From the NCBI RefSeq assembly GCF_040362765.1, contig NZ_BAABWK010000002.1, forward strand, positions 372,001-436,000: a stretch of 64,000 nucleotides of DNA. The letters run 5' to 3'. The notes beneath the pieces are model-generated. The model saw nothing but the letters and a program-made list of their open reading frames with translations. It ran no database searches and was not told the origin of the DNA. The position numbers and the translations under genes are program-made. Source of the stretch: Pyruvatibacter sp. HU-CL02332. Its GTDB lineage: Bacteria > Pseudomonadota > Alphaproteobacteria > CGMCC-115125. Positions 1-64,000 of the stretch are shown in pieces (positions within the stretch are counted from its first letter, which is position 1; the number at the start of each line of letters is the position of its first letter).

Positions 1-423
1 ACGCCCTCAGAGGGCAAGGAATTCTGCTCGATGCAGCAGGTTCTTTCCAATGCGGACACCAAGGAAGTGCTTCTGCATGTGACGATTGCCTATCACCCGC
101 GTACGGCTGACCTACTGATGGTATCGCGCACACCGCTTGGTGTTGAGCTGCCGCTTGGCGTTGGACTGCAGGTAGATGAAGGCCAGCAGATGGCAGCGCC
201 ATACACCAACTGCACAACGGCTGGCTGCCGGGCCACAGCTCCCTTGAGCGCGGATCTTGTGAACACGCTCAAGAACGGCAACACCATGAAAATCTCATTC
301 GGCTATCGCGGTCAGCGCATTGATGCGCCTGTATCGCTGACGGGTTTCACCGCAGCATATGACGCGATCTCAGCCCGCAAGCCTGTTGCAACGCAGCCGT
401 CGCTGGCAGCACCTGCGCAGTAA
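1..423 (+). CDS. Invasion-associated locus B (IalB) family protein, C-terminal part
   Basis: The reading frame is open from base 1, so the gene starts upstream of the window and only its last 140 residues are visible. The visible part begins with a Cys-Ser-Met-Gln-Gln segment and later has a Cys pair in the sequence NCTTAGC, followed by alternating strands and a Gly-rich 'ISFGYRGQRIDAPVSLTGFT' segment. This matches the C-terminal half of the IalB family, exported proteins common in Alphaproteobacteria and named after a Bartonella invasion protein. In free-living species their role is not established. An internal Met at position 31 could be mistaken for a start, but the homology continues upstream of it. 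The family call is a recognition from memory and is fairly safe. Confidence 0.8.
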   Translation, partial: TPSEGKEFCSMQQVLSNADTKEVLLHVTIAYHPRTADLLMVSRTPLGVELPLGVGLQVDEGQQMAAPYTNCTTAGCRATAPLSADLVNTLKNGNTMKISFGYRGQRIDAPVSLTGFTAAYDAISARKPVATQPSLAAPAQ

Positions 424-453
424 CGCGCAGGCGGCCAGCCGGGGATACGTCGC

Positions 454-582
454 TTAGTCTGCTGCGGAACCGAACGGGTCCGAGCGATCTGCTGCAACCA
501 TTGAGCAGACGAAAAGCGTCACTGCAAAAGACAGCATGCCGACGCCGACCATGGCGAGATAGGCAATGTTTCCGGTATCCAT
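454..582 (-). CDS. Putative 42-residue single-span membrane peptide
   Basis: A short frame on the minus strand reads MDTGNIAYLAMVGVGMLSF and continues with a hydrophobic stretch to about residue 30, then a polar tail ending in Ser-Ala-Ala-Asp. A GGGAG ribosome-binding sequence lies 8 bases before the ATG at 582. The composition is that of a single transmembrane helix with a short N-terminus and an acidic C-terminal tail. It lies between the convergent end of the IalB-like gene and the acyltransferase gene on the same strand, about 110 bases downstream of the latter. I do not recognise the family. Small membrane subunits of oxidases look similar, but there is no oxidase nearby. The good ribosome-binding site and the coherent membrane span are the only evidence. 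Confidence 0.5.
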   Translation of the reverse strand: MDTGNIAYLAMVGVGMLSFAVTLFVCSMVAADRSDPFGSAAD

Positions 583-693
583 AATGTGAACTCCCATTGA
601 GCGAAGGCCGAATGTGCCTGCGCATCTTCAACACACCCAAAGGCTATGGGCGGGGGGCCGGGAGTCGCTTTGATCTGGATCAGCCCATGAGGC

Positions 694-1452
694 CTAGTCG
701 GTCTTTGAGGGTGCGACCAACGCGCGCAGCCACGAGAACAGCGAGTTGTTGCGTAAAAAGTACCGCTCCAACTTCAGCATTTCAGCCATCAGGGCGTCCG
801 GGTCCGCATAAAGGTCTTCGCGCTTCTTTATGGTCCGGTCGGGATCAAGCTCACGCACGACACGGGCAGGGTTCCCGGCAGCAATGACGTTTGCCGGGAT
901 GGATTTCGCGACAACAGACCCGGCACCGATCACCGAATTTTTGCCGATGGTCACGCCCTTGCAGACTTTGACGCCGTAGCCCAGCCAGACATTCTCCTCC
1001 AGAACAATCGGCTTATGCGCATCCTGCTCGCTGGTGCGGTCATAGACGTCATGCCAGTCAGAATCCGAGATGTAGACCTCACCGGCGATCATCGTGTTGC
1101 TGCCGATGGTGACGTGGTCCGACGACAGGATGCGGGTCCCCGGGCTGATCAGCACATAGTCCCCCATGTCGATGCGGCCTTCACGATCCGAGCTTGTCCA
1201 GACGGTCAGGGTAATGGGGTAGGCGGGTGTGGTCCGAAGGGTGGCGCACCTGCCGATTGAGATATTCGGCCCATACAGGCTCACATATTTGGGATGACCG
1301 GCATCCAGATAGGGGCCCACAGAGTCAAACTGTGGCTCCAGGAAATGTTTGACCCAGGCTCGCTGATACAGGCGATGCAGATGTTTGGCCCAACGGGGGC
1401 GGTGTTCTTTGCGCACGGGTTTGTCCCTTGTGGATCGGTCGTTCAGGCCCAA
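694..1452 (-). CDS. Hexapeptide-repeat acyltransferase (left-handed beta-helix)
   Basis: This 252-residue protein has the repeated hexapeptide pattern of the LbH acyltransferase superfamily (maltose/galactoside O-acetyltransferase and antibiotic acetyltransferase relatives). The coil repeats run from about residue 60 to 205, for example 'GPNISIGRCATL', 'GDYVLISPGTRI', 'GSNTMIAGEVYI' and 'IGAGSVVAKSIPANVIAAGNP', the last being the usual closing motif. The His in 'SDSDWHDVYDR' sits where the catalytic His is expected. These enzymes move an acetyl or other acyl group from acyl-CoA to a hydroxyl or amine, often on a sugar. N-terminal basic and C-terminal helical extensions flank the helix. The acceptor cannot be told from sequence, and no sugar-biosynthesis genes lie nearby. 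Confidence 0.85.
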   Translation of the reverse strand: MGLNDRSTRDKPVRKEHRPRWAKHLHRLYQRAWVKHFLEPQFDSVGPYLDAGHPKYVSLYGPNISIGRCATLRTTPAYPITLTVWTSSDREGRIDMGDYVLISPGTRILSSDHVTIGSNTMIAGEVYISDSDWHDVYDRTSEQDAHKPIVLEENVWLGYGVKVCKGVTIGKNSVIGAGSVVAKSIPANVIAAGNPARVVRELDPDRTIKKREDLYADPDALMAEMLKLERYFLRNNSLFSWLRALVAPSKTD

Positions 1453-1533
1453 TATCCCGGGACATTAGCCCATTCCATGATTTGCTGCTAAATACGCGGC
1501 GAACATATTTCCCCATCTAGAACGTGGATTATC

Positions 1534-2640
1534 ATGACCTCCGTAGACACGCTTTTCCGGCCGTTCGAGCTCGGCCCGCTCTCGCTCTCCAATCGCATTG
1601 TCATGGCGCCCATGACGCGCAGCCAGTCGCCAAACCAGATCCCCGGCCAGAATGTGGCCGACTATTACCGTCGCCGTGCGGAAGCTGAAGTCGGCCTCAT
1701 CATTACCGAAGGCACGACCGTCGATCACCCGGTTGCCAGCTTTGACACCAATGTTCCAGCATTCCACGGCGAGGCATCGCTCAAGGGCTGGGCCAATGTC
1801 GTGAAGGAAGTGCATTCGGTCGGCGGCAAGATCATGCCGCAGCTCTGGCACGTAGGTATGATGCGCAAACCTGGCACAGGTCCAAACCCCGACCTGCCAA
1901 GTGCCGGACCTTCCGGCATGGTCAAGCCGGGCAAACAGGTTGCCGAACCAATGACCGAAAACGATGTGGCTGATCTGATTGCCGCCTTTGCCAAGGGTGC
2001 AGCTGATGCTCAACGCATCGGTTTTGATGGCATCGAAATTCATGGCGCCCATGGCTACATCATTGATCAGTTCTTCTGGGGCGGCACAAATGAGCGCTCT
2101 GATGCCTTTGGCGGCAACCAGCTGAAGCGTGTTCACCTGGGCGAGGAAATCGTCAAGGCATGTCGCGCGGCAACGAGCCCGGACTTCCCGATCATCCTGC
2201 GGTACTCACAGTGGAAGCAGCAGGACTATGATGCCCGCCTTGCGCCAACGCAGGGTGAACTTGAAGCATTCCTGGCTCCGCTGACAGATGCAGGTGTTGA
2301 TATCTTCCATTGCTCAACCCGCCGTTTCTGGGAGCCCGAATTTGAAGGCTCCAACATGAACCTCGCCGGTTGGACGAAGAAGCTGACCGGTAAGCCGACG
2401 ATCTCGGTTGGCAGTGTCAGCCTCAATGAAGAATTCATTGCAACATTTGCCGGCATGGACGCAGCAAATGATGAAGGCCATATGGACGATCTTCTGGAAC
2501 GCATGGAAGCGGATGAGTTTGACCTCATTGCTGTCGGCCGGGCGCTCATCAGTGATCACGAGTGGGCTGCAAAAATCCACAAGGGCCAGTTCGACAATCT
2601 GAACCCGTTCACAAAGGAAGCTCTGGCAACCCTCTACTGA
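1534..2640 (+). CDS. Old Yellow Enzyme family NADH:flavin oxidoreductase
   Basis: The 368-residue protein has the full length and order of motifs of the OYE family: an N-terminal 'LFRPFELGPLSLSNRIVMAPMTRS' lead that forms strand 1 of the TIM barrel, 'QLWHVG' near residue 103, and the substrate-binding His pair with Tyr in 'EIHGAHGYIIDQF' (His170, His173, Tyr175). 'FDLIAVGRALISD' near the C-terminus fits the FMN phosphate site. Such enzymes use FMN and NAD(P)H to reduce activated C=C bonds or nitro compounds in the cytoplasm. The physiological substrate is not predictable. The gene stands alone, divergent from the acyltransferase, and is followed by a strong hairpin at 2679-2706. Confidence 0.93.
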   Translation: MTSVDTLFRPFELGPLSLSNRIVMAPMTRSQSPNQIPGQNVADYYRRRAEAEVGLIITEGTTVDHPVASFDTNVPAFHGEASLKGWANVVKEVHSVGGKIMPQLWHVGMMRKPGTGPNPDLPSAGPSGMVKPGKQVAEPMTENDVADLIAAFAKGAADAQRIGFDGIEIHGAHGYIIDQFFWGGTNERSDAFGGNQLKRVHLGEEIVKACRAATSPDFPIILRYSQWKQQDYDARLAPTQGELEAFLAPLTDAGVDIFHCSTRRFWEPEFEGSNMNLAGWTKKLTGKPTISVGSVSLNEEFIATFAGMDAANDEGHMDDLLERMEADEFDLIAVGRALISDHEWAAKIHKGQFDNLNPFTKEALATLY

Positions 2641-2678
2641 TTGGTGGCTTGACCAAAGCCCCCTGATCCGCCAGCTTG

Positions 2679-2706
2679 CGAGGAGGCATGGAAACATGCC
2701 TCCTCG
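2679..2706 (+). terminator. 12-bp perfect hairpin with GAAA loop after the OYE gene
   Basis: The arms CGAGGAGGCATG (2679-2690) and CATGCCTCCTCG (2695-2706) are perfect complements around a GAAA tetraloop of the GNRA type. The hairpin starts 38 bases after the OYE stop codon. No run of T follows, so it is not a textbook intrinsic terminator. It could be a Rho-independent-like pause site, an mRNA 3'-end stabiliser, or part of the leader of the DUF1835 gene that starts 105 bases later. Confidence 0.5.
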
Positions 2707-2810
2707 TCCGCGGAAAGGGCTGCGCCCACCACGTTGCACCATAGCGATCCAGCATCGATTTCCTTTGCCTGACATGCGGACACAGGCAATGCACCCAAAA
2801 GGGGAATCGC

Positions 2811-4118
2811 ATGCCATCTGACACACCCACACATTCGCGCGACTATTTTCATGGCCTGCTCAATCTCGAGCAGCAAAAACGCCGTGCCAAAGACCTTCTC
2901 AAAAGCGCCAGAGCATCCGACGTAAAAGCTCTCGCCCGCTTTCAGGAACACCTGCCCGAGAACCTCGGCACCGCTCCTGAAGCTCTCAAGCTTGCTGATG
3001 CCCAAGTGGTCATTGCACGGGAGAACGGATTTTCAAGCTGGCCAAGGCTGAAGCAGCATTGCGACCTGCTTCAGGAGCGGCGGCGGCAAGCCGATGCCGG
3101 AACCCTTCCAATACTTGATACTCCGGACACGGTGCATATTCGCTGCGGATCAGACATCCAGCATGGCCTTCAGTTGGCCGGCTTTGTCGGCACCTTTCAG
3201 GAATTTGCTGATCCCTTCTGTCAGGGCCCTCTGCCTGATGGTTCAGAAGCTGAGTTTCGAGCATCGCGAGCCCAGTTTGTTTCGGAGGCCTATGGCATAG
3301 AGCTGACAGATGCGACTGCGCGACAGCGCCTTGAATATGCGGCGTTTACCAATGCATCTGACAAGTCCCATGTGGTGATGTGGTTTGAGCACGACAGTTA
3401 CGATCAATTGATCCTTGCCTATCTACTGAACCATTTTGCCACAGCAGCGCGACCCGCAACTTTTGAACTGATCTGCGTTGATCGCGTGCCGGGTATTCAG
3501 GGTTTTACCGGTCTGGGGCAACTTGCCCCTGAAATGCTGGTCTGGCTTTGGGAAAACCAACGCCGCCCGGTGACGGGCGAAGACATCACTTGTGGCACCC
3601 GCGTGTGGGCGAGCCTTCGGTCCCCGGACCCTTCCATTTTGGCGACTGTGGCAAATGAAGGGACACCTTCATTGCCACCTATGGCCGGCGCCTTGAAGAG
3701 ACATCTGCGTGAGTTGCCAGCACGCAGGAACGGCTTGTCCTTAACTCAGGAACTCATCCTGCAGATTCTGTCAGACAAAGGTGCAATGACAGGTGGAAAA
3801 CTCTTCGGGCAATTGATGCGAAACTATGAGCCCCTGCCATTCCTTGGGGATCTCATGTTCTGGCACGCGCTGGTTGATCTGCAGAACGCATCTATCACGC
3901 CTCTGCAGGTTGCGGAAACGCACGAGCCATGGCCACGACGGTCCCTTGACATCACAGCCTACGGTTCTGATCTTCTCAAAGGCCTTGTGGACTATCAGGA
4001 CTCGTATCAGGGAGAACGGTGGGTAGGGGGTGTACGCATCACTCCACGCGATCCAGATGCTGTCAGTTACCGAAGTGACGTATCCGACACCGGGGCAATC
4101 GTGATCACCACCAGATAG
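2811..4118 (+). CDS. DUF1835 domain-containing protein
   Basis: The 435-residue protein starts with a helical module ('LEQQKRRAKDLLKSARASD' to 'ADAQVVIARENGFSSWPRLK', about residues 17-85) that is often found at the N-terminus of ankyrin-type and related bacterial proteins. Residues about 100-225 carry the DUF1835 signature: 'DTVHIRCGSDIQHGLQLAG', 'FCQGPLPDG' and later 'HVVMWFEHDSYDQLILAYLL'. The C-terminal half fits the partner DUF3658-like region. The biochemical role of DUF1835 proteins is unknown; no signal peptide or membrane span is seen, so it is presumably cytoplasmic. A GGGGAATCGC stretch precedes the ATG. The next gene follows after 17 bases and may be cotranscribed. Confidence 0.85.
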   Translation: MPSDTPTHSRDYFHGLLNLEQQKRRAKDLLKSARASDVKALARFQEHLPENLGTAPEALKLADAQVVIARENGFSSWPRLKQHCDLLQERRRQADAGTLPILDTPDTVHIRCGSDIQHGLQLAGFVGTFQEFADPFCQGPLPDGSEAEFRASRAQFVSEAYGIELTDATARQRLEYAAFTNASDKSHVVMWFEHDSYDQLILAYLLNHFATAARPATFELICVDRVPGIQGFTGLGQLAPEMLVWLWENQRRPVTGEDITCGTRVWASLRSPDPSILATVANEGTPSLPPMAGALKRHLRELPARRNGLSLTQELILQILSDKGAMTGGKLFGQLMRNYEPLPFLGDLMFWHALVDLQNASITPLQVAETHEPWPRRSLDITAYGSDLLKGLVDYQDSYQGERWVGGVRITPRDPDAVSYRSDVSDTGAIVITTR

Positions 4119-4135
4119 GAAGACACGGGAACACC

Positions 4136-4597
4136 ATGCTTCAGCTTGAATTCGGTCCAGGACATCAGGTCTGGCAGTACCTCGAACGCGGTGTGCAAAT
4201 CGTTGTGGGTGTGTCCGCTGTCAGCACAATCACCTTTCTGGGTGAAGTCTGGGGCTCGGAGAATGTGCCCTACGAGGCGATCTTCATTGCGCTTTGGTGG
4301 CTGGCTTACGGGTTCCTTGTCGCACTGCTTCCGACGCCGCTGTGCTGGGCCCTGGTTCCCATACTCGGGCAGCCATCTGACAAGGAGCCCCGCAAGCGCC
4401 GCATACTTCAGTGGTGGGCGATCATTTCGCTGATAGGCCCACTCGTCGTATCCCTGTGGATGTTTACCTATGCGGCCCAATACATGATTTTTCATCTGGC
4501 CGAGTCTCAGGGGGTAGACTATTCGGAAGTTGACCTGTTTGAGCCTGACCTGGGCGAGAACGATGATGACAATCCTCTGGGGGGAGGCACGCGCTAA
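4136..4597 (+). CDS. Small integral membrane protein of unknown function
   Basis: The 153-residue product has about three hydrophobic segments (roughly residues 20-38, 45-80 and 96-122), Trp-rich loops, a short basic stretch 'KEPRKRR' between the second and third, and a very acidic tail ('DLFEPDLGENDDD'). I do not recognise the family. It lies 17 bases after the DUF1835 gene, and its stop codon overlaps the ATG of the following VOC gene (TAATG), so the three probably form one operon and the last two are translationally coupled. The positive-inside rule would put the basic loop in the cytoplasm. Confidence 0.7.
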   Translation: MLQLEFGPGHQVWQYLERGVQIVVGVSAVSTITFLGEVWGSENVPYEAIFIALWWLAYGFLVALLPTPLCWALVPILGQPSDKEPRKRRILQWWAIISLIGPLVVSLWMFTYAAQYMIFHLAESQGVDYSEVDLFEPDLGENDDDNPLGGGTR

Positions 4598-5490
4598 TGC
4601 CATTGAACCGAGTTGACCATGTACTGGTTGCCGTAAACGATCTGGATGCGGTGACACGCGACTATGAGGTTCTGACGGGGAGGGCTGTTTCTCTTCGCGG
4701 CAGCCACCCGGACTACGGCACCGCGAACGCCATCTTTCAGCTTGAGAACACCTATATCGAACTGATCTCGCCGGTGGGCGAGGGACCATTTGCCCAGCAG
4801 CTGCGCACCCACCTTGATGAGAAAGGTGATGGACTGTTCGGCATTACCTTCGGCACAGATGACGCACGGGTGACCTCTGAGGAGTGGCAGCAACAGGGTC
4901 TAAGGGCCACAGCGCCTCAACCGGGCGAGGGGCATGGTCCTGATGGGAGCGTGCGGCAATGGCGCAATGTGTATGTGCCCAGCGAGGATGTGTTGGGCCT
5001 GTTCCTGTTTGCGATCGAGCACGTGTCCGATGCCAGCACACGACCGACCGCAGCACCCCAGGGACCTGAGGAGGCCACCTTCCATGCGGTTGACCATGTG
5101 GTGGTCAATACGCCGGACGGGGATAAAGCCATATCGGTTTTCGGAGACAAGATGGGCATACGCCTTGCTCTCGACCGGGATGCCAAACAATGGGGCGCCC
5201 GAATGATGTTCTTCCGGATTGGCGGCATTACGCTGGAAGTCATTCAACGGTATGGCGATGAGAAAACACCTGCGATGCCGCTGGACGCACCTTCGGTGTA
5301 TTGGGGCATGGCATTCAGAGCGCATGACGTAGCAGCCGCGCAGGCGCGCCTCGCATCTGCTGGCGTCAACGTCTCAGATGTTCGAAAGGGCCGCAAACCG
5401 GGCACGCTGGTTGCGACGGTGCGAGACAAGAGCGGTGGCGTCCCCATGCTGATTGTCGGGCCTGACCCGCAAGCCGACGAGACTGCCTAG
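4597..5490 (+). CDS. VOC superfamily protein with two glyoxalase-like domains
   Basis: The 297-residue protein starts with 'LNRVDHVLVAVNDLDAVTRD', the opening of a VOC betaalphabetabetabeta unit, and a second unit starts at about residue 163 with 'FHAVDHVVVNTPDGDKAISV'. The arrangement fits the glyoxalase-like (PF13468-type) two-domain proteins. The His of 'VDHV' in each half and the Glu of 'TYIELISP' and 'TLEVIQR' are the usual metal-binding positions. Members act as lyases, dioxygenases or resistance proteins, and the substrate here is unknown. The start overlaps the preceding stop. It converges on hspQ; the two frames overlap by 4 bases at 5487-5490. Confidence 0.85.
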   Translation: MPLNRVDHVLVAVNDLDAVTRDYEVLTGRAVSLRGSHPDYGTANAIFQLENTYIELISPVGEGPFAQQLRTHLDEKGDGLFGITFGTDDARVTSEEWQQQGLRATAPQPGEGHGPDGSVRQWRNVYVPSEDVLGLFLFAIEHVSDASTRPTAAPQGPEEATFHAVDHVVVNTPDGDKAISVFGDKMGIRLALDRDAKQWGARMMFFRIGGITLEVIQRYGDEKTPAMPLDAPSVYWGMAFRAHDVAAAQARLASAGVNVSDVRKGRKPGTLVATVRDKSGGVPMLIVGPDPQADETA

Positions 5491-5822
5491 TGAGCTGATC
5501 CTGGAAGAATGGCATAGAGGCCATCTTTGAGGTCACCGAACATTTCCTTCACCTGTGGATGCCGCACCGGGTTGCCGGTTTCGTCTATCAGCAGGTTCTG
5601 CTCGGACACATAGGCCTCGTATTCCGTCTCATCGTTCTCTGCGAGCAGGTGATAGAACGGCTGGTCCTTGCGCGGGCGCAGATGCTCAGGGATCGCAAGC
5701 CACCATTCCTCAGTGTTGTTGAACACCGGGTCGACATCAAAGATGACACCTCTAAACGGGAACAGGCGGTGTTTCACCACCTGGCCGATCTGGAATTTGG
5801 CTTCGCTGTTTACCATTGGCAT
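5487..5822 (-). CDS. hspQ: Heat shock protein HspQ
   Basis: The core 'AKFQIGQVVKHRLFPFRGVI' followed by 'FDVDPVF' and 'QPFYHLLAEND...YEAYVSEQNLL' is the HspQ (YccV-like hemimethylated-DNA-binding) fold. In enterobacteria HspQ is a heat-induced adaptor and specificity enhancer for Lon and was first reported to affect DnaA stability. The chosen start is the ATG at 5822 (111 residues); another ATG lies two codons later. The frame stays open up to a GTG at 5867, which would overlap the end of mscS by 20 bases and add 15 residues not conserved in the family, so I consider it less likely. It follows mscS closely on the same strand and may be cotranscribed with it. Confidence 0.88.
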   Translation of the reverse strand: MPMVNSEAKFQIGQVVKHRLFPFRGVIFDVDPVFNNTEEWWLAIPEHLRPRKDQPFYHLLAENDETEYEAYVSEQNLLIDETGNPVRHPQVKEMFGDLKDGLYAILPGSAH

Positions 5823-5847
5823 TCGGTCAGTTCTCTCGACGATTGGA

Positions 5848-6705
5848 TCAGTCAGCCGCTTTTTCACTTACTTGATAAACCGTGCGGGTCGGGAAGGGAA
5901 TGTTGAGGCCGGCGGCATCATAGCCTTCTTTGATCTCGCGCTGCTTATCAAAGGTGAACGGCCAATAATCATCCGATTTGACCCATACACGGCAAATCAC
6001 ATTGACGGAACTGTCACCAAGGGTCTTTACGGCAATCATCGGCGCGGGTGATGGCAGAACACGATCGTCCTCTGCCACAATGCTCCGCATCACTTCAAAT
6101 GCCTTGCCAATGTCATCATCATAAGCGATGCCGCACTCGATCTCGATGCGTCGTGTGGAATTGTAGCTGTAATTGCTGATGGCAGATCCCCAGACGTCGC
6201 TGTTGGGTACGAATATCTGCACGTTATCCGGTGTGGAAAGCTCGGTCCGAAACAGGGTGATGGCTTTTACTGAACCCGATACGCCGCCAGCTTCAATAAA
6301 GTCACCCAGCTTGAACGGCCGCAGAAACAGCAACATCACCCCGGCTGCCACGTTCGACAACGTGCCTTGAAGCGCAAGGCCGATGGCAAGACCTGCGGCA
6401 CCCATGACAGCCAGTAGGCTGGCAGTCTGAACGCCAAACTCGGCCAGGACCGCCAGAATTGTAACCGCAATGATTGTGTAGCGAACAAGACCCGCCAGGA
6501 AATCTGTCAGCGTCTGATCAATGCCATCAAATCGCTGCATCAACCGAACGACGGCGCTGCGCGACCGGTTAGCGACCCAAAAACCGACGATCAGAATGAC
6601 AATGGCACCGACCATACTGATGCCATAGGTCACGGCCAGCGCCGCGAGGGTTTCTGTTGCCTGGTCAGTCATTGTCTGGATGTTTTCGTCCATTGGGCTA
6701 CTCAC
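5848..6705 (-). CDS. mscS: MscS family small-conductance mechanosensitive channel
   Basis: The 285-residue protein has three hydrophobic spans in its first 130 residues and then the MscS pore helix 'LLAVMGAAGLAIGLALQGTL' with its Ala/Gly pattern, followed by 'FKLGDFIEAGGVSGSVKAI' of the beta domain and 'FVPNSDVWGSAISNYS'. The size is that of the short E. coli MscS. The protein forms a heptameric channel in the inner membrane that opens under tension and releases solutes on hypo-osmotic shock. The C-terminal alpha-beta cage is present. It is the first gene on the minus strand in this stretch, with hspQ downstream. Confidence 0.94.
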   Translation of the reverse strand: MSSPMDENIQTMTDQATETLAALAVTYGISMVGAIVILIVGFWVANRSRSAVVRLMQRFDGIDQTLTDFLAGLVRYTIIAVTILAVLAEFGVQTASLLAVMGAAGLAIGLALQGTLSNVAAGVMLLFLRPFKLGDFIEAGGVSGSVKAITLFRTELSTPDNVQIFVPNSDVWGSAISNYSYNSTRRIEIECGIAYDDDIGKAFEVMRSIVAEDDRVLPSPAPMIAVKTLGDSSVNVICRVWVKSDDYWPFTFDKQREIKEGYDAAGLNIPFPTRTVYQVSEKAAD

Positions 6706-6787
6706 GATATGATAGGTTTACCGAAGCACAGGTGCGTTGCCGCAGCGGATTCCCCAAATCAGGCTGGGCGTTAGGGAGAGATACAGC

Positions 6788-7231
6788 ATGAAAGACCCAT
6801 TTCAGGCAATCTTGCATTCCAGCCGCTTTGGCCGGCCATTTCTGGCAGCTTTTCTGGCGATTCTCATCGCCGGTTGCCAGACAACATCTGGCCAGCAGCC
6901 ATCCCAGCACAAGGGCCTGTTTGAGAGGGGGCCGCGTGGAGCCGTGGTCGGCGAGCATGGCACCTACAACATTGCGTGGATCACGCTTCAGGATCAGATC
7001 CTTTTGCAGAAGCCTGTGTACGAGGTGCTGGTGTCCTATCACCCGACCAACCGGGGACCTGGCGGCGTCAAAGAGCACCATTGGAATGAGATGATGCTTG
7101 TGGCCCAGGATGAAATCGCCCGCCGCTGCATTGCACCCGCGCAGGGTGAAATCATCAGCTCCAGTCGGGACTATGATCCGCGGCAAAGGGCGATGGGCGC
7201 TGAAATCAGGGTCAACTACACCTGCCGGTAA
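6788..7231 (+). CDS. Putative lipoprotein of unknown function
   Basis: The 147-residue product begins with a basic N-terminus and a hydrophobic core ending in the lipobox 'LIAGC' (Cys at about residue 27), followed by 'QTTSGQQPS', so it should be lipidated and held in the membrane facing the periplasm. The mature part has no domain I recognise; it ends with 'AEIRVNYTCR', and a second Cys in 'IARRCIAPAQGEIISSSRDY' could form a disulfide with the C-terminal one. The ATG at 6788 was chosen because AGGGAGAG lies just before it; an upstream in-frame start at 6737 would add 17 residues before the signal sequence. It is divergent from mscS. Confidence 0.75.
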   Translation: MKDPFQAILHSSRFGRPFLAAFLAILIAGCQTTSGQQPSQHKGLFERGPRGAVVGEHGTYNIAWITLQDQILLQKPVYEVLVSYHPTNRGPGGVKEHHWNEMMLVAQDEIARRCIAPAQGEIISSSRDYDPRQRAMGAEIRVNYTCR

Positions 7232-7290
7232 CCGCAGGGCGGGCTTGAGTTTGAGGCAGATCAAAACATCGCCGGCGCGGCTCGCACGGC

Positions 7291-7319
7291 CTTAAATCGG
7301 AACGCCAATATTGCCATAT
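7291..7319 (+). promoter_or_regulatory. Sigma-32-like promoter upstream of the hsp20 gene
   Basis: CTTAAAT at 7291-7297 and TGCCATAT at 7312-7319, 14 bases apart, resemble the heat-shock sigma (RpoH) pattern CTTGAAA, N11-16, CCCCATNT. The elements end 62 bases before the chosen hsp20 start. The leader also contains CTCC at 7347-7350 that can pair with the GGAG of the ribosome-binding site at 7372-7375. This is a pattern match by eye. Confidence 0.4.
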
Positions 7320-7381
7320 TTCGATGGGTGCAGTCCCTGAGGCTGCCTCCATTGGCTTACCCAAAGATGTGGGAGTTTGTT

Positions 7382-7903
7382 ATGGCAACCGACAAAGGAA
7401 AAACTGATCTCGCCAGGCCTGAAACATCGACACCGGGCTTGCACTTGGGCGACAGGTTTCACCGCCTGCGAGAGGAAATGGACCGCTTCGCCAACGACAT
7501 GTTTGGCGGAAACTGGCTGACCCGTAGCCCGTTTGCGGATACCGCTGAACTCATGCCGGGGTTTGGGGCAGGCGCGCCAAGCATTGACTTACATGAGAGC
7601 GATACCGCCATCACCATTACGGCGGAATTGCCTGGCATGGATGAAGGCGATATCGACCTGACCGTGAAGAACGGCGTGCTAAGCCTCAAGGGCGAAAAAC
7701 GCTACGAAACGAAAGATGACAAAGACGAAGCGCGCGTGATCGAGCGCCGCTACGGCAGTTTCCAGCGCAGCTTTTCATTGCCGGACAGCGTCGATGATGA
7801 AAAGGCCGATGCCAAGTTCGACAAGGGCGTGTTGACGGTGACATTGCCAAAACGACCGGGCACAGAAGTGCCGGAGCGCAAGATCGGCATCACCAAAGTC
7901 TGA
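7382..7903 (+). CDS. Hsp20 family small heat shock protein
   Basis: This 173-residue protein has an N-terminal variable region ('FHRLREEMDRFANDMFGGNW') and then the alpha-crystallin domain: 'SIDLHESDTAITITAELPGM', 'LTVKNGVLSLKGEKRYE', 'RYGSFQRSFSLPDSVD' and 'AKFDKGVLTVTLPKRPG', with a short tail containing the 'RKIGITKV' anchor-like end. Such ATP-independent holdases bind unfolding proteins in the cytoplasm. The ATG at 7382 is preceded by GGGAG at 7371-7375; a longer frame to 7328 exists but adds non-conserved residues. A sigma-32-like promoter lies upstream, in keeping with heat induction. Confidence 0.93.
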   Translation: MATDKGKTDLARPETSTPGLHLGDRFHRLREEMDRFANDMFGGNWLTRSPFADTAELMPGFGAGAPSIDLHESDTAITITAELPGMDEGDIDLTVKNGVLSLKGEKRYETKDDKDEARVIERRYGSFQRSFSLPDSVDDEKADAKFDKGVLTVTLPKRPGTEVPERKIGITKV

Positions 7904-7927
7904 CCATCAATACCACGAAACCAGCCG

Positions 7928-8326
7928 CTAATTGTTGACATTCACATTGGTGTTGTCGGGATTGGCGGTCTGGTTCTGGCGAATGATGGTTGTCTCCTGA
8001 CTGCGGTCTATCCCGACCGAGTGCGGGTAGGGAAATTCTACCGGTGGGATGGTTGCCGGTACGCCGCCGTCCCCGACTGAGGCCTCGTCACCGCAGCGCG
8101 GCCGCAAAGCGTCGCAGTTCCATTTTACGCCGGAGAGTTCACCGGTAATTGTGCCACCACGTACCTGTGTGCACTCGCACAGCACGCCTTGCATACATGC
8201 CGTGGCACCAAGAGACGAAGGCTCACACCGAGGGAGCGCATCTTTTTCATCCGCAAGAGACGCTGACGCAGACAACGCAATCGCAAACAAAGCAATCAGT
8301 AACTTCGCGGGCAGGGCGTAGGACAT
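7928..8326 (-). CDS. Exported Cys-rich protein of unknown function
   Basis: The 132-residue product has a clear signal peptide (hydrophobic 'LLIALFAIALSASASLA', cleavage likely near residue 25). The mature part has six Cys residues in about 55 positions ('PRCEPS', 'ATACMQGVLCECTQ', 'WNCDALRPRCGD'), suggesting disulfides in the periplasm or outside, then a Pro-rich stretch and an Asn/Gln-rich tail ('NQTANPDNTNVNVNN'). I do not recognise the family. It is the last gene on the minus strand after the acyl-CoA dehydrogenase, 83 bases downstream, and a link to that pathway is not indicated. Confidence 0.65.
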   Translation of the reverse strand: MSYALPAKLLIALFAIALSASASLADEKDALPRCEPSSLGATACMQGVLCECTQVRGGTITGELSGVKWNCDALRPRCGDEASVGDGGVPATIPPVEFPYPHSVGIDRSQETTIIRQNQTANPDNTNVNVNN

Positions 8327-8409
8327 GGATTCCTCCTGGGCAGATCAGGGGAGTCTATCGCAGATTGGGCACCTGGTCTCTTCCAAGACGGATCACGGTA
8401 AAGAACGTC

Positions 8410-9552
8410 CTAAAGCCCCATCTGGCGCACCGCGAGGTCGCGCATGATTTCTTCAGACCCGCCACCGATAGCCAGAACCTTGACCTCCCGGTAGATCCGC
8501 TCAACGGAGTTACCACGCAGATAGCCGGCACCGCCCAGAATCTGCATCGCTTCCGACGCCACGAATTCCAGCGCCTTCGTCCCGAAGAACTTCGCCTTGC
8601 AGATTTCTGCGACCGGCATGTCGCCCTCATTGATGGCGTAACAAATCTGCTGGAGATAGGCGTCGAGGGCATCCGTCTTGGCGGACATATCGGCAATTTT
8701 GTGCCGGATGACCTGGTGCTGGATCATTGGCGTACCAAATGTCTCGCGCTCCTGCGCCCACTCGATAGAACAGCGCAGCGCTTCCTTCATCATGCCCAGC
8801 GCCTCAGCTGTCAGCCCGACGCGCTCAAGATTAAAGTTCTTCATGATCTCGATGAAGCCGCGGCCTTCTTCGCCCATGAGGTTTTCAGCAGGGACGCGGC
8901 AATTGTCGAAATACAACGTCGCCTGATCTGATGCCCACCAGCCCATCTTCTTGCCGAGCTTGGTGCGCTCGAAACCGGGCGCGTCCTTTTCTACAAAGAA
9001 CAGGGAAATGCCATTGAGACCGTCGCCCCCGGTGCGTGCACCGACCACGAAGTAGTCGCTTTTCATACCGCCGGTGATGAAGGTCTTTGACCCGTTGAGC
9101 ACCCAGGAATTTCCATCCTTGTGGGCCTTGGTCTTCATGTTGGCGACGTCAGACCCACCGGATGGTTCCGTAATCGCAAGGCTCGATCCCTTGCGGCCAG
9201 CCACCACATCCGGGAGCACCCGCTCGCGAATTTCTGCGGTTGCCAGTTTCTGGATCGGGTCGAGAGAAATCGTCCGCCCCACAAGCGCGGCCAGAACCCC
9301 GTTCGCCCCGGACTTGCCCATCTCCTCCATCCACGCCATGCGCAAGAAGGCATCGTCCATGCCAAGGCCGCCATAGGCTTCATCAATGCCAAAGCCAAAG
9401 ACCCCCAGAGCGCCTGCCTTCTCATGCAGTTCCCAGGGGATTTCCTCCGCCTCATCCCACTCATCCGCATGGGGGCGGACTTCCGTGTCAACGAAACGGC
9501 GAACCGTATCGCGGAACTGGCGGCGTTCTTCGGTGTCATGGGGGCTGAGCAT
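8410..9552 (-). CDS. Acyl-CoA dehydrogenase (AtuD/citronellyl-CoA dehydrogenase-like)
   Basis: The 380-residue protein is of normal acyl-CoA dehydrogenase length. It shows the FAD-binding middle-domain signature 'SLAITEPSGGSDVANMKTKA', the 'WVLNGSKTFITGG' strand, and the C-terminal 'MQILGGAGYLRGNSVERIYR' signature. The Glu pair in 'GGSEEIMRD' (about 367-368) is at the catalytic-base position. It oxidises an acyl-CoA to its 2,3-enoyl-CoA with transfer of electrons to ETF. It follows the TetR gene on the same strand after 54 bases and faces an atu-like carboxylase cluster, so the likely role is formation of the 2,3-enoyl-CoA that the carboxylase then uses, as AtuD does with citronellyl-CoA. The substrate is an inference; isovaleryl-CoA-like or other branched substrates are possible. 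Confidence 0.9.
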   Translation of the reverse strand: MLSPHDTEERRQFRDTVRRFVDTEVRPHADEWDEAEEIPWELHEKAGALGVFGFGIDEAYGGLGMDDAFLRMAWMEEMGKSGANGVLAALVGRTISLDPIQKLATAEIRERVLPDVVAGRKGSSLAITEPSGGSDVANMKTKAHKDGNSWVLNGSKTFITGGMKSDYFVVGARTGGDGLNGISLFFVEKDAPGFERTKLGKKMGWWASDQATLYFDNCRVPAENLMGEEGRGFIEIMKNFNLERVGLTAEALGMMKEALRCSIEWAQERETFGTPMIQHQVIRHKIADMSAKTDALDAYLQQICYAINEGDMPVAEICKAKFFGTKALEFVASEAMQILGGAGYLRGNSVERIYREVKVLAIGGGSEEIMRDLAVRQMGL

Positions 9553-9606
9553 GGCGTTCTCCTGGGGCCGGACACAGCCGGCAGTCTTATGTCGTTGGTG
9601 TGTGTT

Positions 9607-10269
9607 TTAGCGAAGTTTCAGGTGTGGCGCGATCAGTTCAATAAAGCGATCCACAATCAGCGTTTCCTCAGCGCGGTTCCTCGTAAACCGCTCATGGGCG
9701 AGCATGCCACGCATAAAGACACGACAGATCGCCCACAGGGTCACCACATCGGCGTCATCAAGGTCCGGCGATTCATACACCTCAACGATCGCGGTTCCCA
9801 TGCGGGCATCCCATTCGATCAGACTCTTGGCGGTGCGTTTTCCCAGCGCCTTGTCGGTCCGCGCGGCCATGAGGATTTCCATCAGCGACCGGCCTTCGGG
9901 TGTGCGTACGAGCCGCTCCCAAAGCCACTTCAGGTGGGCGCGTACCCGCGCGTCTTCATCCGGCAGTTTGCTCCATGCAGCACGCTCCACCCGCTTGCCG
10001 GTCATCACGCTGCGGCCAAGCAACATATCCAGTGTGGCGGCGATCAGATCTTCCTTGGTGGGAAAATGATGGGTGAGGGCGCCACGTGACAGACCTGCGC
10101 GTTCCTGGATGCGTGTGAGGGAGGTGTCGGCATATCCCATTTCATCCAGACATCCGATTGCGGCCTCGCAGATTGCACGGCGGGTTTTCCCGGCCTGCAG
10201 TTCTTTGGAAGCAGGCACACCCGGTTTTGCTATCTGCGCTGCGTGCGTCATGGCAGGATTGTTCCTCAT
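9607..10269 (-). CDS. TetR family repressor of the atu-like cluster
   Basis: The 220-residue protein has a TetR N-terminal helix-turn-helix: 'ICEAAIGCLDEMGYADTSLT' then 'RIQERAGLSRGALTHHFPTKEDLI', about residues 30-75, followed by an all-helical ligand domain. It is transcribed away from the atuA-like gene, and a perfect 10+2+10 palindrome lies between the two (10302-10323), only 33 bases from its own start. It therefore probably represses itself, the dehydrogenase and the carboxylase operon, with an acyl-CoA intermediate as a plausible inducer. The ligand is inferred from context only. Confidence 0.88.
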   Translation of the reverse strand: MRNNPAMTHAAQIAKPGVPASKELQAGKTRRAICEAAIGCLDEMGYADTSLTRIQERAGLSRGALTHHFPTKEDLIAATLDMLLGRSVMTGKRVERAAWSKLPDEDARVRAHLKWLWERLVRTPEGRSLMEILMAARTDKALGKRTAKSLIEWDARMGTAIVEVYESPDLDDADVVTLWAICRVFMRGMLAHERFTRNRAEETLIVDRFIELIAPHLKLR

Positions 10270-10298
10270 TCCGGATCAGGCAGAGGTCCGGATGATAG

Positions 10299-10328
10299 TT
10301 GACAGACCGACTGGTCGGTCTGTAGGAA
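10299..10328 (+). promoter_or_regulatory. Candidate promoter of the atuA-like operon
   Basis: TTGACA at 10299-10304 matches the sigma-70 -35 box and runs into the TetR-type palindrome. A weak -10-like TAGGAA follows at 10323-10328 with an 18-base spacer. A repressor on the palindrome would cover the whole promoter. On the other strand TATCAT (10292-10297) may be the -10 box for the TetR gene. Confidence 0.4.
10302..10323. promoter_or_regulatory. Perfect 22-bp palindromic operator for the TetR regulator
   Basis: ACAGACCGAC (10302-10311) and GTCGGTCTGT (10314-10323) are exact reverse complements around TG. It lies in the 140-base gap between the divergent TetR and atuA-like genes. Size, symmetry and position are those of a TetR-family operator controlling both directions. 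Confidence 0.75.
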
Positions 10329-10409
10329 TCTAAGTCAGCAGATCATGAGATGCAAGCGGTCGAAAACAGACCGCACGTCCATGGTGACGGGAGCAGGGCA
10401 AGGCAGGGC

Positions 10410-12224
10410 ATGGGCAGCGAAAAAAGCATTCGCATTGGCGGCGCAGGTGGTTTTTGGGGCGAAGCATTGCACGCAACGCCACAACTGCTTGCCGGTGGCA
10501 ATCTGGACTATCTGGTCTTCGACTATCTGGCCGAAATCACCATGTCCATCATGGCGCGGGCAAGGGCCAAGAACCCGGATCAGGGATACGCCACGGACTT
10601 TGTCACCGGCGTGATGGCACCCCACCTCAAGGACATCGCTGCGCGCGGGGTCAAAGTCATTTCAAATGCGGGCGGCGTTAATCCGGCAGCGTGCGGTGCC
10701 GCAGTCCGCGAGCTGGTCAAAAATGCGGGCCTTGATCTCAAAGTCGCAGTGGTCGCAGGGGATGACCTTCTTGACCGGGCACAGGAACTGGCCGGCGGCA
10801 GCTATGGGGAAATGTTCTCCGGTGCGGCCTTTCCACCAGTTGATGCCATCGCCAGCATCAATGCGTATCTGGGTGCTTTCCCGATTGCAGACGCACTGGA
10901 CCGGGGCGCAGACATCGTGATCACCGGGCGTGTGGTGGACAGTGCGGTTACGCTGGGTGCGTGCATCCATGCGTTTGGCTGGACCAGGGATGATCACGAC
11001 CTGCTGGCGGCAGGCACACTTGCGGGGCACATAATTGAGTGCGGCCCTCAAGCGACCGGCGGCAACTTCACGGATTGGCGCGACGTTGCCGACGACCTTG
11101 ATGCCATCGGGTACCCCATTGCCGATGTCAGCGCGGATGGCAGCTTCATATGCAGCAAACCGCCCAAGACCGGCGGCAAGGTGTCAGTCGGCACCGTGTG
11201 CGAACAAATGGTCTATGAGATTGGTGACCCGCAGGCCTATCTGGTCCCGGATGTCGTTTGCGACTTCTCTGAAGTACAAGTGACACAGACCGGACCTGAC
11301 GAGGTAAAGGTCACGGGGGCGCGCGGACTCCCGGCTCCGGATACATACAAGGTCTGCACGACCTATTCGGATGGCTGGCGCGGCGGGCTGATGATGGCCT
11401 TCATCGGGCTTGATGCCGCAGACAAGGCCCGCACCTACGCCGAAACATCCATCAAGCGCGCTCAGAACATCCTGCGGCAGGCCAACGCTGCTGACTTCAC
11501 GGAAACCAGCATCGAGATCATTGGCGACGACAGCCAGTATGGTGCGGCCGCAAAGGATGTCGCGTCGCGTGAGGTTGTGATGAAGCTTGCAGCCAAACAT
11601 CCAGACGCCCGCGGCATTGGTGTCCTGTTGAAGGAAGTCACCGGCCTGGCGCTGGCGACCCCAGCAGGCCTTACGAGTTTTGCAGGTGGGCGTCCCAAAC
11701 CATCACCCGTAGTGCGGCTCTTCTCATTTGCCCTGCCCAAAAATGCCCTGAGCATCACTGTTGACGTTGATGGCGATGTGACCACCCTGGCCACAGAAAC
11801 AGGCGTTGCGTTCCATCCATCCAAACTGGACCGGCCCACTGACCCGGCAGCACCTTCCAGTGACGGCAGCATGGTCGCCGTGCCGCTGGTCAAACTGGCC
11901 TGGGCCCGCAGCGGCGACAAAGGCGACAAAGCCAATATCGGGATCATCGCTCGAGATGAAAGCTATCTGCCCTATATCAGCGCATCCATGACAGACAGCG
12001 CTGTGGCAAGTCGTTTCGCGCATTTTCTGGATACGTCGAATGGCGGCGGAAAGGTTGAACGCTTTTTCCTGCCGGGATCGAATGCATTCAATTTTTTGAT
12101 GGATGATGCGCTGGGCGGTGGCGGTGTTGCCAGCCTGCGGGCAGACCCGCAGGCCAAGGCTTATGCGCAAATCCTTCTTGACCATCCGGTGTCCGTGCCT
12201 GCGGACCTGGCCGGGAGACTGTAA
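10410..12224 (+). CDS. atuA: AtuA family protein (acyclic terpene utilisation, DUF1446)
   Basis: The 604-residue protein has the long AtuA N-terminal domain ('IRIGGAGGFWGEAL' at the start, 'VISNAGGVNPAACG', 'DIVITGRVVDSAVTLG', 'YPIADVSADGSF', to about residue 450) and the smaller C-terminal AtuA-like domain ('LVKLAWARSGDKGDKANIGI', about residues 495-600). AtuA is needed for citronellol growth in Pseudomonas, but its reaction is unproven. The ATG at 10410 was chosen because family members start at this point and a purine-rich AGGCAGGG precedes it; the frame is open 20 codons further. Its stop overlaps the next start (TAATG). It heads an operon with carboxylase, hydratase and biotin carboxylase genes. 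Confidence 0.9.
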   Translation: MGSEKSIRIGGAGGFWGEALHATPQLLAGGNLDYLVFDYLAEITMSIMARARAKNPDQGYATDFVTGVMAPHLKDIAARGVKVISNAGGVNPAACGAAVRELVKNAGLDLKVAVVAGDDLLDRAQELAGGSYGEMFSGAAFPPVDAIASINAYLGAFPIADALDRGADIVITGRVVDSAVTLGACIHAFGWTRDDHDLLAAGTLAGHIIECGPQATGGNFTDWRDVADDLDAIGYPIADVSADGSFICSKPPKTGGKVSVGTVCEQMVYEIGDPQAYLVPDVVCDFSEVQVTQTGPDEVKVTGARGLPAPDTYKVCTTYSDGWRGGLMMAFIGLDAADKARTYAETSIKRAQNILRQANAADFTETSIEIIGDDSQYGAAAKDVASREVVMKLAAKHPDARGIGVLLKEVTGLALATPAGLTSFAGGRPKPSPVVRLFSFALPKNALSITVDVDGDVTTLATETGVAFHPSKLDRPTDPAAPSSDGSMVAVPLVKLAWARSGDKGDKANIGIIARDESYLPYISASMTDSAVASRFAHFLDTSNGGGKVERFFLPGSNAFNFLMDDALGGGGVASLRADPQAKAYAQILLDHPVSVPADLAGRL

Positions 12225-13846
12225 TGGCGATTTTCCAGACCAAGATTGATCCCAAGTCGGACATCTTTGCGAAGAACCGCGAAGACATGCTCGGACTCAT
12301 TGAGCAGTTGCGCAGCTACGAAGCCCGCGCCGCGACCAAATCAGAGAAACGCAAACCCCGATTTGAAGAACGCGGCCAGCTCACACCCCGCGAACGACTG
12401 GAACGTCTGCTTGATCCGGGCATGCCGTTCCAGCGGCTCTACAACATGGCCAACTTTCTGGTCGATGACCCAAACATTGAAACCTCTGTACCCGGCGGCA
12501 ATATCATCGCCGGCATCGGCTTCGTCAGCGGCGTGCGGTGTATGGTCTATGTGGATGATAGCGGCATCAGCGCCGGCGCCATGACCACACAATCCGTCGG
12601 CGTGATGATCGGCGTGATGGAATGTGCGCTTCGCCAGAAATTGCCTTTTGTCCATCTGGTGGAAAGTGCAGGGGCCAACCTGTTTGAATACACGGTTGAA
12701 CTGTGGGCCCATGGCGGCAAGATGTTCTATCATCTGGCGCAGCTCAGCGCCGCAGGCATCCCGACCTTTGTGGTTCTACATGGTCCCTCAACCGCAGGCG
12801 GAGCCTACCAGCCGGGCATGAGTGACTATGTCATCGGCGTCAAGAAAAACGGCATGGCAGCTCTTGCCGGTGCCGCACTGGTGAAAGCTGCAACCGGCGA
12901 AGTCGCTGACGCGGATGAGCTTGGCGGCTCGGAGATGCATGCCAGCACCACGGGCCTTGTGGAGTATGTGGCTGAAGACGATGCCCACGGCATTCTCATC
13001 CTGCGCGACCTGCTCGATCGCATTGACCACAACAAGCAGATACCCGCAGCACCAAAACGCGACTATGAGCCGCCGGTGCTCAGCACCGATGACATTGCCG
13101 GGACTGTGCCTGTGGACTATCGGCAACCCTATGATGTGCGCGAAGTGGTTGCCCGCGTCGTGGATGGATCAGACTTTGTCGAGTTCAAACCGCGATATGG
13201 TCCCGCAACCGTCTGTATGCAGGCCAGCATCATGGGCCATGCCTGCGGCCTGATTGGCAATAATGGACCGATTGATCCCGCCGGTGCCACCAAGGCGTCG
13301 CATTTCTTTCAGCTATGCGATCAGTCGGACATGCCGATCATCTTCCTCAACAACACAACCGGCTACATGGTGGGTACGGAGTATGAGCAGGCCGGGATGA
13401 TCAAGCACGGCTCCAAGATGATCCAGGCCGTGTCGAATGTTCGGGTGCCGAAGATTTCGCTCTATATCGGTGCGAGCTTTGGTGCTGGCAATTACGGCAT
13501 GTCCGGTTACGCCTATGAGCCGGAGTTTCTGTTTGCCTGGCCCAATGCCACCACTGGCGTGATGGGTGGCGAGCAGGCAGCCGGCACAATGGAAGAAGTC
13601 GCACGTAGTGGTGCCGCGCGTCGTGGGCAGGATGTGGATGAGGAGGCGCTTGCTCAACAGCGCGCAGCCGTCGTCAAACTGTTCGATGACCAGTCCACAT
13701 CGTTTTACACCTCCGGCCGTCTTCTTGATCACGGCATCATTGATCCACGCGACACGCGCAAAGTGCTTGGCTTCGCACTTCAGACAATCTGGGAAGGCCG
13801 CAACAAGACACTCCACCCCAATAGCTTCGGCGTCGGCCGGCACTAA
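12224..13846 (+). CDS. atuC: Acyl-CoA carboxylase beta subunit (geranyl-/methylcrotonyl-CoA carboxylase type)
   Basis: The 540-residue carboxyltransferase subunit has the two crotonase-like halves of the family: 'RERLERLLDPGMPFQRL' at the start, 'HLVESAGANL', 'GPSTAGGAYQPGMSDY', 'LVKAATGEVADADELGGSEM' in the N half, and 'PIIFLNNTTGYMVGTEYEQAG', 'ISLYIGASFGAGNYGMSGYA', 'FLFAWPNATTGVMGGEQAAG' in the C half. With the biotin subunit encoded two genes later it forms an enzyme that carboxylates the gamma-methyl of a 3-methyl-2-enoyl-CoA. Context (atuA, no HMG-CoA lyase nearby) favours geranyl-CoA over 3-methylcrotonyl-CoA. The segment before LVKAATGE is 'MAALAGAA', without the bulky aromatic residue usual in methylcrotonyl-CoA carboxylases, which would fit a longer substrate. 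Confidence 0.9.
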   Translation: MAIFQTKIDPKSDIFAKNREDMLGLIEQLRSYEARAATKSEKRKPRFEERGQLTPRERLERLLDPGMPFQRLYNMANFLVDDPNIETSVPGGNIIAGIGFVSGVRCMVYVDDSGISAGAMTTQSVGVMIGVMECALRQKLPFVHLVESAGANLFEYTVELWAHGGKMFYHLAQLSAAGIPTFVVLHGPSTAGGAYQPGMSDYVIGVKKNGMAALAGAALVKAATGEVADADELGGSEMHASTTGLVEYVAEDDAHGILILRDLLDRIDHNKQIPAAPKRDYEPPVLSTDDIAGTVPVDYRQPYDVREVVARVVDGSDFVEFKPRYGPATVCMQASIMGHACGLIGNNGPIDPAGATKASHFFQLCDQSDMPIIFLNNTTGYMVGTEYEQAGMIKHGSKMIQAVSNVRVPKISLYIGASFGAGNYGMSGYAYEPEFLFAWPNATTGVMGGEQAAGTMEEVARSGAARRGQDVDEEALAQQRAAVVKLFDDQSTSFYTSGRLLDHGIIDPRDTRKVLGFALQTIWEGRNKTLHPNSFGVGRH

Positions 13847-13861
13847 AGGCAGGACAGACAC

Positions 13862-14683
13862 ATGACCACACTCCCTGACGTGACCGGCGTTGACCTTGAG
13901 CTGGACAATGGCTGGCTGACCATCTGGTTCAACCAGCCTGAAACACGCAACGCCTTGACCGATGAACTGGTAGATGGTGTCCGCCGCACTCTCGAAGCCG
14001 TTCGCGATGACCGTGAGGTGCGGGGCATCACATTACGGGGCAGACATGGCGTGTTCTGCGCGGGCGGAAACCTCAAACAGTTCAAAGCCTCCTTTCAGGG
14101 AGGTGGCAATGACGGTGGCGGCTCACGGGACAGCACCATTGAGATGTCCAAGGGTGCTGCGGTGCTTTTTGACCTCATCAATGAGGCGCCGCAGGTCGTG
14201 ATTGCCATCATCGAAGGGGCTGCCATGGCCGGCGGGTTTGGCATGGCCTGTTGTGCGGATGTTGTTATCTGCGAAGCGGATGCCAAATTCGCGATGACTG
14301 AAACAGCCATCGGCATTTCACCGGCACAGATTGCGCCCTTCGTGATTCAGAAACTGGGTTACGCCACAGCCCGCCGCCTCATGCTGACGGCTGCCCGCTT
14401 CAACGGCGAAGGGGCACATGACCTTGGCTTCGCAGACTTTGTTGCCAGTGACGTGGACGGTCTCAATGCCATCGAGCAGCAGATCCGCAGTCAGGTTCTG
14501 AAATGTGCCCCAGGTGCCATTGCAGACACCAAATCACTGATCATCGCTCTGCCGGAGATGACCCGCGAAGAAGCCATTCATGCTGCTGCTGAAAACTTTA
14601 CCGGGCGCCTCCTAAGTGACGAAGGCCGCGAAGGCGTGGCGTCATTCCTTGAAAAACGCAAACCCGTCTGGGCCAAAGGCTAG
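13862..14683 (+). CDS. atuE: Enoyl-CoA hydratase (AtuE/isohexenylglutaconyl-CoA hydratase-like)
   Basis: The 273-residue crotonase-fold protein shows 'GRHGVFCAGGNLKQFK' (first oxyanion-hole strand, about residues 60-75), 'AIIEGAAMAGGFGMACCADV' (second oxyanion hole) and 'AKFAMTETAIGISPAQIAPF'. Glu and active-site positions are compatible with a hydratase. Located between the carboxyltransferase and biotin carboxylase genes, as in atu and liu operons, it should add water to the glutaconyl-CoA product. It starts 15 bases after the carboxylase stop. Assignment to the isohexenyl rather than the methylglutaconyl substrate rests on context. Confidence 0.87.
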   Translation: MTTLPDVTGVDLELDNGWLTIWFNQPETRNALTDELVDGVRRTLEAVRDDREVRGITLRGRHGVFCAGGNLKQFKASFQGGGNDGGGSRDSTIEMSKGAAVLFDLINEAPQVVIAIIEGAAMAGGFGMACCADVVICEADAKFAMTETAIGISPAQIAPFVIQKLGYATARRLMLTAARFNGEGAHDLGFADFVASDVDGLNAIEQQIRSQVLKCAPGAIADTKSLIIALPEMTREEAIHAAAENFTGRLLSDEGREGVASFLEKRKPVWAKG

Positions 14684-14696
14684 GGACATCACAACG

Positions 14697-16691
14697 ATGC
14701 GCTTCAATTCCATTCTGGTTGCCAATCGCGGTGAGATTGCAGTTCGGGTCATGCGAACAGCAAAGTCGCTGGGATATCGGGTCATCGCCATCTATTCACA
14801 AGCCGATAGTGAAGCCCCCCACGTCAAGATGGCTGACGAAGCCGTGTGCGTGGGTGCGGCACCGGTGGGCGAGTCCTATCTTGATCCTGAAAAAGTGCTC
14901 AAGGCCGCCGCCGATACAGGCGCGCAGGCTATCCATCCAGGATATGGGTTCCTGAGTGAAAATGCTGACTTTGCCCGAGCGTGCGAACAAGCCGGGCTCG
15001 TCTTTATTGGTCCACGGCCGGATGCGGTAGACCTGATGGGCAACAAGGCTGAAGCCAAGCGCCGCATGATTGCCGCCAAAGTGCCGTGCGTGCCGGGCTA
15101 TGAAGGCGAGAACCAGACGGACGACGCATTCATTTCAGCATCCAAAGACATCGGCTTTCCGGTCATGGTCAAGGCAGCCGCAGGCGGTGGTGGCCGCGGG
15201 ATGCGTCTTGTGCATGACGCTGCCGAGTTACCGGACGCGATCAAGCTTGCCCGGTCAGAAGCCGAAAACGCCTTTGGGTCCGGTGAACTGATCCTCGAAA
15301 AAGCCATCATCCAGCCCCGCCACGTAGAGATACAGGTCTTTGCGGATGAAGCAGGCAATACCATCCATCTGGGTGAGCGCGACTGCTCCGTTCAGCGACG
15401 CCATCAAAAGGTGATCGAAGAGGCTCCGTGCCCGGTGATGACACCTGAGCTCCGCGCGCGTATGGGAGCTGCTGCTGTCGAGGCAGCCCAGACCATCAAC
15501 TATCGCGGCGCGGGCACCGTTGAGTTTCTGCTTGGCGCCGACGGCGAATTCTACTTCCTCGAAATGAACACCCGCCTGCAGGTCGAACACCCGGTCACTG
15601 AGCTGGTTACCGGGCTCGATCTTGTGGCGTTGCAGATTAAGGTTGCCCAGGGGGAGAATCTTGGGCTTTCGCAGGACGATGTGTCTTTGACCGGCCATGC
15701 CATTGAGGTGCGCCTTTACGCAGAAGATGTGGCCGAGGACTTCCTGCCCAGCACAGGACATATTGACCTGTGGGCTCCCGCCGAGGGCGAGGGCGTTAGA
15801 ATTGATGCGGGCATTGCCACGGGGCTTGAGGTCTCACCCTTCTACGACCCGATGATCGCCAAGGTCATGGCCCATGGTCCCAACCGTGATGTGGCTCGAC
15901 AACGGGTCATTGAAGCGTTGCGGAACACCGGCATTTTCGGGCCTCAGACCAACCGTGATTTTTTGATTGATGCGCTCTCACAACCAGCCTTTGCCGCCGG
16001 TGAGGCAACAACAGCATTTATTGGAGAGACATATTCGGCAGACGACTTGGCCCGGCAGGCGCCATCTTCGCAGATGGTCACCGCTGCTGCTGTTCTGCTT
16101 TACCACTCTGAGCAGCATGCAGCTCACAAGGCCGCCATCGGTGTGGACGAGGAATTGCTCAACTGGGGCAGCACCGGCCGCCTCTCAACGCTCTATCGTT
16201 TCAGCTTCGATGACAACGCGATTGATGCGCGCGTCGTCGCTGGCGGTGGCAATTCATGGACCGTGGAAACAGCCACCGGATCGGTCGCTGTGTCGCTCGT
16301 TTCTCGAGACACTCATCGTGCCTGTCTGACGATAGATGGCACCACATCTGCTGTCGTATTCGCCCTGCCGCGATCAGGGACAATTCACCTGAGCATGAAT
16401 GACACCAGCGCGACCCTTTCGAATGTGCTCGCTACTGCCGGTATGGCGGACGACGCAGCAGGCGGCGGGCGTGTACTGGCACCGATGCACGGGCTCATCC
16501 TTGAGGTCCATGTGAGCGAAGGCCAAACTGTCAAAAAGGGTGACCGTCTTGCTGTGCTCGAAGCCATGAAAATGCAGCATCAGATACTTGCCGAAGTTGA
16601 CGGTACTATCACAGCAATTGCCTGCGCAGCGGGAGATCAAGTCCCGGCAGATGAGCTGTTGGTGGAAATCGAAATTGATGAAGACAATTGA
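14697..16691 (+). CDS. atuF: Biotin carboxylase/biotin carboxyl carrier subunit of acyl-CoA carboxylase
   Basis: The 664-residue alpha subunit has the biotin carboxylase domain ('ILVANRGEIAVRVMRTAKSL', 'AIHPGYGFLSENADFA', the ATP-grasp Gly-rich loop 'KAAAGGGGRGMR', 'LGERDCSVQRRHQKVIEEAP', 'EMNTRLQVEHPVTE'), a linker region, and a C-terminal carrier domain with biotin site 'VLEAMKMQHQ' (Lys at about 625). It carboxylates biotin with ATP and bicarbonate, and the neighbouring beta subunit transfers the CO2. The ATG at 14697 gives the canonical N-terminus; a frame opening at 14616 overlaps the hydratase and is unlikely to be used. The gap to the hydratase stop is 13 bases. Confidence 0.92.
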   Translation: MRFNSILVANRGEIAVRVMRTAKSLGYRVIAIYSQADSEAPHVKMADEAVCVGAAPVGESYLDPEKVLKAAADTGAQAIHPGYGFLSENADFARACEQAGLVFIGPRPDAVDLMGNKAEAKRRMIAAKVPCVPGYEGENQTDDAFISASKDIGFPVMVKAAAGGGGRGMRLVHDAAELPDAIKLARSEAENAFGSGELILEKAIIQPRHVEIQVFADEAGNTIHLGERDCSVQRRHQKVIEEAPCPVMTPELRARMGAAAVEAAQTINYRGAGTVEFLLGADGEFYFLEMNTRLQVEHPVTELVTGLDLVALQIKVAQGENLGLSQDDVSLTGHAIEVRLYAEDVAEDFLPSTGHIDLWAPAEGEGVRIDAGIATGLEVSPFYDPMIAKVMAHGPNRDVARQRVIEALRNTGIFGPQTNRDFLIDALSQPAFAAGEATTAFIGETYSADDLARQAPSSQMVTAAAVLLYHSEQHAAHKAAIGVDEELLNWGSTGRLSTLYRFSFDDNAIDARVVAGGGNSWTVETATGSVAVSLVSRDTHRACLTIDGTTSAVVFALPRSGTIHLSMNDTSATLSNVLATAGMADDAAGGGRVLAPMHGLILEVHVSEGQTVKKGDRLAVLEAMKMQHQILAEVDGTITAIACAAGDQVPADELLVEIEIDEDN

Positions 16692-16735
16692 TGAAGTTTG
16701 GGGCGCCTGAAGGCGGACCTTTAAGGAGACTGCAG

Positions 16736-17539
16736 ATGTTTGATCAACCCAATGATTTTCGCGGCGAAAGCGATGCGCTCTATGAGCTGATCAAGGACTT
16801 GCCTGAAGAACGCCTATTGGAACCCACACAGTTCAAGGGCTGGACGATCCGCGACGTGATCGGGCATTTGCACATCTGGAACGAAGCGGCAGATATGTCG
16901 CTCAATGACGAAACCGCATTCAATGCCTTTTTCGAGCGGGTAGGGGAATTCGTGGCCACCGGCGGCCTGCGTGGGTTTGAGAACGCAGAGCTGGAAGGCG
17001 TCAGTGGACGCGATCTGGTGAAACGGTGGCACGACTTTTATCCAGGTGTGGCAGATCGTTTTCTGGATGCTGACCCCAAACAACGCGTCGTCTGGGCTGG
17101 CCCCAGCATGAGTGCTCGCTCCAGCATTACAGCTCGGCTGATGGAAACCTGGGCACACGGCCAGGAGATCTATGACACGCTTGGGGTCGAGCGGAAGAAT
17201 GCTGACCGGATCAAGAACATCGCTGTCCTGGGCGTGAACACCTTTGGATGGACCCACATGGTCAACAAGCTGCCGGTGCCTGAAAACGTACCTTATGTGA
17301 AGCTGACGCTGCCGTCCGGCGAGCTGCTTGAGTTCAATGAACCGGACCCGGACAACATGGTTGAGGGGACAGCCACAGAGTTCTGCCAGGTGGTTACGCA
17401 GGTACGAAATATCGCAGACACCCAGATCAAGACGACCGGTGACGTTGCGGCGAAGTGGATGGCGATTGCCCAGTGCTTTGCTGGACAAGCAGAAACGCCG
17501 CCGGCTCCTGGGACCCGGCGGCGAATGGTTGCAGCGTAA
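16736..17539 (+). CDS. TIGR03084-type DinB/maleylpyruvate isomerase-like metal-binding protein
   Basis: The 267-residue protein begins with a four-helix DinB-like domain: 'LIKDLPEERLLEPTQFKGWT', 'IRDVIGHLHIWNEAADMSL', with the metal-ligand His residues in 'GHLHIWN' and 'ETWAHGQEI'. The C-terminal part ('VKLTLPSGELLEFNEPDPDN') resembles the SCP2-like region seen in this group. Proteins of this type are recurrent neighbours of fatty acid and terpenoid catabolism genes, but their reaction is unknown. AAGGAG lies 7 bases before the ATG at 16736, which decides the start over an overlapping upstream TTG/ATG. It closes the atu-like operon and converges on the helicase gene. Confidence 0.8.
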   Translation: MFDQPNDFRGESDALYELIKDLPEERLLEPTQFKGWTIRDVIGHLHIWNEAADMSLNDETAFNAFFERVGEFVATGGLRGFENAELEGVSGRDLVKRWHDFYPGVADRFLDADPKQRVVWAGPSMSARSSITARLMETWAHGQEIYDTLGVERKNADRIKNIAVLGVNTFGWTHMVNKLPVPENVPYVKLTLPSGELLEFNEPDPDNMVEGTATEFCQVVTQVRNIADTQIKTTGDVAAKWMAIAQCFAGQAETPPAPGTRRRMVAA

Positions 17540-17552
17540 TGCGTAAGATCAG

Positions 17553-18869
17553 CTAGGCGGCTTTTGCCTTGGCTGATGGCTTACGGTTGCGGCGATTGCG
17601 CTGTGGCGGACGGCCAGTGCTCTTCTTGCCGCCACCATCCGTGCGCTTGCCAACTGGCTTGCGACGACGTGGTTTGCGCTGGGCAGGTTCGGGCTGTTGC
17701 AGCACCTGACGTTCTTCTTCCGGCACAACTTTACGCCCGCTGTCTGCGGGGCGATCCACCACATCAATCTTGCGTTTGATGAGCCGCTCAATGTCTCGCA
17801 GAAGGCCGCGCTCAGCACCGTCACACAATGCAATAGCTTGTCCGCTCTTGCCGGCACGGGCGGTTCGGCCGACGCGGTGCACATAGGCTTCAGCAACGTT
17901 GGGAAGTTCGAAGTTCACCACGTGTGAAACGTCATCCACGTCAATGCCGCGGGCAGCAATGTCCGTTGCCACCAACACATTCACTTTGCCTTTGCGGAAT
18001 GCGTCGAGACTGCGCACGCGCTGGTTCTGGCTCTTGTTGCCGTGAATGGCGGCCGAGGCGAAACCATACATCTCAAGATGCTTGCACACTTTGTCCGCGC
18101 CACGCTTGGTGCGGGTGAAGACAATGGCCCGTTCCATATCGGGCGTTGCCAGATAGTCCACGAGCGCGGCACGCTTTTCTGCCGTCTTGAGCATGACCAC
18201 TTTCTGGTCAATGCGATCGATCGGCTTGGAGTTGGGCGTGACCGTCACTTCGATCGGGTTATGCAAAAACACCTGCGCCAATGCACGGACCTGTTTCGGC
18301 ATGGTCGCTGACAGCAGCATGGTCTGCCGCTTCTTGGGCAGATAACCCATGATGCGCTTGATCTGAGGCATGAAGCCCAGGTCGAACATCTGATCTGCTT
18401 CGTCGAGTACAACTTTGGTTGTCGCATCGAGGCGCAGGTTCTTGGAAGCCACGTGGTCAAGAAGACGGCCCGGCGTTGCCACCACAATGTCTACGCCCTT
18501 TGCCAGAGCTTTAATCTGCGGTGGAATTTTTGCGCCACCGACAATCACAGCCACTGAAGGCCGAGAGTGCTTGCCATAGGCACGAATGTTATCGCCAATC
18601 TGCGCTGCCAGCTCGCGCGTTGGCGCAAGGATCAGGGCTTTGCAGGTGCGGTGTTTTGCAGGCATTGGATCGCCACACAGGGCGTGGAGGATCGGTAGCA
18701 CGAATGCAGCGGTCTTGCCGGTGCCGGTCTGTGCGATGCCCAGAATATCTGATCCATCCATCATGGATGGAATGACCTTGGCCTGAATTGGGGTAGGGGT
18801 CGTGTAGCCTTCGTCGGAAATGGCACGAAGGATCGGCTCGGCGAGGCCGAGCGATGTAAAATCTGTCAC
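17553..18869 (-). CDS. rhlE: DEAD-box RNA helicase, RhlE type
   Basis: The 438-residue protein carries all DEAD-box motifs: Q motif 'YTTPTPIQAKVIPSMM', Walker A 'AQTGTGKTAAF', 'PTRELAAQ', 'TPGRLLDH', 'VLDEADQMFDLGF' (DEAD), 'SAT', 'IVFTRTKRGADK', 'ATDIAARGIDVDDVSHVVNF' and 'HRVGRTARAGKSG'. A basic, Lys/Arg/Pro-rich tail of about 70 residues follows, probably for RNA contact. Such helicases remodel rRNA precursors and mRNA, often at low temperature. The start is a GTG at 18869 with only a weak purine stretch before it. Upstream lies a dense set of inverted repeats (18948-19077) that may be a structured leader. Confidence 0.93.
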   Translation of the reverse strand: MTDFTSLGLAEPILRAISDEGYTTPTPIQAKVIPSMMDGSDILGIAQTGTGKTAAFVLPILHALCGDPMPAKHRTCKALILAPTRELAAQIGDNIRAYGKHSRPSVAVIVGGAKIPPQIKALAKGVDIVVATPGRLLDHVASKNLRLDATTKVVLDEADQMFDLGFMPQIKRIMGYLPKKRQTMLLSATMPKQVRALAQVFLHNPIEVTVTPNSKPIDRIDQKVVMLKTAEKRAALVDYLATPDMERAIVFTRTKRGADKVCKHLEMYGFASAAIHGNKSQNQRVRSLDAFRKGKVNVLVATDIAARGIDVDDVSHVVNFELPNVAEAYVHRVGRTARAGKSGQAIALCDGAERGLLRDIERLIKRKIDVVDRPADSGRKVVPEEERQVLQQPEPAQRKPRRRKPVGKRTDGGGKKSTGRPPQRNRRNRKPSAKAKAA

Positions 18870-18947
18870 TTAGGTACTTTCAAAATGAGTGCCCGCAGCC
18901 AGCCGGATAGTCCGAAATAGCGTCATGGCACGGGAACGTGTCGCGTG

Positions 18948-19077
18948 GCCTTTTTGATACTCAAAAGGCAACTATGAGGGTCGTCTGTTTGACCCTCATC
19001 TTGGGCACGCGGCGGACATTTGAATGTCCTGCCCGTACCGTTCGCGAACGCCAATGTCGGTTCCAAATCACTTGGAA
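18948..19077 (-). repeat. Run of five adjacent inverted repeats upstream of rhlE
   Basis: In the 369-base gap between rhlE and the sulfatase gene, five inverted repeats follow one another: GCCTTTTTGA/TCAAAAGGC (18948-18957, 18961-18969, one bulged T), ATGAGGGTC/GACCCTCAT (18974-18982, 18991-18999), GGACATT/AATGTCC (19014-19020, 19023-19029), the 12-base palindrome CGTTCGCGAACG (19039-19050), and TTCCAA/TTGGAA (19061-19066, 19072-19077). All but the first are perfect. They would fold into successive hairpins in the rhlE leader or act as protein sites. No open frame of note was seen in the gap. Confidence 0.7.
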
Positions 19078-19176
19078 GCTCAACAAGACCTGTGACATGA
19101 CAGCTAAATAGAGCAATTACAAGGCATGCCACCTATGCGCAGGCGCCTGTTTGAGCACGCAGGCCCACTCAAAAAC

Positions 19177-19205
19177 TTGACAAATCACGGGATCCCGAAT
19201 GTATT
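19177..19205 (+). promoter_or_regulatory. Sigma-70-like promoter of the sulfatase gene
   Basis: TTGACA (19177-19182) is a perfect -35 box; TGTATT (19200-19205) follows at 17 bases as a fair -10. The spacer holds a 10-base palindrome CGGGATCCCG (19188-19197). Transcription would start near 19212, inside the palindromic element at 19204-19226. Confidence 0.55.
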
Positions 19206-19226
19206 GGCATAATTAATGCCATTAAT
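19204..19226. promoter_or_regulatory. Palindromic operator candidate at the sulfatase promoter
   Basis: Two overlapping symmetries occur here: TTGGCAT-aatta-ATGCCAT (19204-19222) and ATTAATG-C-CATTAAT (19212-19226). The first resembles TTGGCAT-aatgc-ACGTCAA in the TetR promoter at 22502-22520, and the two sites share the 11-mer ATTGGCATAAT (19203-19213 and 22501-22511). Position across the predicted transcription start suits a repressor site. Confidence 0.55.
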
Positions 19227-19238
19227 AAGGTGGGTACT

Positions 19239-20897
19239 ATGGGGAAGAAGATCGTTCTGGGGGTTGTGGCCGCAGCTATTGTTCTGGGCGGCCTTGCCTA
19301 TCTCATGCGCGTGGACATCATTTTGTATCTTGCGACGAACACCGGCAAGATTGATGTCGCACCCCATCAGGAAATCAGCTGGAAATCAGCCGACCCGGAG
19401 CGGGCGAGCAAGGCTGCTGCGGGCGCGCCCAATATCGTCTTCATCCTGGCTGATGATCTGGGCATCAACGACATCTCCACCTATGGCGGCGGCATGAATG
19501 GTGGTGCCTTCAAGACACCTCACATTGATCGACTGGCAACTGAGGGCGCCAACTTCACTCAGGCTTACGCAGGGACGGGCACCTGTGCACCATCGCGCGC
19601 CATGCTCATGACCGGGCGTTATCCATCACGCACAGGCTTTGAGTTCACTCCCACGCCGGATGGAATGGCCGATGTCGTCGGAATAGTTTCCGCAAGCATG
19701 GATAGTGGCTTGCCAGACGCCTACGTGCCCGACAGATCCGGCACGCCAGAACTCACTTACCAGGAAAAGGGCCTGCCAGGGTCTGAACTGACGGTTGCAG
19801 AAGTCCTCCAGGAGGCCGGATACCACACCGTCCATATCGGCAAGTGGCACCTGGGGCGCGGTGAAGAATTCGACGCCACGTCTCAGGGCTTCGATGAAAG
19901 CCTGTTGATGGCCAGCGGTCTGTTCCTGCCTGAGGATGATCCCAATGTGGTCAATGCCAAGCTTGATTTTGACCCCATCGACAAATTCCTGTGGGCCCGC
20001 ATGCAATATGCCGCGAGCTACAACGGCAGCGAATGGTTTGAGCCGGGTGGCTACCTGACAGACTACTGGACCCAGGAAGCTCAGAAGGTTATCCGCGCCA
20101 ACAAGGATAATCCGTTCTTCCTGTATCTCGCCCATTGGGGCATCCACACACCGCTGCAGGCCACCAAGGAAGACTACGAAGCTGTAGGTGACATCCAGCC
20201 CCATCGCGCACGGGTGTATGCGGCCATGATGCGCGCGGTCGACCGCAGCGTCGGTGATATCATTCAGACGCTGGAAGAAGAGGGGATTGCCGACAACACG
20301 ATTATCGTCTTTTCCAGCGACAATGGCGGTGCCGGGTATATCGGCATTCCGGACGTCAATGCACCGTATCGCGGCTGGAAGATCACTCTGTTTGAAGGCG
20401 GCATCCGTGTGCCAATGCTCATGCGCTGGCCGAACCGGATTCCCGCCGGGACTGAAATCGAGTCACCCGTCGCCCACATTGATGTGATGCCGACACTTGT
20501 CGCTGCAGGCGAGGGCACAATCCCTGACACCATCGAGATTGATGGCAAGGACCTGCTGCCGCTGGCAACCGGTACGTCTACGGAAGATCCGCACGAAGCC
20601 ATTTTCTGGACCAGCGGCTACTACCGCGTTGTGCGTGCAGGTGATTGGAAGCTGCAGGTATCAGAACGACCGAACAAGGCGTGGCTGTTCAATCTTGCCA
20701 GCGATCCGACCGAGCAGACCAACGTGGCTGAGGCCAATCCTGATGTGGTCAGCAGACTGACGGCCTTGCTGGATGCGCATAGCGCCGGTTCACGTCCGCC
20801 GCTCTATCCACATCAGGCAGAGTTCCCGGTTGCTGTCGACAAGACACGGGCCGAGCGGTTTGAAGACGGGGATGAGGTCATCTACTGGCCGAACTGA
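19239..20897 (+). CDS. Membrane-anchored sulfatase (arylsulfatase type)
   Basis: The 552-residue protein has an N-terminal hydrophobic span (residues about 5-24) without an obvious cleavage site, so it is probably tethered to the inner membrane with its catalytic domain in the periplasm. The type I sulfatase motif 'CAPSR' (Cys116) with following 'AMLMTGRYPSRTG' marks the Cys converted to formylglycine. 'IVFILADDLGIND' gives the metal-binding Asp pair (72-73), and 'HIGKWHLG' and 'VFSSDNGG' are further active-site motifs. It hydrolyses a sulfate ester of unknown nature. The ATG at 19239 has AGGTGG just upstream; a GTG three codons earlier is the alternative. The converging neighbour encodes a formylglycine-generating enzyme, its likely activator. 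Confidence 0.93.
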   Translation: MGKKIVLGVVAAAIVLGGLAYLMRVDIILYLATNTGKIDVAPHQEISWKSADPERASKAAAGAPNIVFILADDLGINDISTYGGGMNGGAFKTPHIDRLATEGANFTQAYAGTGTCAPSRAMLMTGRYPSRTGFEFTPTPDGMADVVGIVSASMDSGLPDAYVPDRSGTPELTYQEKGLPGSELTVAEVLQEAGYHTVHIGKWHLGRGEEFDATSQGFDESLLMASGLFLPEDDPNVVNAKLDFDPIDKFLWARMQYAASYNGSEWFEPGGYLTDYWTQEAQKVIRANKDNPFFLYLAHWGIHTPLQATKEDYEAVGDIQPHRARVYAAMMRAVDRSVGDIIQTLEEEGIADNTIIVFSSDNGGAGYIGIPDVNAPYRGWKITLFEGGIRVPMLMRWPNRIPAGTEIESPVAHIDVMPTLVAAGEGTIPDTIEIDGKDLLPLATGTSTEDPHEAIFWTSGYYRVVRAGDWKLQVSERPNKAWLFNLASDPTEQTNVAEANPDVVSRLTALLDAHSAGSRPPLYPHQAEFPVAVDKTRAERFEDGDEVIYWPN

Positions 20898-20904
20898 TCG
20901 ACTG

Positions 20905-21819
20905 CTATCCGTCCCGGATAACCCGAAAGCCGATGTGGTTGGTTGAAAAATCAACCTCCGACGGCTGTCGGGCCTCGGGACGGTAGCGACGGCAGAAATT
21001 GTCCGCGCACAGGTATGACCCGCCTTTGATGGTCTGCGTTCCGTCCGCATAGGGTGTGTCGGTGAGTTCCCACACATTGCCGATCATGTCGTAGACGCCA
21101 TTTTGATCGGCTGGGAAACAGCCAACGGGCGACGCTCCGGAGAACCCGTCCTCGGCCTGGTCAAAGAAGGGAAAGACCCCTTGCCACGTATTGGCGCGTG
21201 GCTTGCCGGTTTCATCATATGCGCCGGATGTCGTTACATTCTGGTCGGGCAGGCCGCTGGACGCTGCAAACTCCCACTCTTCTTCCGTGGGTAGTCGGGC
21301 ACCGGCCCATTTTGCATAGGCTTGCGCGTCCGCGAGAGACACATGAACAACCGGGTGATTGTCCAGACCTTCTATGGATGAATCTGGACCGTTAGGTTTC
21401 TGCCACGTTGCACCGGGTATCAGCCGCCATGGATTGCCAGTCATGCTTCCATCCACGATCCGCTCAAACACCGCAGACCCTGCACCGGTCCGCCCGGCGG
21501 CGATGTCACGTTCAGCAGTTGTTTCATAGTTCGTCGCGTCAACGAATGCCGCAAACTGCGCGTTGGTGACCTCGTGCGTTTGAATGTCAAATCCCACAAC
21601 GTGCAGACGAAGACCCAGTTTTTCCTCCGGGTAGACAGCGTTCCTGCCTTTGATAAATGAGCCCGAGGGAATTGATGCAAAGCTGCCAATGCGATCTGTC
21701 GTCAGGCCGCACGAGGCCGCGTTGGTCGCCGTTGGGCCGTTACCTTCAGCTGACGTCGCTGTGCGCTCATCGCATGCTGCAAGCGCACCAATCAGTGACA
21801 GGAGGATGACGAAACGCAT
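20905..21819 (-). CDS. Formylglycine-generating enzyme-like lipoprotein
   Basis: The 304-residue protein starts with a lipoprotein signal, 'LIGALAAC' (Cys16), then a linker and the FGE-sulfatase domain from about residue 45: 'SIPSGSFIKG', 'DIQTHEVTNAQFAAFVDATN', 'HPVVHVSLADAQAYAKWAGA', 'RLPTEEEWEFAA', 'NVWELTDTPY', and the C-terminal active-site segment 'GGSYLCADNFCRRYRPEAR' with Cys271 and Cys276. These match the two catalytic, copper-binding Cys of aerobic FGE, so it should oxidise the sulfatase Cys to formylglycine. The lipoprotein signal implies action outside the cytoplasm, unlike the cytoplasmic bacterial FGEs known to me. The stop lies 8 bases from the converging sulfatase stop, and the start directly abuts the TetR stop. 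Confidence 0.88.
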   Translation of the reverse strand: MRFVILLSLIGALAACDERTATSAEGNGPTATNAASCGLTTDRIGSFASIPSGSFIKGRNAVYPEEKLGLRLHVVGFDIQTHEVTNAQFAAFVDATNYETTAERDIAAGRTGAGSAVFERIVDGSMTGNPWRLIPGATWQKPNGPDSSIEGLDNHPVVHVSLADAQAYAKWAGARLPTEEEWEFAASSGLPDQNVTTSGAYDETGKPRANTWQGVFPFFDQAEDGFSGASPVGCFPADQNGVYDMIGNVWELTDTPYADGTQTIKGGSYLCADNFCRRYRPEARQPSEVDFSTNHIGFRVIRDG

Positions 21820-22452
21820 TTACGCTGCCACCAGTTTCTCAACACTGAACCGAATTGCCTTTTCAGCCTGCTTGGCAGTGAGTTCCTGATCCTGCCGCAA
21901 CCGCCTCCATGCATTGAAGCCTGTGAGCATCTCCAGCGCCGCAAAAAGCGTTTTGTCAGACTTGATGTGGCTGGGGAGAACGCCGGCCAGACCTTCGCGC
22001 TCCATGGTCAGGAAACGCTGGTAGTCCTGCATCAGATATTCGGACCTGAAACGACGCAGCCCTGCGCATGTCTTGATGGGCATGATGCGCTCGTAAACAT
22101 TCACACGCCGATCAATCATCTCAGAAAGGCGCCCCTGCCAGGTAGATGCCGTGAAAGGCTGACTAACGATGGGAAGAATTTCTGCTTCCATCTGGGCAGA
22201 CATTTCCCGGTAGAGGCTGTCTACATCGTCGAAGTGTCGGAACACGGTTCGAATGCCGACCTTTGCCTCCTCGGCGAGGGTTGCCGCGCTTGGATCCATC
22301 TCGCCGCCCCGGATGACCGAGAACATAGCCGCTACAATTTTTGCGCGGCTTCGCTCACTGCGCTGCCGGCGTCCATCACCTTGCCCAGCCACTTCAGTGG
22401 AGGCTGGTTCTGTAGATTTGGATACAGCGTTGGAGTGTGACTTTGGCGCCAT
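21820..22452 (-). CDS. TetR family regulator of the sulfatase/RND locus
   Basis: The 210-residue protein has a Ser/Lys-rich N-terminal arm of about 30 residues and then a TetR helix-turn-helix: 'KIVAAMFSVIRGGEMDPSAA' followed by 'TLAEEAKVGIRTVFRHFDDVDSLY'. The rest is helical. Its stop is immediately followed by the start of the FGE-like gene (no gap), so the two are one transcript. Its promoter (TTGACG/TAGGTT, minus strand) contains the same 11-mer as the sulfatase promoter, which suggests autoregulation and control of the sulfatase. The effector is unknown. Confidence 0.87.
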   Translation of the reverse strand: MAPKSHSNAVSKSTEPASTEVAGQGDGRRQRSERSRAKIVAAMFSVIRGGEMDPSAATLAEEAKVGIRTVFRHFDDVDSLYREMSAQMEAEILPIVSQPFTASTWQGRLSEMIDRRVNVYERIMPIKTCAGLRRFRSEYLMQDYQRFLTMEREGLAGVLPSHIKSDKTLFAALEMLTGFNAWRRLRQDQELTAKQAEKAIRFSVEKLVAA

Positions 22453-22491
22453 TGGTGGGAACCGCTCTATTAAGCAAAATGATAAGCTACC

Positions 22492-22520
22492 AACCTAGGA
22501 ATTGGCATAATGCACGTCAA
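22492..22520 (-). promoter_or_regulatory. Promoter and operator candidate of the TetR-FGE operon
   Basis: On the minus strand TTGACG (22515-22520) and TAGGTT (22492-22497) are spaced by 17 bases. The spacer and -35 box contain the pseudo-palindrome TTGGCAT-aatgc-ACGTCAA (22502-22520, plus-strand reading), with the same arm length and 5-base centre as the site at 19204-19222. Confidence 0.5.
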
Positions 22521-22548
22521 TACATGACGCAAATTCCCAGAGTTTGGG

Positions 22549-25500
22549 CTATGCGTGACTGCGCTCATCATCGGTTATGCCAAAGAAGATAGCGTAGAGG
22601 GCGGGGACGATGATGAGCGTCAGGAGTGTCGCGAAGCTGAGGCCAAAGACCAGAACCACCGCCATCGCCGCAAAGAACGGGTCCATGAAGAGCGGCAGAA
22701 CACCAAGCACTGTCGTCAAAGACCCCATCATGACCGGCCGCACGCGGCTGGCCGCACTGTCGATAACAGCATCATGTCGAGGTTTGCCCTCACGTATCTC
22801 CAGGTCCATCTGGTCCACGAGCACAATGGCATTCTTGATCAAGAGCCCCGACAGGGACAACACACCGAGGATGGCCATGAACTCCATGGCGCTGTTGGTG
22901 ACCAGCAAACCAATCACCACACCGATGATAGACAGCGGTACAACGAGCCAGATGAGGAGCGGCTGACGGATCGCGTTGAAGAGGATGATGACAGTCAGGA
23001 CCATGGCTGCAAGGCCGATAGGCAACGTCGATGCAAGATTGCCGTTGGCTTCCGTGCTGTCCCCATACTCGCCGCGCCACGTCAACGTGTATCCCGGTGG
23101 CAAGGCAATGGCCTCGATTTGTCCGCGGATACGGTCAAAGGCGACAGACGCCAATTCAGAGGGCAGGGGGTCTGCCTGTGCTTTGATTGTCCACACACGA
23201 TCAAGACGGCGGAGCTGCGCATCTCGCCAAATGGAATTCACACCCTCCACGACTTCGATGAGTGGAACCGTGTTGCCAGTTGTCGCGCTTGGAATCTGAA
23301 TACCCGGCAGACCGGAAACGCCGGTGCGTTCCGCTTCGGGCGCGCGCGCGATGATGGGGATCAGTTCATCTCCTTCACGATATACGCCAATGTCGCGTCC
23401 TGAGTAATTGGACCTCAGTGCTGCGGCCAGATCCTCTCGGGAGACACCCAGCCGGCGACCGCTGGTTTCGGAGTAAATCGGTTCGAGGACAGACACAGGC
23501 TGGCGCCAGTCTTCCTTTATGGAAATGAGGTTGCCGTCTTGCGCAAATATATCTGTGGCCTCACCGGCAAGACGGCGCAGCACAACTGGGTCAGGGCCTG
23601 AAAACTCCGCCTGAATGGCCGACCCGCCGCCTGGACCAAGCTTGAAGCGCCAGACTTTTCCCTGGGCATCGGGGTAGTTGTTGTCCACGTAGGATTGAAT
23701 GTCGGGGATCAAAGTTTCAATCAGCGAGTAGTCCGAGACCCGGACGAGCAACTGTCCATAGGCGCTGTTGTAGGACTCCGGCGGATACACAAGCATGTAG
23801 CGAAGACCGCCCTGACCGACATAGGTCGTAACGCTCTCGACACCGTCCAGTTGCGCCACCGCCTGCTCCAGTCGGCGCATGTCAGCGTCTGTACGATCAA
23901 TGTCCGTGCCTTCGGTCAGCCAGTAATCGACAACTAGCTGAGGCGTCGTCGAGCTTGGGAAAAAGCCGGACTTTGTGAACTGAAATGCCCAGACAGACAC
24001 AACGAACATTCCAATGGCTATGCCAACAACTCCCCAACGTGCGGCCAGCACGCGCCGCATGAAGCTCTTGTAGGTCCGCGAAAACTTGCCTTCCGGTGGC
24101 GTGTGTCCGGCTGCAGCGGTGTTCTCTTTGAACAGAAGGTCTGCCAGCAAGGGCACTGCGGTAATGGCAAAGACCCAGCTGTAGAGCAGGGAGATCAGCA
24201 CCACCCAGAACAAGTGGCCGGTATATTCTGCTGTGCTACCCGGCGCGAAGCCGATGGGGGCAAAAGCAATGATGCCGACAATGGTGCCGCCCAGAAGCGG
24301 CCACCAGGTGCGGGTCACAATATCCTTGGCAACTTCGAGTTTCTTGCGCCCTTGCTGCACACCAACAAGGATACCCTCAGTAACAACAATGGCGTTGTCC
24401 ACCAGCATGCCCAGTGCAATGATCAATGCGCCCAATGAGATGCGGTGCATGGGAATATCAACCAGATACATGGTGCCAAGTGTGGCGGCGATCGTCAGCA
24501 GCAGGACGGCGCCGATCACGACAGCCGATTTGAGGCCCATGAAAATAAGCAGCGTGATCAAAACGATGACCAGAGCCATGACCACGTTGACCACAAAGTC
24601 CTGCACCGCCTTCTCGACGATAGTGCCCTGATGATAGTACTGATGAATCTCCACGCCGATCGGACGACGGGATTCCTCTGCCGCAAAGGCTGCATCTATG
24701 CCCTTGGCCATTTTCACGACATTTGCGCCGGTCACATTTGAAATGCCAAGGCCCAACGCAGGCTGACCGTTGTGACGCAGGATAAACGTCTGCGGGTCTT
24801 TCAGCTCACGTCGAACCGTTGCGATGTCACGCAGATAGACCACGCCGGATGTGTCCGAACCGCTGGATGAACTTGTTGAAACGATGACGTTTTCAATTGC
24901 CGCGACGGAGTCGATATCTCCCGTAGGAAGAATGTTCAGGCGTAGATCGCCAACACGCACACTGCCTGCCGAGACAACAGAGTTCTGCTTGGCAAGATCG
25001 TTGTAAACCTGATCAACCGAGACGCCGAGGGCCGCAGCGCGGTCTCTGGAAATCTCCACATAAATGGCCTCAGACTGAACCCCGGTGATCGCTACTTTTG
25101 CAACGTCATCCACTGCCAGAAGATCCGCACGCAGACCTTTTACATACTCATGTAGTTCCTTGGCCGTGTAGCCTTCGCCGGTCACGAAGTAGTAGAGGCC
25201 ATAGACGTCGCCGAAGTCGTCATTGGTGAGAGGTGCCAATGCACCGGGGGGCAGACTGCCGACTGCATCATCCACCTTGTTGCGCAGTTTGCCCCAGATG
25301 ATCTGCAGATCCTCCTTGCTGGGGGAAAACTCGAACTTGATTTCGACCGTTATCCGCGAAACACCAAAGCTGGATTCAGACGTAATCTCGTCGACTTCCT
25401 GCAGCTGCTGAATGGCACTTTCCAGCGGTTCGGTGACTTCATTTGCAACTTCTTCCGGGGTCGCACCGGGATATTGCGTGACGACGACAGCCTGCCGAAT

Positions 25501-25623
25501 GGTGAATTCCGGGTCCTCGAAACGCGGCATGTTTTCGTAGGCGGTCCAGCCTCCAAACAGCGCAATCAGGATAATGATCACGCTGATGAGGCGGTTCTTG
25601 ATGGCAAATTCAGCAGGATGCAT
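22549..25623 (-). CDS. RND family efflux transporter, inner-membrane permease
   Basis: The 1024-residue protein has the RND architecture: one N-terminal span, a large periplasmic loop, a block of spans (about residues 335-540), a second periplasmic loop and a final block of spans (about 860-1015). Typical segments are 'TQYPGATPEEVANEVTEPLE', 'LGMLVDNAIVVTEGI' and 'VLSLSGLLIKNAIVLVDQMD'. The 'FEDPEFTIRQAVVVTQYPGA' start is typical of the less studied proton-driven HAE-type pumps related to VexF/MdtB. It exports small amphiphiles with the adaptor encoded just upstream (12-base gap). No outer-membrane channel gene is nearby, so a shared TolC is likely. Confidence 0.93.
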   Translation of the reverse strand: MHPAEFAIKNRLISVIIILIALFGGWTAYENMPRFEDPEFTIRQAVVVTQYPGATPEEVANEVTEPLESAIQQLQEVDEITSESSFGVSRITVEIKFEFSPSKEDLQIIWGKLRNKVDDAVGSLPPGALAPLTNDDFGDVYGLYYFVTGEGYTAKELHEYVKGLRADLLAVDDVAKVAITGVQSEAIYVEISRDRAAALGVSVDQVYNDLAKQNSVVSAGSVRVGDLRLNILPTGDIDSVAAIENVIVSTSSSSGSDTSGVVYLRDIATVRRELKDPQTFILRHNGQPALGLGISNVTGANVVKMAKGIDAAFAAEESRRPIGVEIHQYYHQGTIVEKAVQDFVVNVVMALVIVLITLLIFMGLKSAVVIGAVLLLTIAATLGTMYLVDIPMHRISLGALIIALGMLVDNAIVVTEGILVGVQQGRKKLEVAKDIVTRTWWPLLGGTIVGIIAFAPIGFAPGSTAEYTGHLFWVVLISLLYSWVFAITAVPLLADLLFKENTAAAGHTPPEGKFSRTYKSFMRRVLAARWGVVGIAIGMFVVSVWAFQFTKSGFFPSSTTPQLVVDYWLTEGTDIDRTDADMRRLEQAVAQLDGVESVTTYVGQGGLRYMLVYPPESYNSAYGQLLVRVSDYSLIETLIPDIQSYVDNNYPDAQGKVWRFKLGPGGGSAIQAEFSGPDPVVLRRLAGEATDIFAQDGNLISIKEDWRQPVSVLEPIYSETSGRRLGVSREDLAAALRSNYSGRDIGVYREGDELIPIIARAPEAERTGVSGLPGIQIPSATTGNTVPLIEVVEGVNSIWRDAQLRRLDRVWTIKAQADPLPSELASVAFDRIRGQIEAIALPPGYTLTWRGEYGDSTEANGNLASTLPIGLAAMVLTVIILFNAIRQPLLIWLVVPLSIIGVVIGLLVTNSAMEFMAILGVLSLSGLLIKNAIVLVDQMDLEIREGKPRHDAVIDSAASRVRPVMMGSLTTVLGVLPLFMDPFFAAMAVVLVFGLSFATLLTLIIVPALYAIFFGITDDERSHA

Positions 25624-25635
25624 GTGACCGACCTC

Positions 25636-26709
25636 CTACTGTTCGAAGGCGCGGACTTGCGTGCCCTCCGTCAGGAATGAAACACCGGCCGCCACAATCG
25701 TGTCGCCAGCGGCAAGGCCCGAAGTCACCACCACATCCGCACCGACGTCAGGCCCTTCCTGGCTGATGGTGATGGCCGTGCGTGACACGGTCATGGTCTC
25801 GGCATCGACCTTCCAGGCAAACAGGTCTTCTGCCTGCGCAAGAACGGCTGTTCGCGGAATTGTAATTCGACCGTCCGCACCATTGCGGTTGGCAATCTGC
25901 AGCTTGGACCTCAGTGTGCCCGTCATGCCCGGCAGGATCACGAGGTCCTCCGGTGGCTCGAAAGCAAACCGCACCTGGAATGTCTGTGTCCGTGGGTCCG
26001 TCTGGGTTGACGTCGATACGATTTGCGCGGGCACTTCTCTGTCAGGTGCGGCATCCAGAACCACGTAGGATTCAGCCACGTCAATCTGGCCGGAATTGGC
26101 AACAAGCGTCGACGGCACCTGAACAACGGCTTCCGCAGCGCCGGTAGACTGGAGCGTTACAATCACCGTTTGGGCTCCAACGGTCTGGAACTGGTCAACA
26201 TGCTTGGTTGCAATCACGCCAGCGAAGGGCGCGCGCAGCGTGCTGTCGTCGAGCTGCTTTTGGGCATCGTCGAGTGCGGTTCGCGCGACATCGCGGTCTT
26301 TCAACCGCTCATCATATGTTTTTTGAGCAATCGTGCCCTTCTTGATGAGCTGCGCTGCTCTGCTGAACTGGGATTGCGCGTTGCGGTAGGTCGCCTCTGC
26401 CTGCGCCACCTGATTTTGGAATGCCCGCTGTTCCAACTGACCAATAAGGTCGCCCTCAGCGACTTCCTGACCCTCAATGACCGGGAACTCCTGGAGCACC
26501 CCGTTCACTTCGAATGTCAGGTCTGCAGTTGATCGCGCGCTGATCACCGCCGGGAGGTTCATGGTCCGTGTGTTCTGCGACTGAACCACTTCAAAGAGCT
26601 TAGCTGGACGAACCGAAGGCTCTTCACTCGCCTCGGGCGCGTCAGAGCATGATGCAAGCCCGACACAAGCGGCCAACACAGATCCCGCCACCGTTCGCCG
26701 TTTCCACAT
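25636..26709 (-). CDS. RND efflux periplasmic adaptor lipoprotein
   Basis: The 357-residue protein starts with a signal ending in the lipobox 'LASC' (Cys21). It then has the membrane-fusion-protein order: 'VSARSTADLTFEVNGVLQEF' and 'EGQEVAEGDLIGQLEQRAFQ' (barrel and lipoyl start), a coiled hairpin ('AQAEATYRNAQSQFSRAAQL', 'KDRDVARTALDDAQKQLDDS'), 'LRAPFAGVIATKHVDQFQTV' (lipoyl end), and beta-barrel plus membrane-proximal domains. It links the permease to an outer-membrane channel. The ATG at 26709 was chosen for the signal sequence; the frame is open far upstream without typical coding content. It is the first gene of the minus-strand pair. Confidence 0.9.
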   Translation of the reverse strand: MWKRRTVAGSVLAACVGLASCSDAPEASEEPSVRPAKLFEVVQSQNTRTMNLPAVISARSTADLTFEVNGVLQEFPVIEGQEVAEGDLIGQLEQRAFQNQVAQAEATYRNAQSQFSRAAQLIKKGTIAQKTYDERLKDRDVARTALDDAQKQLDDSTLRAPFAGVIATKHVDQFQTVGAQTVIVTLQSTGAAEAVVQVPSTLVANSGQIDVAESYVVLDAAPDREVPAQIVSTSTQTDPRTQTFQVRFAFEPPEDLVILPGMTGTLRSKLQIANRNGADGRITIPRTAVLAQAEDLFAWKVDAETMTVSRTAITISQEGPDVGADVVVTSGLAAGDTIVAAGVSFLTEGTQVRAFEQ

Positions 26710-26882
26710 CTTGAGATTTGTCAATTGGAACACAGGCTGCTCTCCACACTGATAAGGTCCGACCGTCCCTAAAAAAGGATTTCGGTTCCCCTTGATACCT
26801 GAATTGGCCCGCTGCGTAAGCCACGGACACAAATTAAGCAGAAGCGGGAGACCAGTACATCTGGACAATAGGAAATCCATAT

Positions 26883-27659
26883 TCAGGATTTTGTGACGAC
26901 CACGGATTGTTCGACGAATTTCGCCTGCCCAAAAACGCCCAGAAAAGCGACATCTGCTGCATCTGAGCCAACGCCGATCCGCGCGATGGTGTCTGCCGGC
27001 GCCATTCCGGTTGCATCGACAAGGTGCCATGTACCGTCAAGATAGATTTCCGCCACCGCGTGAAAATCTTGAGGCGTTACGCCTGGCGCATAGACGCTGA
27101 CAAACCGAGCTGGGATCCCCGATGCACGCGCAAGCGTTATCAGGACATGGGCGAAATCTCGGCAAATACCCTGCCTTTGGACAAAGGTATCCAGAGCGGT
27201 CGTCTGAGCATTGCTGGACCCGGGAACATATTTGAAGGTTGAGTGAATCCAGGCACGCATTGCGTCAATCTTGGCACCACCCTCCAGGTGACCGAACTCG
27301 TCCTCAGCGAAGGAACTGAATTGATCAGACTGGCAGTAACGCGAGGGCATCAGGTACCTCACGGTATGCCAGGGCAGAAGACGGGGCATCGCCGAGCTGA
27401 GTGCGGTCAAGTCGAGGGCAGGCCGGTCAACGTGTATGCGTGCGCTGTAGGCGCAGCGAAATTCTCCATCCGCGCGTATCCATATGCGTTCACCCAGCCC
27501 ATCTTCCGCCGGCACTCGCGACATATGAGAGATGTGCGAAAAATCAATTTCCGACGTCAGAACACGTTGGTCGGCTACATCAGCAACCTCAACCTGCAAG
27601 AGCAGGTCCGTTGTCTGTGAAAGCTCATATGCCATGTGCATATTTATATTCAGCAACAC
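26883..27659 (-). CDS. Transglutaminase-like cysteine protease family protein
   Basis: The 258-residue protein has an N-terminal beta region ('LLNINMHMAYELSQTTDLLL') typical of bacterial transglutaminase-like proteins, then the transglutaminase core: 'QRQGICRDFAHVLITLARAS' with the catalytic Cys (about 169), 'GIPARFVSVYAPG', 'DFHAVAEIYLDGTWHLVDAT' with catalytic His and Asp. Members are thought to be proteases or amidases; the substrate is unknown. The family alignment reaches the first residues, so the GTG at 27659 is the likely start, although ATG codons follow 6 and 8 codons later. No signal peptide is seen. It precedes the RND genes on the same strand by 173 bases and is probably a separate unit. 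Confidence 0.87.
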   Translation of the reverse strand: MLLNINMHMAYELSQTTDLLLQVEVADVADQRVLTSEIDFSHISHMSRVPAEDGLGERIWIRADGEFRCAYSARIHVDRPALDLTALSSAMPRLLPWHTVRYLMPSRYCQSDQFSSFAEDEFGHLEGGAKIDAMRAWIHSTFKYVPGSSNAQTTALDTFVQRQGICRDFAHVLITLARASGIPARFVSVYAPGVTPQDFHAVAEIYLDGTWHLVDATGMAPADTIARIGVGSDAADVAFLGVFGQAKFVEQSVVVTKS

Positions 27660-27905
27660 GGTGCGACCCCGCTGGAGAAATGACTCCTTGCTTCTACCGC
27701 AACAGTCAGACCCGAATTGTCAGTCATGAGGTCTTTCCAGAGATGCTGTGGAAAAGCGGCAGGAGGCTGAGGCGGCAGAAGCTGCCGACGGCGTATCGGC
27801 GTCCCGTTTCCGAAATGTCCGCAATAACGGAAAGATCAACGCTCACAATGGCCAGCATCGCACTGGCCTGATCGGCAAGGTTTTGTGTCGCACAAGGAGA
27901 GCCAA

Positions 27906-27993
27906 TGGCGGAGAGGGAGGGATTCGAACCCCCGGGACCGTGAAGCCCAACGGTTTTCAAGACCGCCGCATTCGACCACTCTGCCACCTCTCC
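27906..27993 (-). tRNA. tRNA-Ser (anticodon UGA)
   Basis: The minus strand reads GGAGAGGTGGCAGAGTGG at the 5' end, pairs GGAGAGG with CCTCTCC at the 3' end, has an anticodon loop CTTGAAA with anticodon TGA, a long variable arm, the T-loop GGTTCGAATCC, and an encoded CCA (27906-27908). The long variable arm and discriminator G are those of serine tRNA, which reads UCA and related codons. No integrase or repeated tRNA end is nearby, so there is no sign of an inserted element. Confidence 0.95.
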
Positions 27994-28331
27994 GCATAAA
28001 AGGCGCTGGCCTGCGGGGACAGCTTTAGCGGGGTCGGGACAATTTCGCAATATCGGCAGGAATCTTTGTTTTTGCCTTGGTCCCGGGACCCTCGGGGCAA
28101 GCGAATCAGCCGCGTTAACGCCGTTTGACGCGGCGGTTTGCGCTCGCCGGTTTTCGAGGCAACAATAGGCCGTATTGCTTGCTTTTCCGGGGGTGCCCGT
28201 GCATTCAATCGGGTAGGACACGTGAACACGGCTGTTAAGGCCGGGAAACATCATGAAGTAAGCCCGCTCAGGCGGCTGCTGGCCAGATAATGCACAGCAG
28301 CCAGATGGTGCGGGACAAGGGGAGTTTTTGA
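27994..28331. other. Intergenic region without a gene
   Basis: This 338-base gap holds no supported gene. It includes the 12-base palindrome GGTCCCGGGACC (28079-28090) and an inverted repeat GGCTGCTG/CAGCAGCC (28274-28281, 28295-28302) in front of the next gene. The tRNA-Ser promoter must lie at the left end on the minus strand. Confidence 0.5.
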
Positions 28332-28757
28332 ATGCTCGAATATGATCTGGTGCAAACCTGGATACCGGCGTCCATCATCGGCGTGCTGTTTGTCTTGATT
28401 TTGCTGGACAGCATGTGGATCGCCCGGCGCGACCGCAAAGCGATGGAACGCTCAGGTGGCGATGGTGGGCCCAGCACGGGCGGTGGCGGCGGTGGTCGCG
28501 ATGCGCAGGCCAAGTGGCACGAACAGAACAAGGCAGATTTTGCTCAGCGTCAGTGGACGGAAAAGAACCGCGAAATTCTGCGTAACAAGAACGGCACCGC
28601 AGCTCAGGCTGTGGGCGCTGCCCCGGCAGCATCTGTCGCCATGGGGGGCTCTGCCCCCCGTGCCGGCGGATACTGGGGCCCGTGGCTTGTTCTTACGAGC
28701 CTCATCCTTGGTGCCGGTATCGCGTTCTATACCGTTTTTCCAATGCTCCAGAACTAG
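28332..28757 (+). CDS. Two-span membrane protein of unknown function
   Basis: The 141-residue protein has a hydrophobic span at about residues 10-30, a basic stretch 'RRDRKAMER', a glycine-rich linker ('GGDGGPSTGGGGGGRD'), a charged helical part ('KWHEQNKADFAQRQWTEKNRE'), an Ala-rich segment, and a second span near the C-terminus (about 114-135). The positive-inside rule puts the central region in the cytoplasm. GGGAG lies 7 bases before the ATG. I do not recognise the family. It stands alone between the tRNA-Ser gene and the MmgE/PrpD gene on the other strand. Confidence 0.7.
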   Translation: MLEYDLVQTWIPASIIGVLFVLILLDSMWIARRDRKAMERSGGDGGPSTGGGGGGRDAQAKWHEQNKADFAQRQWTEKNREILRNKNGTAAQAVGAAPAASVAMGGSAPRAGGYWGPWLVLTSLILGAGIAFYTVFPMLQN

Positions 28758-28813
28758 CGCCTGCCGGCACTTACATACCCGCCTGAACGCCATGCCGATT
28801 TCGCCTTCACAGG

Positions 28814-30151
28814 TCAGGCAAAGAGCGGAAGAGGCGGCAGCCTTTCGGCCATCGGCAGCGCAAGAATAGCCTCGGCGAGCTGCTTTGGCGCAGCAACACC
28901 GCCAAACTCCATCAGCCCCAATGATTTTTCGACCACCTCTGGTGGCGTGAGCGGTGCCTCAGGATCGCCCTTTGCAAACCCGCGTTCTGCGCGGTGCTTT
29001 GTCCCGTCTGTCATGACAATTTCAACAGCACTGCCCCAGTCAACGGGGTAGGACGCGGCATAAGGATCCATCACCTTGATGGTGATGCCGGAGGCAAGTC
29101 GTCGGGCTTTGACGCGGGCAGCATCATCAAACGATGCAAGAGTGACCTCACCATTTTCCAATGCCGTCGCGATGCAGTGCTGAAGTGAGAATTTGGCTTC
29201 GTATTCGCTGTCGGCATGGGGGCGATCGCAGACATCCTCCGCCGCCTGATAGGTCTCGACAGTTACAGAGTGAAACTCATCAGCGCTGGCGTGCTTCAGT
29301 TTCCCGGACAGCTCAAGGGACGCATCAATGGCCGGGTGGGTATGACGACAGGACGGCCATGGCTTCATGGATGTAAGAGGCAATTGCCAGGGTCCGTCGG
29401 GATCAGACATCACACGGGATGCATCCCCATCGGGACAAGTGGCTGCGAAGAAGCCTCGTTCGCCTTCCAGTATTCGGGGAGGCCCGGTGAAGCCGAGGGC
29501 CGCCAGGTCTGCAGACTGCACCCCAGCCTGCGCTGCATGGCCTGCATGCAGATGTTTGGTCATGGCGCCGGTATCAAGGAATTCCCATAGACCTGAGGAC
29601 TGGCTGCCTGCATTGCCCAAAGCATGAACGGTCTGGTCTTCGTTGAGGCCCAGCAGGGTTGCCGCTGCCATAGCGGACCCATATGGGCCGCATGTGGCTG
29701 TGTTGTGCCAGATGCGGTAGTGGGCAGGCCCCACCCCCATGCCCACACGGGTCGTGACTTCAAAGCCTTCCAGGACACTGCGCAAGAATGCTGGCCCCGA
29801 GATACCTTCACGAAGCGCCATGACCCACGCAGCAGGCACGACCACACAACCGGGGTGCACCACGGAGGCCCGGTGGAGATCATCGGTTTCAAGAATATGG
29901 GTAAGGGCGCCCATTAGCAGCGCATGGGAGCCAGTATCGAAGGGGGTTCCGGGTCGGCTTGGGCCATTGCCTGCCCAACGCAGAAGTTTACGCCCCTGTT
30001 CGCTGGCGCAGCCGCCAAGCGCATTTGCCACAGCATCCAGGACAAACAGGGCGGCCATTGCCAGATCGTCAGCCGTGGCCTCCTTGGCGCGGGCATGCTG
30101 TACCAACTGGCGGGTCAGGGGAGTGTCGGTTTGTGCGTGATCGGTGGTCAT
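28814..30151 (-). CDS. MmgE/PrpD family protein
   Basis: The 445-residue protein matches the MmgE/PrpD family from 'ANALGGCASEQGRKLLRWAG' through 'HILETDDLHRASVVHPGCVV' (with the conserved Asp-Asp and His), 'IWHNTATCGPYGSAMAAATL', 'LKHLHAGHAAQAGVQSADLA'-like 'MTKHLHAGHAAQAG' and a smaller C-terminal domain with 'VMDP' and 'RAERGFAKGDPEAPLTPPEV'. Known members are 2-methylcitrate dehydratase, iminodisuccinate epimerase and cis-aconitate decarboxylase. No methylcitrate-cycle genes are close, so the substrate remains open. A 17-base palindrome lies just before its start. Confidence 0.88.
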   Translation of the reverse strand: MTTDHAQTDTPLTRQLVQHARAKEATADDLAMAALFVLDAVANALGGCASEQGRKLLRWAGNGPSRPGTPFDTGSHALLMGALTHILETDDLHRASVVHPGCVVVPAAWVMALREGISGPAFLRSVLEGFEVTTRVGMGVGPAHYRIWHNTATCGPYGSAMAAATLLGLNEDQTVHALGNAGSQSSGLWEFLDTGAMTKHLHAGHAAQAGVQSADLAALGFTGPPRILEGERGFFAATCPDGDASRVMSDPDGPWQLPLTSMKPWPSCRHTHPAIDASLELSGKLKHASADEFHSVTVETYQAAEDVCDRPHADSEYEAKFSLQHCIATALENGEVTLASFDDAARVKARRLASGITIKVMDPYAASYPVDWGSAVEIVMTDGTKHRAERGFAKGDPEAPLTPPEVVEKSLGLMEFGGVAAPKQLAEAILALPMAERLPPLPLFA

Positions 30152-30157
30152 GAAATC

Positions 30158-30174
30158 GTAAACGCCTCGTTTAC
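30158..30174. promoter_or_regulatory. 17-bp palindrome at the start of the MmgE/PrpD gene
   Basis: GTAAACG (30158-30164) and CGTTTAC (30168-30174) are exact reverse complements with a 3-base centre, 6 bases before the MmgE/PrpD ATG (30151, minus strand). The minus-strand centre AGG may belong to the ribosome-binding region. It could be a repressor site or a small hairpin masking translation. Confidence 0.45.
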
Positions 30175-30283
30175 CAAATTGCAGGCATTCTAACTGTCTG
30201 AAATTCGGGCGGTGCCGGTCTCCACAAGGACGAAGGTACTGCCTGCTTGTGGTGTCTCGACTATTGACGGGGATAATGGGGCC

Positions 30284-31300
30284 ATGAACGCGATTATGTC
30301 ACGCACACGTACGCCGCGCATTGGCGCAATGCTGGTTGGACTGACCGGCATGCTGGTTCTTGCAGGGTGTGCGGAAACGCAGCTGGCCGGCGCCGTTGTG
30401 AAGGAAGTCAGCCGCAGTGAGATACCAAGCGGCGAGGGTGGCTACTGGAAAGTGGGCAACCCGTATCAGATTGCCGGTGAGTGGTATTATCCCAAGGAAG
30501 ACGAGCGCTACAACAGCACGGGCATTGCCTCCTGGTATGGCCCGCAGTTCCACAAGAAGATGACCGCCAATGGCGAGATCTTCGACATGTATCAGGTCTC
30601 TGCTGCACATCCGACACTTCCCATGCCGGTGATGGCGCGCGTGACCAACCTTGAAAATGGGCGCTCGTTGATTGTTCGCATCAATGACCGTGGCCCGTTT
30701 GCCCGTGGCCGTGAAATTGACATGTCCATGCGCGGCGCTGAATTGCTGGGCTACAAGGAGCAGGGCACAGCCAAAGTCCGCGTCGAGTATCTGGCGAAGG
30801 CGGAAGGCTGGACCGGTGAGCAGGGCCGCGTGCAGACGGTCAATGCGCAGCCTGCACCTGTGGCACCTGTAGCGACACAGGCAGCATCGCAGATGCAGCC
30901 CGTTCAGGATGACGACGATGACATTGCAACAGCGGGCCTGCCGCCTGTGCCAAACGCGCCGGTAGACCTGTCGCTTCTGGCGGGTGGTGCTTCTGCTGCC
31001 GCAGGGACCGTTCCCGCAGCAACTGCACCTTCGGCACCAGCTTCGCAGACAACCGCTATGGCGCCTGTCGTGGATAACTTCTTTGTTCAGGCAGGTTCGT
31101 TCCGCAGTGCCAGCAACGCCAATGCGCTCGCCTCACAGCTTTCCGACCTTGGTCCAGTTGAAGTGACTGAGTCTGTTGTGAATGGCACGCCTTGGTATCG
31201 TGTACGGGTTGGACCGGTGAACAACGCTCAGGGCGCCGATGGGCTGCTCGAATCGGTTGTGTCACGTGGGCAGAATGGGGCCCGCGTCGTCATCAACTAG
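30284..31300 (+). CDS. rlpA: RlpA-family septal lytic transglycosylase with SPOR domain
   Basis: The 338-residue lipoprotein starts with a signal ending in 'LVLAGC'. The double-psi beta-barrel RlpA core ('GIASWYGPQFHKKMTANGEI', 'VSAAHPTLPMPVMARVTNLE', 'IVRINDRGPFARGREIDMSM') holds the conserved His and Asp of RlpA enzymes, which cut denuded glycan strands at septa. A Pro/Ala-rich linker follows, then a C-terminal SPOR domain ('FFVQAGSFRSASNANALASQ', about residues 262-335) that binds denuded peptidoglycan. The ATG at 30284 was chosen because it best fits the signal; an ATG four codons later is also possible. It precedes dacC-like, tmk and holB in the usual alphaproteobacterial order. Confidence 0.92.
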   Translation: MNAIMSRTRTPRIGAMLVGLTGMLVLAGCAETQLAGAVVKEVSRSEIPSGEGGYWKVGNPYQIAGEWYYPKEDERYNSTGIASWYGPQFHKKMTANGEIFDMYQVSAAHPTLPMPVMARVTNLENGRSLIVRINDRGPFARGREIDMSMRGAELLGYKEQGTAKVRVEYLAKAEGWTGEQGRVQTVNAQPAPVAPVATQAASQMQPVQDDDDDIATAGLPPVPNAPVDLSLLAGGASAAAGTVPAATAPSAPASQTTAMAPVVDNFFVQAGSFRSASNANALASQLSDLGPVEVTESVVNGTPWYRVRVGPVNNAQGADGLLESVVSRGQNGARVVIN

Positions 31301-31447
31301 GCGCGCATTCCTCTGCCAAAAAGGTGACGTTTCCATCAAAACGGGTGTCGCCACTGGTACAGGATGCTCATACGCGGTAATCCAGTTGCAGCCTTATTTG
31401 GACGGTACAAACGTACCCCCTTCGAGCTGGATGGAGCCCCGCGTTTT

Positions 31448-32605
31448 ATGATTGCCCGCTTTACTCGACTTCCTGCTTTTCTGCTCGCCGTAGCGCTGGC
31501 TGCGGCTTCGTTCGCCATCGCACCTGCGCGGGCTATCGAGACCCCCGCCAGTTACGTATCGCTGATGGATTTTGCGACTGGCGAAATCATCTACGAGAAG
31601 CAGGGCAACGAGCTGATGGCTCCAGCCTCGATGTCAAAACTCATGACCATGGTCATGTTGTTCGACGCCCTGAAAGACGGCCGTGTGACGCTGGATGACG
31701 AGTTTGTCATTTCCGAAAACGCCTGGCGCAAGGGCGGTGCTGCTTCCGGCTCATCCACCATGTTTGCGGAACTCAACAGCCGCGTCCCGGTCCGCGACCT
31801 CATTTATGGTGTCATCGTCCAGTCCGGCAATGATGCCTGCATCGCAATCGCTGAAGCTCTGGCAGGTTCTGAAGCGACATTTGCTGAACGGATGACGGAG
31901 CGGGCCCGGGAAATCGGGCTTGAGACATCCACCTTTAAGAACGCGACCGGCTGGCCGGATGAAGGTCATCTCATGACTGCCAACGAGCTGGCTATTCTGG
32001 CGCGCTACCTCATCGAAACGCATCCTGAGTTTTACGAGATCTATTCCGTACGTGATTTCGAATGGAACGGAATTACGCAAGCCAATCGCAATCCGCTCAT
32101 TTACATGAACATGGGCGCTGATGGGCTCAAGACCGGACACACATCCGTATCCGGCTATGGGCTTACGGCATCGGCCGTTCGCAACGGACGTCGCCTTGTG
32201 CTCGTGGTCAACGGGCTCAGTTCTGAAAAAGAGCGCGCCAATGAAACACAGCGGCTGATGGACTGGGCATTTCGCGAATTCCGCTCCTACAATCTGCTGG
32301 AAGCAGGTCAGGTTCTGGAGCGTGCGCCTGTCTGGCAAGGGTCAAGCCGCACAGTCCCCATGGTGATCGCCACGGATGTTGCCCTTACGATGTCGCGGGA
32401 CGCGCGCAAAGGCATGGAAGCGAAGGTCCGCTACGATGGTCCTTTGAACGCCCCAATCGCCGAGGGCGATATCATTGGCCAGCTCGTTATCACCGGTCCT
32501 GGCTTGCCCACACGCACATATGACTTGCAGGCGGGAACATCCGTTGAGGCGCTGGGGATGTTCGGCAAAGCCATGAGCGCACTCGCGCAGCTGATCTCAG
32601 GCTGA
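31448..32605 (+). CDS. dacC: D-alanyl-D-alanine carboxypeptidase (penicillin-binding protein 5/6 type)
   Basis: The 385-residue protein has a signal peptide ('LLAVALAAASFAIAPARA'), then the S11 peptidase motifs: SxxK in 'ASMSKLMT', SxN in 'VQSGNDACI', and KTG in 'GLKTGHTSVSGYG'. The C-terminal PBP5-type beta domain follows ('RDARKGMEAKVRYDGPLNAP'). It trims the terminal D-Ala of peptidoglycan stem peptides in the periplasm. The ATG at 31448 opens the signal peptide; an earlier frame start at 31364 would bury it. The stop overlaps the tmk start (TGATG), so the two are coupled. The gene symbol is by family and could equally be dacA/F. Confidence 0.92.
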   Translation: MIARFTRLPAFLLAVALAAASFAIAPARAIETPASYVSLMDFATGEIIYEKQGNELMAPASMSKLMTMVMLFDALKDGRVTLDDEFVISENAWRKGGAASGSSTMFAELNSRVPVRDLIYGVIVQSGNDACIAIAEALAGSEATFAERMTERAREIGLETSTFKNATGWPDEGHLMTANELAILARYLIETHPEFYEIYSVRDFEWNGITQANRNPLIYMNMGADGLKTGHTSVSGYGLTASAVRNGRRLVLVVNGLSSEKERANETQRLMDWAFREFRSYNLLEAGQVLERAPVWQGSSRTVPMVIATDVALTMSRDARKGMEAKVRYDGPLNAPIAEGDIIGQLVITGPGLPTRTYDLQAGTSVEALGMFGKAMSALAQLISG

Positions 32606-33267
32606 TGGCGACCGACACACAGCGCGGCCGGTTCATTACCTTTGAAGGCGGCGAGGGTGCCGGCAAGACAACGCAGATTACACGGCTGATCGAAGCGCTG
32701 ACCGCGCATCAGATCGCCGCCATAGCAACGCGTGAACCAGGCGGCACGCCTGCCGCTGAAGACATACGTGCCCTCCTTGTCAGAGGCAGTACGGACCGTT
32801 GGGCACCCTTGTCTGAAGCGCTCCTCCTCAATGCAGCGCGCGTGGACCATCTCGAACGTCTGATCCGTCCATCACTTGCCAATGGCCAATGGGTGATAAG
32901 CGACAGATTTGCAGATTCAACCACCGCCTATCAGGGGCATGCCCTTGGTCTTGGCACCCAGACCACGTCTGACCTTGAACAGCTGGTGGTCGGCGATACG
33001 CAGCCAGACCTCACGCTCATCCTGGATTTGCCGATTGACGTTGGTCTTGCCCGTGCGCGAGCGCGTGAGGCAGATGCCAATGCGGGTGAGGATCGCTATG
33101 AGGGATTTGACGTTGCGTTCCACGAAACCTTGCGACAGGCCTTTCTCGACATTGCCAAAGGCGACCCCGACCGGTGCATCGTCATCGACGCATCGCAATC
33201 GCCTGATGAAGTTGCCCAGGCAATTTGGCAAGCCGTGATCACGCGGTTTGGTGAGGTGACGTCTTAA
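32605..33267 (+). CDS. tmk: Thymidylate kinase
   Basis: The 220-residue protein has the P-loop 'FEGGEGAGKTTQITRLIEAL', 'TREPGGTPAAEDIRALL', the DRY-like 'ISDRFADSTTAYQGHALGLG' motif and the 'ARAREADANAGEDRYEG' LID region with its Arg residues. It makes dTDP from dTMP and ATP for DNA synthesis. It sits between the carboxypeptidase gene and holB with one-base overlaps on both sides (TGATG at 32603, TAATG at 33265), a conserved operon. Confidence 0.96.
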   Translation: MATDTQRGRFITFEGGEGAGKTTQITRLIEALTAHQIAAIATREPGGTPAAEDIRALLVRGSTDRWAPLSEALLLNAARVDHLERLIRPSLANGQWVISDRFADSTTAYQGHALGLGTQTTSDLEQLVVGDTQPDLTLILDLPIDVGLARARAREADANAGEDRYEGFDVAFHETLRQAFLDIAKGDPDRCIVIDASQSPDEVAQAIWQAVITRFGEVTS

Positions 33268-34388
33268 TGGCTCGATCTCCTGAACCCTTTGATGTGCCCC
33301 AGCCAGATCAGCTGGAAGGATTTCCCCATCCCCGCGACACAGAAATGCTGTATGGCCATCAGCCGGCCGAAGACGCCCTGCGCGAAGCCTTCATGGCAGG
33401 CAGGCTTCACCATGCGTGGCTGATCACAGGGCCCGCAGGGATTGGCAAGGCAACACTGGCATACCGGTTCGCCCGGTTTCTGCTCAAATATGGTGACCCG
33501 CGTATTGTGGAATCTGCGGGCATTGAAACGCTGCACATTCCGCCGGAAGACGAGATCTTCAAAAGAGTGTCGTCGCGCGGTCATGCCAATGTGCTGACAC
33601 TGCGCAAGCCATGGAACGACAAGACCAAGAAATACATGACCGTGCTTTCTGTCGATGAAGTTCGGAGGACGCATGACTTCTTCGGCATGAAGGCGGGCGA
33701 GGGCGGCTGGCGCATTTGCATTGTCGACAGTGCCGATGACATGAACACGAGTTCGGCCAATGCGTTGCTCAAGGTTCTCGAAGAACCTCCTGCACAGACC
33801 ATTTTTCTGGTTCTCGCCAATCATCCCGGCCGGTTGTTGCCGACCATCAGATCGCGATGTCGCACGCTTCCATTGAAGCCGCTCAGTCATGATCAGTTGC
33901 TGTCCGCGGTCCATGGACATCTGGGGCACATGGCGGACGGAGATATGGAAGCCGTGGCCAAGCTGGCGCAGGGCAGCGTCGGGCGGGCACTTCTGCTGGC
34001 GGGCGGCGGTGGCATTGAGCTCTACCGTGAGATGCATGGGGTGATCGCAAGCCTTCCCAAGCCGGATGTCCCGGCGGTGCATGCGCTTGCTGAAAAGCTG
34101 GCGCGGCGCGGCAATGATCAGGCCTATGAGATGTTCCGCGAGCTTTTGTCAGACTGGCTCGTGCGCCTGGTACGGCAGGGCGCTGGTGGACCGGCGATGA
34201 TTGATGAAGTGATTGCCGGGGAAGCTGACATCATGAACCGGCTGGCGGCGGGGGCTTCGCTTGATCGATGGGTGGAGGTATGGGAAAACACCGCCCGCAC
34301 TGCCGAGAGGGCAGAGGCACTTAATCTCGACCGAAAACAGGTGGTTCTCGGCACGTTTGCAGCACTCGAAACTGCAGCGCGCGGGTAG
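33267..34388 (+). CDS. holB: DNA polymerase III subunit delta'
   Basis: The 373-residue protein has the clamp-loader AAA+ features: Walker A '[19 protein letters not shown]', '[20 protein letters not shown]' with '[20 protein letters not shown]' (sensor 1 region), and '[17 protein letters not shown]'. The Walker A Lys is followed by Ala rather than Thr, and the Cys4 zinc module of the E. coli protein is missing, both common in alphaproteobacterial delta' subunits, which do not hydrolyse ATP. It overlaps tmk by one base and precedes metG by 32 bases. Confidence 0.93.
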
Positions 34389-34420
34389 CACCTGCTTCAT
34401 ACAAGCTGAAAGCCACCGCC

Positions 34421-35974
34421 ATGTCCGGCGACAAGAATTTTTACATCACCACGGCCATTTCCTATCCCAATGGCGCACCGCATATTGGCCATGCCTATGA
34501 GGTGCTGACGACGGATGTCCTCGCACGCTTCAAGCGGCTTGATGGCTATGACGTGTTCTTTCTGACGGGTACGGATGAACATGGTCAGAAGATGGTGGAG
34601 ACGGCGGAGAAAGAAGGCATAAGCGTTGATGACCTTGCGGACCGCAACTCGCAAAAGTTCAGGGAGCTGCCGCCGGCACTCAACTGCTCCAACAATGATT
34701 TCATTTCGACCCGCGAACCGCGCCACGCCGTGGCCGCGCAGGAATTGTGGAACCGGCTCGTAGCCAAGGGCGACATCTATCTCGACAAGTATGAAGGTTG
34801 GTACTCGGTACGTGACGAGGCGTTCTACACAGAGACCGAGCTGACCGAAGGGCCCAATGGTGAGAAACTTGCGCCCACCGGCACCGAGGTAAAATGGATG
34901 GAAGAAGAGAGCTATTTCTTCAAGCTCTCTGCCTATCAGGACAAGCTGATGGCGCTTTTCGAAAGCCAACCGGGCTTTGTGCAGCCGGATGCGCGGCGCA
35001 ATGAGATCATGTCGTTCGTGAAGGGTGGCCTCAAAGATCTGTCCGTGTCCCGCAAGACCCTGAACTGGGGCGTGCCGGTTCCCGGTGATGACGATCACGT
35101 CATGTATGTGTGGATTGATGCGCTCACCAATTACCTCACGGGAGTTGGGTTTCCAGATACCGATCCAGACCAGCTTGCGAAGTTCTGGCCGGCGGATCTG
35201 CATATCATCGGCAAGGACATCCTGCGTTTCCACACGGTCTACTGGCCAGCCTTCTTGATGTCCGCAGAGATCGAGCTGCCCAAACGCGTGTTTGCGCACG
35301 GGTTCCTCTACAACCGCGGCGAAAAAATGTCGAAATCGCTCGGCAATGTGCTCGACCCGTTCGAGATGATTGAAGAATACGGTGTTGATCCGTTCCGCTA
35401 CTTCTTCTGCCGCGAAGTTTCCTACGGGCAGGACGGCAGCTACGGTCACGAAGCCATGGTCAATCGCATCAATGCGGACCTGGCGAATGATTTGGGCAAT
35501 CTTGCGCAGCGCTCGCTGTCGATGATTGGCAAGAATTGCGATGGCGTTGTGCCTACGCCGGGTGAGTTTTATGCCCAGGATGTAGCCATACTCGAGGCTG
35601 CGGACGGGTTGTTGCGTGGGGCCCGCAAGGCAATGGATCAACAGGCGATTCACACCTATGCGGGTGAGGTCTGGAAAGTCGTTGCTGAAGCAAACCGCTA
35701 CTTTGCCGGTCAGGAACCTTGGGCGCTGAAGAAAACAGACCCGGAACGCATGGGCACTGTGCTCTACGTGACAGCCGAAATCATCCGGCAGGTCGCCATC
35801 CTCGCTTCGCCCATCATGCCAACGTCCTGTGGCAAACTTCTTGACCTGGTCGTGGCACCGGAAGACCAGCGCGACTTTGCGGCACTTGGCGCAGGCGGCC
35901 GTCTTGCAGCCGGCACCGCATTACCGAAACCCGAAGGCGTGTTCCCGCGCTATGTAGAAGCGGAGGCCGAGTAA
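34421..35974 (+). CDS. metG: Methionyl-tRNA synthetase
   Basis: The 517-residue class I synthetase has the HIGH motif in '[20 protein letters not shown]', '[11 protein letters not shown]', the '[20 protein letters not shown]' signature and KMSKS in '[19 protein letters not shown]', followed by the helical anticodon-binding domain. The extra C-terminal tRNA-binding domain of the longer MetG forms is absent, which is normal in this class. It charges tRNA-Met in the cytoplasm. The stop overlaps the tatD ATG by one base. Confidence 0.97.
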
Positions 35975-36759
35975 TGCTCGTTGATAGTCACTGCCATCTT
36001 GATTACCCGGGCCTCATTGAGGACCTGGATGGTGTTGTCGCCAGAGCAGGGGAGGCCGGCATTGGCCGAATGCTGACAATCTGCGTCAAGCTATCTGAGT
36101 TTGAGCGTGTGCATGATGTGGCCAAGCGGTTCGACAATGTGTGGTGCACGGTGGGTGTTCATCCCCATGAAGCCGATAGCGAGACCGGTGTCACGGCGCA
36201 ACGCATCATTGACGCGACCCAATCGCCGGACGTGGTGGGAATTGGCGAGACCGGGCTCGACTATTTTTACGACAACGCCCCGCGCGAAGAACAGAAGGCC
36301 TGCTTTCTTGCGCACATTGAAGCTGCGCGCGAAACACAGCTGCCCTTGATCATCCACGCACGCGATGCCGATGAGGACATGGCGGACATTCTGGAAACAG
36401 AACACGCCAAGGGTGCGTTCCCGTTCCTCCTGCACTGTTTCTCATCGGGCCCTGAGCTTGCCCAGCGTGCGGTGGCCATTGGTGGCTATGTCTCACTGTC
36501 CGGTATCATCACCTTCAAGAAGGCGGATGACATTCGCGAGACGGTAAAGTTGCTGCCGATGGAGCGCCTGCTGGTGGAAACCGACTCTCCTTATCTGGCA
36601 CCGGTGCCACACCGTGGCAAAACCAATGAGCCAGCCTTCACCGCTCACACTGCGGACAAACTGGCTGAAATCAAAGGTGTCACGCCGGATGAAATTGCTG
36701 CGGTCACAACTGCCAATTTTCATATGCTCTTCACAAAGATTCCGCCGGTTGCAAACTGA
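35974..36759 (+). CDS. tatD: TatD family metal-dependent DNase/hydrolase
   Basis: The 261-residue TIM-barrel hydrolase begins with the metal-binding 'VDSHCHLDYPG', then 'CTVGVHPHEAD', 'VGIGETGLDYFYDNAPREEQ', 'PLIIHARDADEDMADIL', 'FLLHCFSSGPELA' and 'LLVETDSPYLAPVPHRGKTN'. The His and Asp metal ligands are all present. TatD enzymes are 3'-5' exonucleases or related deoxyribonucleases. The place after holB and metG, before an MBL-fold gene, is a conserved order in Alphaproteobacteria. Confidence 0.95.
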   Translation: MLVDSHCHLDYPGLIEDLDGVVARAGEAGIGRMLTICVKLSEFERVHDVAKRFDNVWCTVGVHPHEADSETGVTAQRIIDATQSPDVVGIGETGLDYFYDNAPREEQKACFLAHIEAARETQLPLIIHARDADEDMADILETEHAKGAFPFLLHCFSSGPELAQRAVAIGGYVSLSGIITFKKADDIRETVKLLPMERLLVETDSPYLAPVPHRGKTNEPAFTAHTADKLAEIKGVTPDEIAAVTTANFHMLFTKIPPVAN

Positions 36760-36824
36760 CGCTGGCATTGGACACCAAACAGCGTGACACTTGGGTCCTC
36801 ACAAGAACAAACGAGGGAAACGCC

Positions 36825-37343
36825 ATGAAACATCGTATTGCAGCGCTCGCATGCGCCGGGCTCATTGCAGGTGCGGGTTCTGCTCTCGCCGCCCCACTTG
36901 AGGTCGACATCATTGGTGGCGAAGGCGCAAGCATCGGCACTGCGACTCTTCATGATGCGCCCACGGGCGTTCTCATGCGCATCGAAATTGGCGAGGACGG
37001 GCTGGAGCCAGGTTGGCACGGAATGCATCTGCATTCTGTCGGAGACTGTTCTGACGTTGGCAAGTTCAAGCTCTCCAAAGGTCACATCAACTTCGATGAT
37101 AAAGAGCATGGGCTGCTGAACGAAAATGGGCCGGACAATGCAGACCTGCCCAACATCTACGCAGATGACGATGGCGCGGCGAACGCTGAACTCCTGACCA
37201 CGCTGGTCTCCATCAGCGGCGACCGCGGGCTGATGGACGAGGACGGCTCGGCGCTGGTTATCCATGCCAATGAGGACGATCACATGACACAACCGATCGG
37301 CGGTGCCGGCGGACGGGTTGCATGTGGCGTCATCGGCGGGTAG
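36825..37343 (+). CDS. sodC: Cu/Zn superoxide dismutase family protein with altered zinc site
   Basis: The 172-residue protein has a signal peptide ('IAALACAGLIAGAGSALA') and SodC features: copper ligands in 'GMHLHSVGDC', bridging His in 'SKGHINF', zinc His in 'KEHGLLN', final copper His in 'ALVIHANEDDH', and the disulfide Cys pair ('GDC', 'ACGVI'). The third zinc-ligand His, usual in 'GPHAGDLPN'-type sequences, is replaced: here 'NGPDNADLPNI'. Copper and the electrostatic loop seem intact, so dismutase activity in the periplasm is possible, but zinc binding may be weak. The ATG at 36825 has GAGGG upstream. It has its own terminator and interrupts the usual tatD-MBL pair. Confidence 0.85.
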   Translation: MKHRIAALACAGLIAGAGSALAAPLEVDIIGGEGASIGTATLHDAPTGVLMRIEIGEDGLEPGWHGMHLHSVGDCSDVGKFKLSKGHINFDDKEHGLLNENGPDNADLPNIYADDDGAANAELLTTLVSISGDRGLMDEDGSALVIHANEDDHMTQPIGGAGGRVACGVIGG

Positions 37344-37366
37344 TAGCCTTACATACCTAGAACTTG

Positions 37367-37400
37367 AACGGCGATGACCTGTTCGGCCGTCGCCGTTTTT
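37367..37400 (+). terminator. Rho-independent terminator after sodC
   Basis: The arms AACGGCGATGACC (37367-37379) and GGCCGTCGCCGTT (37385-37397) pair over 13 positions with one T-G wobble and one A-C mismatch, with a 5-base loop and a run of T at the end (37396-37400, TTTTT). It starts 24 bases after the sodC stop codon. Confidence 0.85.
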
Positions 37401-37429
37401 GTTTACCTGCCAATCATCTGCGTTGAGTC

Positions 37430-38242
37430 ATGAGCGGATTTCTCAAAATCACTATTCTGGGCTGCGGCTCGTCCGGCGGCGTGCCGCGCATCGGTAATAT
37501 CTGGGGCGACTGCGACCCGGATGAACCAAAGAACCGCCGCCGACGCTGCTCGATCCTGGTACAGAAATCTGCCGAGGCGGGCGGCCCAACAACCAATGTC
37601 CTGATTGATACGTCGCCGGACATGGCGGAGCAGCTCAACATGGCCAATCAGGGTCGTCTTGATGCGGTGCTTTACACCCATGCGCATGCGGACCAGGCCC
37701 ATGGCATCGATGACCTTCGTATGGTGGCCATGAACAACCGGGCGCGGGTAGATGTCTATATGGACGAAACCACGGAGTCGTGGCTGCTCAACCGCTTTGA
37801 CTATTGCTTCAAGACACCGCCTGGGTCTGGCTATCCGCCGATACTCAATGCCCACAAGATGACGGCGCACGAGCCGGTCACCATTGACGGAGACGGCGGC
37901 CCCGTGACGTTCGAGCCCCTGTTGCTAGAGCACGGGTCAATTCCAGCATTGGGCTTCAAGGTGGGCGGCGTTGCCTATTCACCGGACGTCAACGGCGTAC
38001 CGCAGCGCGCGCGTGATGCCATTGCCGGGATTGATTGCTGGATTGTGGACGCCCTGCGCCGGGCACCGCACCCATCCCATGCCAATCTTGATCTCACACT
38101 GGAATGGATTGCAGACGTCAAACCAAAGCTTGGTGTGTTGACCAATATGCATGTGGATCTGGACTACCAGACGCTTCGCAAGGAACTGCCAGACGGGATC
38201 ATTCCTGCCTATGACGGCATGGTGCTGGAGTATCCACTGTGA
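37430..38242 (+). CDS. MBL-fold metallo-hydrolase, PhnP/phosphodiesterase-like
   Basis: The 270-residue protein starts with 'KITILGCGSSGGVPRIGNIW' and has the metal motif 'YTHAHADQAHGIDDLRMVAM', in which the usual His after Asp is Gln, as is common in this alphaproteobacterial group. Further ligands appear in 'LLEHGSIPALGF', 'YSPDVNGV' and 'NMHVDLDY'. Related proteins cleave cyclic phosphodiesters. The gene normally follows tatD in Alphaproteobacteria; here sodC lies between. Its stop overlaps the GTG start of the GNAT gene. Confidence 0.88.
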   Translation: MSGFLKITILGCGSSGGVPRIGNIWGDCDPDEPKNRRRRCSILVQKSAEAGGPTTNVLIDTSPDMAEQLNMANQGRLDAVLYTHAHADQAHGIDDLRMVAMNNRARVDVYMDETTESWLLNRFDYCFKTPPGSGYPPILNAHKMTAHEPVTIDGDGGPVTFEPLLLEHGSIPALGFKVGGVAYSPDVNGVPQRARDAIAGIDCWIVDALRRAPHPSHANLDLTLEWIADVKPKLGVLTNMHVDLDYQTLRKELPDGIIPAYDGMVLEYPL

Positions 38243-38715
38243 GCGATGGTGCAAACCACACAGGTTGGAAAGGCGGCGTATACCGGCAAGGTGAGTTTGA
38301 GGTCTCGACAGACCGCAACCGACTCGACCGGACGGTGATTATCAACACGTTGTCGGAAACCTACTGGGCCGGCGACGTATCGCCAGAGCGCATCATGGAA
38401 AGCGTTGCCAACGGGTTTCCGTTCGGCCTGTATCACGTCCCCAGCGACCGGCAGATAGGTTTCGCACGTCTGGTGACGGACATGACCAGGTTTGCTTGGG
38501 TGTCAGATGTCTTTGTGATTGAGACATACAAGGGGCAGGGCTGTGGCAAGCTTCTGATGCAGGCCATCCTCGATTATCCGCCGTTTGAGAACGTCTACAA
38601 TTGGACGCTAGCCACCAAAGACGCGCACGGCTTTTATGAGCAGTTCGGCTTTCAGCTTGCAGAAGGCAAGGACGCCACAATGCAACTCAAGCGCCCCAAA
38701 AAACCGATCGTCTAG
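38239..38715 (+). CDS. GNAT family N-acetyltransferase
   Basis: The 158-residue protein has the GNAT core: 'VIINTLSETYWAGDVSPERI', 'IGFARLVTDMTRFAWVSDVF', the acetyl-CoA pyrophosphate loop in 'VIETYKGQGCGKLLMQAIL', and 'ATKDAHGFYEQFGFQLAEG' near the end. The substrate is unknown. It starts at a GTG (38239) that overlaps the MBL-gene stop (GTGA), a typical coupled start. It is transcribed with the MBL gene. Confidence 0.88.
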   Translation: MSDGANHTGWKGGVYRQGEFEVSTDRNRLDRTVIINTLSETYWAGDVSPERIMESVANGFPFGLYHVPSDRQIGFARLVTDMTRFAWVSDVFVIETYKGQGCGKLLMQAILDYPPFENVYNWTLATKDAHGFYEQFGFQLAEGKDATMQLKRPKKPIV

Positions 38716-38779
38716 CACACCGGTTCTGGCGCTTCGCGCAAATGTTGCTATTATGTTCTCACCGGGTAAGGAGAGCATT

Positions 38780-39202
38780 TTGGACCAGCGCATCAGTATC
38801 ATCACCTTGAGCGTTTCAGACCTCGCAGCATCGCGGGCGTTTTACGGGCGGCTTGGCTTCACTGAGGCCAGCATCTCGCAGGACGGGATTGCCTTTTACG
38901 CCATGGGCACGTTTGTGTTCGCGCTGTATCCAACCGACAAGCTGGCTGAAGACATTGGTGAGGATCTGCCCGAGGCGACGGCTGGAGGCGTTACCTTGGC
39001 CTACAATGTGCGCGCCAAGGAAGACGTGGCCAGTGTGCTCTCTGAAGCCGTGGCTGCCGGGGCACGATTGGTGAAGCCGGCCGAGGATGTTTTCTGGGGT
39101 GGGCACTCCGGATATTTTGCAGATCCTGATGGGCACTTCTGGGAAGTGGCCTGGAACCCGCATTCACCACTTGAAGCAGATGGATCCCTGCGCGTCAGCT
39201 GA
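38780..39202 (+). CDS. VOC family glyoxalase-like protein (TTG start)
   Basis: The 140-residue single VOC unit runs from 'ISIITLSVSDLAASRAFYGR' to 'HSGYFADPDGHFWEVAWNP', with the Glu of 'WEV' and the preceding His as usual metal or fold positions. I chose TTG at 38780 because a perfect AAGGAG (38768-38773) lies 6 bases before it; the in-frame ATG at 38753 would swallow that site and adds 9 residues not expected in the family. Function is probably a small-molecule lyase or binding protein. It follows the GNAT gene by 64 bases. Confidence 0.85.
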   Translation: MDQRISIITLSVSDLAASRAFYGRLGFTEASISQDGIAFYAMGTFVFALYPTDKLAEDIGEDLPEATAGGVTLAYNVRAKEDVASVLSEAVAAGARLVKPAEDVFWGGHSGYFADPDGHFWEVAWNPHSPLEADGSLRVS

Positions 39203-39337
39203 TCGCAAGCACTCCTTATGTTTCGCCTTGAAATGACTTCCGGTCATATTTATCTATGATGAAACAAACGCGCTTCATGGACTGGCCGATGAATCGGGCA
39301 GACGATGAGTCGAAACAATGGTTTAGGGGAGGGTGCT

Positions 39338-40069
39338 ATGAGCGGACTTGAAGGCAAGGTTGTAATCGTCACGGGTGCGTCAAGCGGTATCGGTGCACAA
39401 GTTGCCAAGACACTGGCGGCCGGCGGCGCGAAAGTCATGCTGGCAGCCCGCCGTCAGGACCGGCTGGACGCACTGGTAGATGAGATTGGTGCTAACGCAA
39501 AAGCGCATGTCACCGATGTGAGCGATCACCAGTCCATGCTCGACCTGGGTGAAGCCACCATTGCAGCGTTCGGACACATCGATGTGCTCGTGAATAATGC
39601 CGGGCTCATGCCGTTGTCATTCTTTGCATCACGCAAAGTGGACGAATGGGATCGCATGGTGGACGTCAACATCAAGGGCGTCCTCTATGGCATTGATGCC
39701 GTGCTGACCCACATGCTGGGACGCAGTTCTGGTCACATCATCAATGTATCCTCCATTGCCGGCCACAGGACCGGTCCGGCAACAGGTGTCTATTCGGGGA
39801 CGAAGTTTGCCGTGCGCGCAATCTCAGAGGGACTGCGGCAGGAAACCGCCGGCAAAATCCGCGTCACCACCATTTGCCCTGGAGCCGTGACGACCGAACT
39901 TGCGGGCACCATCACCGACAAGGTGGTTATGGACAATATGGGCGGGACGTATGACTTTGAGTTCCTGGATCCCACGGCCATTGCTGATGCGATTGCCTAT
40001 GCGATCGGCCAGCCGGACAACGTCGCGGTCAATGAAATGCTCATTCGTCCTCTACAGCAATCAATGTGA
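39338..40069 (+). CDS. SDR family oxidoreductase
   Basis: The 243-residue short-chain dehydrogenase has the Rossmann motif 'VIVTGASSGIGAQVAKTLAA', 'NNAGLMP', 'HIINVSSIAGHR' with the catalytic Ser and 'YSGTKFAVRAISEGLRQE' with the Tyr-x3-Lys pair. The Arg in 'LAARRQDRL' after strand 2 suggests NADPH preference. It belongs to the classical YdfG-like subgroup that reduces 3-hydroxy acids or carbonyl compounds; the substrate is unknown. GGGGAGGG lies just before the ATG at 39338, deciding this start. Confidence 0.92.
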   Translation: MSGLEGKVVIVTGASSGIGAQVAKTLAAGGAKVMLAARRQDRLDALVDEIGANAKAHVTDVSDHQSMLDLGEATIAAFGHIDVLVNNAGLMPLSFFASRKVDEWDRMVDVNIKGVLYGIDAVLTHMLGRSSGHIINVSSIAGHRTGPATGVYSGTKFAVRAISEGLRQETAGKIRVTTICPGAVTTELAGTITDKVVMDNMGGTYDFEFLDPTAIADAIAYAIGQPDNVAVNEMLIRPLQQSM

Positions 40070-40180
40070 GCAAACCCTTGCTTTTGAACGGCTTTTTGCC
40101 ATCCTAACAGTCTATTAACGGGCCTGTGAGATACTCTCGCAAACTGGGGATAAATCCTATCCTCAAAGGAGGGTGCTCCA

Positions 40181-40561
40181 ATGGTGCGCTATGCAGGTGT
40201 GGTTGAGACCAAAAAGATCGACAGGCTGCTGACCAGTGCGGAACTGGATCGCGAAAAACGTCATGCCTTGAACGTGTTTCGTGATCGCATGGACCGTACG
40301 ATCATGAAAGCCAATCAAGAGGTTCTGAGCGGCAAGCTGCCGGACATTGATCTCGATACGATCACGCGCCTTGCGGTACGTATTGCAGAGCTGCGCGCGA
40401 GCTATCTGTCAAAGGCGCTCGCGGTGGCTGAAACACCAGGTGTGCCGACGGTTGACGCACTTGAAGATCTGCAGCGGCATCGCGTGGCCTTTGAAGAGCT
40501 CCGCGAGGCCTTTGAAGCACTGGAACGCGTCATTGAGCGCGGCTACACAAAGGCCGTGTAA
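40181..40561 (+). CDS. Small helical cytoplasmic protein of unknown function
   Basis: The 126-residue product is predicted nearly all helical and highly charged, for example 'DREKRHALNVFRDRMDRTIM' and 'RHRVAFEELREAFEALERVI', with Leu spacing that would allow a coiled coil at the C-terminus. No signal peptide or membrane span is seen. A strong AAAGGAGGG ribosome-binding site precedes the ATG, so it is probably well translated. I do not recognise the family. It converges with the CDGSH gene, 26 bases apart. Confidence 0.75.
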   Translation: MVRYAGVVETKKIDRLLTSAELDREKRHALNVFRDRMDRTIMKANQEVLSGKLPDIDLDTITRLAVRIAELRASYLSKALAVAETPGVPTVDALEDLQRHRVAFEELREAFEALERVIERGYTKAV

Positions 40562-40586
40562 CGTCGGTGATGTAGCCCACCCAAGC

Positions 40587-40829
40587 CTACTTCAGAGCGC
40601 CGTGACGACCATCACACATCGGGGCGTTTTTGGTGTGCTTGCACTGGCAGAAAAACACCGCGCGATCTTTCTCCGCCTTGTATTCCATCGGTTCGAAGTC
40701 TGTTCCAGCGTGGCTACCGTCGCAGAATGGCTGCGCCTTGGACCGACCACAGCGGCACCACCAATAGGTCTCACCAGCTTTGACTTCGACCATTGCAGGC
40801 TCTTTGGCGGCAATTACAGGATCTGACAT
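40587..40829 (-). CDS. CDGSH iron-sulfur domain protein with two motifs
   Basis: The 80-residue protein has two CDGSH-type 2Fe-2S motifs: 'CRCGRSKAQPFCDGSH' and 'CQCKHTKNAPMCDGRH', each with three Cys and one His. This is the small bacterial double-motif (MitoNEET-like) form. Such proteins carry two redox-active 2Fe-2S clusters and are thought to work in electron transfer or cluster handling. It lies 43 bases downstream of the DUF1330 gene on the same strand. Confidence 0.92.
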   Translation of the reverse strand: MSDPVIAAKEPAMVEVKAGETYWWCRCGRSKAQPFCDGSHAGTDFEPMEYKAEKDRAVFFCQCKHTKNAPMCDGRHGALK

Positions 40830-40871
40830 TGGGGTTCCTTACAGGGGTTAGGGGCAGGGATGGTGGTACGG

Positions 40872-41177
40872 CTATTGAGCTGCTGCTTCGTCCATACCGG
40901 TAGCAATGACCGCGTCCATTTTACTGGCCGCGAACCGGTGCTTCACGATGGTCTGATAGCCATCCGAATTGTACCAGGCCATGACGTCATCCTTGGACGG
41001 GAAGCTCAGCAAGACAAATCGTGTGGCTGACCATGTTCCTTCAAGTGTCGACGGATTTTCATCCACAGCCAAAAGAGACCCTTTGAACTGCTGGAAGACG
41101 TCCATGAAGGACTCCTCGTATTTCGCGTACTCGTCGCGATCATGAATGGAGATGTGGCCAGCGACGTATACGGTCAT
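40872..41177 (-). CDS. DUF1330 domain-containing protein
   Basis: The 101-residue protein begins with 'VYVAGHISIHDRDEYAKYEE' and has 'FKGSLLAVDENPSTLEGTWS' and 'TRFVLLSFPSKDDVMAWYNS', which match the DUF1330 ferredoxin-like dimeric alpha+beta barrel fold. The function is unknown; members are small cytoplasmic proteins. A good GGAAG sequence lies before the ATG on the minus strand. The upstream region holds a 16-base palindrome and a strong hairpin shared with the divergent PPOX gene. Confidence 0.88.
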   Translation of the reverse strand: MTVYVAGHISIHDRDEYAKYEESFMDVFQQFKGSLLAVDENPSTLEGTWSATRFVLLSFPSKDDVMAWYNSDGYQTIVKHRFAASKMDAVIATGMDEAAAQ

Positions 41178-41262
41178 GTGTGCGGTCTTCCTTGGAGATT
41201 CGAATAACTGTTCCCAAGTAGCCTAGCCACCCGGTACCTGTTTCACCATATCTATTGTTTTC

Positions 41263-41278
41263 CATAATATATATTATG
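41263..41278. promoter_or_regulatory. 16-bp AT-rich perfect palindrome
   Basis: CATAATATATATTATG is its own reverse complement. It lies in the 235-base gap between the divergent DUF1330 and PPOX genes, 85 bases from the DUF1330 start, and may be an operator for both. Its AT content stands out against the surrounding GC-rich DNA. Confidence 0.5.
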
Positions 41279-41291
41279 CGTCAATTGCTGC

Positions 41292-41319
41292 TGACGGCGC
41301 TTGTCAGGAAGCGCCGTCA
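41292..41319. repeat. 11-bp perfect inverted repeat (hairpin)
   Basis: TGACGGCGCTT (41292-41302) and AAGCGCCGTCA (41309-41319) are exact reverse complements around GTCAGG. It lies 13 bases from the 16-bp palindrome and 94 bases before the PPOX start. No T run follows in either direction, so it is a leader hairpin or protein site more than a terminator. Confidence 0.6.
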
Positions 41320-41412
41320 CGGGCTGGCAGGTTCAGCCAAAAAAGCTATTGTGACGCATTCGCGGCTCAATGCCATTTCAGTGTCCCGCCTGCTTAAATC
41401 TGAAAGCACTTC

Positions 41413-42033
41413 ATGACCGAAACAACGCTTGCCACAGAAGCTGATCTTCGCGGCACTTATGCCGAACCAAATGATGCGGTGCTGGCAAAAGACATCCGCC
41501 ATATCGATGCGCACTGTGCCCGCTTCATCGAGCTGTCCCCGTTCTGCGTTTTGGGGACGTCGCGTGCAGATGGATTGGGCGATGTGTCCCCTCGCGGCGG
41601 CGAGCCCGGATTTGTGCATGTGCTGGACAAGACACATCTGGCCATGCCGGACCGTCCGGGCAACAACCGGCTCGATTCACTGACCAACGTATCCCACAAC
41701 CCAGCCATCGGGCTTTTGTTCTTTCTGCCCGGCGTCAACGAAATGCTGCGGGTGAATGGCACAGCCTCCATCAGCAAGGATCCCGAGTTGATGGAGCGGT
41801 TTCTTGCAAACGGGCGCCCTCCTCTGTCGGTCCTCGTGGTCGAGGTCAAAGAGGCCTATCTGCACTGCGCAAAAGCTGTGAAGCGGTCCGGCCTGTGGGA
41901 CCCTGAGGCTCAGATTGAACGCAAGGATTTCCCGAGCCTTGGACAGATCATGCGGGACCAGCTGGCGTTGGACATTGAGGCCGAGTTGATTGACCAGGCT
42001 CTGGATCAGGACGCCAAGGACAACCTCTACTAA
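41413..42033 (+). CDS. PPOX-class (pyridoxamine phosphate oxidase-like) FMN flavoprotein
   Basis: The 206-residue protein shows the split-barrel flavin fold: 'FIELSPFCVLGTSRADGLGD' and 'VSPRGGEPGFVHVLDKTHLA', 'MPDRPGNNRLDSLTNVSHNP', 'IGLLFFLPGVNEMLRVNGTA', and 'AYLHCAKAVKRSGLWDPE'. This fits the MSMEG_1061-type FMN-dependent family, not the true PdxH. Members bind FMN or F420-like cofactors and reduce or oxidise unknown small molecules. It stands alone, divergent from DUF1330. Confidence 0.88.
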   Translation: MTETTLATEADLRGTYAEPNDAVLAKDIRHIDAHCARFIELSPFCVLGTSRADGLGDVSPRGGEPGFVHVLDKTHLAMPDRPGNNRLDSLTNVSHNPAIGLLFFLPGVNEMLRVNGTASISKDPELMERFLANGRPPLSVLVVEVKEAYLHCAKAVKRSGLWDPEAQIERKDFPSLGQIMRDQLALDIEAELIDQALDQDAKDNLY

Positions 42034-42144
42034 GCGGCAAGAAGCATCTCCTGGCGACACCTCAAACCTTGTCGTCAGGTGCCATGCAGGCCATGCTAAA
42101 AAGTGACCGATGGTCGCTTTTCACACCCTGCTGCGAGATATCCG

Positions 42145-42990
42145 ATGACCCTTCCTGCGCTCCCTGCATTTCAGTCCGGAAACACCGCCGTCATTACCGG
42201 TGGTGCCAACGGTATCGGCCTTGCCTGCGCACAGCAGATGGCTGACGCCGGGCTCAACGTGGCCTTGATAGACCGTGACCCTGAAGCACTTGCAGCTGCA
42301 GCGACACGTGTTTCAGGCGCCGGAAAGGTTCTGACCTTCGAGTGTGATGTCAGTGACGCGTCTGCCATGCACACACTGGCTGACCAGATATCAAGTGACC
42401 TTGGGCCCGCCAGCATTCTCATGAACAATGCCGGTGCAGGTCTCAATCCCGGCAAGCCCTGGGAGAATGGAGATGGGTGGCAGCAGCTGCTTGGCATCAA
42501 TCTTGGCGGCATCATCAATGGCGTGCAGGCCTTCGTGCCCGGCATGATTGAAGCCGGTGCACCGGGGATCGTTATCAACACCGGGTCCAAGCAAGGCATC
42601 ACCCTGCCGCCGGGCAACGGTGCGTACAATGTCTCCAAGGCAGGCGTAAAAGCATACACGGAGACCTTGGCTCATGAGCTGCGCAACCTTGATGAGTGTC
42701 AGATCAGCGCCCACCTGCTGATCCCCGGATTTACCTATACGGGGATGATCCAGCGGTTCCTTCCTGAAAAGCCACCGGGCGCCTGGACGTCCGAGCAGGT
42801 CGCAGATTTCATGTTTGACAGCCTTGCCCGCGGCGACTTTTACATTCTGTGCCCGGACAATGACGTGGACCGGGCTATGGATGAAAAGCGCACCGCGTGG
42901 AATGTCGGCGACCTGATTGAGAACCGACCCGCCCTCTCCCGCTGGCATCCGGATTTTGCGGATGCGTTTGAAGCGTTTATTAAGAGCTGA
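42145..42990 (+). CDS. SDR family oxidoreductase
   Basis: The 281-residue SDR has 'AVITGGANGIGLACAQQMAD', 'LIDRDPEAL' (Asp after strand 2 suggests NAD), 'NNAGAGLNPGKPW', and 'YNVSKAGVKAYTETLAHEL' with Tyr-x3-Lys. The Ser before it is in 'INTGSKQGI'. A C-terminal extension of about 40 residues ('DVDRAMDEKRTAWNVGDLIE') is longer than in minimal SDRs. The ATG at 42145 replaces a GTG at 42103, which would add 14 unconserved residues. The substrate is unknown. Confidence 0.9.
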   Translation: MTLPALPAFQSGNTAVITGGANGIGLACAQQMADAGLNVALIDRDPEALAAAATRVSGAGKVLTFECDVSDASAMHTLADQISSDLGPASILMNNAGAGLNPGKPWENGDGWQQLLGINLGGIINGVQAFVPGMIEAGAPGIVINTGSKQGITLPPGNGAYNVSKAGVKAYTETLAHELRNLDECQISAHLLIPGFTYTGMIQRFLPEKPPGAWTSEQVADFMFDSLARGDFYILCPDNDVDRAMDEKRTAWNVGDLIENRPALSRWHPDFADAFEAFIKS

Positions 42991-43016
42991 ACCTGAAACC
43001 AGCCGGACCTAACCTC

Positions 43017-43673
43017 ATGCCTCTCAAAATCGCCATCGTGCCCGTCACGCCGCTCCAGCAAAACTGCTCGCTCCTGTGGGACGACGAAACAATGGTGGGT
43101 GCCGTGTGTGACCCGGGCGGCGATATCGGTCGCCTGAATGACGCCATACATGAAGCTGGTTTCAAGCTTGAAAAGGTCCTCCTCACCCATGGACATCTGG
43201 ACCATGCGGGTGCAGCAGGAGAGCTGGCGAAAACGCATGGTGTCCCCATTGAAGGGCCGCACAAGGATGACCTGTTCCTAATTGAGACGCTGCCGGAGCA
43301 GGCCTCCAAATATGGCATGCCAACTTACGACCTCTTTGAGCCAACGCGCTGGCTGGATCAGGGAGACACGGTGACAGTCGGAGGACTGACGCTGGACGTG
43401 ATCCATTGCCCCGGACACACGCCCGGCCACATCGTTTTTCATCATGGGCCGTCGCGCATTGCTCTGGTCGGCGATGTCATTTTTCAGGGATCCGTCGGGC
43501 GCACGGATTTTCCACGCGGCAATCACCAGCAGCTCATCGATTCAATCCGAGATCGGCTGTTTACGCTTGGCGGTGACACAGGGTTTGTCCCCGGGCACGG
43601 CCCCCTCTCGACATTTGAATACGAGCAAAAGACGAATCCCTATGTTTCCGATGAAGTCCTGGGGCTGGCGTGA
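43017..43673 (+). CDS. MBL-fold metallo-hydrolase, glyoxalase II-like (YcbL type)
   Basis: The 218-residue protein has the metal motif 'LLTHGHLDHAGAAGELAKTH', 'IHCPGHTPGHIVFHHG', 'ALVGDVIFQGSVGRTDFPRG' and 'TLGGDTGFVPGHGPLSTFEY', the order of small glyoxalase II-like hydrolases. All His and Asp ligands are present. It probably hydrolyses a thioester or related compound; the YcbL/GloB2-type role in methylglyoxal detoxification is an inference. The stop overlaps the GTG start of the next SDR gene (GTGA), so the two are coupled. Confidence 0.9.
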   Translation: MPLKIAIVPVTPLQQNCSLLWDDETMVGAVCDPGGDIGRLNDAIHEAGFKLEKVLLTHGHLDHAGAAGELAKTHGVPIEGPHKDDLFLIETLPEQASKYGMPTYDLFEPTRWLDQGDTVTVGGLTLDVIHCPGHTPGHIVFHHGPSRIALVGDVIFQGSVGRTDFPRGNHQQLIDSIRDRLFTLGGDTGFVPGHGPLSTFEYEQKTNPYVSDEVLGLA

Positions 43674-44437
43674 GTACACACCCCTTTGACCTGTCGGGCC
43701 GCATTGCACTTGTCACCGGTGCCGCGCGCGGGCTTGGGCTTGAAATGGCGCGCGCCCTTGGCGCTGCCGGTGCGCATGTTTTTGTTGGCGGCCGTGAAGC
43801 CGCGACAGTCAGCCTTGCGGCTAACACGCTGACGAACGATGGCTTGAAGGCAACGCCCCTGCCCTTTGATGTTGCAGACGCAGACGCTGCAGCACGATCT
43901 GTCGAGCGCATCATCGGCGAGCATGGCCGCATCGATATTCTCGTGAACAATGCGGCCGCACGAGATCGGCGCGATCTTTTTGAGTTTGAGCCCGATGCCA
44001 TCAAGGACCTGTTGCAGGTCGATCTTGTTGCGCCTTTTGAGCTCTCCCGGCTTGCGGCGCAACACATGAAGACAAGAGGCAGTGGGCGCATCATCAACGT
44101 GACGTCGATTGCTGCACATATTTCGCTCAAGGGCGATCCGGTTTATGGCATGGCAAAAGGTGGACTTGCAGCAGCCACTCGAGCGCTTGCCGCTGAACTT
44201 GGCCCGAACGGCATCACGGTGAATGCCATCGCGCCGGGATTTTTTGCGACGGAGTTCAACGCCCCCCTTGTTGATGTTGAAGAGATCACCCAGATGCCGC
44301 GCGACCGGTCTTCACTTGGAAGGTGGGGCGAGCCTCACGAAATTGGGGGCGCGGCCGTGTTTCTTGCCTCAGATGCTGCGAGCTACATCACCGGCCACAC
44401 GCTGGCGGTCGATGGCGGATACATGACCCACTACTAG
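43670..44437 (+). CDS. SDR family oxidoreductase (gluconate 5-dehydrogenase-like)
   Basis: The 255-residue SDR has 'RIALVTGAARGLGLEMARAL', 'VGGREAATVSLAANTL', 'NNAARDRRDLFEFE', 'IINVTSIAAHISLKGDPVYG' and 'YGMAKGGLAAATRALAAELG' plus the 'GHTLAVDGGYMTHY' end. The opening 'FDLSGRIALVTG' is shared with gluconate 5-dehydrogenase and 3-oxoacyl-ACP reductase. Start is GTG at 43670, overlapping the MBL stop, so both products are likely made together. The substrate is unknown. Confidence 0.9.
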   Translation: MSTHPFDLSGRIALVTGAARGLGLEMARALGAAGAHVFVGGREAATVSLAANTLTNDGLKATPLPFDVADADAAARSVERIIGEHGRIDILVNNAAARDRRDLFEFEPDAIKDLLQVDLVAPFELSRLAAQHMKTRGSGRIINVTSIAAHISLKGDPVYGMAKGGLAAATRALAAELGPNGITVNAIAPGFFATEFNAPLVDVEEITQMPRDRSSLGRWGEPHEIGGAAVFLASDAASYITGHTLAVDGGYMTHY

Positions 44438-44461
44438 ACGCTACATCGTAGAGGTAATGAC

Positions 44462-44812
44462 GTGCTCCAGGTACTAATCAAAGCAGCCCTATCTGGCGTA
44501 CTCGTCATGATTGTTGCCGAAACCTCAAAACGAAGCCCTGCATTCGGAGCCTTGGTCGCGTCCCTGCCCCTCATTTCAATTCTGGCTGTTATCTGGCTTT
44601 GGAACGACACCGGAGACACTGTTCGTGTTGCCAATCAGCTCGAAGCGACATTCTTTTATGTGTTGCCATCACTGCCGATGTTTCTGGTGATGCCCGCGTT
44701 GCTTCGATCCGACTACGCGTTCTGGCCGGCGCTCGGGTTGTCGGTTCTACTGACTGTTGCGCTCTACGGGCTGGTGGTTTTTGTGACGGCGCGGTTTGGT
44801 ATTGAGTTGTAG
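44462..44812 (+). CDS. DUF3147 family small membrane protein
   Basis: The 116-residue protein has four hydrophobic segments (about residues 5-22, 27-46, 62-82 and 87-112) and the opening 'IKAALSGVLVMIVAETSKRS' followed by 'FGALVASLPLISILAVIWLW', which match DUF3147. Its function is unknown; the pattern is one of a four-span inner-membrane protein. Start is GTG at 44462, with AGAGGTAA upstream. It lies 24 bases after the SDR gene. Confidence 0.87.
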   Translation: MLQVLIKAALSGVLVMIVAETSKRSPAFGALVASLPLISILAVIWLWNDTGDTVRVANQLEATFFYVLPSLPMFLVMPALLRSDYAFWPALGLSVLLTVALYGLVVFVTARFGIEL

Positions 44813-44912
44813 CCTTGGCCAAGCCCATTTTTGCCGCAGCCGCAAGATTGTATCGCACAGCTCACCACACTAGGCTCGCCCGCAATTCAGTAATTTGTGG
44901 GTGACGTATTCC

Positions 44913-46319
44913 ATGGCTAAAGGCCGTATCTCCAAATGGCAGCTGGGCTCCTTTGCGCTTCCTGCCATTCCCATTGCCGCTCTTGGCCTGCCCATCGTTG
45001 TGTACCTGCCGCCCTTCTATGCAGAAGACATGGGCCTCTCCCTGTCACTCGTCGGCGTCATCTTCATGGTTGCGCGGTTCTGGGATGTTTTTACCGACCC
45101 GGTGCTTGGCACCCTGTCTGACCGCATCCACTCCCGCTGGGGGCGTCGCAGACACTGGCTGGTGATTTCAGCGCCAATTCTCATGTTGTCGTCATACATG
45201 CTGTTCATGCCGACGGCGCCAGTCACCGGCGCCTATCTGATGTTCTGGATGGTGATCCTCTACATCGGCTGGACGCTCATCACCATTTCACACATGTCAT
45301 GGGGTGCAGAACTTTCGACAGACTATGATGAGCGATCATCAATCCAGGGTTGGCGTGAGTTTGCACTCATCTTCGGGTCTTTCACGGTGTTGGCGCTTCC
45401 AGCGGTTCTACAAACCACCGGCGCAAGTACAGGACTTGCCGATGGTGTAGCAGCCATGGGCTGGTTCGTTATCATTCTGCTGCCGATCACCATTGCCCTA
45501 GCGGTATGGGTCGTTCCCGAATTCAAAAGCGTGCCGCAGGCGAGTATCAACTGGAAAGAGTCCGGTCGCCTGATCCTCAAGAACACGCTGCTGCGTCGCG
45601 TCCTGTTTGCTGACCTTCTGGTGGGCATCGCACCGGGCATCACCGGCTCGCTCTACATTTTTTTTGCCTCATACGTGATGGGCCTGCCAGAAACGGCAAG
45701 CCTGCTGCTGCTCGTCTATTTCGTTGCAGGGTTTGTCGGCGTACCGATCTGGCTGCGCGTTGCCCACAAGATGGGCAAGCACAAGACGCTGGCGATTGCG
45801 ATGTTCTATGGCGCGACGGCTTTGCCGTTGATTGTCTTCATGCCGCGCGAAGAATTCTGGTGGCTGTTCTTCGGCAACACCCTTTATGGCTTGGCCTACG
45901 GCGCTGGTTCGTTTCTGCTACGCGCCATCATGGCGGATGTGTGCGACCGCGACCTGATCGACTCCGGCCAGCAACGCACCGGGCTCTATTACTCGTTACT
46001 GACGATGACCAACAAGATTGGTTTCGCCGTCGCTGTGGGCATCACATACGTCATGTTGGATGTAATTGGATTTGTGCCTGAAACCGGAGCTAACAGCCCC
46101 GAAACTCTCAACCAGCTTCTGGCTCTGTACGTGACCCTGCCGGCACTGTTCATGGCCATCGCCGGTATTGTGATGTGGCGCTATCCATTGACCAAGGAAG
46201 CACAGGCTGAGTTGCGCGCCAAGTTGGCTGAGCGTCATCACACTCACGAAGGCCCTGCCGACGCTGCAGCAGCGGTCGCGGCTGTGGCTACGGGCGTGCA
46301 TGACCGAACACCGGACTGA
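44913..46319 (+). CDS. MFS/GPH-type cation:sugar symporter family transporter
   Basis: The 468-residue protein has about 12 hydrophobic spans. 'FWDVFTDPVLGTLSDRIHSR' with 'WGRRRHWLVISAPI' is the signature of the glycoside-pentoside-hexuronide (GPH) family, and 'STDYDERSSIQGWREFALIF' is the next conserved loop. 'DVCDRDLIDSGQQRTGLYYS' in the second half is the family's second loop. It imports or exports a small solute with H+ or Na+; the substrate is not predictable and need not be a sugar. The ATG at 44913 was preferred to a GTG six codons earlier. Confidence 0.9.
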   Translation: MAKGRISKWQLGSFALPAIPIAALGLPIVVYLPPFYAEDMGLSLSLVGVIFMVARFWDVFTDPVLGTLSDRIHSRWGRRRHWLVISAPILMLSSYMLFMPTAPVTGAYLMFWMVILYIGWTLITISHMSWGAELSTDYDERSSIQGWREFALIFGSFTVLALPAVLQTTGASTGLADGVAAMGWFVIILLPITIALAVWVVPEFKSVPQASINWKESGRLILKNTLLRRVLFADLLVGIAPGITGSLYIFFASYVMGLPETASLLLLVYFVAGFVGVPIWLRVAHKMGKHKTLAIAMFYGATALPLIVFMPREEFWWLFFGNTLYGLAYGAGSFLLRAIMADVCDRDLIDSGQQRTGLYYSLLTMTNKIGFAVAVGITYVMLDVIGFVPETGANSPETLNQLLALYVTLPALFMAIAGIVMWRYPLTKEAQAELRAKLAERHHTHEGPADAAAAVAAVATGVHDRTPD

Positions 46320-46322
46320 TCA

Positions 46323-47141
46323 ATGAGTGCGACACTTCCCAAAGACAAACACGGCATTGAGACGCTTCTGGCCATTATGGCGAAGTTGCGTGACCCGGAT
46401 GGTGGCTGTCCTTGGGATCTGGAGCAGACGTTTGAAACGATCGCGCCGTACACGATTGAGGAAGCCTATGAGGTGGCTGACGCAATCCAACGTGGCGACC
46501 GTGACGACCTGAAAGATGAGCTTGGTGATCTGCTGTTGCAGGTCGTGTTTCATTCCCGCATTGCGGAAGATGAAGGCAGCTTTCGGTTTGAAGATGTCGT
46601 CGAGAGCATCTCCTCAAAAATGGTGCGCCGTCACCCCCATGTGTTTGGCGACGGCGAGGCAAAGACACCGGTCGCCGTCAAAGGCAGCTGGGAAAAAATC
46701 AAGGCTGAAGAACGTAAGGCAAAGGCTGACGGCAAAGACCCCGGTACGTTGGATGGCATTCCCAAAGCGCTGCCCGCCCTCGTCCGCGCGGTAAAACTGC
46801 AAAAACGCGCGGCCCGCGTCGGCTTCGACTGGCCTCAGACAGCCCAGGTCCTCGACAAGCTGGCCGAAGAAACAGCTGAACTCAAAGCCGAAGTGGATAA
46901 GGGAGCGCTTGCCGAACGGGTCATGGATGAACTGGGAGATATCCTGTTTGTCTATGCCAACCTCGCGCGGCATCTGGATGTTGATCCCGAGCAGGCTCTC
47001 AGCGGAACGAACGCAAAATTCGAACGGCGCTTTGCGCAGATTGAAGCATGGTTGGCAGAAGACGGACGAACCGCAGATCAATCGACGCTGGAAGAAATGG
47101 ACGCTCTGTGGACCAGAGCCAAGACCGAAGAACGGCAGTAG
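46323..47141 (+). CDS. mazG: Nucleoside triphosphate pyrophosphohydrolase MazG
   Basis: The 272-residue protein has two MazG domains: 'LRDPDGGCPWDLEQTFETIA' with 'TIEEAYEVADAI' and 'DELGDLLLQVVFHSRIAED' (EEx12-28EExxD metal motif) in the N half, and 'LDKLAEETAELKAEVDKGAL' with 'VMDELGDILFVYANLARHL' in the C half. It converts NTPs and dNTPs to NMP and pyrophosphate, acting in nucleotide clean-up and stress. It starts 3 bases after the transporter stop. In many relatives it lies next to hflX and hfq, as here. Confidence 0.95.
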   Translation: MSATLPKDKHGIETLLAIMAKLRDPDGGCPWDLEQTFETIAPYTIEEAYEVADAIQRGDRDDLKDELGDLLLQVVFHSRIAEDEGSFRFEDVVESISSKMVRRHPHVFGDGEAKTPVAVKGSWEKIKAEERKAKADGKDPGTLDGIPKALPALVRAVKLQKRAARVGFDWPQTAQVLDKLAEETAELKAEVDKGALAERVMDELGDILFVYANLARHLDVDPEQALSGTNAKFERRFAQIEAWLAEDGRTADQSTLEEMDALWTRAKTEERQ

Positions 47142-47171
47142 AGTTCACACGATCCATCTGGAGGAACGCAC

Positions 47172-48260
47172 ATGTTCAAGACCGCACTTTTTGCTGCGAT
47201 TGCATCAATTACAGTTAGTGCTTTGGCAAATGCCGACACACTCACGCCAATCGACGAGATGTCCGACGGCTGGAATACCATTGCGCCAGGTGGCGATACC
47301 TTGTGTGCGATGGGCACGCCCTACACCTTTCATGTAAAGCCCGGCGCACGTGAGAACGTGATGGTGTTTTTGAATGGCGGCGGCGCGTGCTGGTCAGGCC
47401 AGAACTGCGACGCCAGCGTTGAGCCCACAACATATGTGCCGATGGCCGAACTCCCCCACAACGATCCTCGCACTCGTGGCGGAGCGTTTGCACAGGACAA
47501 ACCGGAAAATCCGTTCAGTGCATGGACGCAGGTATTTGTTTCCTACTGCACTGGCGACGTGCATCTGGGGGCCAATGACAAGACCTACACCAAGCCTGAC
47601 GGCAGTGAAGTCACCATTCATCATCGCGGCAAAGCCAACACCATGTCAGCCCTTGGATGGTTGTTCGACAATGTGCAGGCACCCGAAAAAGTCTTCGTGT
47701 CCGGCGGCTCAGCAGGTGCTGTCTCCTCTCCGGTCTACGCGGGCATCGTGCAGGAAGCATACCCTGAAGCGGAGGTCATTCAGTTTGCAGGCGGCGCAGG
47801 TGGATATCGGGTAAGTGGCAACACGGACCTGAACGAGGCGTTGGGTATCTATACAGACCTGCCCGCGTGGCCTGCCATGCAATCATTGTCAGCTGAGACG
47901 TCGAGCTTTGACGACTTTTATGTCGCTACGGCCACGCAGTTTCCGCAGATAAAATTCCGCCAGTTCAACACCGCCTATGACGCTGTGCAGAAGCAATTTC
48001 TGACCTTGCTTGGGTCAGACAGCGAAGTGTATCCGCTGCTTCAGGCAAACTTGGATGACCTGGCGACGGAGATTGGCAACTTCCGCAGCTTTACTGCATC
48101 GGGCACTTTCCACACGCTCCTGCGTTTTGATGAGATGTATGAGTTTGAAGCCGAAGGTGTACGCGCCGTTGACTGGGTGCGCGATGTCGCCAACGGCAAT
48201 GAAGTCGCCTCGGTCACCTGCGCGAACGACGAAGCAGGTTGCGGTGGACCTGCCGAGTAG
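47172..48260 (+). CDS. Exported pectinacetylesterase/Notum-family hydrolase
   Basis: The 362-residue protein has a signal peptide ('TALFAAIASITVSALANA') and the family motifs 'VMVFLNGGGACWSGQNCDAS', 'YCTGDVHLGAN', 'HHRGKANTMSALGWLFDN' and 'VFVSGGSAGAVSSPVYAGIV' with the nucleophile Ser in GGSAG. Plant members deacetylate pectin and animal Notum removes an acyl group from Wnt; the bacterial substrate is unknown and may be an acylated glycan or ester. GGAGG lies 8 bases before the ATG. It converges on hflX with a 3-base gap. Confidence 0.88.
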   Translation: MFKTALFAAIASITVSALANADTLTPIDEMSDGWNTIAPGGDTLCAMGTPYTFHVKPGARENVMVFLNGGGACWSGQNCDASVEPTTYVPMAELPHNDPRTRGGAFAQDKPENPFSAWTQVFVSYCTGDVHLGANDKTYTKPDGSEVTIHHRGKANTMSALGWLFDNVQAPEKVFVSGGSAGAVSSPVYAGIVQEAYPEAEVIQFAGGAGGYRVSGNTDLNEALGIYTDLPAWPAMQSLSAETSSFDDFYVATATQFPQIKFRQFNTAYDAVQKQFLTLLGSDSEVYPLLQANLDDLATEIGNFRSFTASGTFHTLLRFDEMYEFEAEGVRAVDWVRDVANGNEVASVTCANDEAGCGGPAE

Positions 48261-48263
48261 CAA

Positions 48264-49685
48264 CTAGAGTTCAAGAGCCTCAGGAAGCAGGCCGGGGAAA
48301 CGTTTGTTGATCCGGCCTGTATCCGCTGAAGAGACCTTGATCAAAATACGGACATTACCTTCGTCATCAGGGTCATCTTCACCTGTAACGGTGCAGTTTT
48401 CGTGCAGCCATGCACGAGCGGCAGCGTCGCCAGGGCCAAGCAGGACATCAATCTCGGTTAGATGTGCGGTAACGCGCCCTTCAATCAGAGCATTGAGGGG
48501 ATCGATGCCCTCCCCGGTTATGGCAGAGACCGCGATCTGGTTTGGATCGCCTTCGATGGTATCAGCCAGCACGGCACGCCCGGGCCCATCAAGCTGATCA
48601 ATCTTGTTGGCAACTTCAATCACGCGTTCCGTATCCTGCGGATCGACACCCAACTCTCTGAGTACATCATGGACATCCTGCCTTTGAGCAGCGGTGTCCG
48701 GGTGTGAGATATCGCGTACATGCAAGATCAGCTCTGCTTCCAGCACTTCTTCAAGTGTTGCGCGGAAAGCGGCGACCAGCGACGTCGGCAGGTCCGAAAT
48801 GAACCCCACCGTGTCGGAGAGGATCACCCGCTGACCGCCCGGCATGTCCAGGGCACGCATAGTCGGGTCGAGTGTTGCGAACAACATGTCCTCCGCCAGC
48901 ACGCCAGACGCCGTCAGCCGATTGAACAAGGTAGATTTGCCAGCGTTGGTATAGCCAACAAGCGCTACAACCGGATAGGGCACGCGCCGCCGGGTCTTGC
49001 GGTGCAATTCACGCGTGCGGGTCACACGCTCCAGCTGGTTTTCAAGCTTGGTTATGCGGTCCTGGATGTGACGTCTGTCGGCTTCGATCTGGGTTTCACC
49101 CGGACCACCCACAAATCCCAATCCGCCGCGCTGGCGTTCAAGGTGGGTCCATGACCGCACCAGACGGCTTTTCTGGTACATCAGGTGCGCAAGTTCGACT
49201 TGCAATGAGCCTTCTCGGGTCGCTGCGCGCTCGCCAAAAATCTCAAGGATCAAGCCTGTACGATCCAGCACTTTGGCTTTCCAGGCGCGCTCAAGGTTGC
49301 GCTGCTGAATGGGCGTGACCTGACCATCAATAATGACGAGGCCCGCCTCTTCCAGCTCCACCATGTGCTTGATCTCATCCACCTTGCCCTGACCAAACAA
49401 TGTGCCGGGTTTGGGATCGGCTACAGGCACTACGATGGCCTGCGCGATGTCGAGGTGGATAGCAGCAGCAAGGCCCACCGCCTCTTCGAGACGGTCTTCA
49501 GGAGCACGTTGGGTGTGGCGAGCAGCGGCTGCCACCGGACCGGACTTGATCCATGGGTGAAGCACAATGGCCCGGCCGCTTTCAGTCGCAGCTACGCGAT
49601 CATCCACCGGTGTCATATCCACGTGGACGTCTTTCGAAGCGGCAGTCGGATGTTGTTTGTTTTTCGTCTTTTTCGGTGTCGTCAA
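48264..49685 (-). CDS. hflX: GTPase HflX
   Basis: The 473-residue protein has the HflX N-terminal domain ('RLEEAVGLAAAIHLDIAQAI', 'LFGQGKVDEIKHMVELEEAG', 'GPGETQIEADRRHIQDRITK') and the Obg-class G domain: 'LVGYTNAGKSTLFNRLTASG', 'DTVGFISDLPTSLVAAFRAT', 'VANKIDQLD'. It splits stalled ribosomes under stress. The frame begins with TTG at 49685, 24 bases after the hfq stop; ATG at 49616 is an alternative that would shorten the variable arm by 23 residues. The hfq-hflX order is conserved in Proteobacteria. Confidence 0.94.
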   Translation of the reverse strand: MTTPKKTKNKQHPTAASKDVHVDMTPVDDRVAATESGRAIVLHPWIKSGPVAAAARHTQRAPEDRLEEAVGLAAAIHLDIAQAIVVPVADPKPGTLFGQGKVDEIKHMVELEEAGLVIIDGQVTPIQQRNLERAWKAKVLDRTGLILEIFGERAATREGSLQVELAHLMYQKSRLVRSWTHLERQRGGLGFVGGPGETQIEADRRHIQDRITKLENQLERVTRTRELHRKTRRRVPYPVVALVGYTNAGKSTLFNRLTASGVLAEDMLFATLDPTMRALDMPGGQRVILSDTVGFISDLPTSLVAAFRATLEEVLEAELILHVRDISHPDTAAQRQDVHDVLRELGVDPQDTERVIEVANKIDQLDGPGRAVLADTIEGDPNQIAVSAITGEGIDPLNALIEGRVTAHLTEIDVLLGPGDAAARAWLHENCTVTGEDDPDDEGNVRILIKVSSADTGRINKRFPGLLPEALEL

Positions 49686-49708
49686 AATAAGGGCGGTCCC
49701 GGCGCTAT

Positions 49709-49960
49709 TTATTCGCCGGATCCCTCGCCTTCATCATCGAAAAGCTGGACCGGCGCCGACGGCATGATCGTCGAAATGGCATGTTTGTACACAAGCTGCG
49801 AATGGCCGTCTCGGCGAAGCAGCACGCAGAAGCTGTCAAACCAGGTCACAACACCCTGCAACTTTACCCCATTCACGAGAAAAACCGTGACCGGCATCTT
49901 CTGTTTGCGAATGTAGTTGAGGAAGGTGTCCTGGAGGTTCTGCGGTTTGTCTGAGGACAT
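49709..49960 (-). CDS. hfq: RNA chaperone Hfq
   Basis: The 83-residue protein has Sm1 '[20 protein letters not shown]' and '[20 protein letters not shown]', and Sm2 '[19 protein letters not shown]', with a short acidic tail ('DDEGEGSGE'), as in other Alphaproteobacteria. The hexamer pairs small RNAs with mRNAs. The ATG at 49960 was chosen because the family starts here; an open frame of 12 codons upstream is AAG-rich leader. A 166-base gap to dat upstream leaves room for its own promoter. Confidence 0.96.
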
Positions 49961-50126
49961 GTGCTTGGCCTTTCTTTTGTTCTTGTTTGTATGCACTTGC
50001 GTCGTTCTCAGGGGCGAGGTTGGACAGCCCCAAAGAACCTAGACTCACTTCGGCAGTTTCGTACCAGACATTTGATACAGTTTTCTTGCGGAACAAGGGC
50101 AAATTCGTGGCAATCGACAGTTTTGC

Positions 50127-51020
50127 CTAAATGCTGGGCAATTGCGCACCAGAAACTTGCGAAATGGCGCGTGAAAATGCACGCAGGCGAAGTGTCACAG
50201 GGCCGGCCTGGCCGTCACCGACAGCCACTCCATCAATACCCACAACAGGAAAAAGGACAGCTGAGGAGCTTGACAGAAATGCTTCTGCAGCGGTCTTCGC
50301 CTCTGAGACGGTAAACGCACGCTCCTCTACTTCGAGCTGAAGCGATGTCGCCGCATCAAGAATAATGCTGCGACTGATGCCCGGCAGAATGTCTTCACTC
50401 AAGGGGCGCGTTACAAGTGTTCCGTCATTGGTCACGATCCACGCATTCGTCGATGACCCTTCGGTTATGAAGCCTGCCCTATCCACCAGCCACGCCTCAT
50501 AGGCACCGGCTTCGCGCGCGGCCTGCTTGGCGAGGACATTTGGCAGCAGGCTGGTCGACTTGATGTCGCGTCGCGCCCACCTTTCATCCGGCAGAGTCGT
50601 CACCTCAACGCCAGCGGCGGCCCTGCCATCACGTATGGCCGTGTTCGCCGGCGTAACAAATACCGTAAGTGTCGGCTGCACCTGTGGATCCGGAAAGGCA
50701 TGGTCGCGTCTGGCTGCGCCACGGGTTACCTGAAAGTACAACACCCCATTGCGGACATGGTTGCGGCGAATTGTTTCGCGCAACACCAATTGGAGGCTGC
50801 GGATCGGCATGGGCGATGCAAGCTTCAAGGCCTTGAGTGACGACACATACCGATCAAGGTGACGCTCTTCGTCAACGAGTCCGCCGTCTCGCACTTCACA
50901 GACTTCGTATATGCCGTCGGAGAACAAGAAGCCCCGGTCCTCGATGGAGACACCAGCCCTGTCGCGCGACACGTAGGAGCCAGGGTTTCGGGCATCTTTG
51001 ACAAAGGCAATACGGCTCAT
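50127..51020 (-). CDS. dat: D-amino-acid aminotransferase (class IV, fold type IV PLP)
   Basis: The 297-residue protein begins 'AFVKDARNPGSYVSRDRAGV' and has 'VSIEDRGFLFSDGIYEVCEV', 'RYVSSLKALKLASPMP', the PLP-Lys segment 'RRDIKSTSLLPNVLAKQAAR' and 'VDRAGFITEGSSTNAWIV'. These match D-alanine transaminase, which makes D-glutamate or D-alanine for peptidoglycan; branched-chain aminotransferase is a relative. It is encoded between trkH and hfq, a position often seen in Rhizobiales. The gap to trkH is 9 bases. Confidence 0.9.
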   Translation of the reverse strand: MSRIAFVKDARNPGSYVSRDRAGVSIEDRGFLFSDGIYEVCEVRDGGLVDEERHLDRYVSSLKALKLASPMPIRSLQLVLRETIRRNHVRNGVLYFQVTRGAARRDHAFPDPQVQPTLTVFVTPANTAIRDGRAAAGVEVTTLPDERWARRDIKSTSLLPNVLAKQAAREAGAYEAWLVDRAGFITEGSSTNAWIVTNDGTLVTRPLSEDILPGISRSIILDAATSLQLEVEERAFTVSEAKTAAEAFLSSSSAVLFPVVGIDGVAVGDGQAGPVTLRLRAFSRAISQVSGAQLPSI

Positions 51021-51029
51021 AACCGCGCC

Positions 51030-52499
51030 CTAACTGTCCTGTGTTGTCAGGGCCGTGACAACACCGACAAATGCCAGAAGCTCCACACGGCCCGCGACCA
51101 TTGCGAGGCTCAGCACCAGCTTTGCTGTCGCCGGCATGGCTGCATAGACTTCCGAACTGCCAACACCAATCGGAGCGCCGTCGATACTGGTCGCAAAACC
51201 AAGGACAGGGCCTGCATTGGAGAGCGCACCAATTGAGGCTGTGATCGCATGCTCAAATGGAACGCCCAGCACCGTCAGAGCAAGTGCCGTCAACAGGGCA
51301 AAGACCAGCATCAGCACAAACATGGTCCACACGCCTCGCATCAAGGGCATGGTGAAAGAGCGCCCACCAAAATCGGTATGAACAATGCCGTGGGGGTGAG
51401 ACAGTCGGGCGATCTCCCGAGATCCCTGTTTCATCAATATCGCGATGCGCATGAGCTTGAGCCCGCCAGCTGTCGACATGGTGCTGCCACCAACGAACAC
51501 AACTGCAAGAGCGACAAGAAGGGGAATGCTGCCAAAGCCTGCTTCGTCGACGGCAAACACCGACGTTGAAAGGAGAGACAGCATCCACATGATTGCATTG
51601 ATCAGCGGGAGACTTGCACCCGACGTGATGGCAACAAGTCCCGCAAGTACGATACCACCAACAGTGATACCGAGGACCATGTACCGGAACTCAGGATCTT
51701 CCCAATAGGTACGCGGCGATCTTCGAACCAGTCCCGCGTGACGCAGATAATTGGTGGCACCAAGCAACAAGAGCGTTGCTACAACAATGCCCGAAAAGAC
51801 GCTGATCGATGTCACAACCGTACCACCATTGGGCATCAGTCCCCCGGTTGCTGCAGCGGAGAAAGCCAAACCAATGGCTGGCACCAAAGCCATGCCACCA
51901 ACCAGCAGACCAATGACACCGGCAAGGGTCACACTGCCGTAAACCAAACCCAGCGCCACCATTGCGGGCCAATACCGCCCGAAAGGTCCGGATGTATCAC
52001 CGGGGGGAATGGGTGCCCGGCGTAGTGACAATCCTGCAAGACCAAGCTGCGCGAGCACGAGCATAGACATCAAAAGAGTCGCATACCCGCCAATCCACTG
52101 CAGGGTCGCGCGCCAAATCATGACAGCGGGCGCAGACGACAACTCATTGATCAGCGAAATGGATCCTGTTGTTGTCAATGCGGACACCGCATCAAAATAG
52201 GCATCCACATAAAGCGTCTTTGGATCAACCCCGACAAACGCAATGGCGGCAAAGCCGGGCACAATGAGCCAGACGATGGAAAGTGCCGTCAGTCTTTCCG
52301 CCACAACAGGTCGATGTTTCTGCCCACCTGTTGCAAAACCCAAGGCACCAGCAATAAACGCCGTCAGTAGCCCGGTCATGGCAAATACAATTGCCTGGTC
52401 ATTGTCACCTGCGGATACAGCGACAAGCACCGGCAGCAAATGCGCGAGCGCAATCACCGAAAGAGAAGCTGCGAGAACAATGCCGATAATGGCGAACAT
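51030..52499 (-). CDS. trkH: TrkH potassium uptake protein
   Basis: The 489-residue membrane protein has the repeated selectivity-filter-like turns and spans of the Trk family: 'DAVSALTTTGSISLINELSS', 'TLQWIGGYATLLMSMLVLAQ', 'STMSTAGGLKLMRIAILMKQ' and 'ASIGALSNAGPVLGFATSID'. It forms the K+-translocating subunit in the inner membrane and works with TrkA encoded upstream (24-base gap). Together with NtrYX it makes a recurrent alphaproteobacterial block linking nitrogen control and potassium uptake. Confidence 0.93.
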   Translation of the reverse strand: MFAIIGIVLAASLSVIALAHLLPVLVAVSAGDNDQAIVFAMTGLLTAFIAGALGFATGGQKHRPVVAERLTALSIVWLIVPGFAAIAFVGVDPKTLYVDAYFDAVSALTTTGSISLINELSSAPAVMIWRATLQWIGGYATLLMSMLVLAQLGLAGLSLRRAPIPPGDTSGPFGRYWPAMVALGLVYGSVTLAGVIGLLVGGMALVPAIGLAFSAAATGGLMPNGGTVVTSISVFSGIVVATLLLLGATNYLRHAGLVRRSPRTYWEDPEFRYMVLGITVGGIVLAGLVAITSGASLPLINAIMWMLSLLSTSVFAVDEAGFGSIPLLVALAVVFVGGSTMSTAGGLKLMRIAILMKQGSREIARLSHPHGIVHTDFGGRSFTMPLMRGVWTMFVLMLVFALLTALALTVLGVPFEHAITASIGALSNAGPVLGFATSIDGAPIGVGSSEVYAAMPATAKLVLSLAMVAGRVELLAFVGVVTALTTQDS

Positions 52500-52523
52500 G
52501 AAAAGGCTTTCCGCCGGATTGCG

Positions 52524-53900
52524 CTAGAAGAACTCGATGCTCACACGGAACATGCGTTCCACACGTCGCACTTCATCAGCCATGGCAAAAATGATGACCC
52601 GATCACCAGCCTGAATTTCAGTATCACCACGCGGAACGATTACTTCTGTTCCGCGCAGAACAGCGCCCAGGCGTATGCCTGATGGCAGATCTGCATCCCG
52701 CAAAGGCCGCCCGACAAGGGTCGATGTCGCAAGGGCTTCGGCCTCAATCACCTCCGCCTTGCCATCCTGCACAGATGAAACGCCGCGGATGCGCCCACGC
52801 CTGACATGACGGAGTACGGTTGAGACCGTCGTGGCACGCGGGTTGACGAATGCGTCGACCCCCATCGGATTGATCAAACCGGAGTAACCGCGATTGTTAA
52901 TCAGCGACACCGACCGCTCGCACCCAAGTTGCTTGGCCATCACGCAACTCAGAATATTGACCTTGTCGTCATTGGTCAGTGCCAGGATTGTTTCCGCCTG
53001 ACTGGCACCTGCTTCACGCAACACTTCTTCATCAAGTGCGTCACCGTTCAGCACAACGGTCCGGGATAACTCGTCAGCTGCCAACACGGCTTTTTGTTTG
53101 TCAGCCTCAATTATTTTTACTTTCACACTGGTGTGTGAATTTTCAAGCTCAGCTGCCACATGTCTGCCGATGTTGCCTGCGCCAACAATCACGACACGGC
53201 GTGCGGCCTGCTCTTCATGACCAAAGAGCGACAGGACGCGCGCACTTTGCGTCGTATCCGTCACAACATAAGCGACATCGCCGACCATCATCTGATCTTC
53301 TGAGTCCGGCACGAAGAGCCGCTCGCCACGTTGAATACCCGTAACAACCGCATTGAGATCCGGAAACAGCTCGGTCAGTTGGCGAAGAGGCGTATTTACG
53401 ACCGGACAATCATCTTCCAGCGCAATGCCGAGGAACGTGATGTGAGTGTCACCAAATGGAATGGCTTCCAAAGCACCGGGCATCTCGAGACGCCGCATCA
53501 CATCACGGCCCACTTCAAGTTCAGGTGAAATGATCACATCGATGGGCATGTGATCGCGCGTAAACAGATCCTGCCACATCGGGCGCAGATAGCTCTGGGC
53601 CCGGATGCGAGCAATCTTGGTGGGAACATTGAAGATCGAGTGCGCAACCTGGCAGGCCACCATGTTGACTTCATCCGCGAACGTTACGGCGATCACCATG
53701 TCAGCTTCCCGGGCACCGGCGCGTTCCAGCACATCAGGATGAGACGCGTATCCAACGACAGTGCGCACATCAAGATTGTCCGCCATCTGCTGAATGAGAT
53801 CTGGCGAATTATCGATGACGGTTACATCGTTGTGCTCATTGGAGAGCTGCCGCGCAATGCCGGAACCAACCTGCCCTGCGCCACAAACGATAACTTTCAT
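52524..53900 (-). CDS. trkA: TrkA potassium uptake regulatory subunit
   Basis: The 458-residue protein has two RCK (KTN) units, each an NAD-binding Rossmann domain plus a C-terminal TrkA_C domain: 'MKVIVCGAGQVGSGIARQLS' and 'VVIVGAGNIGRHVAAELENS'. Later the 'SVSLINNRGYSGLINPMGVD' and 'RLGAVLRGTEVIVPRGDTEI' segments fit the second TrkA_C domain. It binds nucleotides and gates TrkH. It is followed by trkH and preceded by ntrX on the same strand. Confidence 0.96.
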   Translation of the reverse strand: MKVIVCGAGQVGSGIARQLSNEHNDVTVIDNSPDLIQQMADNLDVRTVVGYASHPDVLERAGAREADMVIAVTFADEVNMVACQVAHSIFNVPTKIARIRAQSYLRPMWQDLFTRDHMPIDVIISPELEVGRDVMRRLEMPGALEAIPFGDTHITFLGIALEDDCPVVNTPLRQLTELFPDLNAVVTGIQRGERLFVPDSEDQMMVGDVAYVVTDTTQSARVLSLFGHEEQAARRVVIVGAGNIGRHVAAELENSHTSVKVKIIEADKQKAVLAADELSRTVVLNGDALDEEVLREAGASQAETILALTNDDKVNILSCVMAKQLGCERSVSLINNRGYSGLINPMGVDAFVNPRATTVSTVLRHVRRGRIRGVSSVQDGKAEVIEAEALATSTLVGRPLRDADLPSGIRLGAVLRGTEVIVPRGDTEIQAGDRVIIFAMADEVRRVERMFRVSIEFF

Positions 53901-53957
53901 GAGGTAGCCCTTATGCGGCTTGGTTCTTGAAGAATTGAGATGAGATGTGACGCAAAA

Positions 53958-55352
53958 TCAGGCGCTCAGTTCGGATCTATTTGAAGTGGTTACGCCCAAA
54001 GACTTCAGTTTGCGATGAAGGGCTGAGCGTTCCATCCCGATAAAGGCTGCAGTACGAGAGATATTTCCGCCAAAGCGCCTGATCTGTGCAAGCAGATATT
54101 GGCGCTCGAAACTCTCCCGCGCTTCGCGCAACGGCAATGCCATGATGTTCTGGCCCGCTTCGCCCTCACCCACCTGGGGTGTGGTTCGTGCAACTTCGGA
54201 CGGCAACATGTCGGCCGTGATGGCACCTTCCTTTTCGCCCGAAGCAAGGATCAGAAGGCGTTCAATGTTGTTTCGCAATTGACGCACATTGCCCGGCCAG
54301 TCATGTGCCTGCAGCGCGGCAAGAGCATCTTCACCAATCTTGCGGACCGACAGACCGGTTGAATTGGCAATGTGTTCCATGAAGTGCTCTGCAAGAAGCG
54401 GAATGTCCTCGCGGCGTTCTGACAAAGCAGGAACGGAAATCGGCACAACGTTGAGCCGGTGATACAGATCCTCCCGGAAGCGGCCTGCGGCAATTTCCGT
54501 GGTCAGGTCACGACTTGAGGACGACACCACACGAACATCAACCTGCACGCGCGGACCGCCGCCAACACGTTCAAATGTCTGGTCCACCAGAACGCGCAGA
54601 ATTTTTCCCTGGGTCTCAAGCGGCATGTCAGCAACTTCATCGAGGAACAAAGTGCCCTTATGGGCCTGCTCAAACACGCCAACCTTGGCCGCGCGGCCTG
54701 CGTCAGCCTCGGTCCCAAAGAGTTCTTCCTCCATGCGGTCCGGAGACATGGTCGCGGCATTGATTGCCACAAAGCTGCCGCCTGAACGAAGCGAGCGGGC
54801 GTGAAGCATTCGCGCCACCACTTCTTTGCCTGACCCCGATGGTCCGCTGATCAGCACCCGGCTGTTTGTGGGCGCAATCCGATCCACCATCTGCCGCAAC
54901 TGATTGACGCCGGAAGACACACCCACAAGCTCCGCTTCGTCACCGGTCCGCTGACGAAGCTGCTCATTTTCCCGCTTCAGCTTTGACGCTTCGATCGCAC
55001 GCTGAACGATCAGGACAAGCCGATCTGCTTTGAAGGGTTTTTCGATGTAGTCATAGGCACCCTTTTTGATGGCGGTTACGGCAGTTTCAACATTGCCGTG
55101 GCCAGAAATCACAACCACCGGAAGGTCCGGGTGCTTCTCCTTGATCGCATCCAGCAAATCCAGCCCATCCATGCGGCTGCCCTGTAACCAGACATCCAGC
55201 AGAACCATGCGTGGCACACGCGCCTGAATTGCCTTCAGCGTTTCATCGCTGTTGCCTGCAAGACGGGTTTCGTAGCCTTCATCATCCAGGATGCCGGCCA
55301 TAAGCTCCCGAATGTCGAGCTCATCATCAACAATGAGAATATCTGACGCCAT
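53958..55352 (-). CDS. ntrX: Response regulator NtrX
   Basis: The 464-residue regulator has a receiver domain ('DILIVDDELDIRELMAGILD', phospho-Asp in 'VLLDVWLQGSRMDGLDL', Lys in 'YIEKPFKADRL'), a AAA+ domain ('LISGPSGSGKEVVARMLHAR', 'GTLFLDEVADMPLETQGKIL') and a Fis-type DNA-binding end ('NISRTAAFIGMERSALHRKL'). The sigma-54-contacting GAFTGA motif is missing: the corresponding stretch is 'GTEADAGRAAKVGVFEQAHK'. This is the known condition of alphaproteobacterial NtrX, which acts with sigma-70 in place of sigma-54. Its cognate sensor NtrY is encoded 21 bases upstream. It affects nitrogen, envelope and redox functions. Confidence 0.95.
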   Translation of the reverse strand: MASDILIVDDELDIRELMAGILDDEGYETRLAGNSDETLKAIQARVPRMVLLDVWLQGSRMDGLDLLDAIKEKHPDLPVVVISGHGNVETAVTAIKKGAYDYIEKPFKADRLVLIVQRAIEASKLKRENEQLRQRTGDEAELVGVSSGVNQLRQMVDRIAPTNSRVLISGPSGSGKEVVARMLHARSLRSGGSFVAINAATMSPDRMEEELFGTEADAGRAAKVGVFEQAHKGTLFLDEVADMPLETQGKILRVLVDQTFERVGGGPRVQVDVRVVSSSSRDLTTEIAAGRFREDLYHRLNVVPISVPALSERREDIPLLAEHFMEHIANSTGLSVRKIGEDALAALQAHDWPGNVRQLRNNIERLLILASGEKEGAITADMLPSEVARTTPQVGEGEAGQNIMALPLREARESFERQYLLAQIRRFGGNISRTAAFIGMERSALHRKLKSLGVTTSNRSELSA

Positions 55353-55373
55353 AAGTCTAACTCTCCAACACTC

Positions 55374-57707
55374 TTAATCAGACATAGATGCGCTTTGCCC
55401 GAAGGGCACTTCTGCATCATCATTGATTTCAATTTCATTCGTAGATTGATCGTTCTCGGTCGCCTGGGTGCGCGGAAGCAGCAGGCGAATGCTGGCGCCA
55501 TGACCGCCATCGGCAACCCATGGCGCATCTTCCAGCAGCAAGTTTCCGGAGTGGTCTTCCATGATCTTCTTCACGATCGCGAGGCCAAGGCCCGTACCCT
55601 TGTCGCGGTGCGTCACATATGGCTCAAGCAGCCGATAGCGTTCGCCGCGCGGCAACCCAATGCCGGTATCAGCCACGCTGAGCGAAATCATCTCGGCGCT
55701 GTCATCGAGGGATACAACAATACGGTCCTCACCTTCTTCCGGCTCGGAACCTTCAGCCTGGTGCCGCGACTGAATAGCCTCAGATGCGTTCTTGATCAGA
55801 TTGGTAAGCGCCTGACCGATCAAACGACGATCACACTCGACCATGATCGGGGCATCTGCACCCTCGACATCAAACTCAATGTGGGGAGCGGCCACGCGTT
55901 GCAGGAACACGGCTTCCCTCACGAGTTCTCCAATATCAGCCCGCGCCATGACAGCAGTTGGCATGCGCGCGAATGACGAAAACTCATCGACCATCCGACC
56001 AAGATCACCGACCTGTCGTATGATCGTATTGGTACATTGTTCAAACACCTCAGGATCATTCTCGATGTGTTTGCCGTATTTACGTTTGAGTCGCTCAGCA
56101 GAAAGCTGAATGGGTGTCAGCGGGTTTTTGATTTCATGGGCGATGCGGCGGGCAATGTCCGCCCATGCAGATGCACGCTGCGCGGATACCAACTCGGAAA
56201 TATCATCAAGCGTCACGACATAGCCATGTGACCCGTCGCCGGATTTTTCGGATGCCACACGCACGGTCAACGTCCGCTCACTACCGTCTTCTTGCTCAAG
56301 CGTAATCTGCCCTTCCGACGGTCTGTCGTTACGCGCCATGGCCTGCCGCACATAAATCGCTGTTTCGGGAACCGTGGCCACAAGCGGCTGACCCACAAGC
56401 TCGTCGCGTGTTCGGCCAAGCAAATTGAGGCAACTGCGATTGACGAGGTCGATGCGCCCCTTGGCATCGAGTCCGATTACACCCGCACTGACGCCGGACA
56501 GGACCGTTTCCGTAAACCGGCGACGTCGGTCGAGCTGATGGTTTGCTTCCATCAGCTCATTGCGCTGACTCTGCAGCTGCCCGGTCATGCGATTGAAGGT
56601 GCGGCCCAGTGCCGTAATTTCGTCGGCATCGTTTGCGACTTCTACCCGGGTGGTCAGATCGCCATCGGACACCCGCTCCGCAGCACCCACAAGTTCACCG
56701 ATCGGTGCGACCATCCGATTTGCAGCCCACAACCCAAGCCAGATCGCCGCGAGCAGAACCAACAGTGCAACGATCACGTAAATCAGCGCAAAGGTCAGTT
56801 GCACGGTGTAACGACGGCTTTCCAGATTTGCGTATTCAGCAGCGGCTGTCCGCGTCCTTGCAAGATGATCAATCACCCGTGCATCGACGATGCGGAAGAC
56901 CAGAAGAAACGCGTCATCAAAACTGGAGAGGCGTACCAGTGCCTGGACCTGGTCACCGCCCTCGCTGGCAATGAGATGTACTTCGCCTTCACCCAACTCA
57001 TTCAGTGTTTCCGGAGATGGCGGAGCAATGCGTGTCTGTGCTGACCCTTCGGCATACTCCAACAACTGACCGTTGGAGTTTGCGACAAACCCACCGGAAA
57101 GAGACCGCAGGGCGATCTGCGTTGTCAGTACTTCACGGAAACGCTGGCGGTTGGACATGTAGAGAGAGGCACTGCGGTTTACGTCGCTCGCCATTGCAAG
57201 CGCATCGGCACGCAAAACCTGCTGATGTTCGCTGAGATATGCCTCTGCCACACTTGAGGCATTGGCAATGATTGTGCGCGTCCGCTCTGAGAACCAGGAA
57301 TCCAGACTGCGGTCCAAGGTCGTGGCCGCAAACACGGCGACGATGATGGCGGGCATGACCGCAACGAAGCTGAACATGGCAACGAGGCGTACATGCAGCC
57401 GTGCACCGGCGCTGCCCGCCCGTCGAGCAATCCACAAGCGCACAAGTCTGTAGGCGATCAGCGCGAAAAGTGTGAGGACGATAGCCAGATTGACGAGAAG
57501 CAGCCCAATGGCCTGCAGTCGCGTGGGCTCAAAATCAGTCGCCCCCGTAAGAGCGATGTAGGTGGCCGCACCGCTGACAACTGCCGCGATTGCGAGGCCG
57601 ATGCCGAGTATCGTTGGCCACTGGATGCGTTTGAGCCACCACCCCACACGTGCTCTCGCGGTGCGGTAGCTGTCTTTGCGCTGCGTCATCGAGCCTGTGG
57701 ACGCCAT
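55374..57707 (-). CDS. ntrY: Sensor histidine kinase NtrY
   Basis: The 777-residue protein has four N-terminal hydrophobic spans (to about residue 130), a periplasmic sensor region of about 170 residues, a fourth span, HAMP ('LWAANRMVAPIGELVGAAER'), PAS ('ETVLSGVSAGVIGLDAKGRI'), the HisKA H-box '[20 protein letters not shown]' and HATPase ('LTNLIKNASEAIQSRHQAEG', 'VADTGIGLPRGERYRLLEPY'). It phosphorylates NtrX in response to an unknown, probably nitrogen- or envelope-related, signal. It is transcribed after ntrC with a 189-base gap that may hold its own promoter; a small palindrome lies there. Confidence 0.96.
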   Translation of the reverse strand: MASTGSMTQRKDSYRTARARVGWWLKRIQWPTILGIGLAIAAVVSGAATYIALTGATDFEPTRLQAIGLLLVNLAIVLTLFALIAYRLVRLWIARRAGSAGARLHVRLVAMFSFVAVMPAIIVAVFAATTLDRSLDSWFSERTRTIIANASSVAEAYLSEHQQVLRADALAMASDVNRSASLYMSNRQRFREVLTTQIALRSLSGGFVANSNGQLLEYAEGSAQTRIAPPSPETLNELGEGEVHLIASEGGDQVQALVRLSSFDDAFLLVFRIVDARVIDHLARTRTAAAEYANLESRRYTVQLTFALIYVIVALLVLLAAIWLGLWAANRMVAPIGELVGAAERVSDGDLTTRVEVANDADEITALGRTFNRMTGQLQSQRNELMEANHQLDRRRRFTETVLSGVSAGVIGLDAKGRIDLVNRSCLNLLGRTRDELVGQPLVATVPETAIYVRQAMARNDRPSEGQITLEQEDGSERTLTVRVASEKSGDGSHGYVVTLDDISELVSAQRASAWADIARRIAHEIKNPLTPIQLSAERLKRKYGKHIENDPEVFEQCTNTIIRQVGDLGRMVDEFSSFARMPTAVMARADIGELVREAVFLQRVAAPHIEFDVEGADAPIMVECDRRLIGQALTNLIKNASEAIQSRHQAEGSEPEEGEDRIVVSLDDSAEMISLSVADTGIGLPRGERYRLLEPYVTHRDKGTGLGLAIVKKIMEDHSGNLLLEDAPWVADGGHGASIRLLLPRTQATENDQSTNEIEINDDAEVPFGQSASMSD

Positions 57708-57838
57708 TGTCCGTATTCGCCTCAGTTGCCGCTACGGGTTCCACAAAAGTAAGAGATGCTCAAACATGCCAGGACCACACGGTCACGGGCGGACGTTTGG
57801 CAACACTTTGGTATTGTGGACGTGCAACAGGTGCAAAT

Positions 57839-57852
57839 CAACAACATTGTTG
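57839..57852. promoter_or_regulatory. Palindrome in the ntrC-ntrY gap
   Basis: CAACAACATTGTTG consists of CAACAA and TTGTTG around a 2-base centre. It is 132 bases upstream of the ntrY start and 45 bases past the ntrC stop, where a regulator of ntrYX transcription could bind. No other gene is seen in this 189-base gap. Confidence 0.3.
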
Positions 57853-57896
57853 CTGGAATGCGACAGGCCGAAAATGAGCCTACTGCTCTGTTCTAA

Positions 57897-59339
57897 TTAA
57901 CGAATTCCACGAACGACCTGAATATCGAGATCTCGAATCTTCTTGCGCAGTGTGTTGCGGTTTAGGCCCAGTAGGTGCGCCGCCTTTATCTGGTTTCCCC
58001 GAGTAGCCCCCAGGGAGATTGAGATCAGTGGCCGCTCCAACTCCTTGAGAATACGGTCGTAGAGACCTGGAGGTGGCAGGGCGTCACCATGCTCAGAAAA
58101 GTACCTTTGCAGGTGCCGTTCGATTGCGGCCCCCATATTTTCATCCTCAGCAACTTCAGACAATTCGTGTGAGACAGACGGTTCAGCCAGTTCCGTCTGG
58201 ATCACCTCTGACGTGATGGTGTCTTCGGTGTAAAGCGCGGCGAGACGGCGAACCATGTTTTCCAGTTCACGCACATTGCCCGGCCAGCGATGTCTGCGCA
58301 TGAGATCAAGCGCAGAATTATCGATGCTTTTGGACGGCAGGCCTTCTTCTTCGCACAGCGTAAGGAAGTGCCGGACCAGATCGGGAATGTCCTCAGAGCG
58401 CTCTCGCAGAGGCGGCAGTCGGATGGGTACAACATTCAACCGGTAGAACAGGTCTTCTCGGAAAAGCCCCTGATTTATGAGCTGCCGCAGATCGCGGTTT
58501 GTTGCGGCAACGATGCGTACATCTGTCTTGATTGGCGAACGTCCGCCGACAGTCGTGTACTCGCCTTCCTGCAACACACGTAGCAGGCGGGTCTGGGCAT
58601 CCATCGGCATGTCGCCAATTTCATCCAAAAAGAGGGTGCCGCCTTCCGCCTGCTCAAAGCGACCAACGCCTTTGCCACTCGCGCCGGTAAAGGACCCCTT
58701 CTCGTGGCCGAAGAGTTCTGACTCGATAAGTTCACGAGGAATAGCCGCCATATTGATGGCCACAAACGGTCCATTGCGACGCTTGCCGTAGTCGTGAAGC
58801 GCCTTGGCCACCAGCTCTTTGCCGGTCCCGCTTTCACCGATGATCATGACTGTCAGGTCTGTACCTACCAGACGCGCCATAACCCGATAGATTTCCTGCA
58901 TGGCGGCCGAACGACCGATGAGCGGAATCCGATCTTCTTCTTCGGTTGTTTCACGCTTGGGCGCAGCCGCCTTTGGCTGCGAGAGTGCGCGGCGCACAAT
59001 GCCTGTGAGCTCATTTAGATCAAAGGGTTTGGGCAGGTATTCATAGGCACCGCGCTCTGCCGCGGTGATGGCCGTCATGAGCGTATTCTGCGCGCTCATC
59101 ACGATGATCGGCAGATCTGGTCGCAGTTTCTTAATTCTGGGAATGAGATCAAATGCATTTTCATCCGGCATCACCACATCGGTGATGATGAGGTCACCCT
59201 CGCCCTGGTTCACCCAACGCCACAGTGTGGAGGCATTGCCCGTTGAGCGAACATCGAACCCCGCACGGCCGAGCGCCTGATTGAGCACTGTGCGGATGGC
59301 GCCGTCATCATCCGCGATAAGGATCGTTTCACTGGGCAT
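57897..59339 (-). CDS. ntrC: Nitrogen regulation response regulator NtrC
   Basis: The 480-residue regulator has a receiver domain ('[20 protein letters not shown]', phospho-Asp in '[15 protein letters not shown]', Lys in '[11 protein letters not shown]'), an AAA+ domain with '[20 protein letters not shown]', an intact sigma-54-contact motif '[16 protein letters not shown]' and '[20 protein letters not shown]', and a Fis-type end ('[20 protein letters not shown]'). It activates sigma-54 promoters under nitrogen limitation when phosphorylated by NtrB. The ATG at 59339 with AGGAG 6 bases upstream was chosen over a TTG one codon earlier. It overlaps the end of ntrB by 11 bases. Confidence 0.97.
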
Positions 59340-60510
59340 CAAATTCTCCTAAGCCGCCTGAAACGGGAACATCACTGTTCGCGCCAAGAGACGGGTCTTT
59401 CATAGCTGTGCGCTTGATGGGGAGGAGCACGCGGAAAACAGTGCGGCGCGGAATGCTGTCACATTCAATGACGCCGCCATGGTCACCCACAATCTTTGCG
59501 ACCAGCGCTAAACCCAGCCCGGTTCCGGTGGGTTTTGTGGTCACGAAGGGGTCAAACAGATGAGGTAGCAGATCCGGGGGCACGCCAGGGCCGTTGTCGC
59601 GCACGCACACTTCAAGCGGCAGACTCACGCGCTCACTGCTCCCGGGAATAGATAGCCGCACACCCGGTCGATAGGCTGTCGAGACAACGATCTCACCATC
59701 TTCCGGATCAACAGCTTCCGCTGCATTCTTCACGAGGTTCAGGAAGACCTGAACGAGCTGATCGCGCGAGCCGGGTACCGGCGGCAAAGATGGATCGTAT
59801 TCCTCAGTCAGCTTGATGTCTTTGGCGACCCCTGTGCCTGCAAGACGACGTACATGGTCCAGGACCTCATGGATGTTCACGGGCTCTGCAGCCAGAGGGC
59901 GCTTGTCGGAAAATACCTCCATGCTGTCGACCAGCTTGCAGATGCGGTCCACTTCCTCCGTGATCAATCTCGTCAGATGCCGATCTTCGGGCTGTGCGCC
60001 CATTTCAAGCAACTGAGCTGACCCGCGGATACCTGACAGCGGGTTCTTGATCTCATGGGCCAGCACGGCGGCCATGCCGGTGACCGAACGCGCGGCCCCT
60101 CGGTGCGTGAGTTGCCGGTCCATTTTGTGGGCAATGGTGCGTTCCTGAAGCATCACAACCACGGCCCCAGGTTCTTCAACAATAGGCGCAACCTGGATAT
60201 CAACGTCGCGCTCACCCATGCGCGGTCCGCCAATGCCGACGCCATACTCAGTCACTGAGGCACCGGTTGCCTGAACCTGATTGATAAGGGCTACCAAGGG
60301 GCTGCCAAATGCCACCAGGTCACTTGGTGGATTGCCAAGAATGATGTTTGAGCCGGCTGCAAAAAACTGCTCAGCGACGGCATTCACGAACGCCACCATT
60401 CCGTCCGGCCCGACTTTCATAACCGGATGCGGGAGAGCATCCAGAACAAATGCACCTGCCCCGTCCAATCCCAATCCTGATGATGCAACTTTAGCTGCCT
60501 GACCGGCCAT
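59329..60510 (-). CDS. ntrB: Nitrogen regulation sensor kinase NtrB
   Basis: The 393-residue kinase has no membrane span. It starts with a PAS-type region ('[20 protein letters not shown]'), then the HisKA H-box '[20 protein letters not shown]' and HATPase motifs ('[20 protein letters not shown]', '[20 protein letters not shown]', '[20 protein letters not shown]'). Its state is set by PII protein and glutamine. The stop and start overlap ntrC and dusB, respectively, so dusB-ntrB-ntrC form one operon. Confidence 0.97.
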
Positions 60511-61598
60511 TATGCGACTTGCCCTTGCATCGCGACCTCAGTCGCGTCGTCGTTGAAAATCGATGTGAGTGCGTTTCGGACGTCTGAGGGGTCAGACATG
60601 CGGCACATGTCTGATTTGGCAGCGCGCAGGCTAATGCCATTGCAGCGCTCATAATCCTCGACGTACCAGGCTAGGTGCTTGCGAGCGCAACGTACGCCAA
60701 GCGCCTCTCCGTAATGTTCCAGTATGGCTTCGTAATGCGCGAGAATAATCTCAAGACGCTGATCCGTACCCGGATCACCCGGGACCGCACTGCCTGCAAG
60801 CGACGCCCGAATTTGCCCAAGCCGCCACGGAGCGCCCTGCGCACCCCGCCCGACCATCACGCCATCAGCCCCTGACTGTGAGAGCGCGTTTTGGGCATCT
60901 TCAATTGTGCAGATGTCACCATTCACAATGACGGGGACATCGACGGCGTTTTTGACTTCACGGACAAAACCCCAATCCGCATGGCCGGTGTAAAACTGGT
61001 TGCGCGTGCGCCCATGCACTGTGATGAGTGCCACGCCGGCCGCCTCAGCGCGCGCGGCAAGTTCGGGCGCGTTTCGGCAATCCATGTCCCAACCGGTCCG
61101 CATTTTCAGCGTCACGGGAACACTCACTGCCTCAAGGGTGGCATCAATCAGCGTGAGAGCGTGGTCAAGGTCGCGCATCAGGGCGGAGCCCGAGAGCCCG
61201 CCGACCACCTTCTTGGCGGGGCACCCCATATTGATGTCGATGATCCGGGCCCCTGAGCCTTCCGCAATTTTGGCGGCTTCCGTCATCCAGTGTGGCTCGC
61301 GTCCGGCAAGCTGCACCGCCATTGGCTCTTCAGCCGCCTCGCGGCGTGCGCGAAGCATCACCTCTTCTTTTTCGTTTACGAGGTCCTCACAGGCGATCAT
61401 TTCCGACACCACCAGCCCTGCCCCAAGCCCACGCACAGTGCGGCGGAAGGGGAGATCAGTAATGCCGGACATCGGCGCAAGGAAAACGGGATCGACAGCA
61501 ATATCCGTCTTACCGCGCACGACGTGCAGCGCCGGGCGCTTCGAAAGCGCCAGCTTTTGCGGGCCTGACTGATCCATTTGCTTAGTTGATGAGCACAT
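60510..61598 (-). CDS. dusB: tRNA-dihydrouridine synthase DusB
   Basis: The 362-residue FMN TIM-barrel protein has '[20 protein letters not shown]', '[20 protein letters not shown]' with the catalytic Cys, '[13 protein letters not shown]', '[20 protein letters not shown]', '[16 protein letters not shown]' and '[15 protein letters not shown]'. It reduces uridines to dihydrouridine in the tRNA D-loop. DusB is the usual leader of the ntrBC operon. The start at 61598 is the first ATG; a second one lies 7 codons downstream. Confidence 0.96.
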
Positions 61599-61839
61599 AC
61601 AATAACTGCCTATTTGTTGATCAAACTATACCCAACACCCCGTGCCGACAAGGGCTGACCGGAAGCAAATTGACGGTGATCGCCACCAGGCCAGGATTTG
61701 GGGCGACTGGTGCTTCTACAATAAATCCAGTGAACGGCTGGAATGCTTGGCATTGGCACCGTGCTGCGGCTAGCTTGCAGCCTCAATTCTGGCGTTAACG
61801 CGCCGATTCCTGACCGTTTGCCTGCAAGGCCTGAAGTTC

Positions 61840-63036
61840 ATGACCGCACCTGCCTCCACCGCCGTGCTGATTGTCGCTGCCGGACGTGGCCATCGATTTG
61901 GGGGCGAGTTGCCCAAGCAATACGCCCAGCTGCGCGGCGCCCCGGTCCTTAGCCACACGCTGCGGGCTTTTCTCAAACATCCTGATGTAACTCATGTCGT
62001 GACCGCTATTCACCCGGATGATCGGGAGATGTATGACGCAGCCGCACAGGCATCTGGTGCCGGGGACAAGCTCCTTCCCCCTGTGCATGGCGGCGCTGAA
62101 AGACAGGACTCTGTTCGCTTTGGGCTAGAGGCACTCGAGGCGCTCTCGCCTTCCAAGGTCCTGATCCAGGACGGCGCTCGGCCGCTTGCAAGCGCCGGCC
62201 TGATAACGCGGGTCATAGATGCACTTGACGATCATGCGGCCGCTTTGCCGTGTGTCGCCGTTACTGACACCCTCAAACGTGTAGCCGATGGGCTGGTGGG
62301 TGAAACAGTCGATCGAACCGGCCTTGCCCGTGCGCAGACACCACAGGGCTTCCGATACAATGACATTCTGACAGCTCATCGTGCTGTCGCCGGAGATGCT
62401 CTCACAGATGATGCTGCGGTTGCTGAACATGCAAAGATGGCAATAGGTCTGGTCGACGGCGCGGAGGATAACTTGAAAATCACCACACAGGACGATCTGG
62501 TTCGCGCCGATGGACTGATGGCCGCGCGCCTTGGAGATGTCCGAACGGGATCAGGCTTTGACGTACACAAGTTTGACGCCCCCGGCACGGCAAGCGAAAT
62601 CATGCTGTGCGGCATTCCGGTCCCCCACGATTGCGACACTGTTGGCCACTCTGACGCTGATGTCGGCCTTCACGCGCTTACAGATGCTATTTTGGGCTCC
62701 ATTGGAGCCGGCGACATCGGCGAGCATTTTCCACCCAGCGATCCACAGTGGAAGGGCGCTGCGTCCTGGAAGTTTCTGGCTCATGCAGCATCTCTCGTCA
62801 CAGACCGAGGCGGCGTGATTGCAAGTGCAGACATCACCATCATATGCGAGCGCCCCAAGGTTGGACCGCACCGTCCTGCAATGCGTAAACGGGTTGCTGA
62901 AATTCTCTCCATTGCTGAAGACAGGGTATCCGTGAAAGCGACAACCACCGAAGCGCTCGGATTTACCGGCCGGCGCGAAGGCATAGCCGCACAATCCATC
63001 GCCACTGTGCGGTTGCCTCTCGCGGCAGAGCTATGA
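61840..63036 (+). CDS. ispDF: Bifunctional IspD/IspF (MEP pathway)
   Basis: The 398-residue fusion carries an N-terminal cytidylyltransferase ('LIVAAGRGHRFGGELPKQYA', 'ILIQDGARPLASAG'-like 'VLIQDGARPLASAG', 'RAQTPQGFRYNDILTAH', to about residue 230) and a C-terminal IspF ('RTGSGFDVHKFD', 'GHSDADVGLHALTDAILGSI', 'GDIGEHFPPSDPQWKGAASW', 'ITIICERPKVGPHRPAMRKR'). It converts MEP to CDP-ME and CDP-ME-2-phosphate to cyclic MEcPP in isoprenoid synthesis. The fusion is typical of Alphaproteobacteria. The stop overlaps the pgpA ATG by 4 bases. Confidence 0.97.
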   Translation: MTAPASTAVLIVAAGRGHRFGGELPKQYAQLRGAPVLSHTLRAFLKHPDVTHVVTAIHPDDREMYDAAAQASGAGDKLLPPVHGGAERQDSVRFGLEALEALSPSKVLIQDGARPLASAGLITRVIDALDDHAAALPCVAVTDTLKRVADGLVGETVDRTGLARAQTPQGFRYNDILTAHRAVAGDALTDDAAVAEHAKMAIGLVDGAEDNLKITTQDDLVRADGLMAARLGDVRTGSGFDVHKFDAPGTASEIMLCGIPVPHDCDTVGHSDADVGLHALTDAILGSIGAGDIGEHFPPSDPQWKGAASWKFLAHAASLVTDRGGVIASADITIICERPKVGPHRPAMRKRVAEILSIAEDRVSVKATTTEALGFTGRREGIAAQSIATVRLPLAAEL

Positions 63037-63533
63037 GCCGGTATCTGACACCCTTGCCGCAGGGCCTTAGATTTACCGACCCCGTCGTCGTGGTTGCTAC
63101 GTTCGGTGGATCCGGATTGCTGCGCCCAGCACCCGGCACCTGGGGCTCAATTGCGGCGGTGTTTGCCGCCCTCCCCTTTGCCATTCTCGGTGGCCCAGTG
63201 GTTCTGTCCATTGCTGCCATTGCTGCATTCCTGATCGGACTTTGGGCAACGGAAAAATACATTGCTGCTTCCCGCAATCATGACCCCAGCGAAGTGGTGA
63301 TTGATGAAGTCGCTGCCATGTGGCTCGTGATGGCCGCCCTGCCGCCAAACCCGATTTTCTACCTGCTTGGGTTTGCCTTTTTCAGATTGTTCGACATCTG
63401 GAAGCCCTGGCCGATCAGAGGTCTGGAAAAACGTGTGGCCGGTGAAATGGGTGTCATGGTTGATGACCTGGTTGCCGCAATCTATGCAATCATGGCCGCA
63501 TGGATCGCGGGCATTGCTTTCTTCACCGCCTGA
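63033..63533 (+). CDS. pgpA: Phosphatidylglycerophosphatase A
   Basis: The 166-residue membrane protein has the PgpA motifs 'LLRPAPGTWGSIAAVFAALP' and 'HDPSEVVIDEVAAMWLVMAA' with the catalytic acidic residues, followed by 'FFRLFDIWKPWPIRGLEKRV' and 'GEMGVMVDDLVAAIYAIMAA'. Several hydrophobic spans are present. It dephosphorylates phosphatidylglycerol phosphate. It overlaps ispDF by 4 bases. The TGA stop (63531-63533) is in the same frame as the following cinA-like gene. Confidence 0.94.
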   Translation: MSRYLTPLPQGLRFTDPVVVVATFGGSGLLRPAPGTWGSIAAVFAALPFAILGGPVVLSIAAIAAFLIGLWATEKYIAASRNHDPSEVVIDEVAAMWLVMAALPPNPIFYLLGFAFFRLFDIWKPWPIRGLEKRVAGEMGVMVDDLVAAIYAIMAAWIAGIAFFTA

Positions 63534-63536
63534 GCT

Positions 63537-63543
63537 GAGAGGA
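63537..63543 (+). promoter_or_regulatory. Ribosome-binding site that points to a non-AUG start
   Basis: GAGAGGA lies 3 bases after the pgpA stop codon. ATC (63549) and ATT (63552) follow at 5 and 8 bases and are the only plausible start codons at normal distance, since no ATG, GTG or TTG occurs there in the frame of the cinA-like gene. Confidence 0.55.
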
Positions 63544-63548
63544 CAAAG

Positions 63549-64000
63549 ATCATTTTCCCCGGACCCATCAGCAAGCTGGCACAACTCGTTCTGTCTGATG
63601 CCCAGGCCAAAAACCTCAAAGTGGCAACGGCCGAATCCTGCACGGGCGGTCTGGTTGCCGCGTGCCTGACAGATATTGCCGGCTCATCGGCCGTCGTGGA
63701 TGCTGGATTCGTTACCTATTCCAACGAGGCTAAACGGGGATTGCTTGGCGTTCCCGGAGACATGATTGCCGACTTTGGTGCCGTCAGCGAGCCCGTTGCT
63801 CGGGCAATGGCCGAAGGTGCAATTTCCCATTCTCGGGCAGATGTATCGGTTTCAATTACCGGTGTAGCCGGCCCGGGCGGCGGCACTCCAATGAAGCCGG
63901 TGGGACTCGTCCACTTTGCCAGCGCCAGACGCGATGGACGCATCGTTCATGACAGCCATCGATTTGGTGATATTGGCCGCACTGAAGTCCGGATGAAGGC
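63549..64000 (+). CDS. CinA-like nicotinamide-nucleotide amidohydrolase, 3' truncated
   Basis: From about 63615 the frame gives '[20 protein letters not shown]' followed by '[20 protein letters not shown]', '[20 protein letters not shown]' and '[20 protein letters not shown]', which is the C-terminal CinA (PncC) domain, a deamidase of nicotinamide mononucleotide with its catalytic Ser in the ESCTGG motif. The gene leaves the window at 64000. The N-terminal helix upstream ('[16 protein letters not shown]') fits the family and is coded by a frame without ATG, GTG or TTG; ATC at 63549 or ATT at 63552 are the candidates, and GTG at 63621 would cut off the first helix. The place after ispDF-pgpA is conserved in Alphaproteobacteria. 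The start is the uncertain part. Confidence 0.88.

Follow-up and report, generated by a model that had tools for sequence, protein, structure and literature searches.

The window analyzed here is the whole stretch of 64,000 nucleotides from Pyruvatibacter sp. HU-CL02332. Within it, a stretch rich in inverted repeats (18948-19077) lies between an rhlE-like gene on the minus strand and a divergent sulfatase gene on the plus strand, starting at about 19239. The genes and repeats at the locus are the following:

17553-18869, minus strand: rhlE-like DEAD-box RNA helicase gene, 438 aa, GTG start (open reading frame; Pfam DEAD and Helicase_C; orthologues)
18877-18881, minus strand: GAAAG, weak ribosome-binding site 7 nt before the GTG (conserved in all four genomes of the genus)
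18948-18969: inverted repeat 1, arms of 7 bp, loop of 8
18974-18999: inverted repeat 2, arms of 9 bp, loop of 8
19014-19029: inverted repeat 3, arms of 7 bp, loop of 2
19039-19050: inverted repeat 4 (palindrome), arms of 6 bp, loop of 0
19061-19077: inverted repeat 5, arms of 6 bp, loop of 5
19239-20897, plus strand: sulfatase gene (domain matches)
20905-21819, minus strand: gene with an FGE-sulfatase (sulfatase-modifying) domain, convergent with the sulfatase gene (domain matches)

The best NCBIfam matches of the helicase are RhlE2/RhlE, with scores below their curated cut-offs. A helicase gene with a GTG start and a weak ribosome-binding site, as given in the preliminary description of this DNA, is present beside the repeats, GAAAG at 18877-18881 being the only such site. 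On the other side, the sulfatase and FGE-sulfatase genes are likely an enzyme/activator pair. As judged by eye, both seem to be missing at the rhlE locus of one genome of the genus (G001); there, the rhlE leader directly follows the end of a regulator gene resembling that at 21820-22452 of the window. By eye, TTGACA at 19177-19182 is a likely sulfatase promoter. It is situated past the repeats, and the sulfatase mRNA should accordingly lack them.

The five closely spaced inverted repeats that first drew attention to the locus are real and exceptional. Counting arms of at least 6 and loops of at most 10, five non-overlapping perfect inverted repeats were found in 18948-19077, with arms of 7, 9, 7, 6 and 6 bp (35 bp in all). 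None of 2000 dinucleotide shuffles matched this number (mean 0.28), and every other 130-base tile of the window holds at most three such repeats. Folding of a 141-nt stretch against shuffled controls gave z = -5.06 on the rhlE strand and z = -4.31 on the opposite strand, in each case with 0 of 200 shuffles as stable. As folding is strong on both strands, stability alone cannot tell which of them is meant. The leader DNA occurs once in its genome, and the candidate explanation of a dispersed repeat was rejected on this basis.

Stems of this kind could also be terminators or attenuators working in one or both directions, and one weak terminator-like site is indeed present on the minus strand (18999-18974). 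However, one site compares with 0.4 +/- 0.9 in shuffles, so that no intrinsic terminator beyond chance, i.e. a GC-rich stem followed by a T run, was found in the leader. By eye, none of the stems is followed by a clear T run when read towards rhlE, and as the genes diverge here, there is no read-through to stop. Termination is therefore considered improbable.

We then consider how far the rhlE transcript extends. Upstream of the repeats, two promoter-like elements were predicted:

19118-19123, minus strand: predicted -35, CTTGTA (block conserved in four of four genus genomes)
19095-19100, minus strand: predicted -10, TCATGT, with a 17-nt spacer (conserved block and class-wide pattern)

The CTTGTA-17-TCATGT block (19123-19095, minus strand) is kept in all four genus genomes, with small changes in G001. 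In the rest of the class, the promoter scan covered the 141 full-length rhlE leaders of a sample of 145. The strict pattern CTTG(A/T)(C/A)-N17-(T/C)CATNT was detected in 21 of these 141, always 200-300 nt upstream of the rhlE start, and in none on their opposite strand. Judged from this block, transcription most likely starts near 19088, which would place the repeats within a leader of about 219 nt. The preliminary description depended on rhlE transcription not starting downstream of 18948, and no evidence for such a start was found. Moreover, the leader can be assigned to rhlE, since G001 keeps it without the sulfatase side.

To describe the leader at the level of single helices, minimum-energy folds were calculated without alignment for the four genus genomes in the set (G000, G001, G002 and G003). 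All four folds show a common plan: P0, then P1 closing P2 to P4, then P5, GAAAG and GTG. In the window, from the 5' end of the leader onwards, the elements are:

19055-19085, minus strand: P0, 5' hairpin including inverted repeat 19061-19077 (hairpin here in four of four minimum-energy folds)
19043-19052, minus strand: P1, 5' strand of the long-range closing helix, overlapping the palindrome 19040-19049 (minimum-energy folds)
19004-19039, minus strand: P2, hairpin including inverted repeat 19014-19029 (repeat search, minimum-energy folds)
18974-18999, minus strand: P3, hairpin of 9 bp with the most conserved sequence, GATGAGGGTCAAAC..GACC (repeat search, minimum-energy folds)
18948-18969, minus strand: P4, hairpin (repeat search, minimum-energy folds)
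18935-18945, minus strand: P1, 3' strand (minimum-energy folds)
18889-18931, minus strand: P5, hairpin (minimum-energy fold)

The initial view of five separate units consequently holds only in part: the five repeats are present, but two of them belong to larger helices, namely P2 (19004-19039) and P1 (19043-19052 with 18935-18945). P5, at 18889-18931, is an additional hairpin absent from that view. Because MAFFT aligned G001 poorly with the other three leaders, the helices were matched manually on the basis of the folds; in this comparison, for which we chose the helices ourselves, a single mismatch is seen in each of G003 and G002, while G001 is represented only by the inner part of P0, the core of P1, and P3. 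In the case of P0, the sequence in G001 is largely different and still paired. In the case of P4, one T-A to C-G double change is seen in G002. The pairing of P0 and P4 thus survives sequence change in G001 or G002, and double changes among the three close genomes are few. The core pattern of P3 occurs once each in G000, G003 and G002; in G001 it was not found at up to two mismatches, one base being inserted there. The complete leaders gave fold z-scores of -4.96, -2.92, -3.69 and -1.26, the last belonging to G001 (24 of 200 shuffles as stable), which folds only slightly better than its shuffles.

The P1 helix deserves particular attention. Its pairing UCGCG/CGCGA is found in all four leaders and is lengthened to GUUCGCG/CGCGAAC in G001; since a CGCGAAC partner arises in 4.6% of shuffles of the G001 downstream sequence, this seven-base partner is modest evidence. 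In G001 the palindrome is disrupted, and the distal strand pairs over the seven bases there. According to the folds, the palindrome at 19040-19049 is thus better read as one strand of P1. This bears on another explanation, protein sites, already offered at the outset together with bidirectional termination. In this case, the repeats would be dyads at the DNA level, bound by proteins that regulate rhlE or the divergent sulfatase gene. Inverted repeats are typical of protein sites, the stretch sits between divergent genes, and GTTCGCGAAC is a perfect palindrome conserved in three of the four genus genomes. However, G001 carries a disrupted form of the palindrome (GTTCGCGACC) together with a longer RNA partner (CGCGAAC), and this genome retains the block without the sulfatase side. 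In addition, the predicted rhlE promoter is located upstream of the repeats, which have no common motif. We therefore regard bound dyads as unlikely, and both early alternatives lose ground, the one through the broken palindrome with longer RNA pairing and the other through its single chance-level terminator site. A structured rhlE leader, in turn, agrees with the promoter-like block conserved in four of four genomes, with its retention in G001 without the sulfatase side, and with the common fold plan; relatives do show conserved structure. Altogether, that the repeats belong to a structured and transcribed leader appears very probable.

Regarding the start region, the start codon is mostly paired in all four predicted folds (unpaired 0.03-0.18 at 37 °C), and GAAAG is partly free (0.45-0.83). 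Neither a temperature switch nor an opening of the start region was detected in the folds of the four genus leaders at 10, 25 and 37 °C, and a simple temperature switch was rejected on these in silico grounds. A leader peptide starting from an ATG that lies in the stem of P3 (window sequence MRVKQTTLIVAF) was also considered, as this ATG and its first codons are, by eye, common to all four genomes. However, no ribosome-binding site precedes the ATG, and by eye the frame changes a few codons later in G002, where one base is deleted, and the G001 sequence is different, which makes such a peptide highly improbable.

To expand the comparison beyond the genus, RhlE orthologues were collected at E <= 1e-125, giving 130 of 386 class genomes. 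The 145 leaders examined, among which the more distant ones may belong to paralogues, fell by sequence comparison into clusters of 41, 16 and 15 leaders, plus a genus cluster of three. Compensatory changes, which had been suggested as a check on the leaders of rhlE orthologues, were indeed found in two sets, A3 (26 leaders, mostly of the first cluster) and A5 (21 leaders, mostly of the second cluster). In A3, P1 is nearly invariant (CCGCGUG..CACGCGG), and P2 varies with its pairing retained, showing double changes in 7 of 8 pairs. In A5, P1 reads GCGUAGA..UCUACGC, and double changes occur in 14 of 22 pairs, a count reached by 0 of 500 shuffles. These counts lean towards the structures in question, since the P2 and P3 columns of A3 and the columns of A5 were set by eye after viewing the sequences, and related sequences inflate them. 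Controls made by sliding or shuffling gave lower values for most measures, though not for all: for A3, 82 of 500 shuffles had as many double-change pairs and a slide of +2 gave 9 versus 8, and for A5, the number of further pair types was equalled in 30 of 500 shuffles. RNAalifold on A3 recovered P1 only, without a double change. Before these counts, L142 (near copy of L039) was dropped from A3, and L123 (near copy of L119), L038 and L132 were dropped from A5; L173 is absent from A3.

Two covarying structured motifs are thus present in rhlE leaders elsewhere in Alphaproteobacteria, described by the models R1 and R2 built here, and their matches almost always precede rhlE. A search of 386 genomes with R1 returned 34 matches in 33 of them, with about four expected by chance at E <= 0.01; 31 of the 34 lie upstream of rhlE by position and tblastn, the one beside rhlE in G015 being assigned by position. 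The other three are a second match in G015, one inside an open reading frame (G002:C487) and one in G365. Among the ten R1 matches whose leader lay outside the model, seven are rhlE leaders. With R2, 20 of the 386 genomes had one match each, 19 of these matches lying upstream of rhlE by position. The last one, L253 (G107:C26), adjoins by eye a degraded rhlE-like frame that tblastn at 1e-5 did not report; here the R2 leader has outlasted its gene. Searches by order found R2 in 2 of 2 and 5 of 9 genomes, and R1 in 4 of 4 and 5 of 7. In additional genomes, both R1 matches (G394, G395) lie upstream of rhlE, and of the R2 matches, the one in G393 was confirmed, and the locus in G391, whose stretch stops some 215 bases further, showed no match to rhlE.

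Two side observations concern the class-wide leaders. Firstly, cluster C (15 leaders, e.g. L012, L150, L152 and L165) shows a third conserved block, TTTCTTTCCGACAT..GGGCGTTTCGTTAGAC. Secondly, weak initiation signals look conserved: of the 102 leaders that have a standard codon (ATG, GTG or TTG) at the assigned start, 70 begin with TTG or GTG, and 71 carry GAAAG within 20 nt upstream.

The window leader itself is not a member of either motif, as its best scores with filters off were 2.5 bits against the R1 covariance model and 3.6 bits against R2, and membership was rejected. It has in common with R1 and R2 the rhlE gene, the distance, the promoter layout, the weak GAAAG with a non-ATG start, and a hairpin domain that is closed by a long-range helix some 75-100 nt ahead of the start. 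It is unlike them in having three hairpins inside P1 and unusually strong stems. In terms of z-score it is the second most stable of 142 rhlE leaders. A general over-stability of rhlE leaders was not found, the class mean being -0.73 in sense versus -0.68 in antisense. A short sequence, AGCUUCCAA, is common to the window leader and R2, but at different leader positions and absent in G002, and was taken as chance. The leader L116 (genome G228) has TGAGGGTC and GGC(C)ACGCGA in common with the window leader and may be a distant version of this element.

With its several hairpins closed by P1, the domain resembles a stable processed RNA, and the P3 loop sequence is conserved, so that the leader might be cut out as a small RNA with targets elsewhere. 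However, the leader has no Rfam match, and within the genus it was not found apart from rhlE; a small RNA of this kind is thus not a likely explanation. In detail, the only Rfam 15 family at gathering score in the window is a tRNA elsewhere, the leader at E <= 10 retrieved only AsdA (11.9 bits versus 52 needed), and a scan of 20 loci returned only tRNA. A published description of rhlE leader motifs was found neither in Rfam 15 nor in the mainly openly accessible literature covered.

Leaders through which RNA-processing proteins control themselves are known. In Escherichia coli, the 5' UTR of rne lets a degradosome component repress its own mRNA via leader hairpins. Gene and structure are different from the window leader, and the analogy is one of mechanism only. 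In Synechocystis, the RNA helicase gene crhR is autoregulated and responds to temperature (PMC3485376). This is another gene in another phylum, comparable to the self-control proposed for rhlE. The closest case is rhlE of Caulobacter crescentus, for which one report describes a 186-nt 5' UTR with several predicted stem-loops, whose loss lowers expression of a transcriptional fusion (PMC5472812). The same report gives higher rhlE expression in an rhlE mutant, a rise of RhlE protein and of a translational fusion at 10 °C, and association of RhlE with the degradosome (PMC5472812). As in the window, a long multi-stem-loop leader there precedes a helicase gene with a GTG start and GAAAG, the latter two read from the primers printed in that report (PMC5472812). 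Several stem-loops are likewise seen in the window leader, and a long 5' UTR is predicted from the promoter-like block and its position. The Caulobacter leader was tested by experiment and the window leader is known from its sequence, the likeness lying in the features just named.

Because of this analogy, the window leader is most likely an element of post-transcriptional control of rhlE. Overall, we consider it likely that the five repeats are stem-loops of a folded 5' leader of about 219 nt in the rhlE-like mRNA, with a putative role in cis and feedback by RhlE. Taken separately, a cis-regulatory role is probable: the leader would act after transcription and set the helicase level, either by shielding the message or by governing how the RNA degradosome and ribosomes reach it. 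Feedback through RhlE is a tentative proposal by analogy, in which RhlE, alone or with RNase E, would lower its own expression via the leader; the need for the leader in Caulobacter and the higher expression without RhlE fit such feedback (PMC5472812). RhlE or the degradosome would then be the sensor, with a presumed unwinding step. Equally tentative is a cold response, in which translation would rise in the cold, as described for Caulobacter (PMC5472812).

In a wider and rather doubtful extension, alphaproteobacterial rhlE leaders would form a single, fast-diverging family of RNAs that sense helicase activity, of which R1, R2 and the window leader are lineage versions. Here, the P1-closed domain would be remodelled by RhlE and the degradosome, switching the rhlE mRNA between protected and degraded states. 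The outcome at hand consists of two covarying RNA motifs tied to rhlE and a very stable lineage version in the genus of the window, and with these, helicase self-control in Alphaproteobacteria becomes testable with simple reporters. If the extension is true, the leader would read helicase activity directly and thereby set the level of the RNA helicase.

Follow-up and report, generated by a model that had tools for sequence, protein, structure and literature searches.

A predicted lipoprotein formylglycine-generating enzyme and a converging Sec-type sulfatase point to sulfatase activation outside the bacterial cytoplasm

Bacterial formylglycine-generating enzymes (FGEs) are known as cytoplasmic proteins, and the location stated for the prokaryotic enzyme in the literature is indeed the cytosol (PMC4505483). 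Cys-type sulfatases are typically cytosolic and Ser-type sulfatases periplasmic (PMC3920027). A gene pair of Pyruvatibacter sp. HU-CL02332 raises the question of whether these rules are general. Within the window, by which we mean the whole 64,000-nucleotide stretch of DNA that was analysed, the gene for an FGE-like protein with a lipobox converges on the gene for a sulfatase with a hydrophobic N-terminus, and the original prediction proposed that the sulfatase is activated by its partner in the periplasm. Here, we ask whether the FGE is a true enzyme, whether it is exported, and whether Sec-exported sulfatases could be its substrates. The gene boundaries and the residues singled out in that prediction (Cys16, Cys116, Cys271 and Cys276) proved right on the sequence, and the locus comprises the following features:

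19239..20897, plus strand: membrane-anchored Cys-type sulfatase, 552 aa, probable substrate (PF00884, E 3.6e-57)
19239..19310, plus strand: N-terminal hydrophobic anchor of the sulfatase, Sec-type, without twin arginine (hydropathy; anchor in relatives)
19584..19586, plus strand: codon of Cys116 in the CAPSR motif, formylglycine precursor (sequence)
20905..21819, minus strand: predicted exported lipoprotein FGE, 304 aa (PF03781, E 2.5e-58; AlphaFold; Foldseek)
21772..21819, minus strand: lipoprotein signal sequence with lipobox LAAC; Cys16 codon at 21772-21774, followed by Asp17 (sequence; relatives L043 and L052)
21709..21711, minus strand: Cys37 in the stalk, proposed to take part in a structural disulfide (Cys pattern of the exported FGEs)
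21118..21120, minus strand: Cys234 in SPVGCF, proposed disulfide partner of Cys37 in the core (Cys pattern, alignment)
20992..21009, minus strand: predicted catalytic copper-site residues Cys271 (21007-21009) and Cys276 (20992-20994) (alignment; solved FGEs)
21820..22452, minus strand: TetR-like regulator, directly upstream of the FGE gene (N-terminal sequence)

The product of 20905-21819 contains a full-length FGE-sulfatase domain (positions 7-255 of 255 of the Pfam model PF03781, E 2.5e-58). Its active-site motif, GGSYLCADNFC, supplies C271 and C276, which align in sequence searches with the catalytic pair of solved FGEs and which, together with the surrounding GGS, L and R284, are invariant in an alignment of 70 sequences. 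The solved proteins nearest to it by sequence search are the FGEs of T. curvata, S. coelicolor and human, and an AlphaFold model based on the 70-sequence alignment (pLDDT 90.8, pTM 0.85) has human FGE (1z70) as its top Foldseek match (E 3.4e-26). The bacterial FGEs of Streptomyces coelicolor (6muj) and Thermomonospora curvata (6s07) have the same fold and catalytic Cys pair and can be aligned with it over the whole domain; human FGE (SUMF1; 1z70, 2aii) likewise shares its fold and active site. By sequence and fold the protein is a true, complete FGE of the catalytic type, and it would be expected to be active.

The enzyme begins with a textbook lipoprotein signal, MRFVILLSLIGALAAC16DERT, in which LAAC16 matches the lipobox pattern [LVI][ASTVI][GAS]C after a hydrophobic stretch, as originally predicted. 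This signal cannot be trimmed by choosing another start, because the next in-frame ATG, GTG or TTG after codon 1 is codon 75, which sits inside the enzyme fold. The protein has five cysteines: C16, which would carry the lipid; C37 and C234, a probable disulfide; and C271 and C276, the predicted copper site.

The converging gene encodes a type I (S1) Cys-type sulfatase, assigned from a PF00884 domain together with CAPSR (C-x-P-S/T/A-R) at C116, the sole cysteine among its 552 residues and the one at which we infer formylglycine to be formed. Its nearest solved relative is the exo-4S-kappa-carrageenan S1 sulfatase 6prm (E 2.6e-79). The N-terminal span that had been described as uncleaved-looking is a single, strongly hydrophobic segment (hydropathy 3.15 over 11 residues), an anchor that is kept in relatives. 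Seven bases lie between the stop codons of the two genes. Upstream of the FGE gene, an RND-type efflux pump (window 22549-25623) and the TetR-like gene occupy the same strand, and a membrane-fusion-like gene lies beyond the pump; the RND-TetR-FGE order is kept in L014, and the TetR-like and FGE genes have the same order in L014 and L043. The TetR-like product has no Pfam match at 1e-3. Its TAA abuts the ATG of the FGE gene, so the two genes are probably co-transcribed, with the FGE gene probably closing a transcription unit that is read from the RND-pump side.

The genome that hosts the pair (3.45 Mb, 3 contigs, 100% complete) contains three FGE-family genes: the lipoprotein FGE; L003, called EgtB-like from its N-terminal extension and genomic neighbour; and L002. 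The last of these (1399-2280) encodes a secreted FGE-fold protein that lacks the catalytic Cys pair and is nearest to PvdO, though far below the cut-off of the PvdO model. A search of the genome for a second catalytic FGE found none, nor was an anSME found in it; the latter (TIGR03942) also makes formylglycine in bacterial sulfatases and is a radical SAM enzyme unrelated to FGE. Inactive exported relatives such as L002 raise the possibility that the lipoprotein FGE itself is no longer active and has a structural or binding role instead. PorK/GldK also carries the FGE fold on exported lipoproteins, without the catalytic cysteines and with a structural role in type IX secretion (PMC12421860). 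The protein described here nevertheless retains both cysteines that PorK/GldK and L002 lack, within the invariant GGS.LC/R284 context of the 70 sequences, and it matches solved active FGEs better than PorK; its score against the GldK model is 59.9, the cut-off being 350. It is also linked to Cys-type sulfatases and is the only catalytic-type FGE of its genome, and we regard a loss of activity as very improbable.

Absence of another maturase is the rule in genomes of this kind. The exported FGE was the sole catalytic FGE in 34 of the 38 other genomes that carry one, in a scan in which catalytic-type matches (>180 bits) were clearly apart from the rest (<125 bits), and no anSME (TIGR03942) exceeded the cut-off in any of 45 genomes (0/45), although many of the scanned genomes are metagenome assemblies, for which absence of a maturase is less firm. 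In G063 (L159), the Hellea FGE match in the whole-genome copy has one internal TGA; for L057, the same Hellea gene, the chosen start is TTG.

The lipobox and the convergent gene pair both recur in L043 (93% FGE identity), L053 (59%), L055, L218 and L220, and for this reason their occurrence here is more than chance. Both are also kept in L052 (Candidatus Phaeomarinobacter), whose FGE is about 70% identical and is separated from the convergent sulfatase gene by a small gene. Among three congeners, two have the lipobox; in the third (G001), the FGE is divergent and carries another signal sequence, and its gene shares an operon with a sulfatase of the same type. The two non-catalytic cysteines of a congener's divergent FGE (L044, 3705-4595, minus strand) lie in YC.W and GFRC contexts, which resemble those of two cysteines of human FGE, and its signal contains TRRRALAG and might be Tat. 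Outside the genus, the anchors of exported FGEs vary (lipobox, membrane segment or plain signal peptide), and the gene often adjoins the same or another sulfatase. The Asp that follows the lipid cysteine is not shared by all relatives. Export of the FGE is conserved while its form varies. The pairing that had been read from the convergence of the genes is borne out by this recurrence; the idea that the two proteins are exclusively dedicated to each other is not, as the genome encodes four further Sec-type Cys sulfatases besides 19239-20897, and because of these the FGE probably serves all Sec-type Cys sulfatases of the genome.

We examined how far the exported type extends with FGEs gathered in one collection scan and in 387 evenly sampled alphaproteobacterial genomes, classing their N-termini by a rule that combines hydropathy with the lipobox pattern (a heuristic based on hydropathy rather than SignalP). 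This yielded 62 exported FGEs, 30 called by lipobox and 32 by another signal or anchor. By tally, the exported type is present in about 26 of the 36 alphaproteobacterial genomes in which a catalytic FGE occurs; several congeners are among those sampled. On a tree of 125 FGE cores without their N-termini, built by a quick method with SH-aLRT support only, the export label requires 2 changes as compared with a shuffled mean of 41.1; these label counts leave out L214 and L215, whose starts are unreadable, and the doubtful L074, and take L228 as cytosolic. Since label and tree use different parts of the protein, their agreement validates the export rule. The exported FGEs of Proteobacteria form a group (52 rows, 95*) whose sister is a cytosolic group (51 rows, 98*), and cyanobacterial and Bacteroidota/Verrucomicrobia exported groups fall outside this pair. 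Judged from these sequences, exported FGEs appear to be a widespread bacterial branch rather than a single case. Human FGE groups with actinobacterial cytosolic FGEs on the tree, not with the exported branch; descent of human SUMF1 from the exported branch was considered and is unsupported by this one quick tree, which includes no origin test. Near the actinobacterial and human FGEs lies a cytosolic subgroup (L051, L224, L225 and L228) with an N-terminal CC motif (MADKACCAPP, MTEKKSCCAPQ, MTCCPSR and KKTCCTPARG) that might bind copper; three of these FGEs adjoin cytosolic CxPxR sulfatases.

The cysteine content of the exported enzymes differs sharply from that of the cytosolic ones. Leaving aside the catalytic pair and the lipid cysteine, exactly two cysteines are present in 53 of 61 exported FGEs as compared with 1 of 56 cytosolic FGEs, most of which carry 3 to 8. 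In Proteobacteria one cysteine of the pair is in the stalk (C37 here) and the other in the core, within PVGC[FY] (C234 here), a combination found in 49 exported and 0 cytosolic FGEs. Four cyanobacterial exported FGEs also have two cysteines but at a different core position, and the pair must therefore have been placed at least twice. Fisher p values for this pattern are inflated by kinship; the independent placements do not depend on them. Selection in an oxidising compartment favours an even number of cysteines and the loss of free ones, and a C37-C234 disulfide is probable.

These patterns bear on the alternative that the hydrophobic N-terminus is a mispredicted start or a non-exporting anchor, with the catalytic domain facing the cytosol. 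Two points speak in its favor: the literature places known bacterial FGEs in the cytosol (PMC4505483), and the cytosolic sulfatases of this genome would need a cytosolic maturase. The gene has no start codon between codons 1 and 75, however, and the lipobox and two-cysteine pattern are common to dozens of relatives and absent from the cytosolic clade. We consider a cytosolic orientation of the catalytic domain extremely improbable.

An FGE outside the cytoplasm should be matched by the export routes of its substrates. Since Sec moves unfolded chains, an enzyme on the far side of the membrane can still modify its substrates, whereas Tat moves folded proteins, and Tat substrates are therefore matured before export. 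When the nearest sulfatase within 1.5 kb was taken as linked, raw automatic calls gave 23 Sec, 2 twin-arginine (RR) and 3 cytosolic sulfatases beside exported FGEs, and 7 cytosolic, 6 RR and 6 Sec beside cytosolic FGEs. Two of the latter 6 Sec calls (L096 and L098) are Tat signals shortened by start choice, and two more (L214 and L215) adjoin FGEs with unreadable starts, which the tree places in the exported branch. A single cysteine is present in most Sec sulfatases that adjoin exported FGEs. In the genomes G045 and G275, which have both FGE types, the partner of the exported FGE is a Sec sulfatase, and that of the cytosolic FGE is a twin-arginine (Tat) sulfatase. Genome-wide, the Cys-type sulfatases of 9 exported-only genomes were 27 Sec, 3 Tat and 14 cytosolic, and those of 7 cytosolic-only genomes were 3 Sec, 2 Tat and 30 cytosolic (Sec versus other, Fisher p = 1.4e-6, not corrected for kinship).

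A strict rule, by which exported-only genomes would have Sec sulfatases only, failed: 14 of their 44 Cys-type sulfatases are called cytosolic and 3 Tat. These proteins count against the extracytoplasmic route, as an FGE outside the cytoplasm should not reach them before they fold. Among the 14 cytosolic calls, L263 and L276 look like start-site artefacts, and 8 carry CMPAR. The cytosolic CMPAR sulfatase-family proteins comprise L010 (1495-3048) and L012 (1483-3012) in the Pyruvatibacter genome, where L008 is the third Cys-type sulfatase outside the Sec group, and L275, L277, L278, L280, L282 and L283 in further exported-only genomes. The remaining cytosolic Cys-type sulfatases need another maturation activity, or work differently.

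It could accordingly be argued that some other cytosolic activity matures all sulfatases here and that the exported FGE acts on another exported protein. The presence of cytosolic Cys-type sulfatases in exported-only genomes that lack a known cytosolic maturase fits this idea, and FGE-independent formylglycine formation has reportedly been seen in E. coli. Against it stand the tight linkage of exported FGEs to Sec sulfatases with CxPxR, often the only cysteine of the protein, and the excess of Sec sulfatases in exported-only genomes. We hold this reading to be highly improbable.

Activation of sulfatases in the periplasm, as put forward in the original prediction, is supported by these results: the lipobox persists in close orthologues, neither a second catalytic FGE nor an anSME is present in the genome, and the route may extend to the whole exported branch. 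We consider it highly probable that an FGE working outside the cytoplasm matures Sec-exported sulfatases by a route like that of the endoplasmic reticulum (ER). The enzyme would exit through Sec and be lipidated at Cys16, remaining membrane-held and facing the periplasm. In E. coli, Asp after the lipid cysteine is a signal for inner-membrane retention; Asp at +2 suggests the same location here by that rule, which is not established for this group, and would place the FGE close to where the sulfatase emerges. Copper would be bound by Cys271 and Cys276 in the periplasm, and a Cys37-Cys234 disulfide would pin the fold. With O2, the enzyme would then oxidise Cys116 of the sulfatase to formylglycine as the chain emerges unfolded, and probably also the motif cysteines of the four other Sec-exported sulfatases. 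It counts against this model that neither a copper chaperone nor a disulfide reductase recurred in a Pfam scan of 100 neighbours of exported FGEs, in which thioredoxin occurred in 2 and sulfatase in 5.

This arrangement resembles that of human FGE, which modifies chains beyond the cytosol as they pass into the secretory pathway and has a structural disulfide, as proposed for the enzyme described here, although the human protein resides in the ER and its disulfides are differently placed. As compared with the prokaryotic FGEs represented by 6muj and 6s07, stated to be cytosolic (PMC4505483), the enzyme of the window stands out by its lipobox and C37/C234 pair; its predicted anchor sets it apart from characterised bacterial FGEs, and its compartment and disulfide would do so too. 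A cytosolic location does not fit a protein with this lipobox, with no start before codon 75 and with the Cys pattern of an oxidising compartment. Such a location is a stated property of known bacterial FGEs and not a requirement of the family, the human enzyme being in the ER. No periplasmic or lipoprotein FGE was found in the full-text literature searched, which covers few subscription journals. We lean toward a broader scheme in which Gram-negative bacteria have two matched routes, a cytosolic FGE for cytosolic and Tat sulfatases and an extracytoplasmic copper FGE for Sec sulfatases, the latter ER-like but located on other branches of the family, its disulfides having been positioned on at least two independent occasions.

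A large exported branch of FGEs would overturn two general rules, that prokaryotic FGE is cytosolic and that Cys-type sulfatases are cytosolic, and would explain how Sec-exported sulfatases could mature after translocation. Copper enzymes are normally loaded in the extracytoplasmic compartment, and export would put this copper enzyme there. It also bears on the question of the physiological reductant of FGE, which is unidentified (PMC12123546), because the thiols of the cytosol are not simply available to an extracytoplasmic enzyme. In biotechnology, the branch may be a source of FGEs that are by nature suited to an oxidising compartment and could be used to aldehyde-tag secreted proteins. Finally, Pyruvatibacter itself appears to complete the maturation of its exported sulfatases beyond the cytoplasm, with a membrane-anchored version of the copper enzyme of the animal ER.
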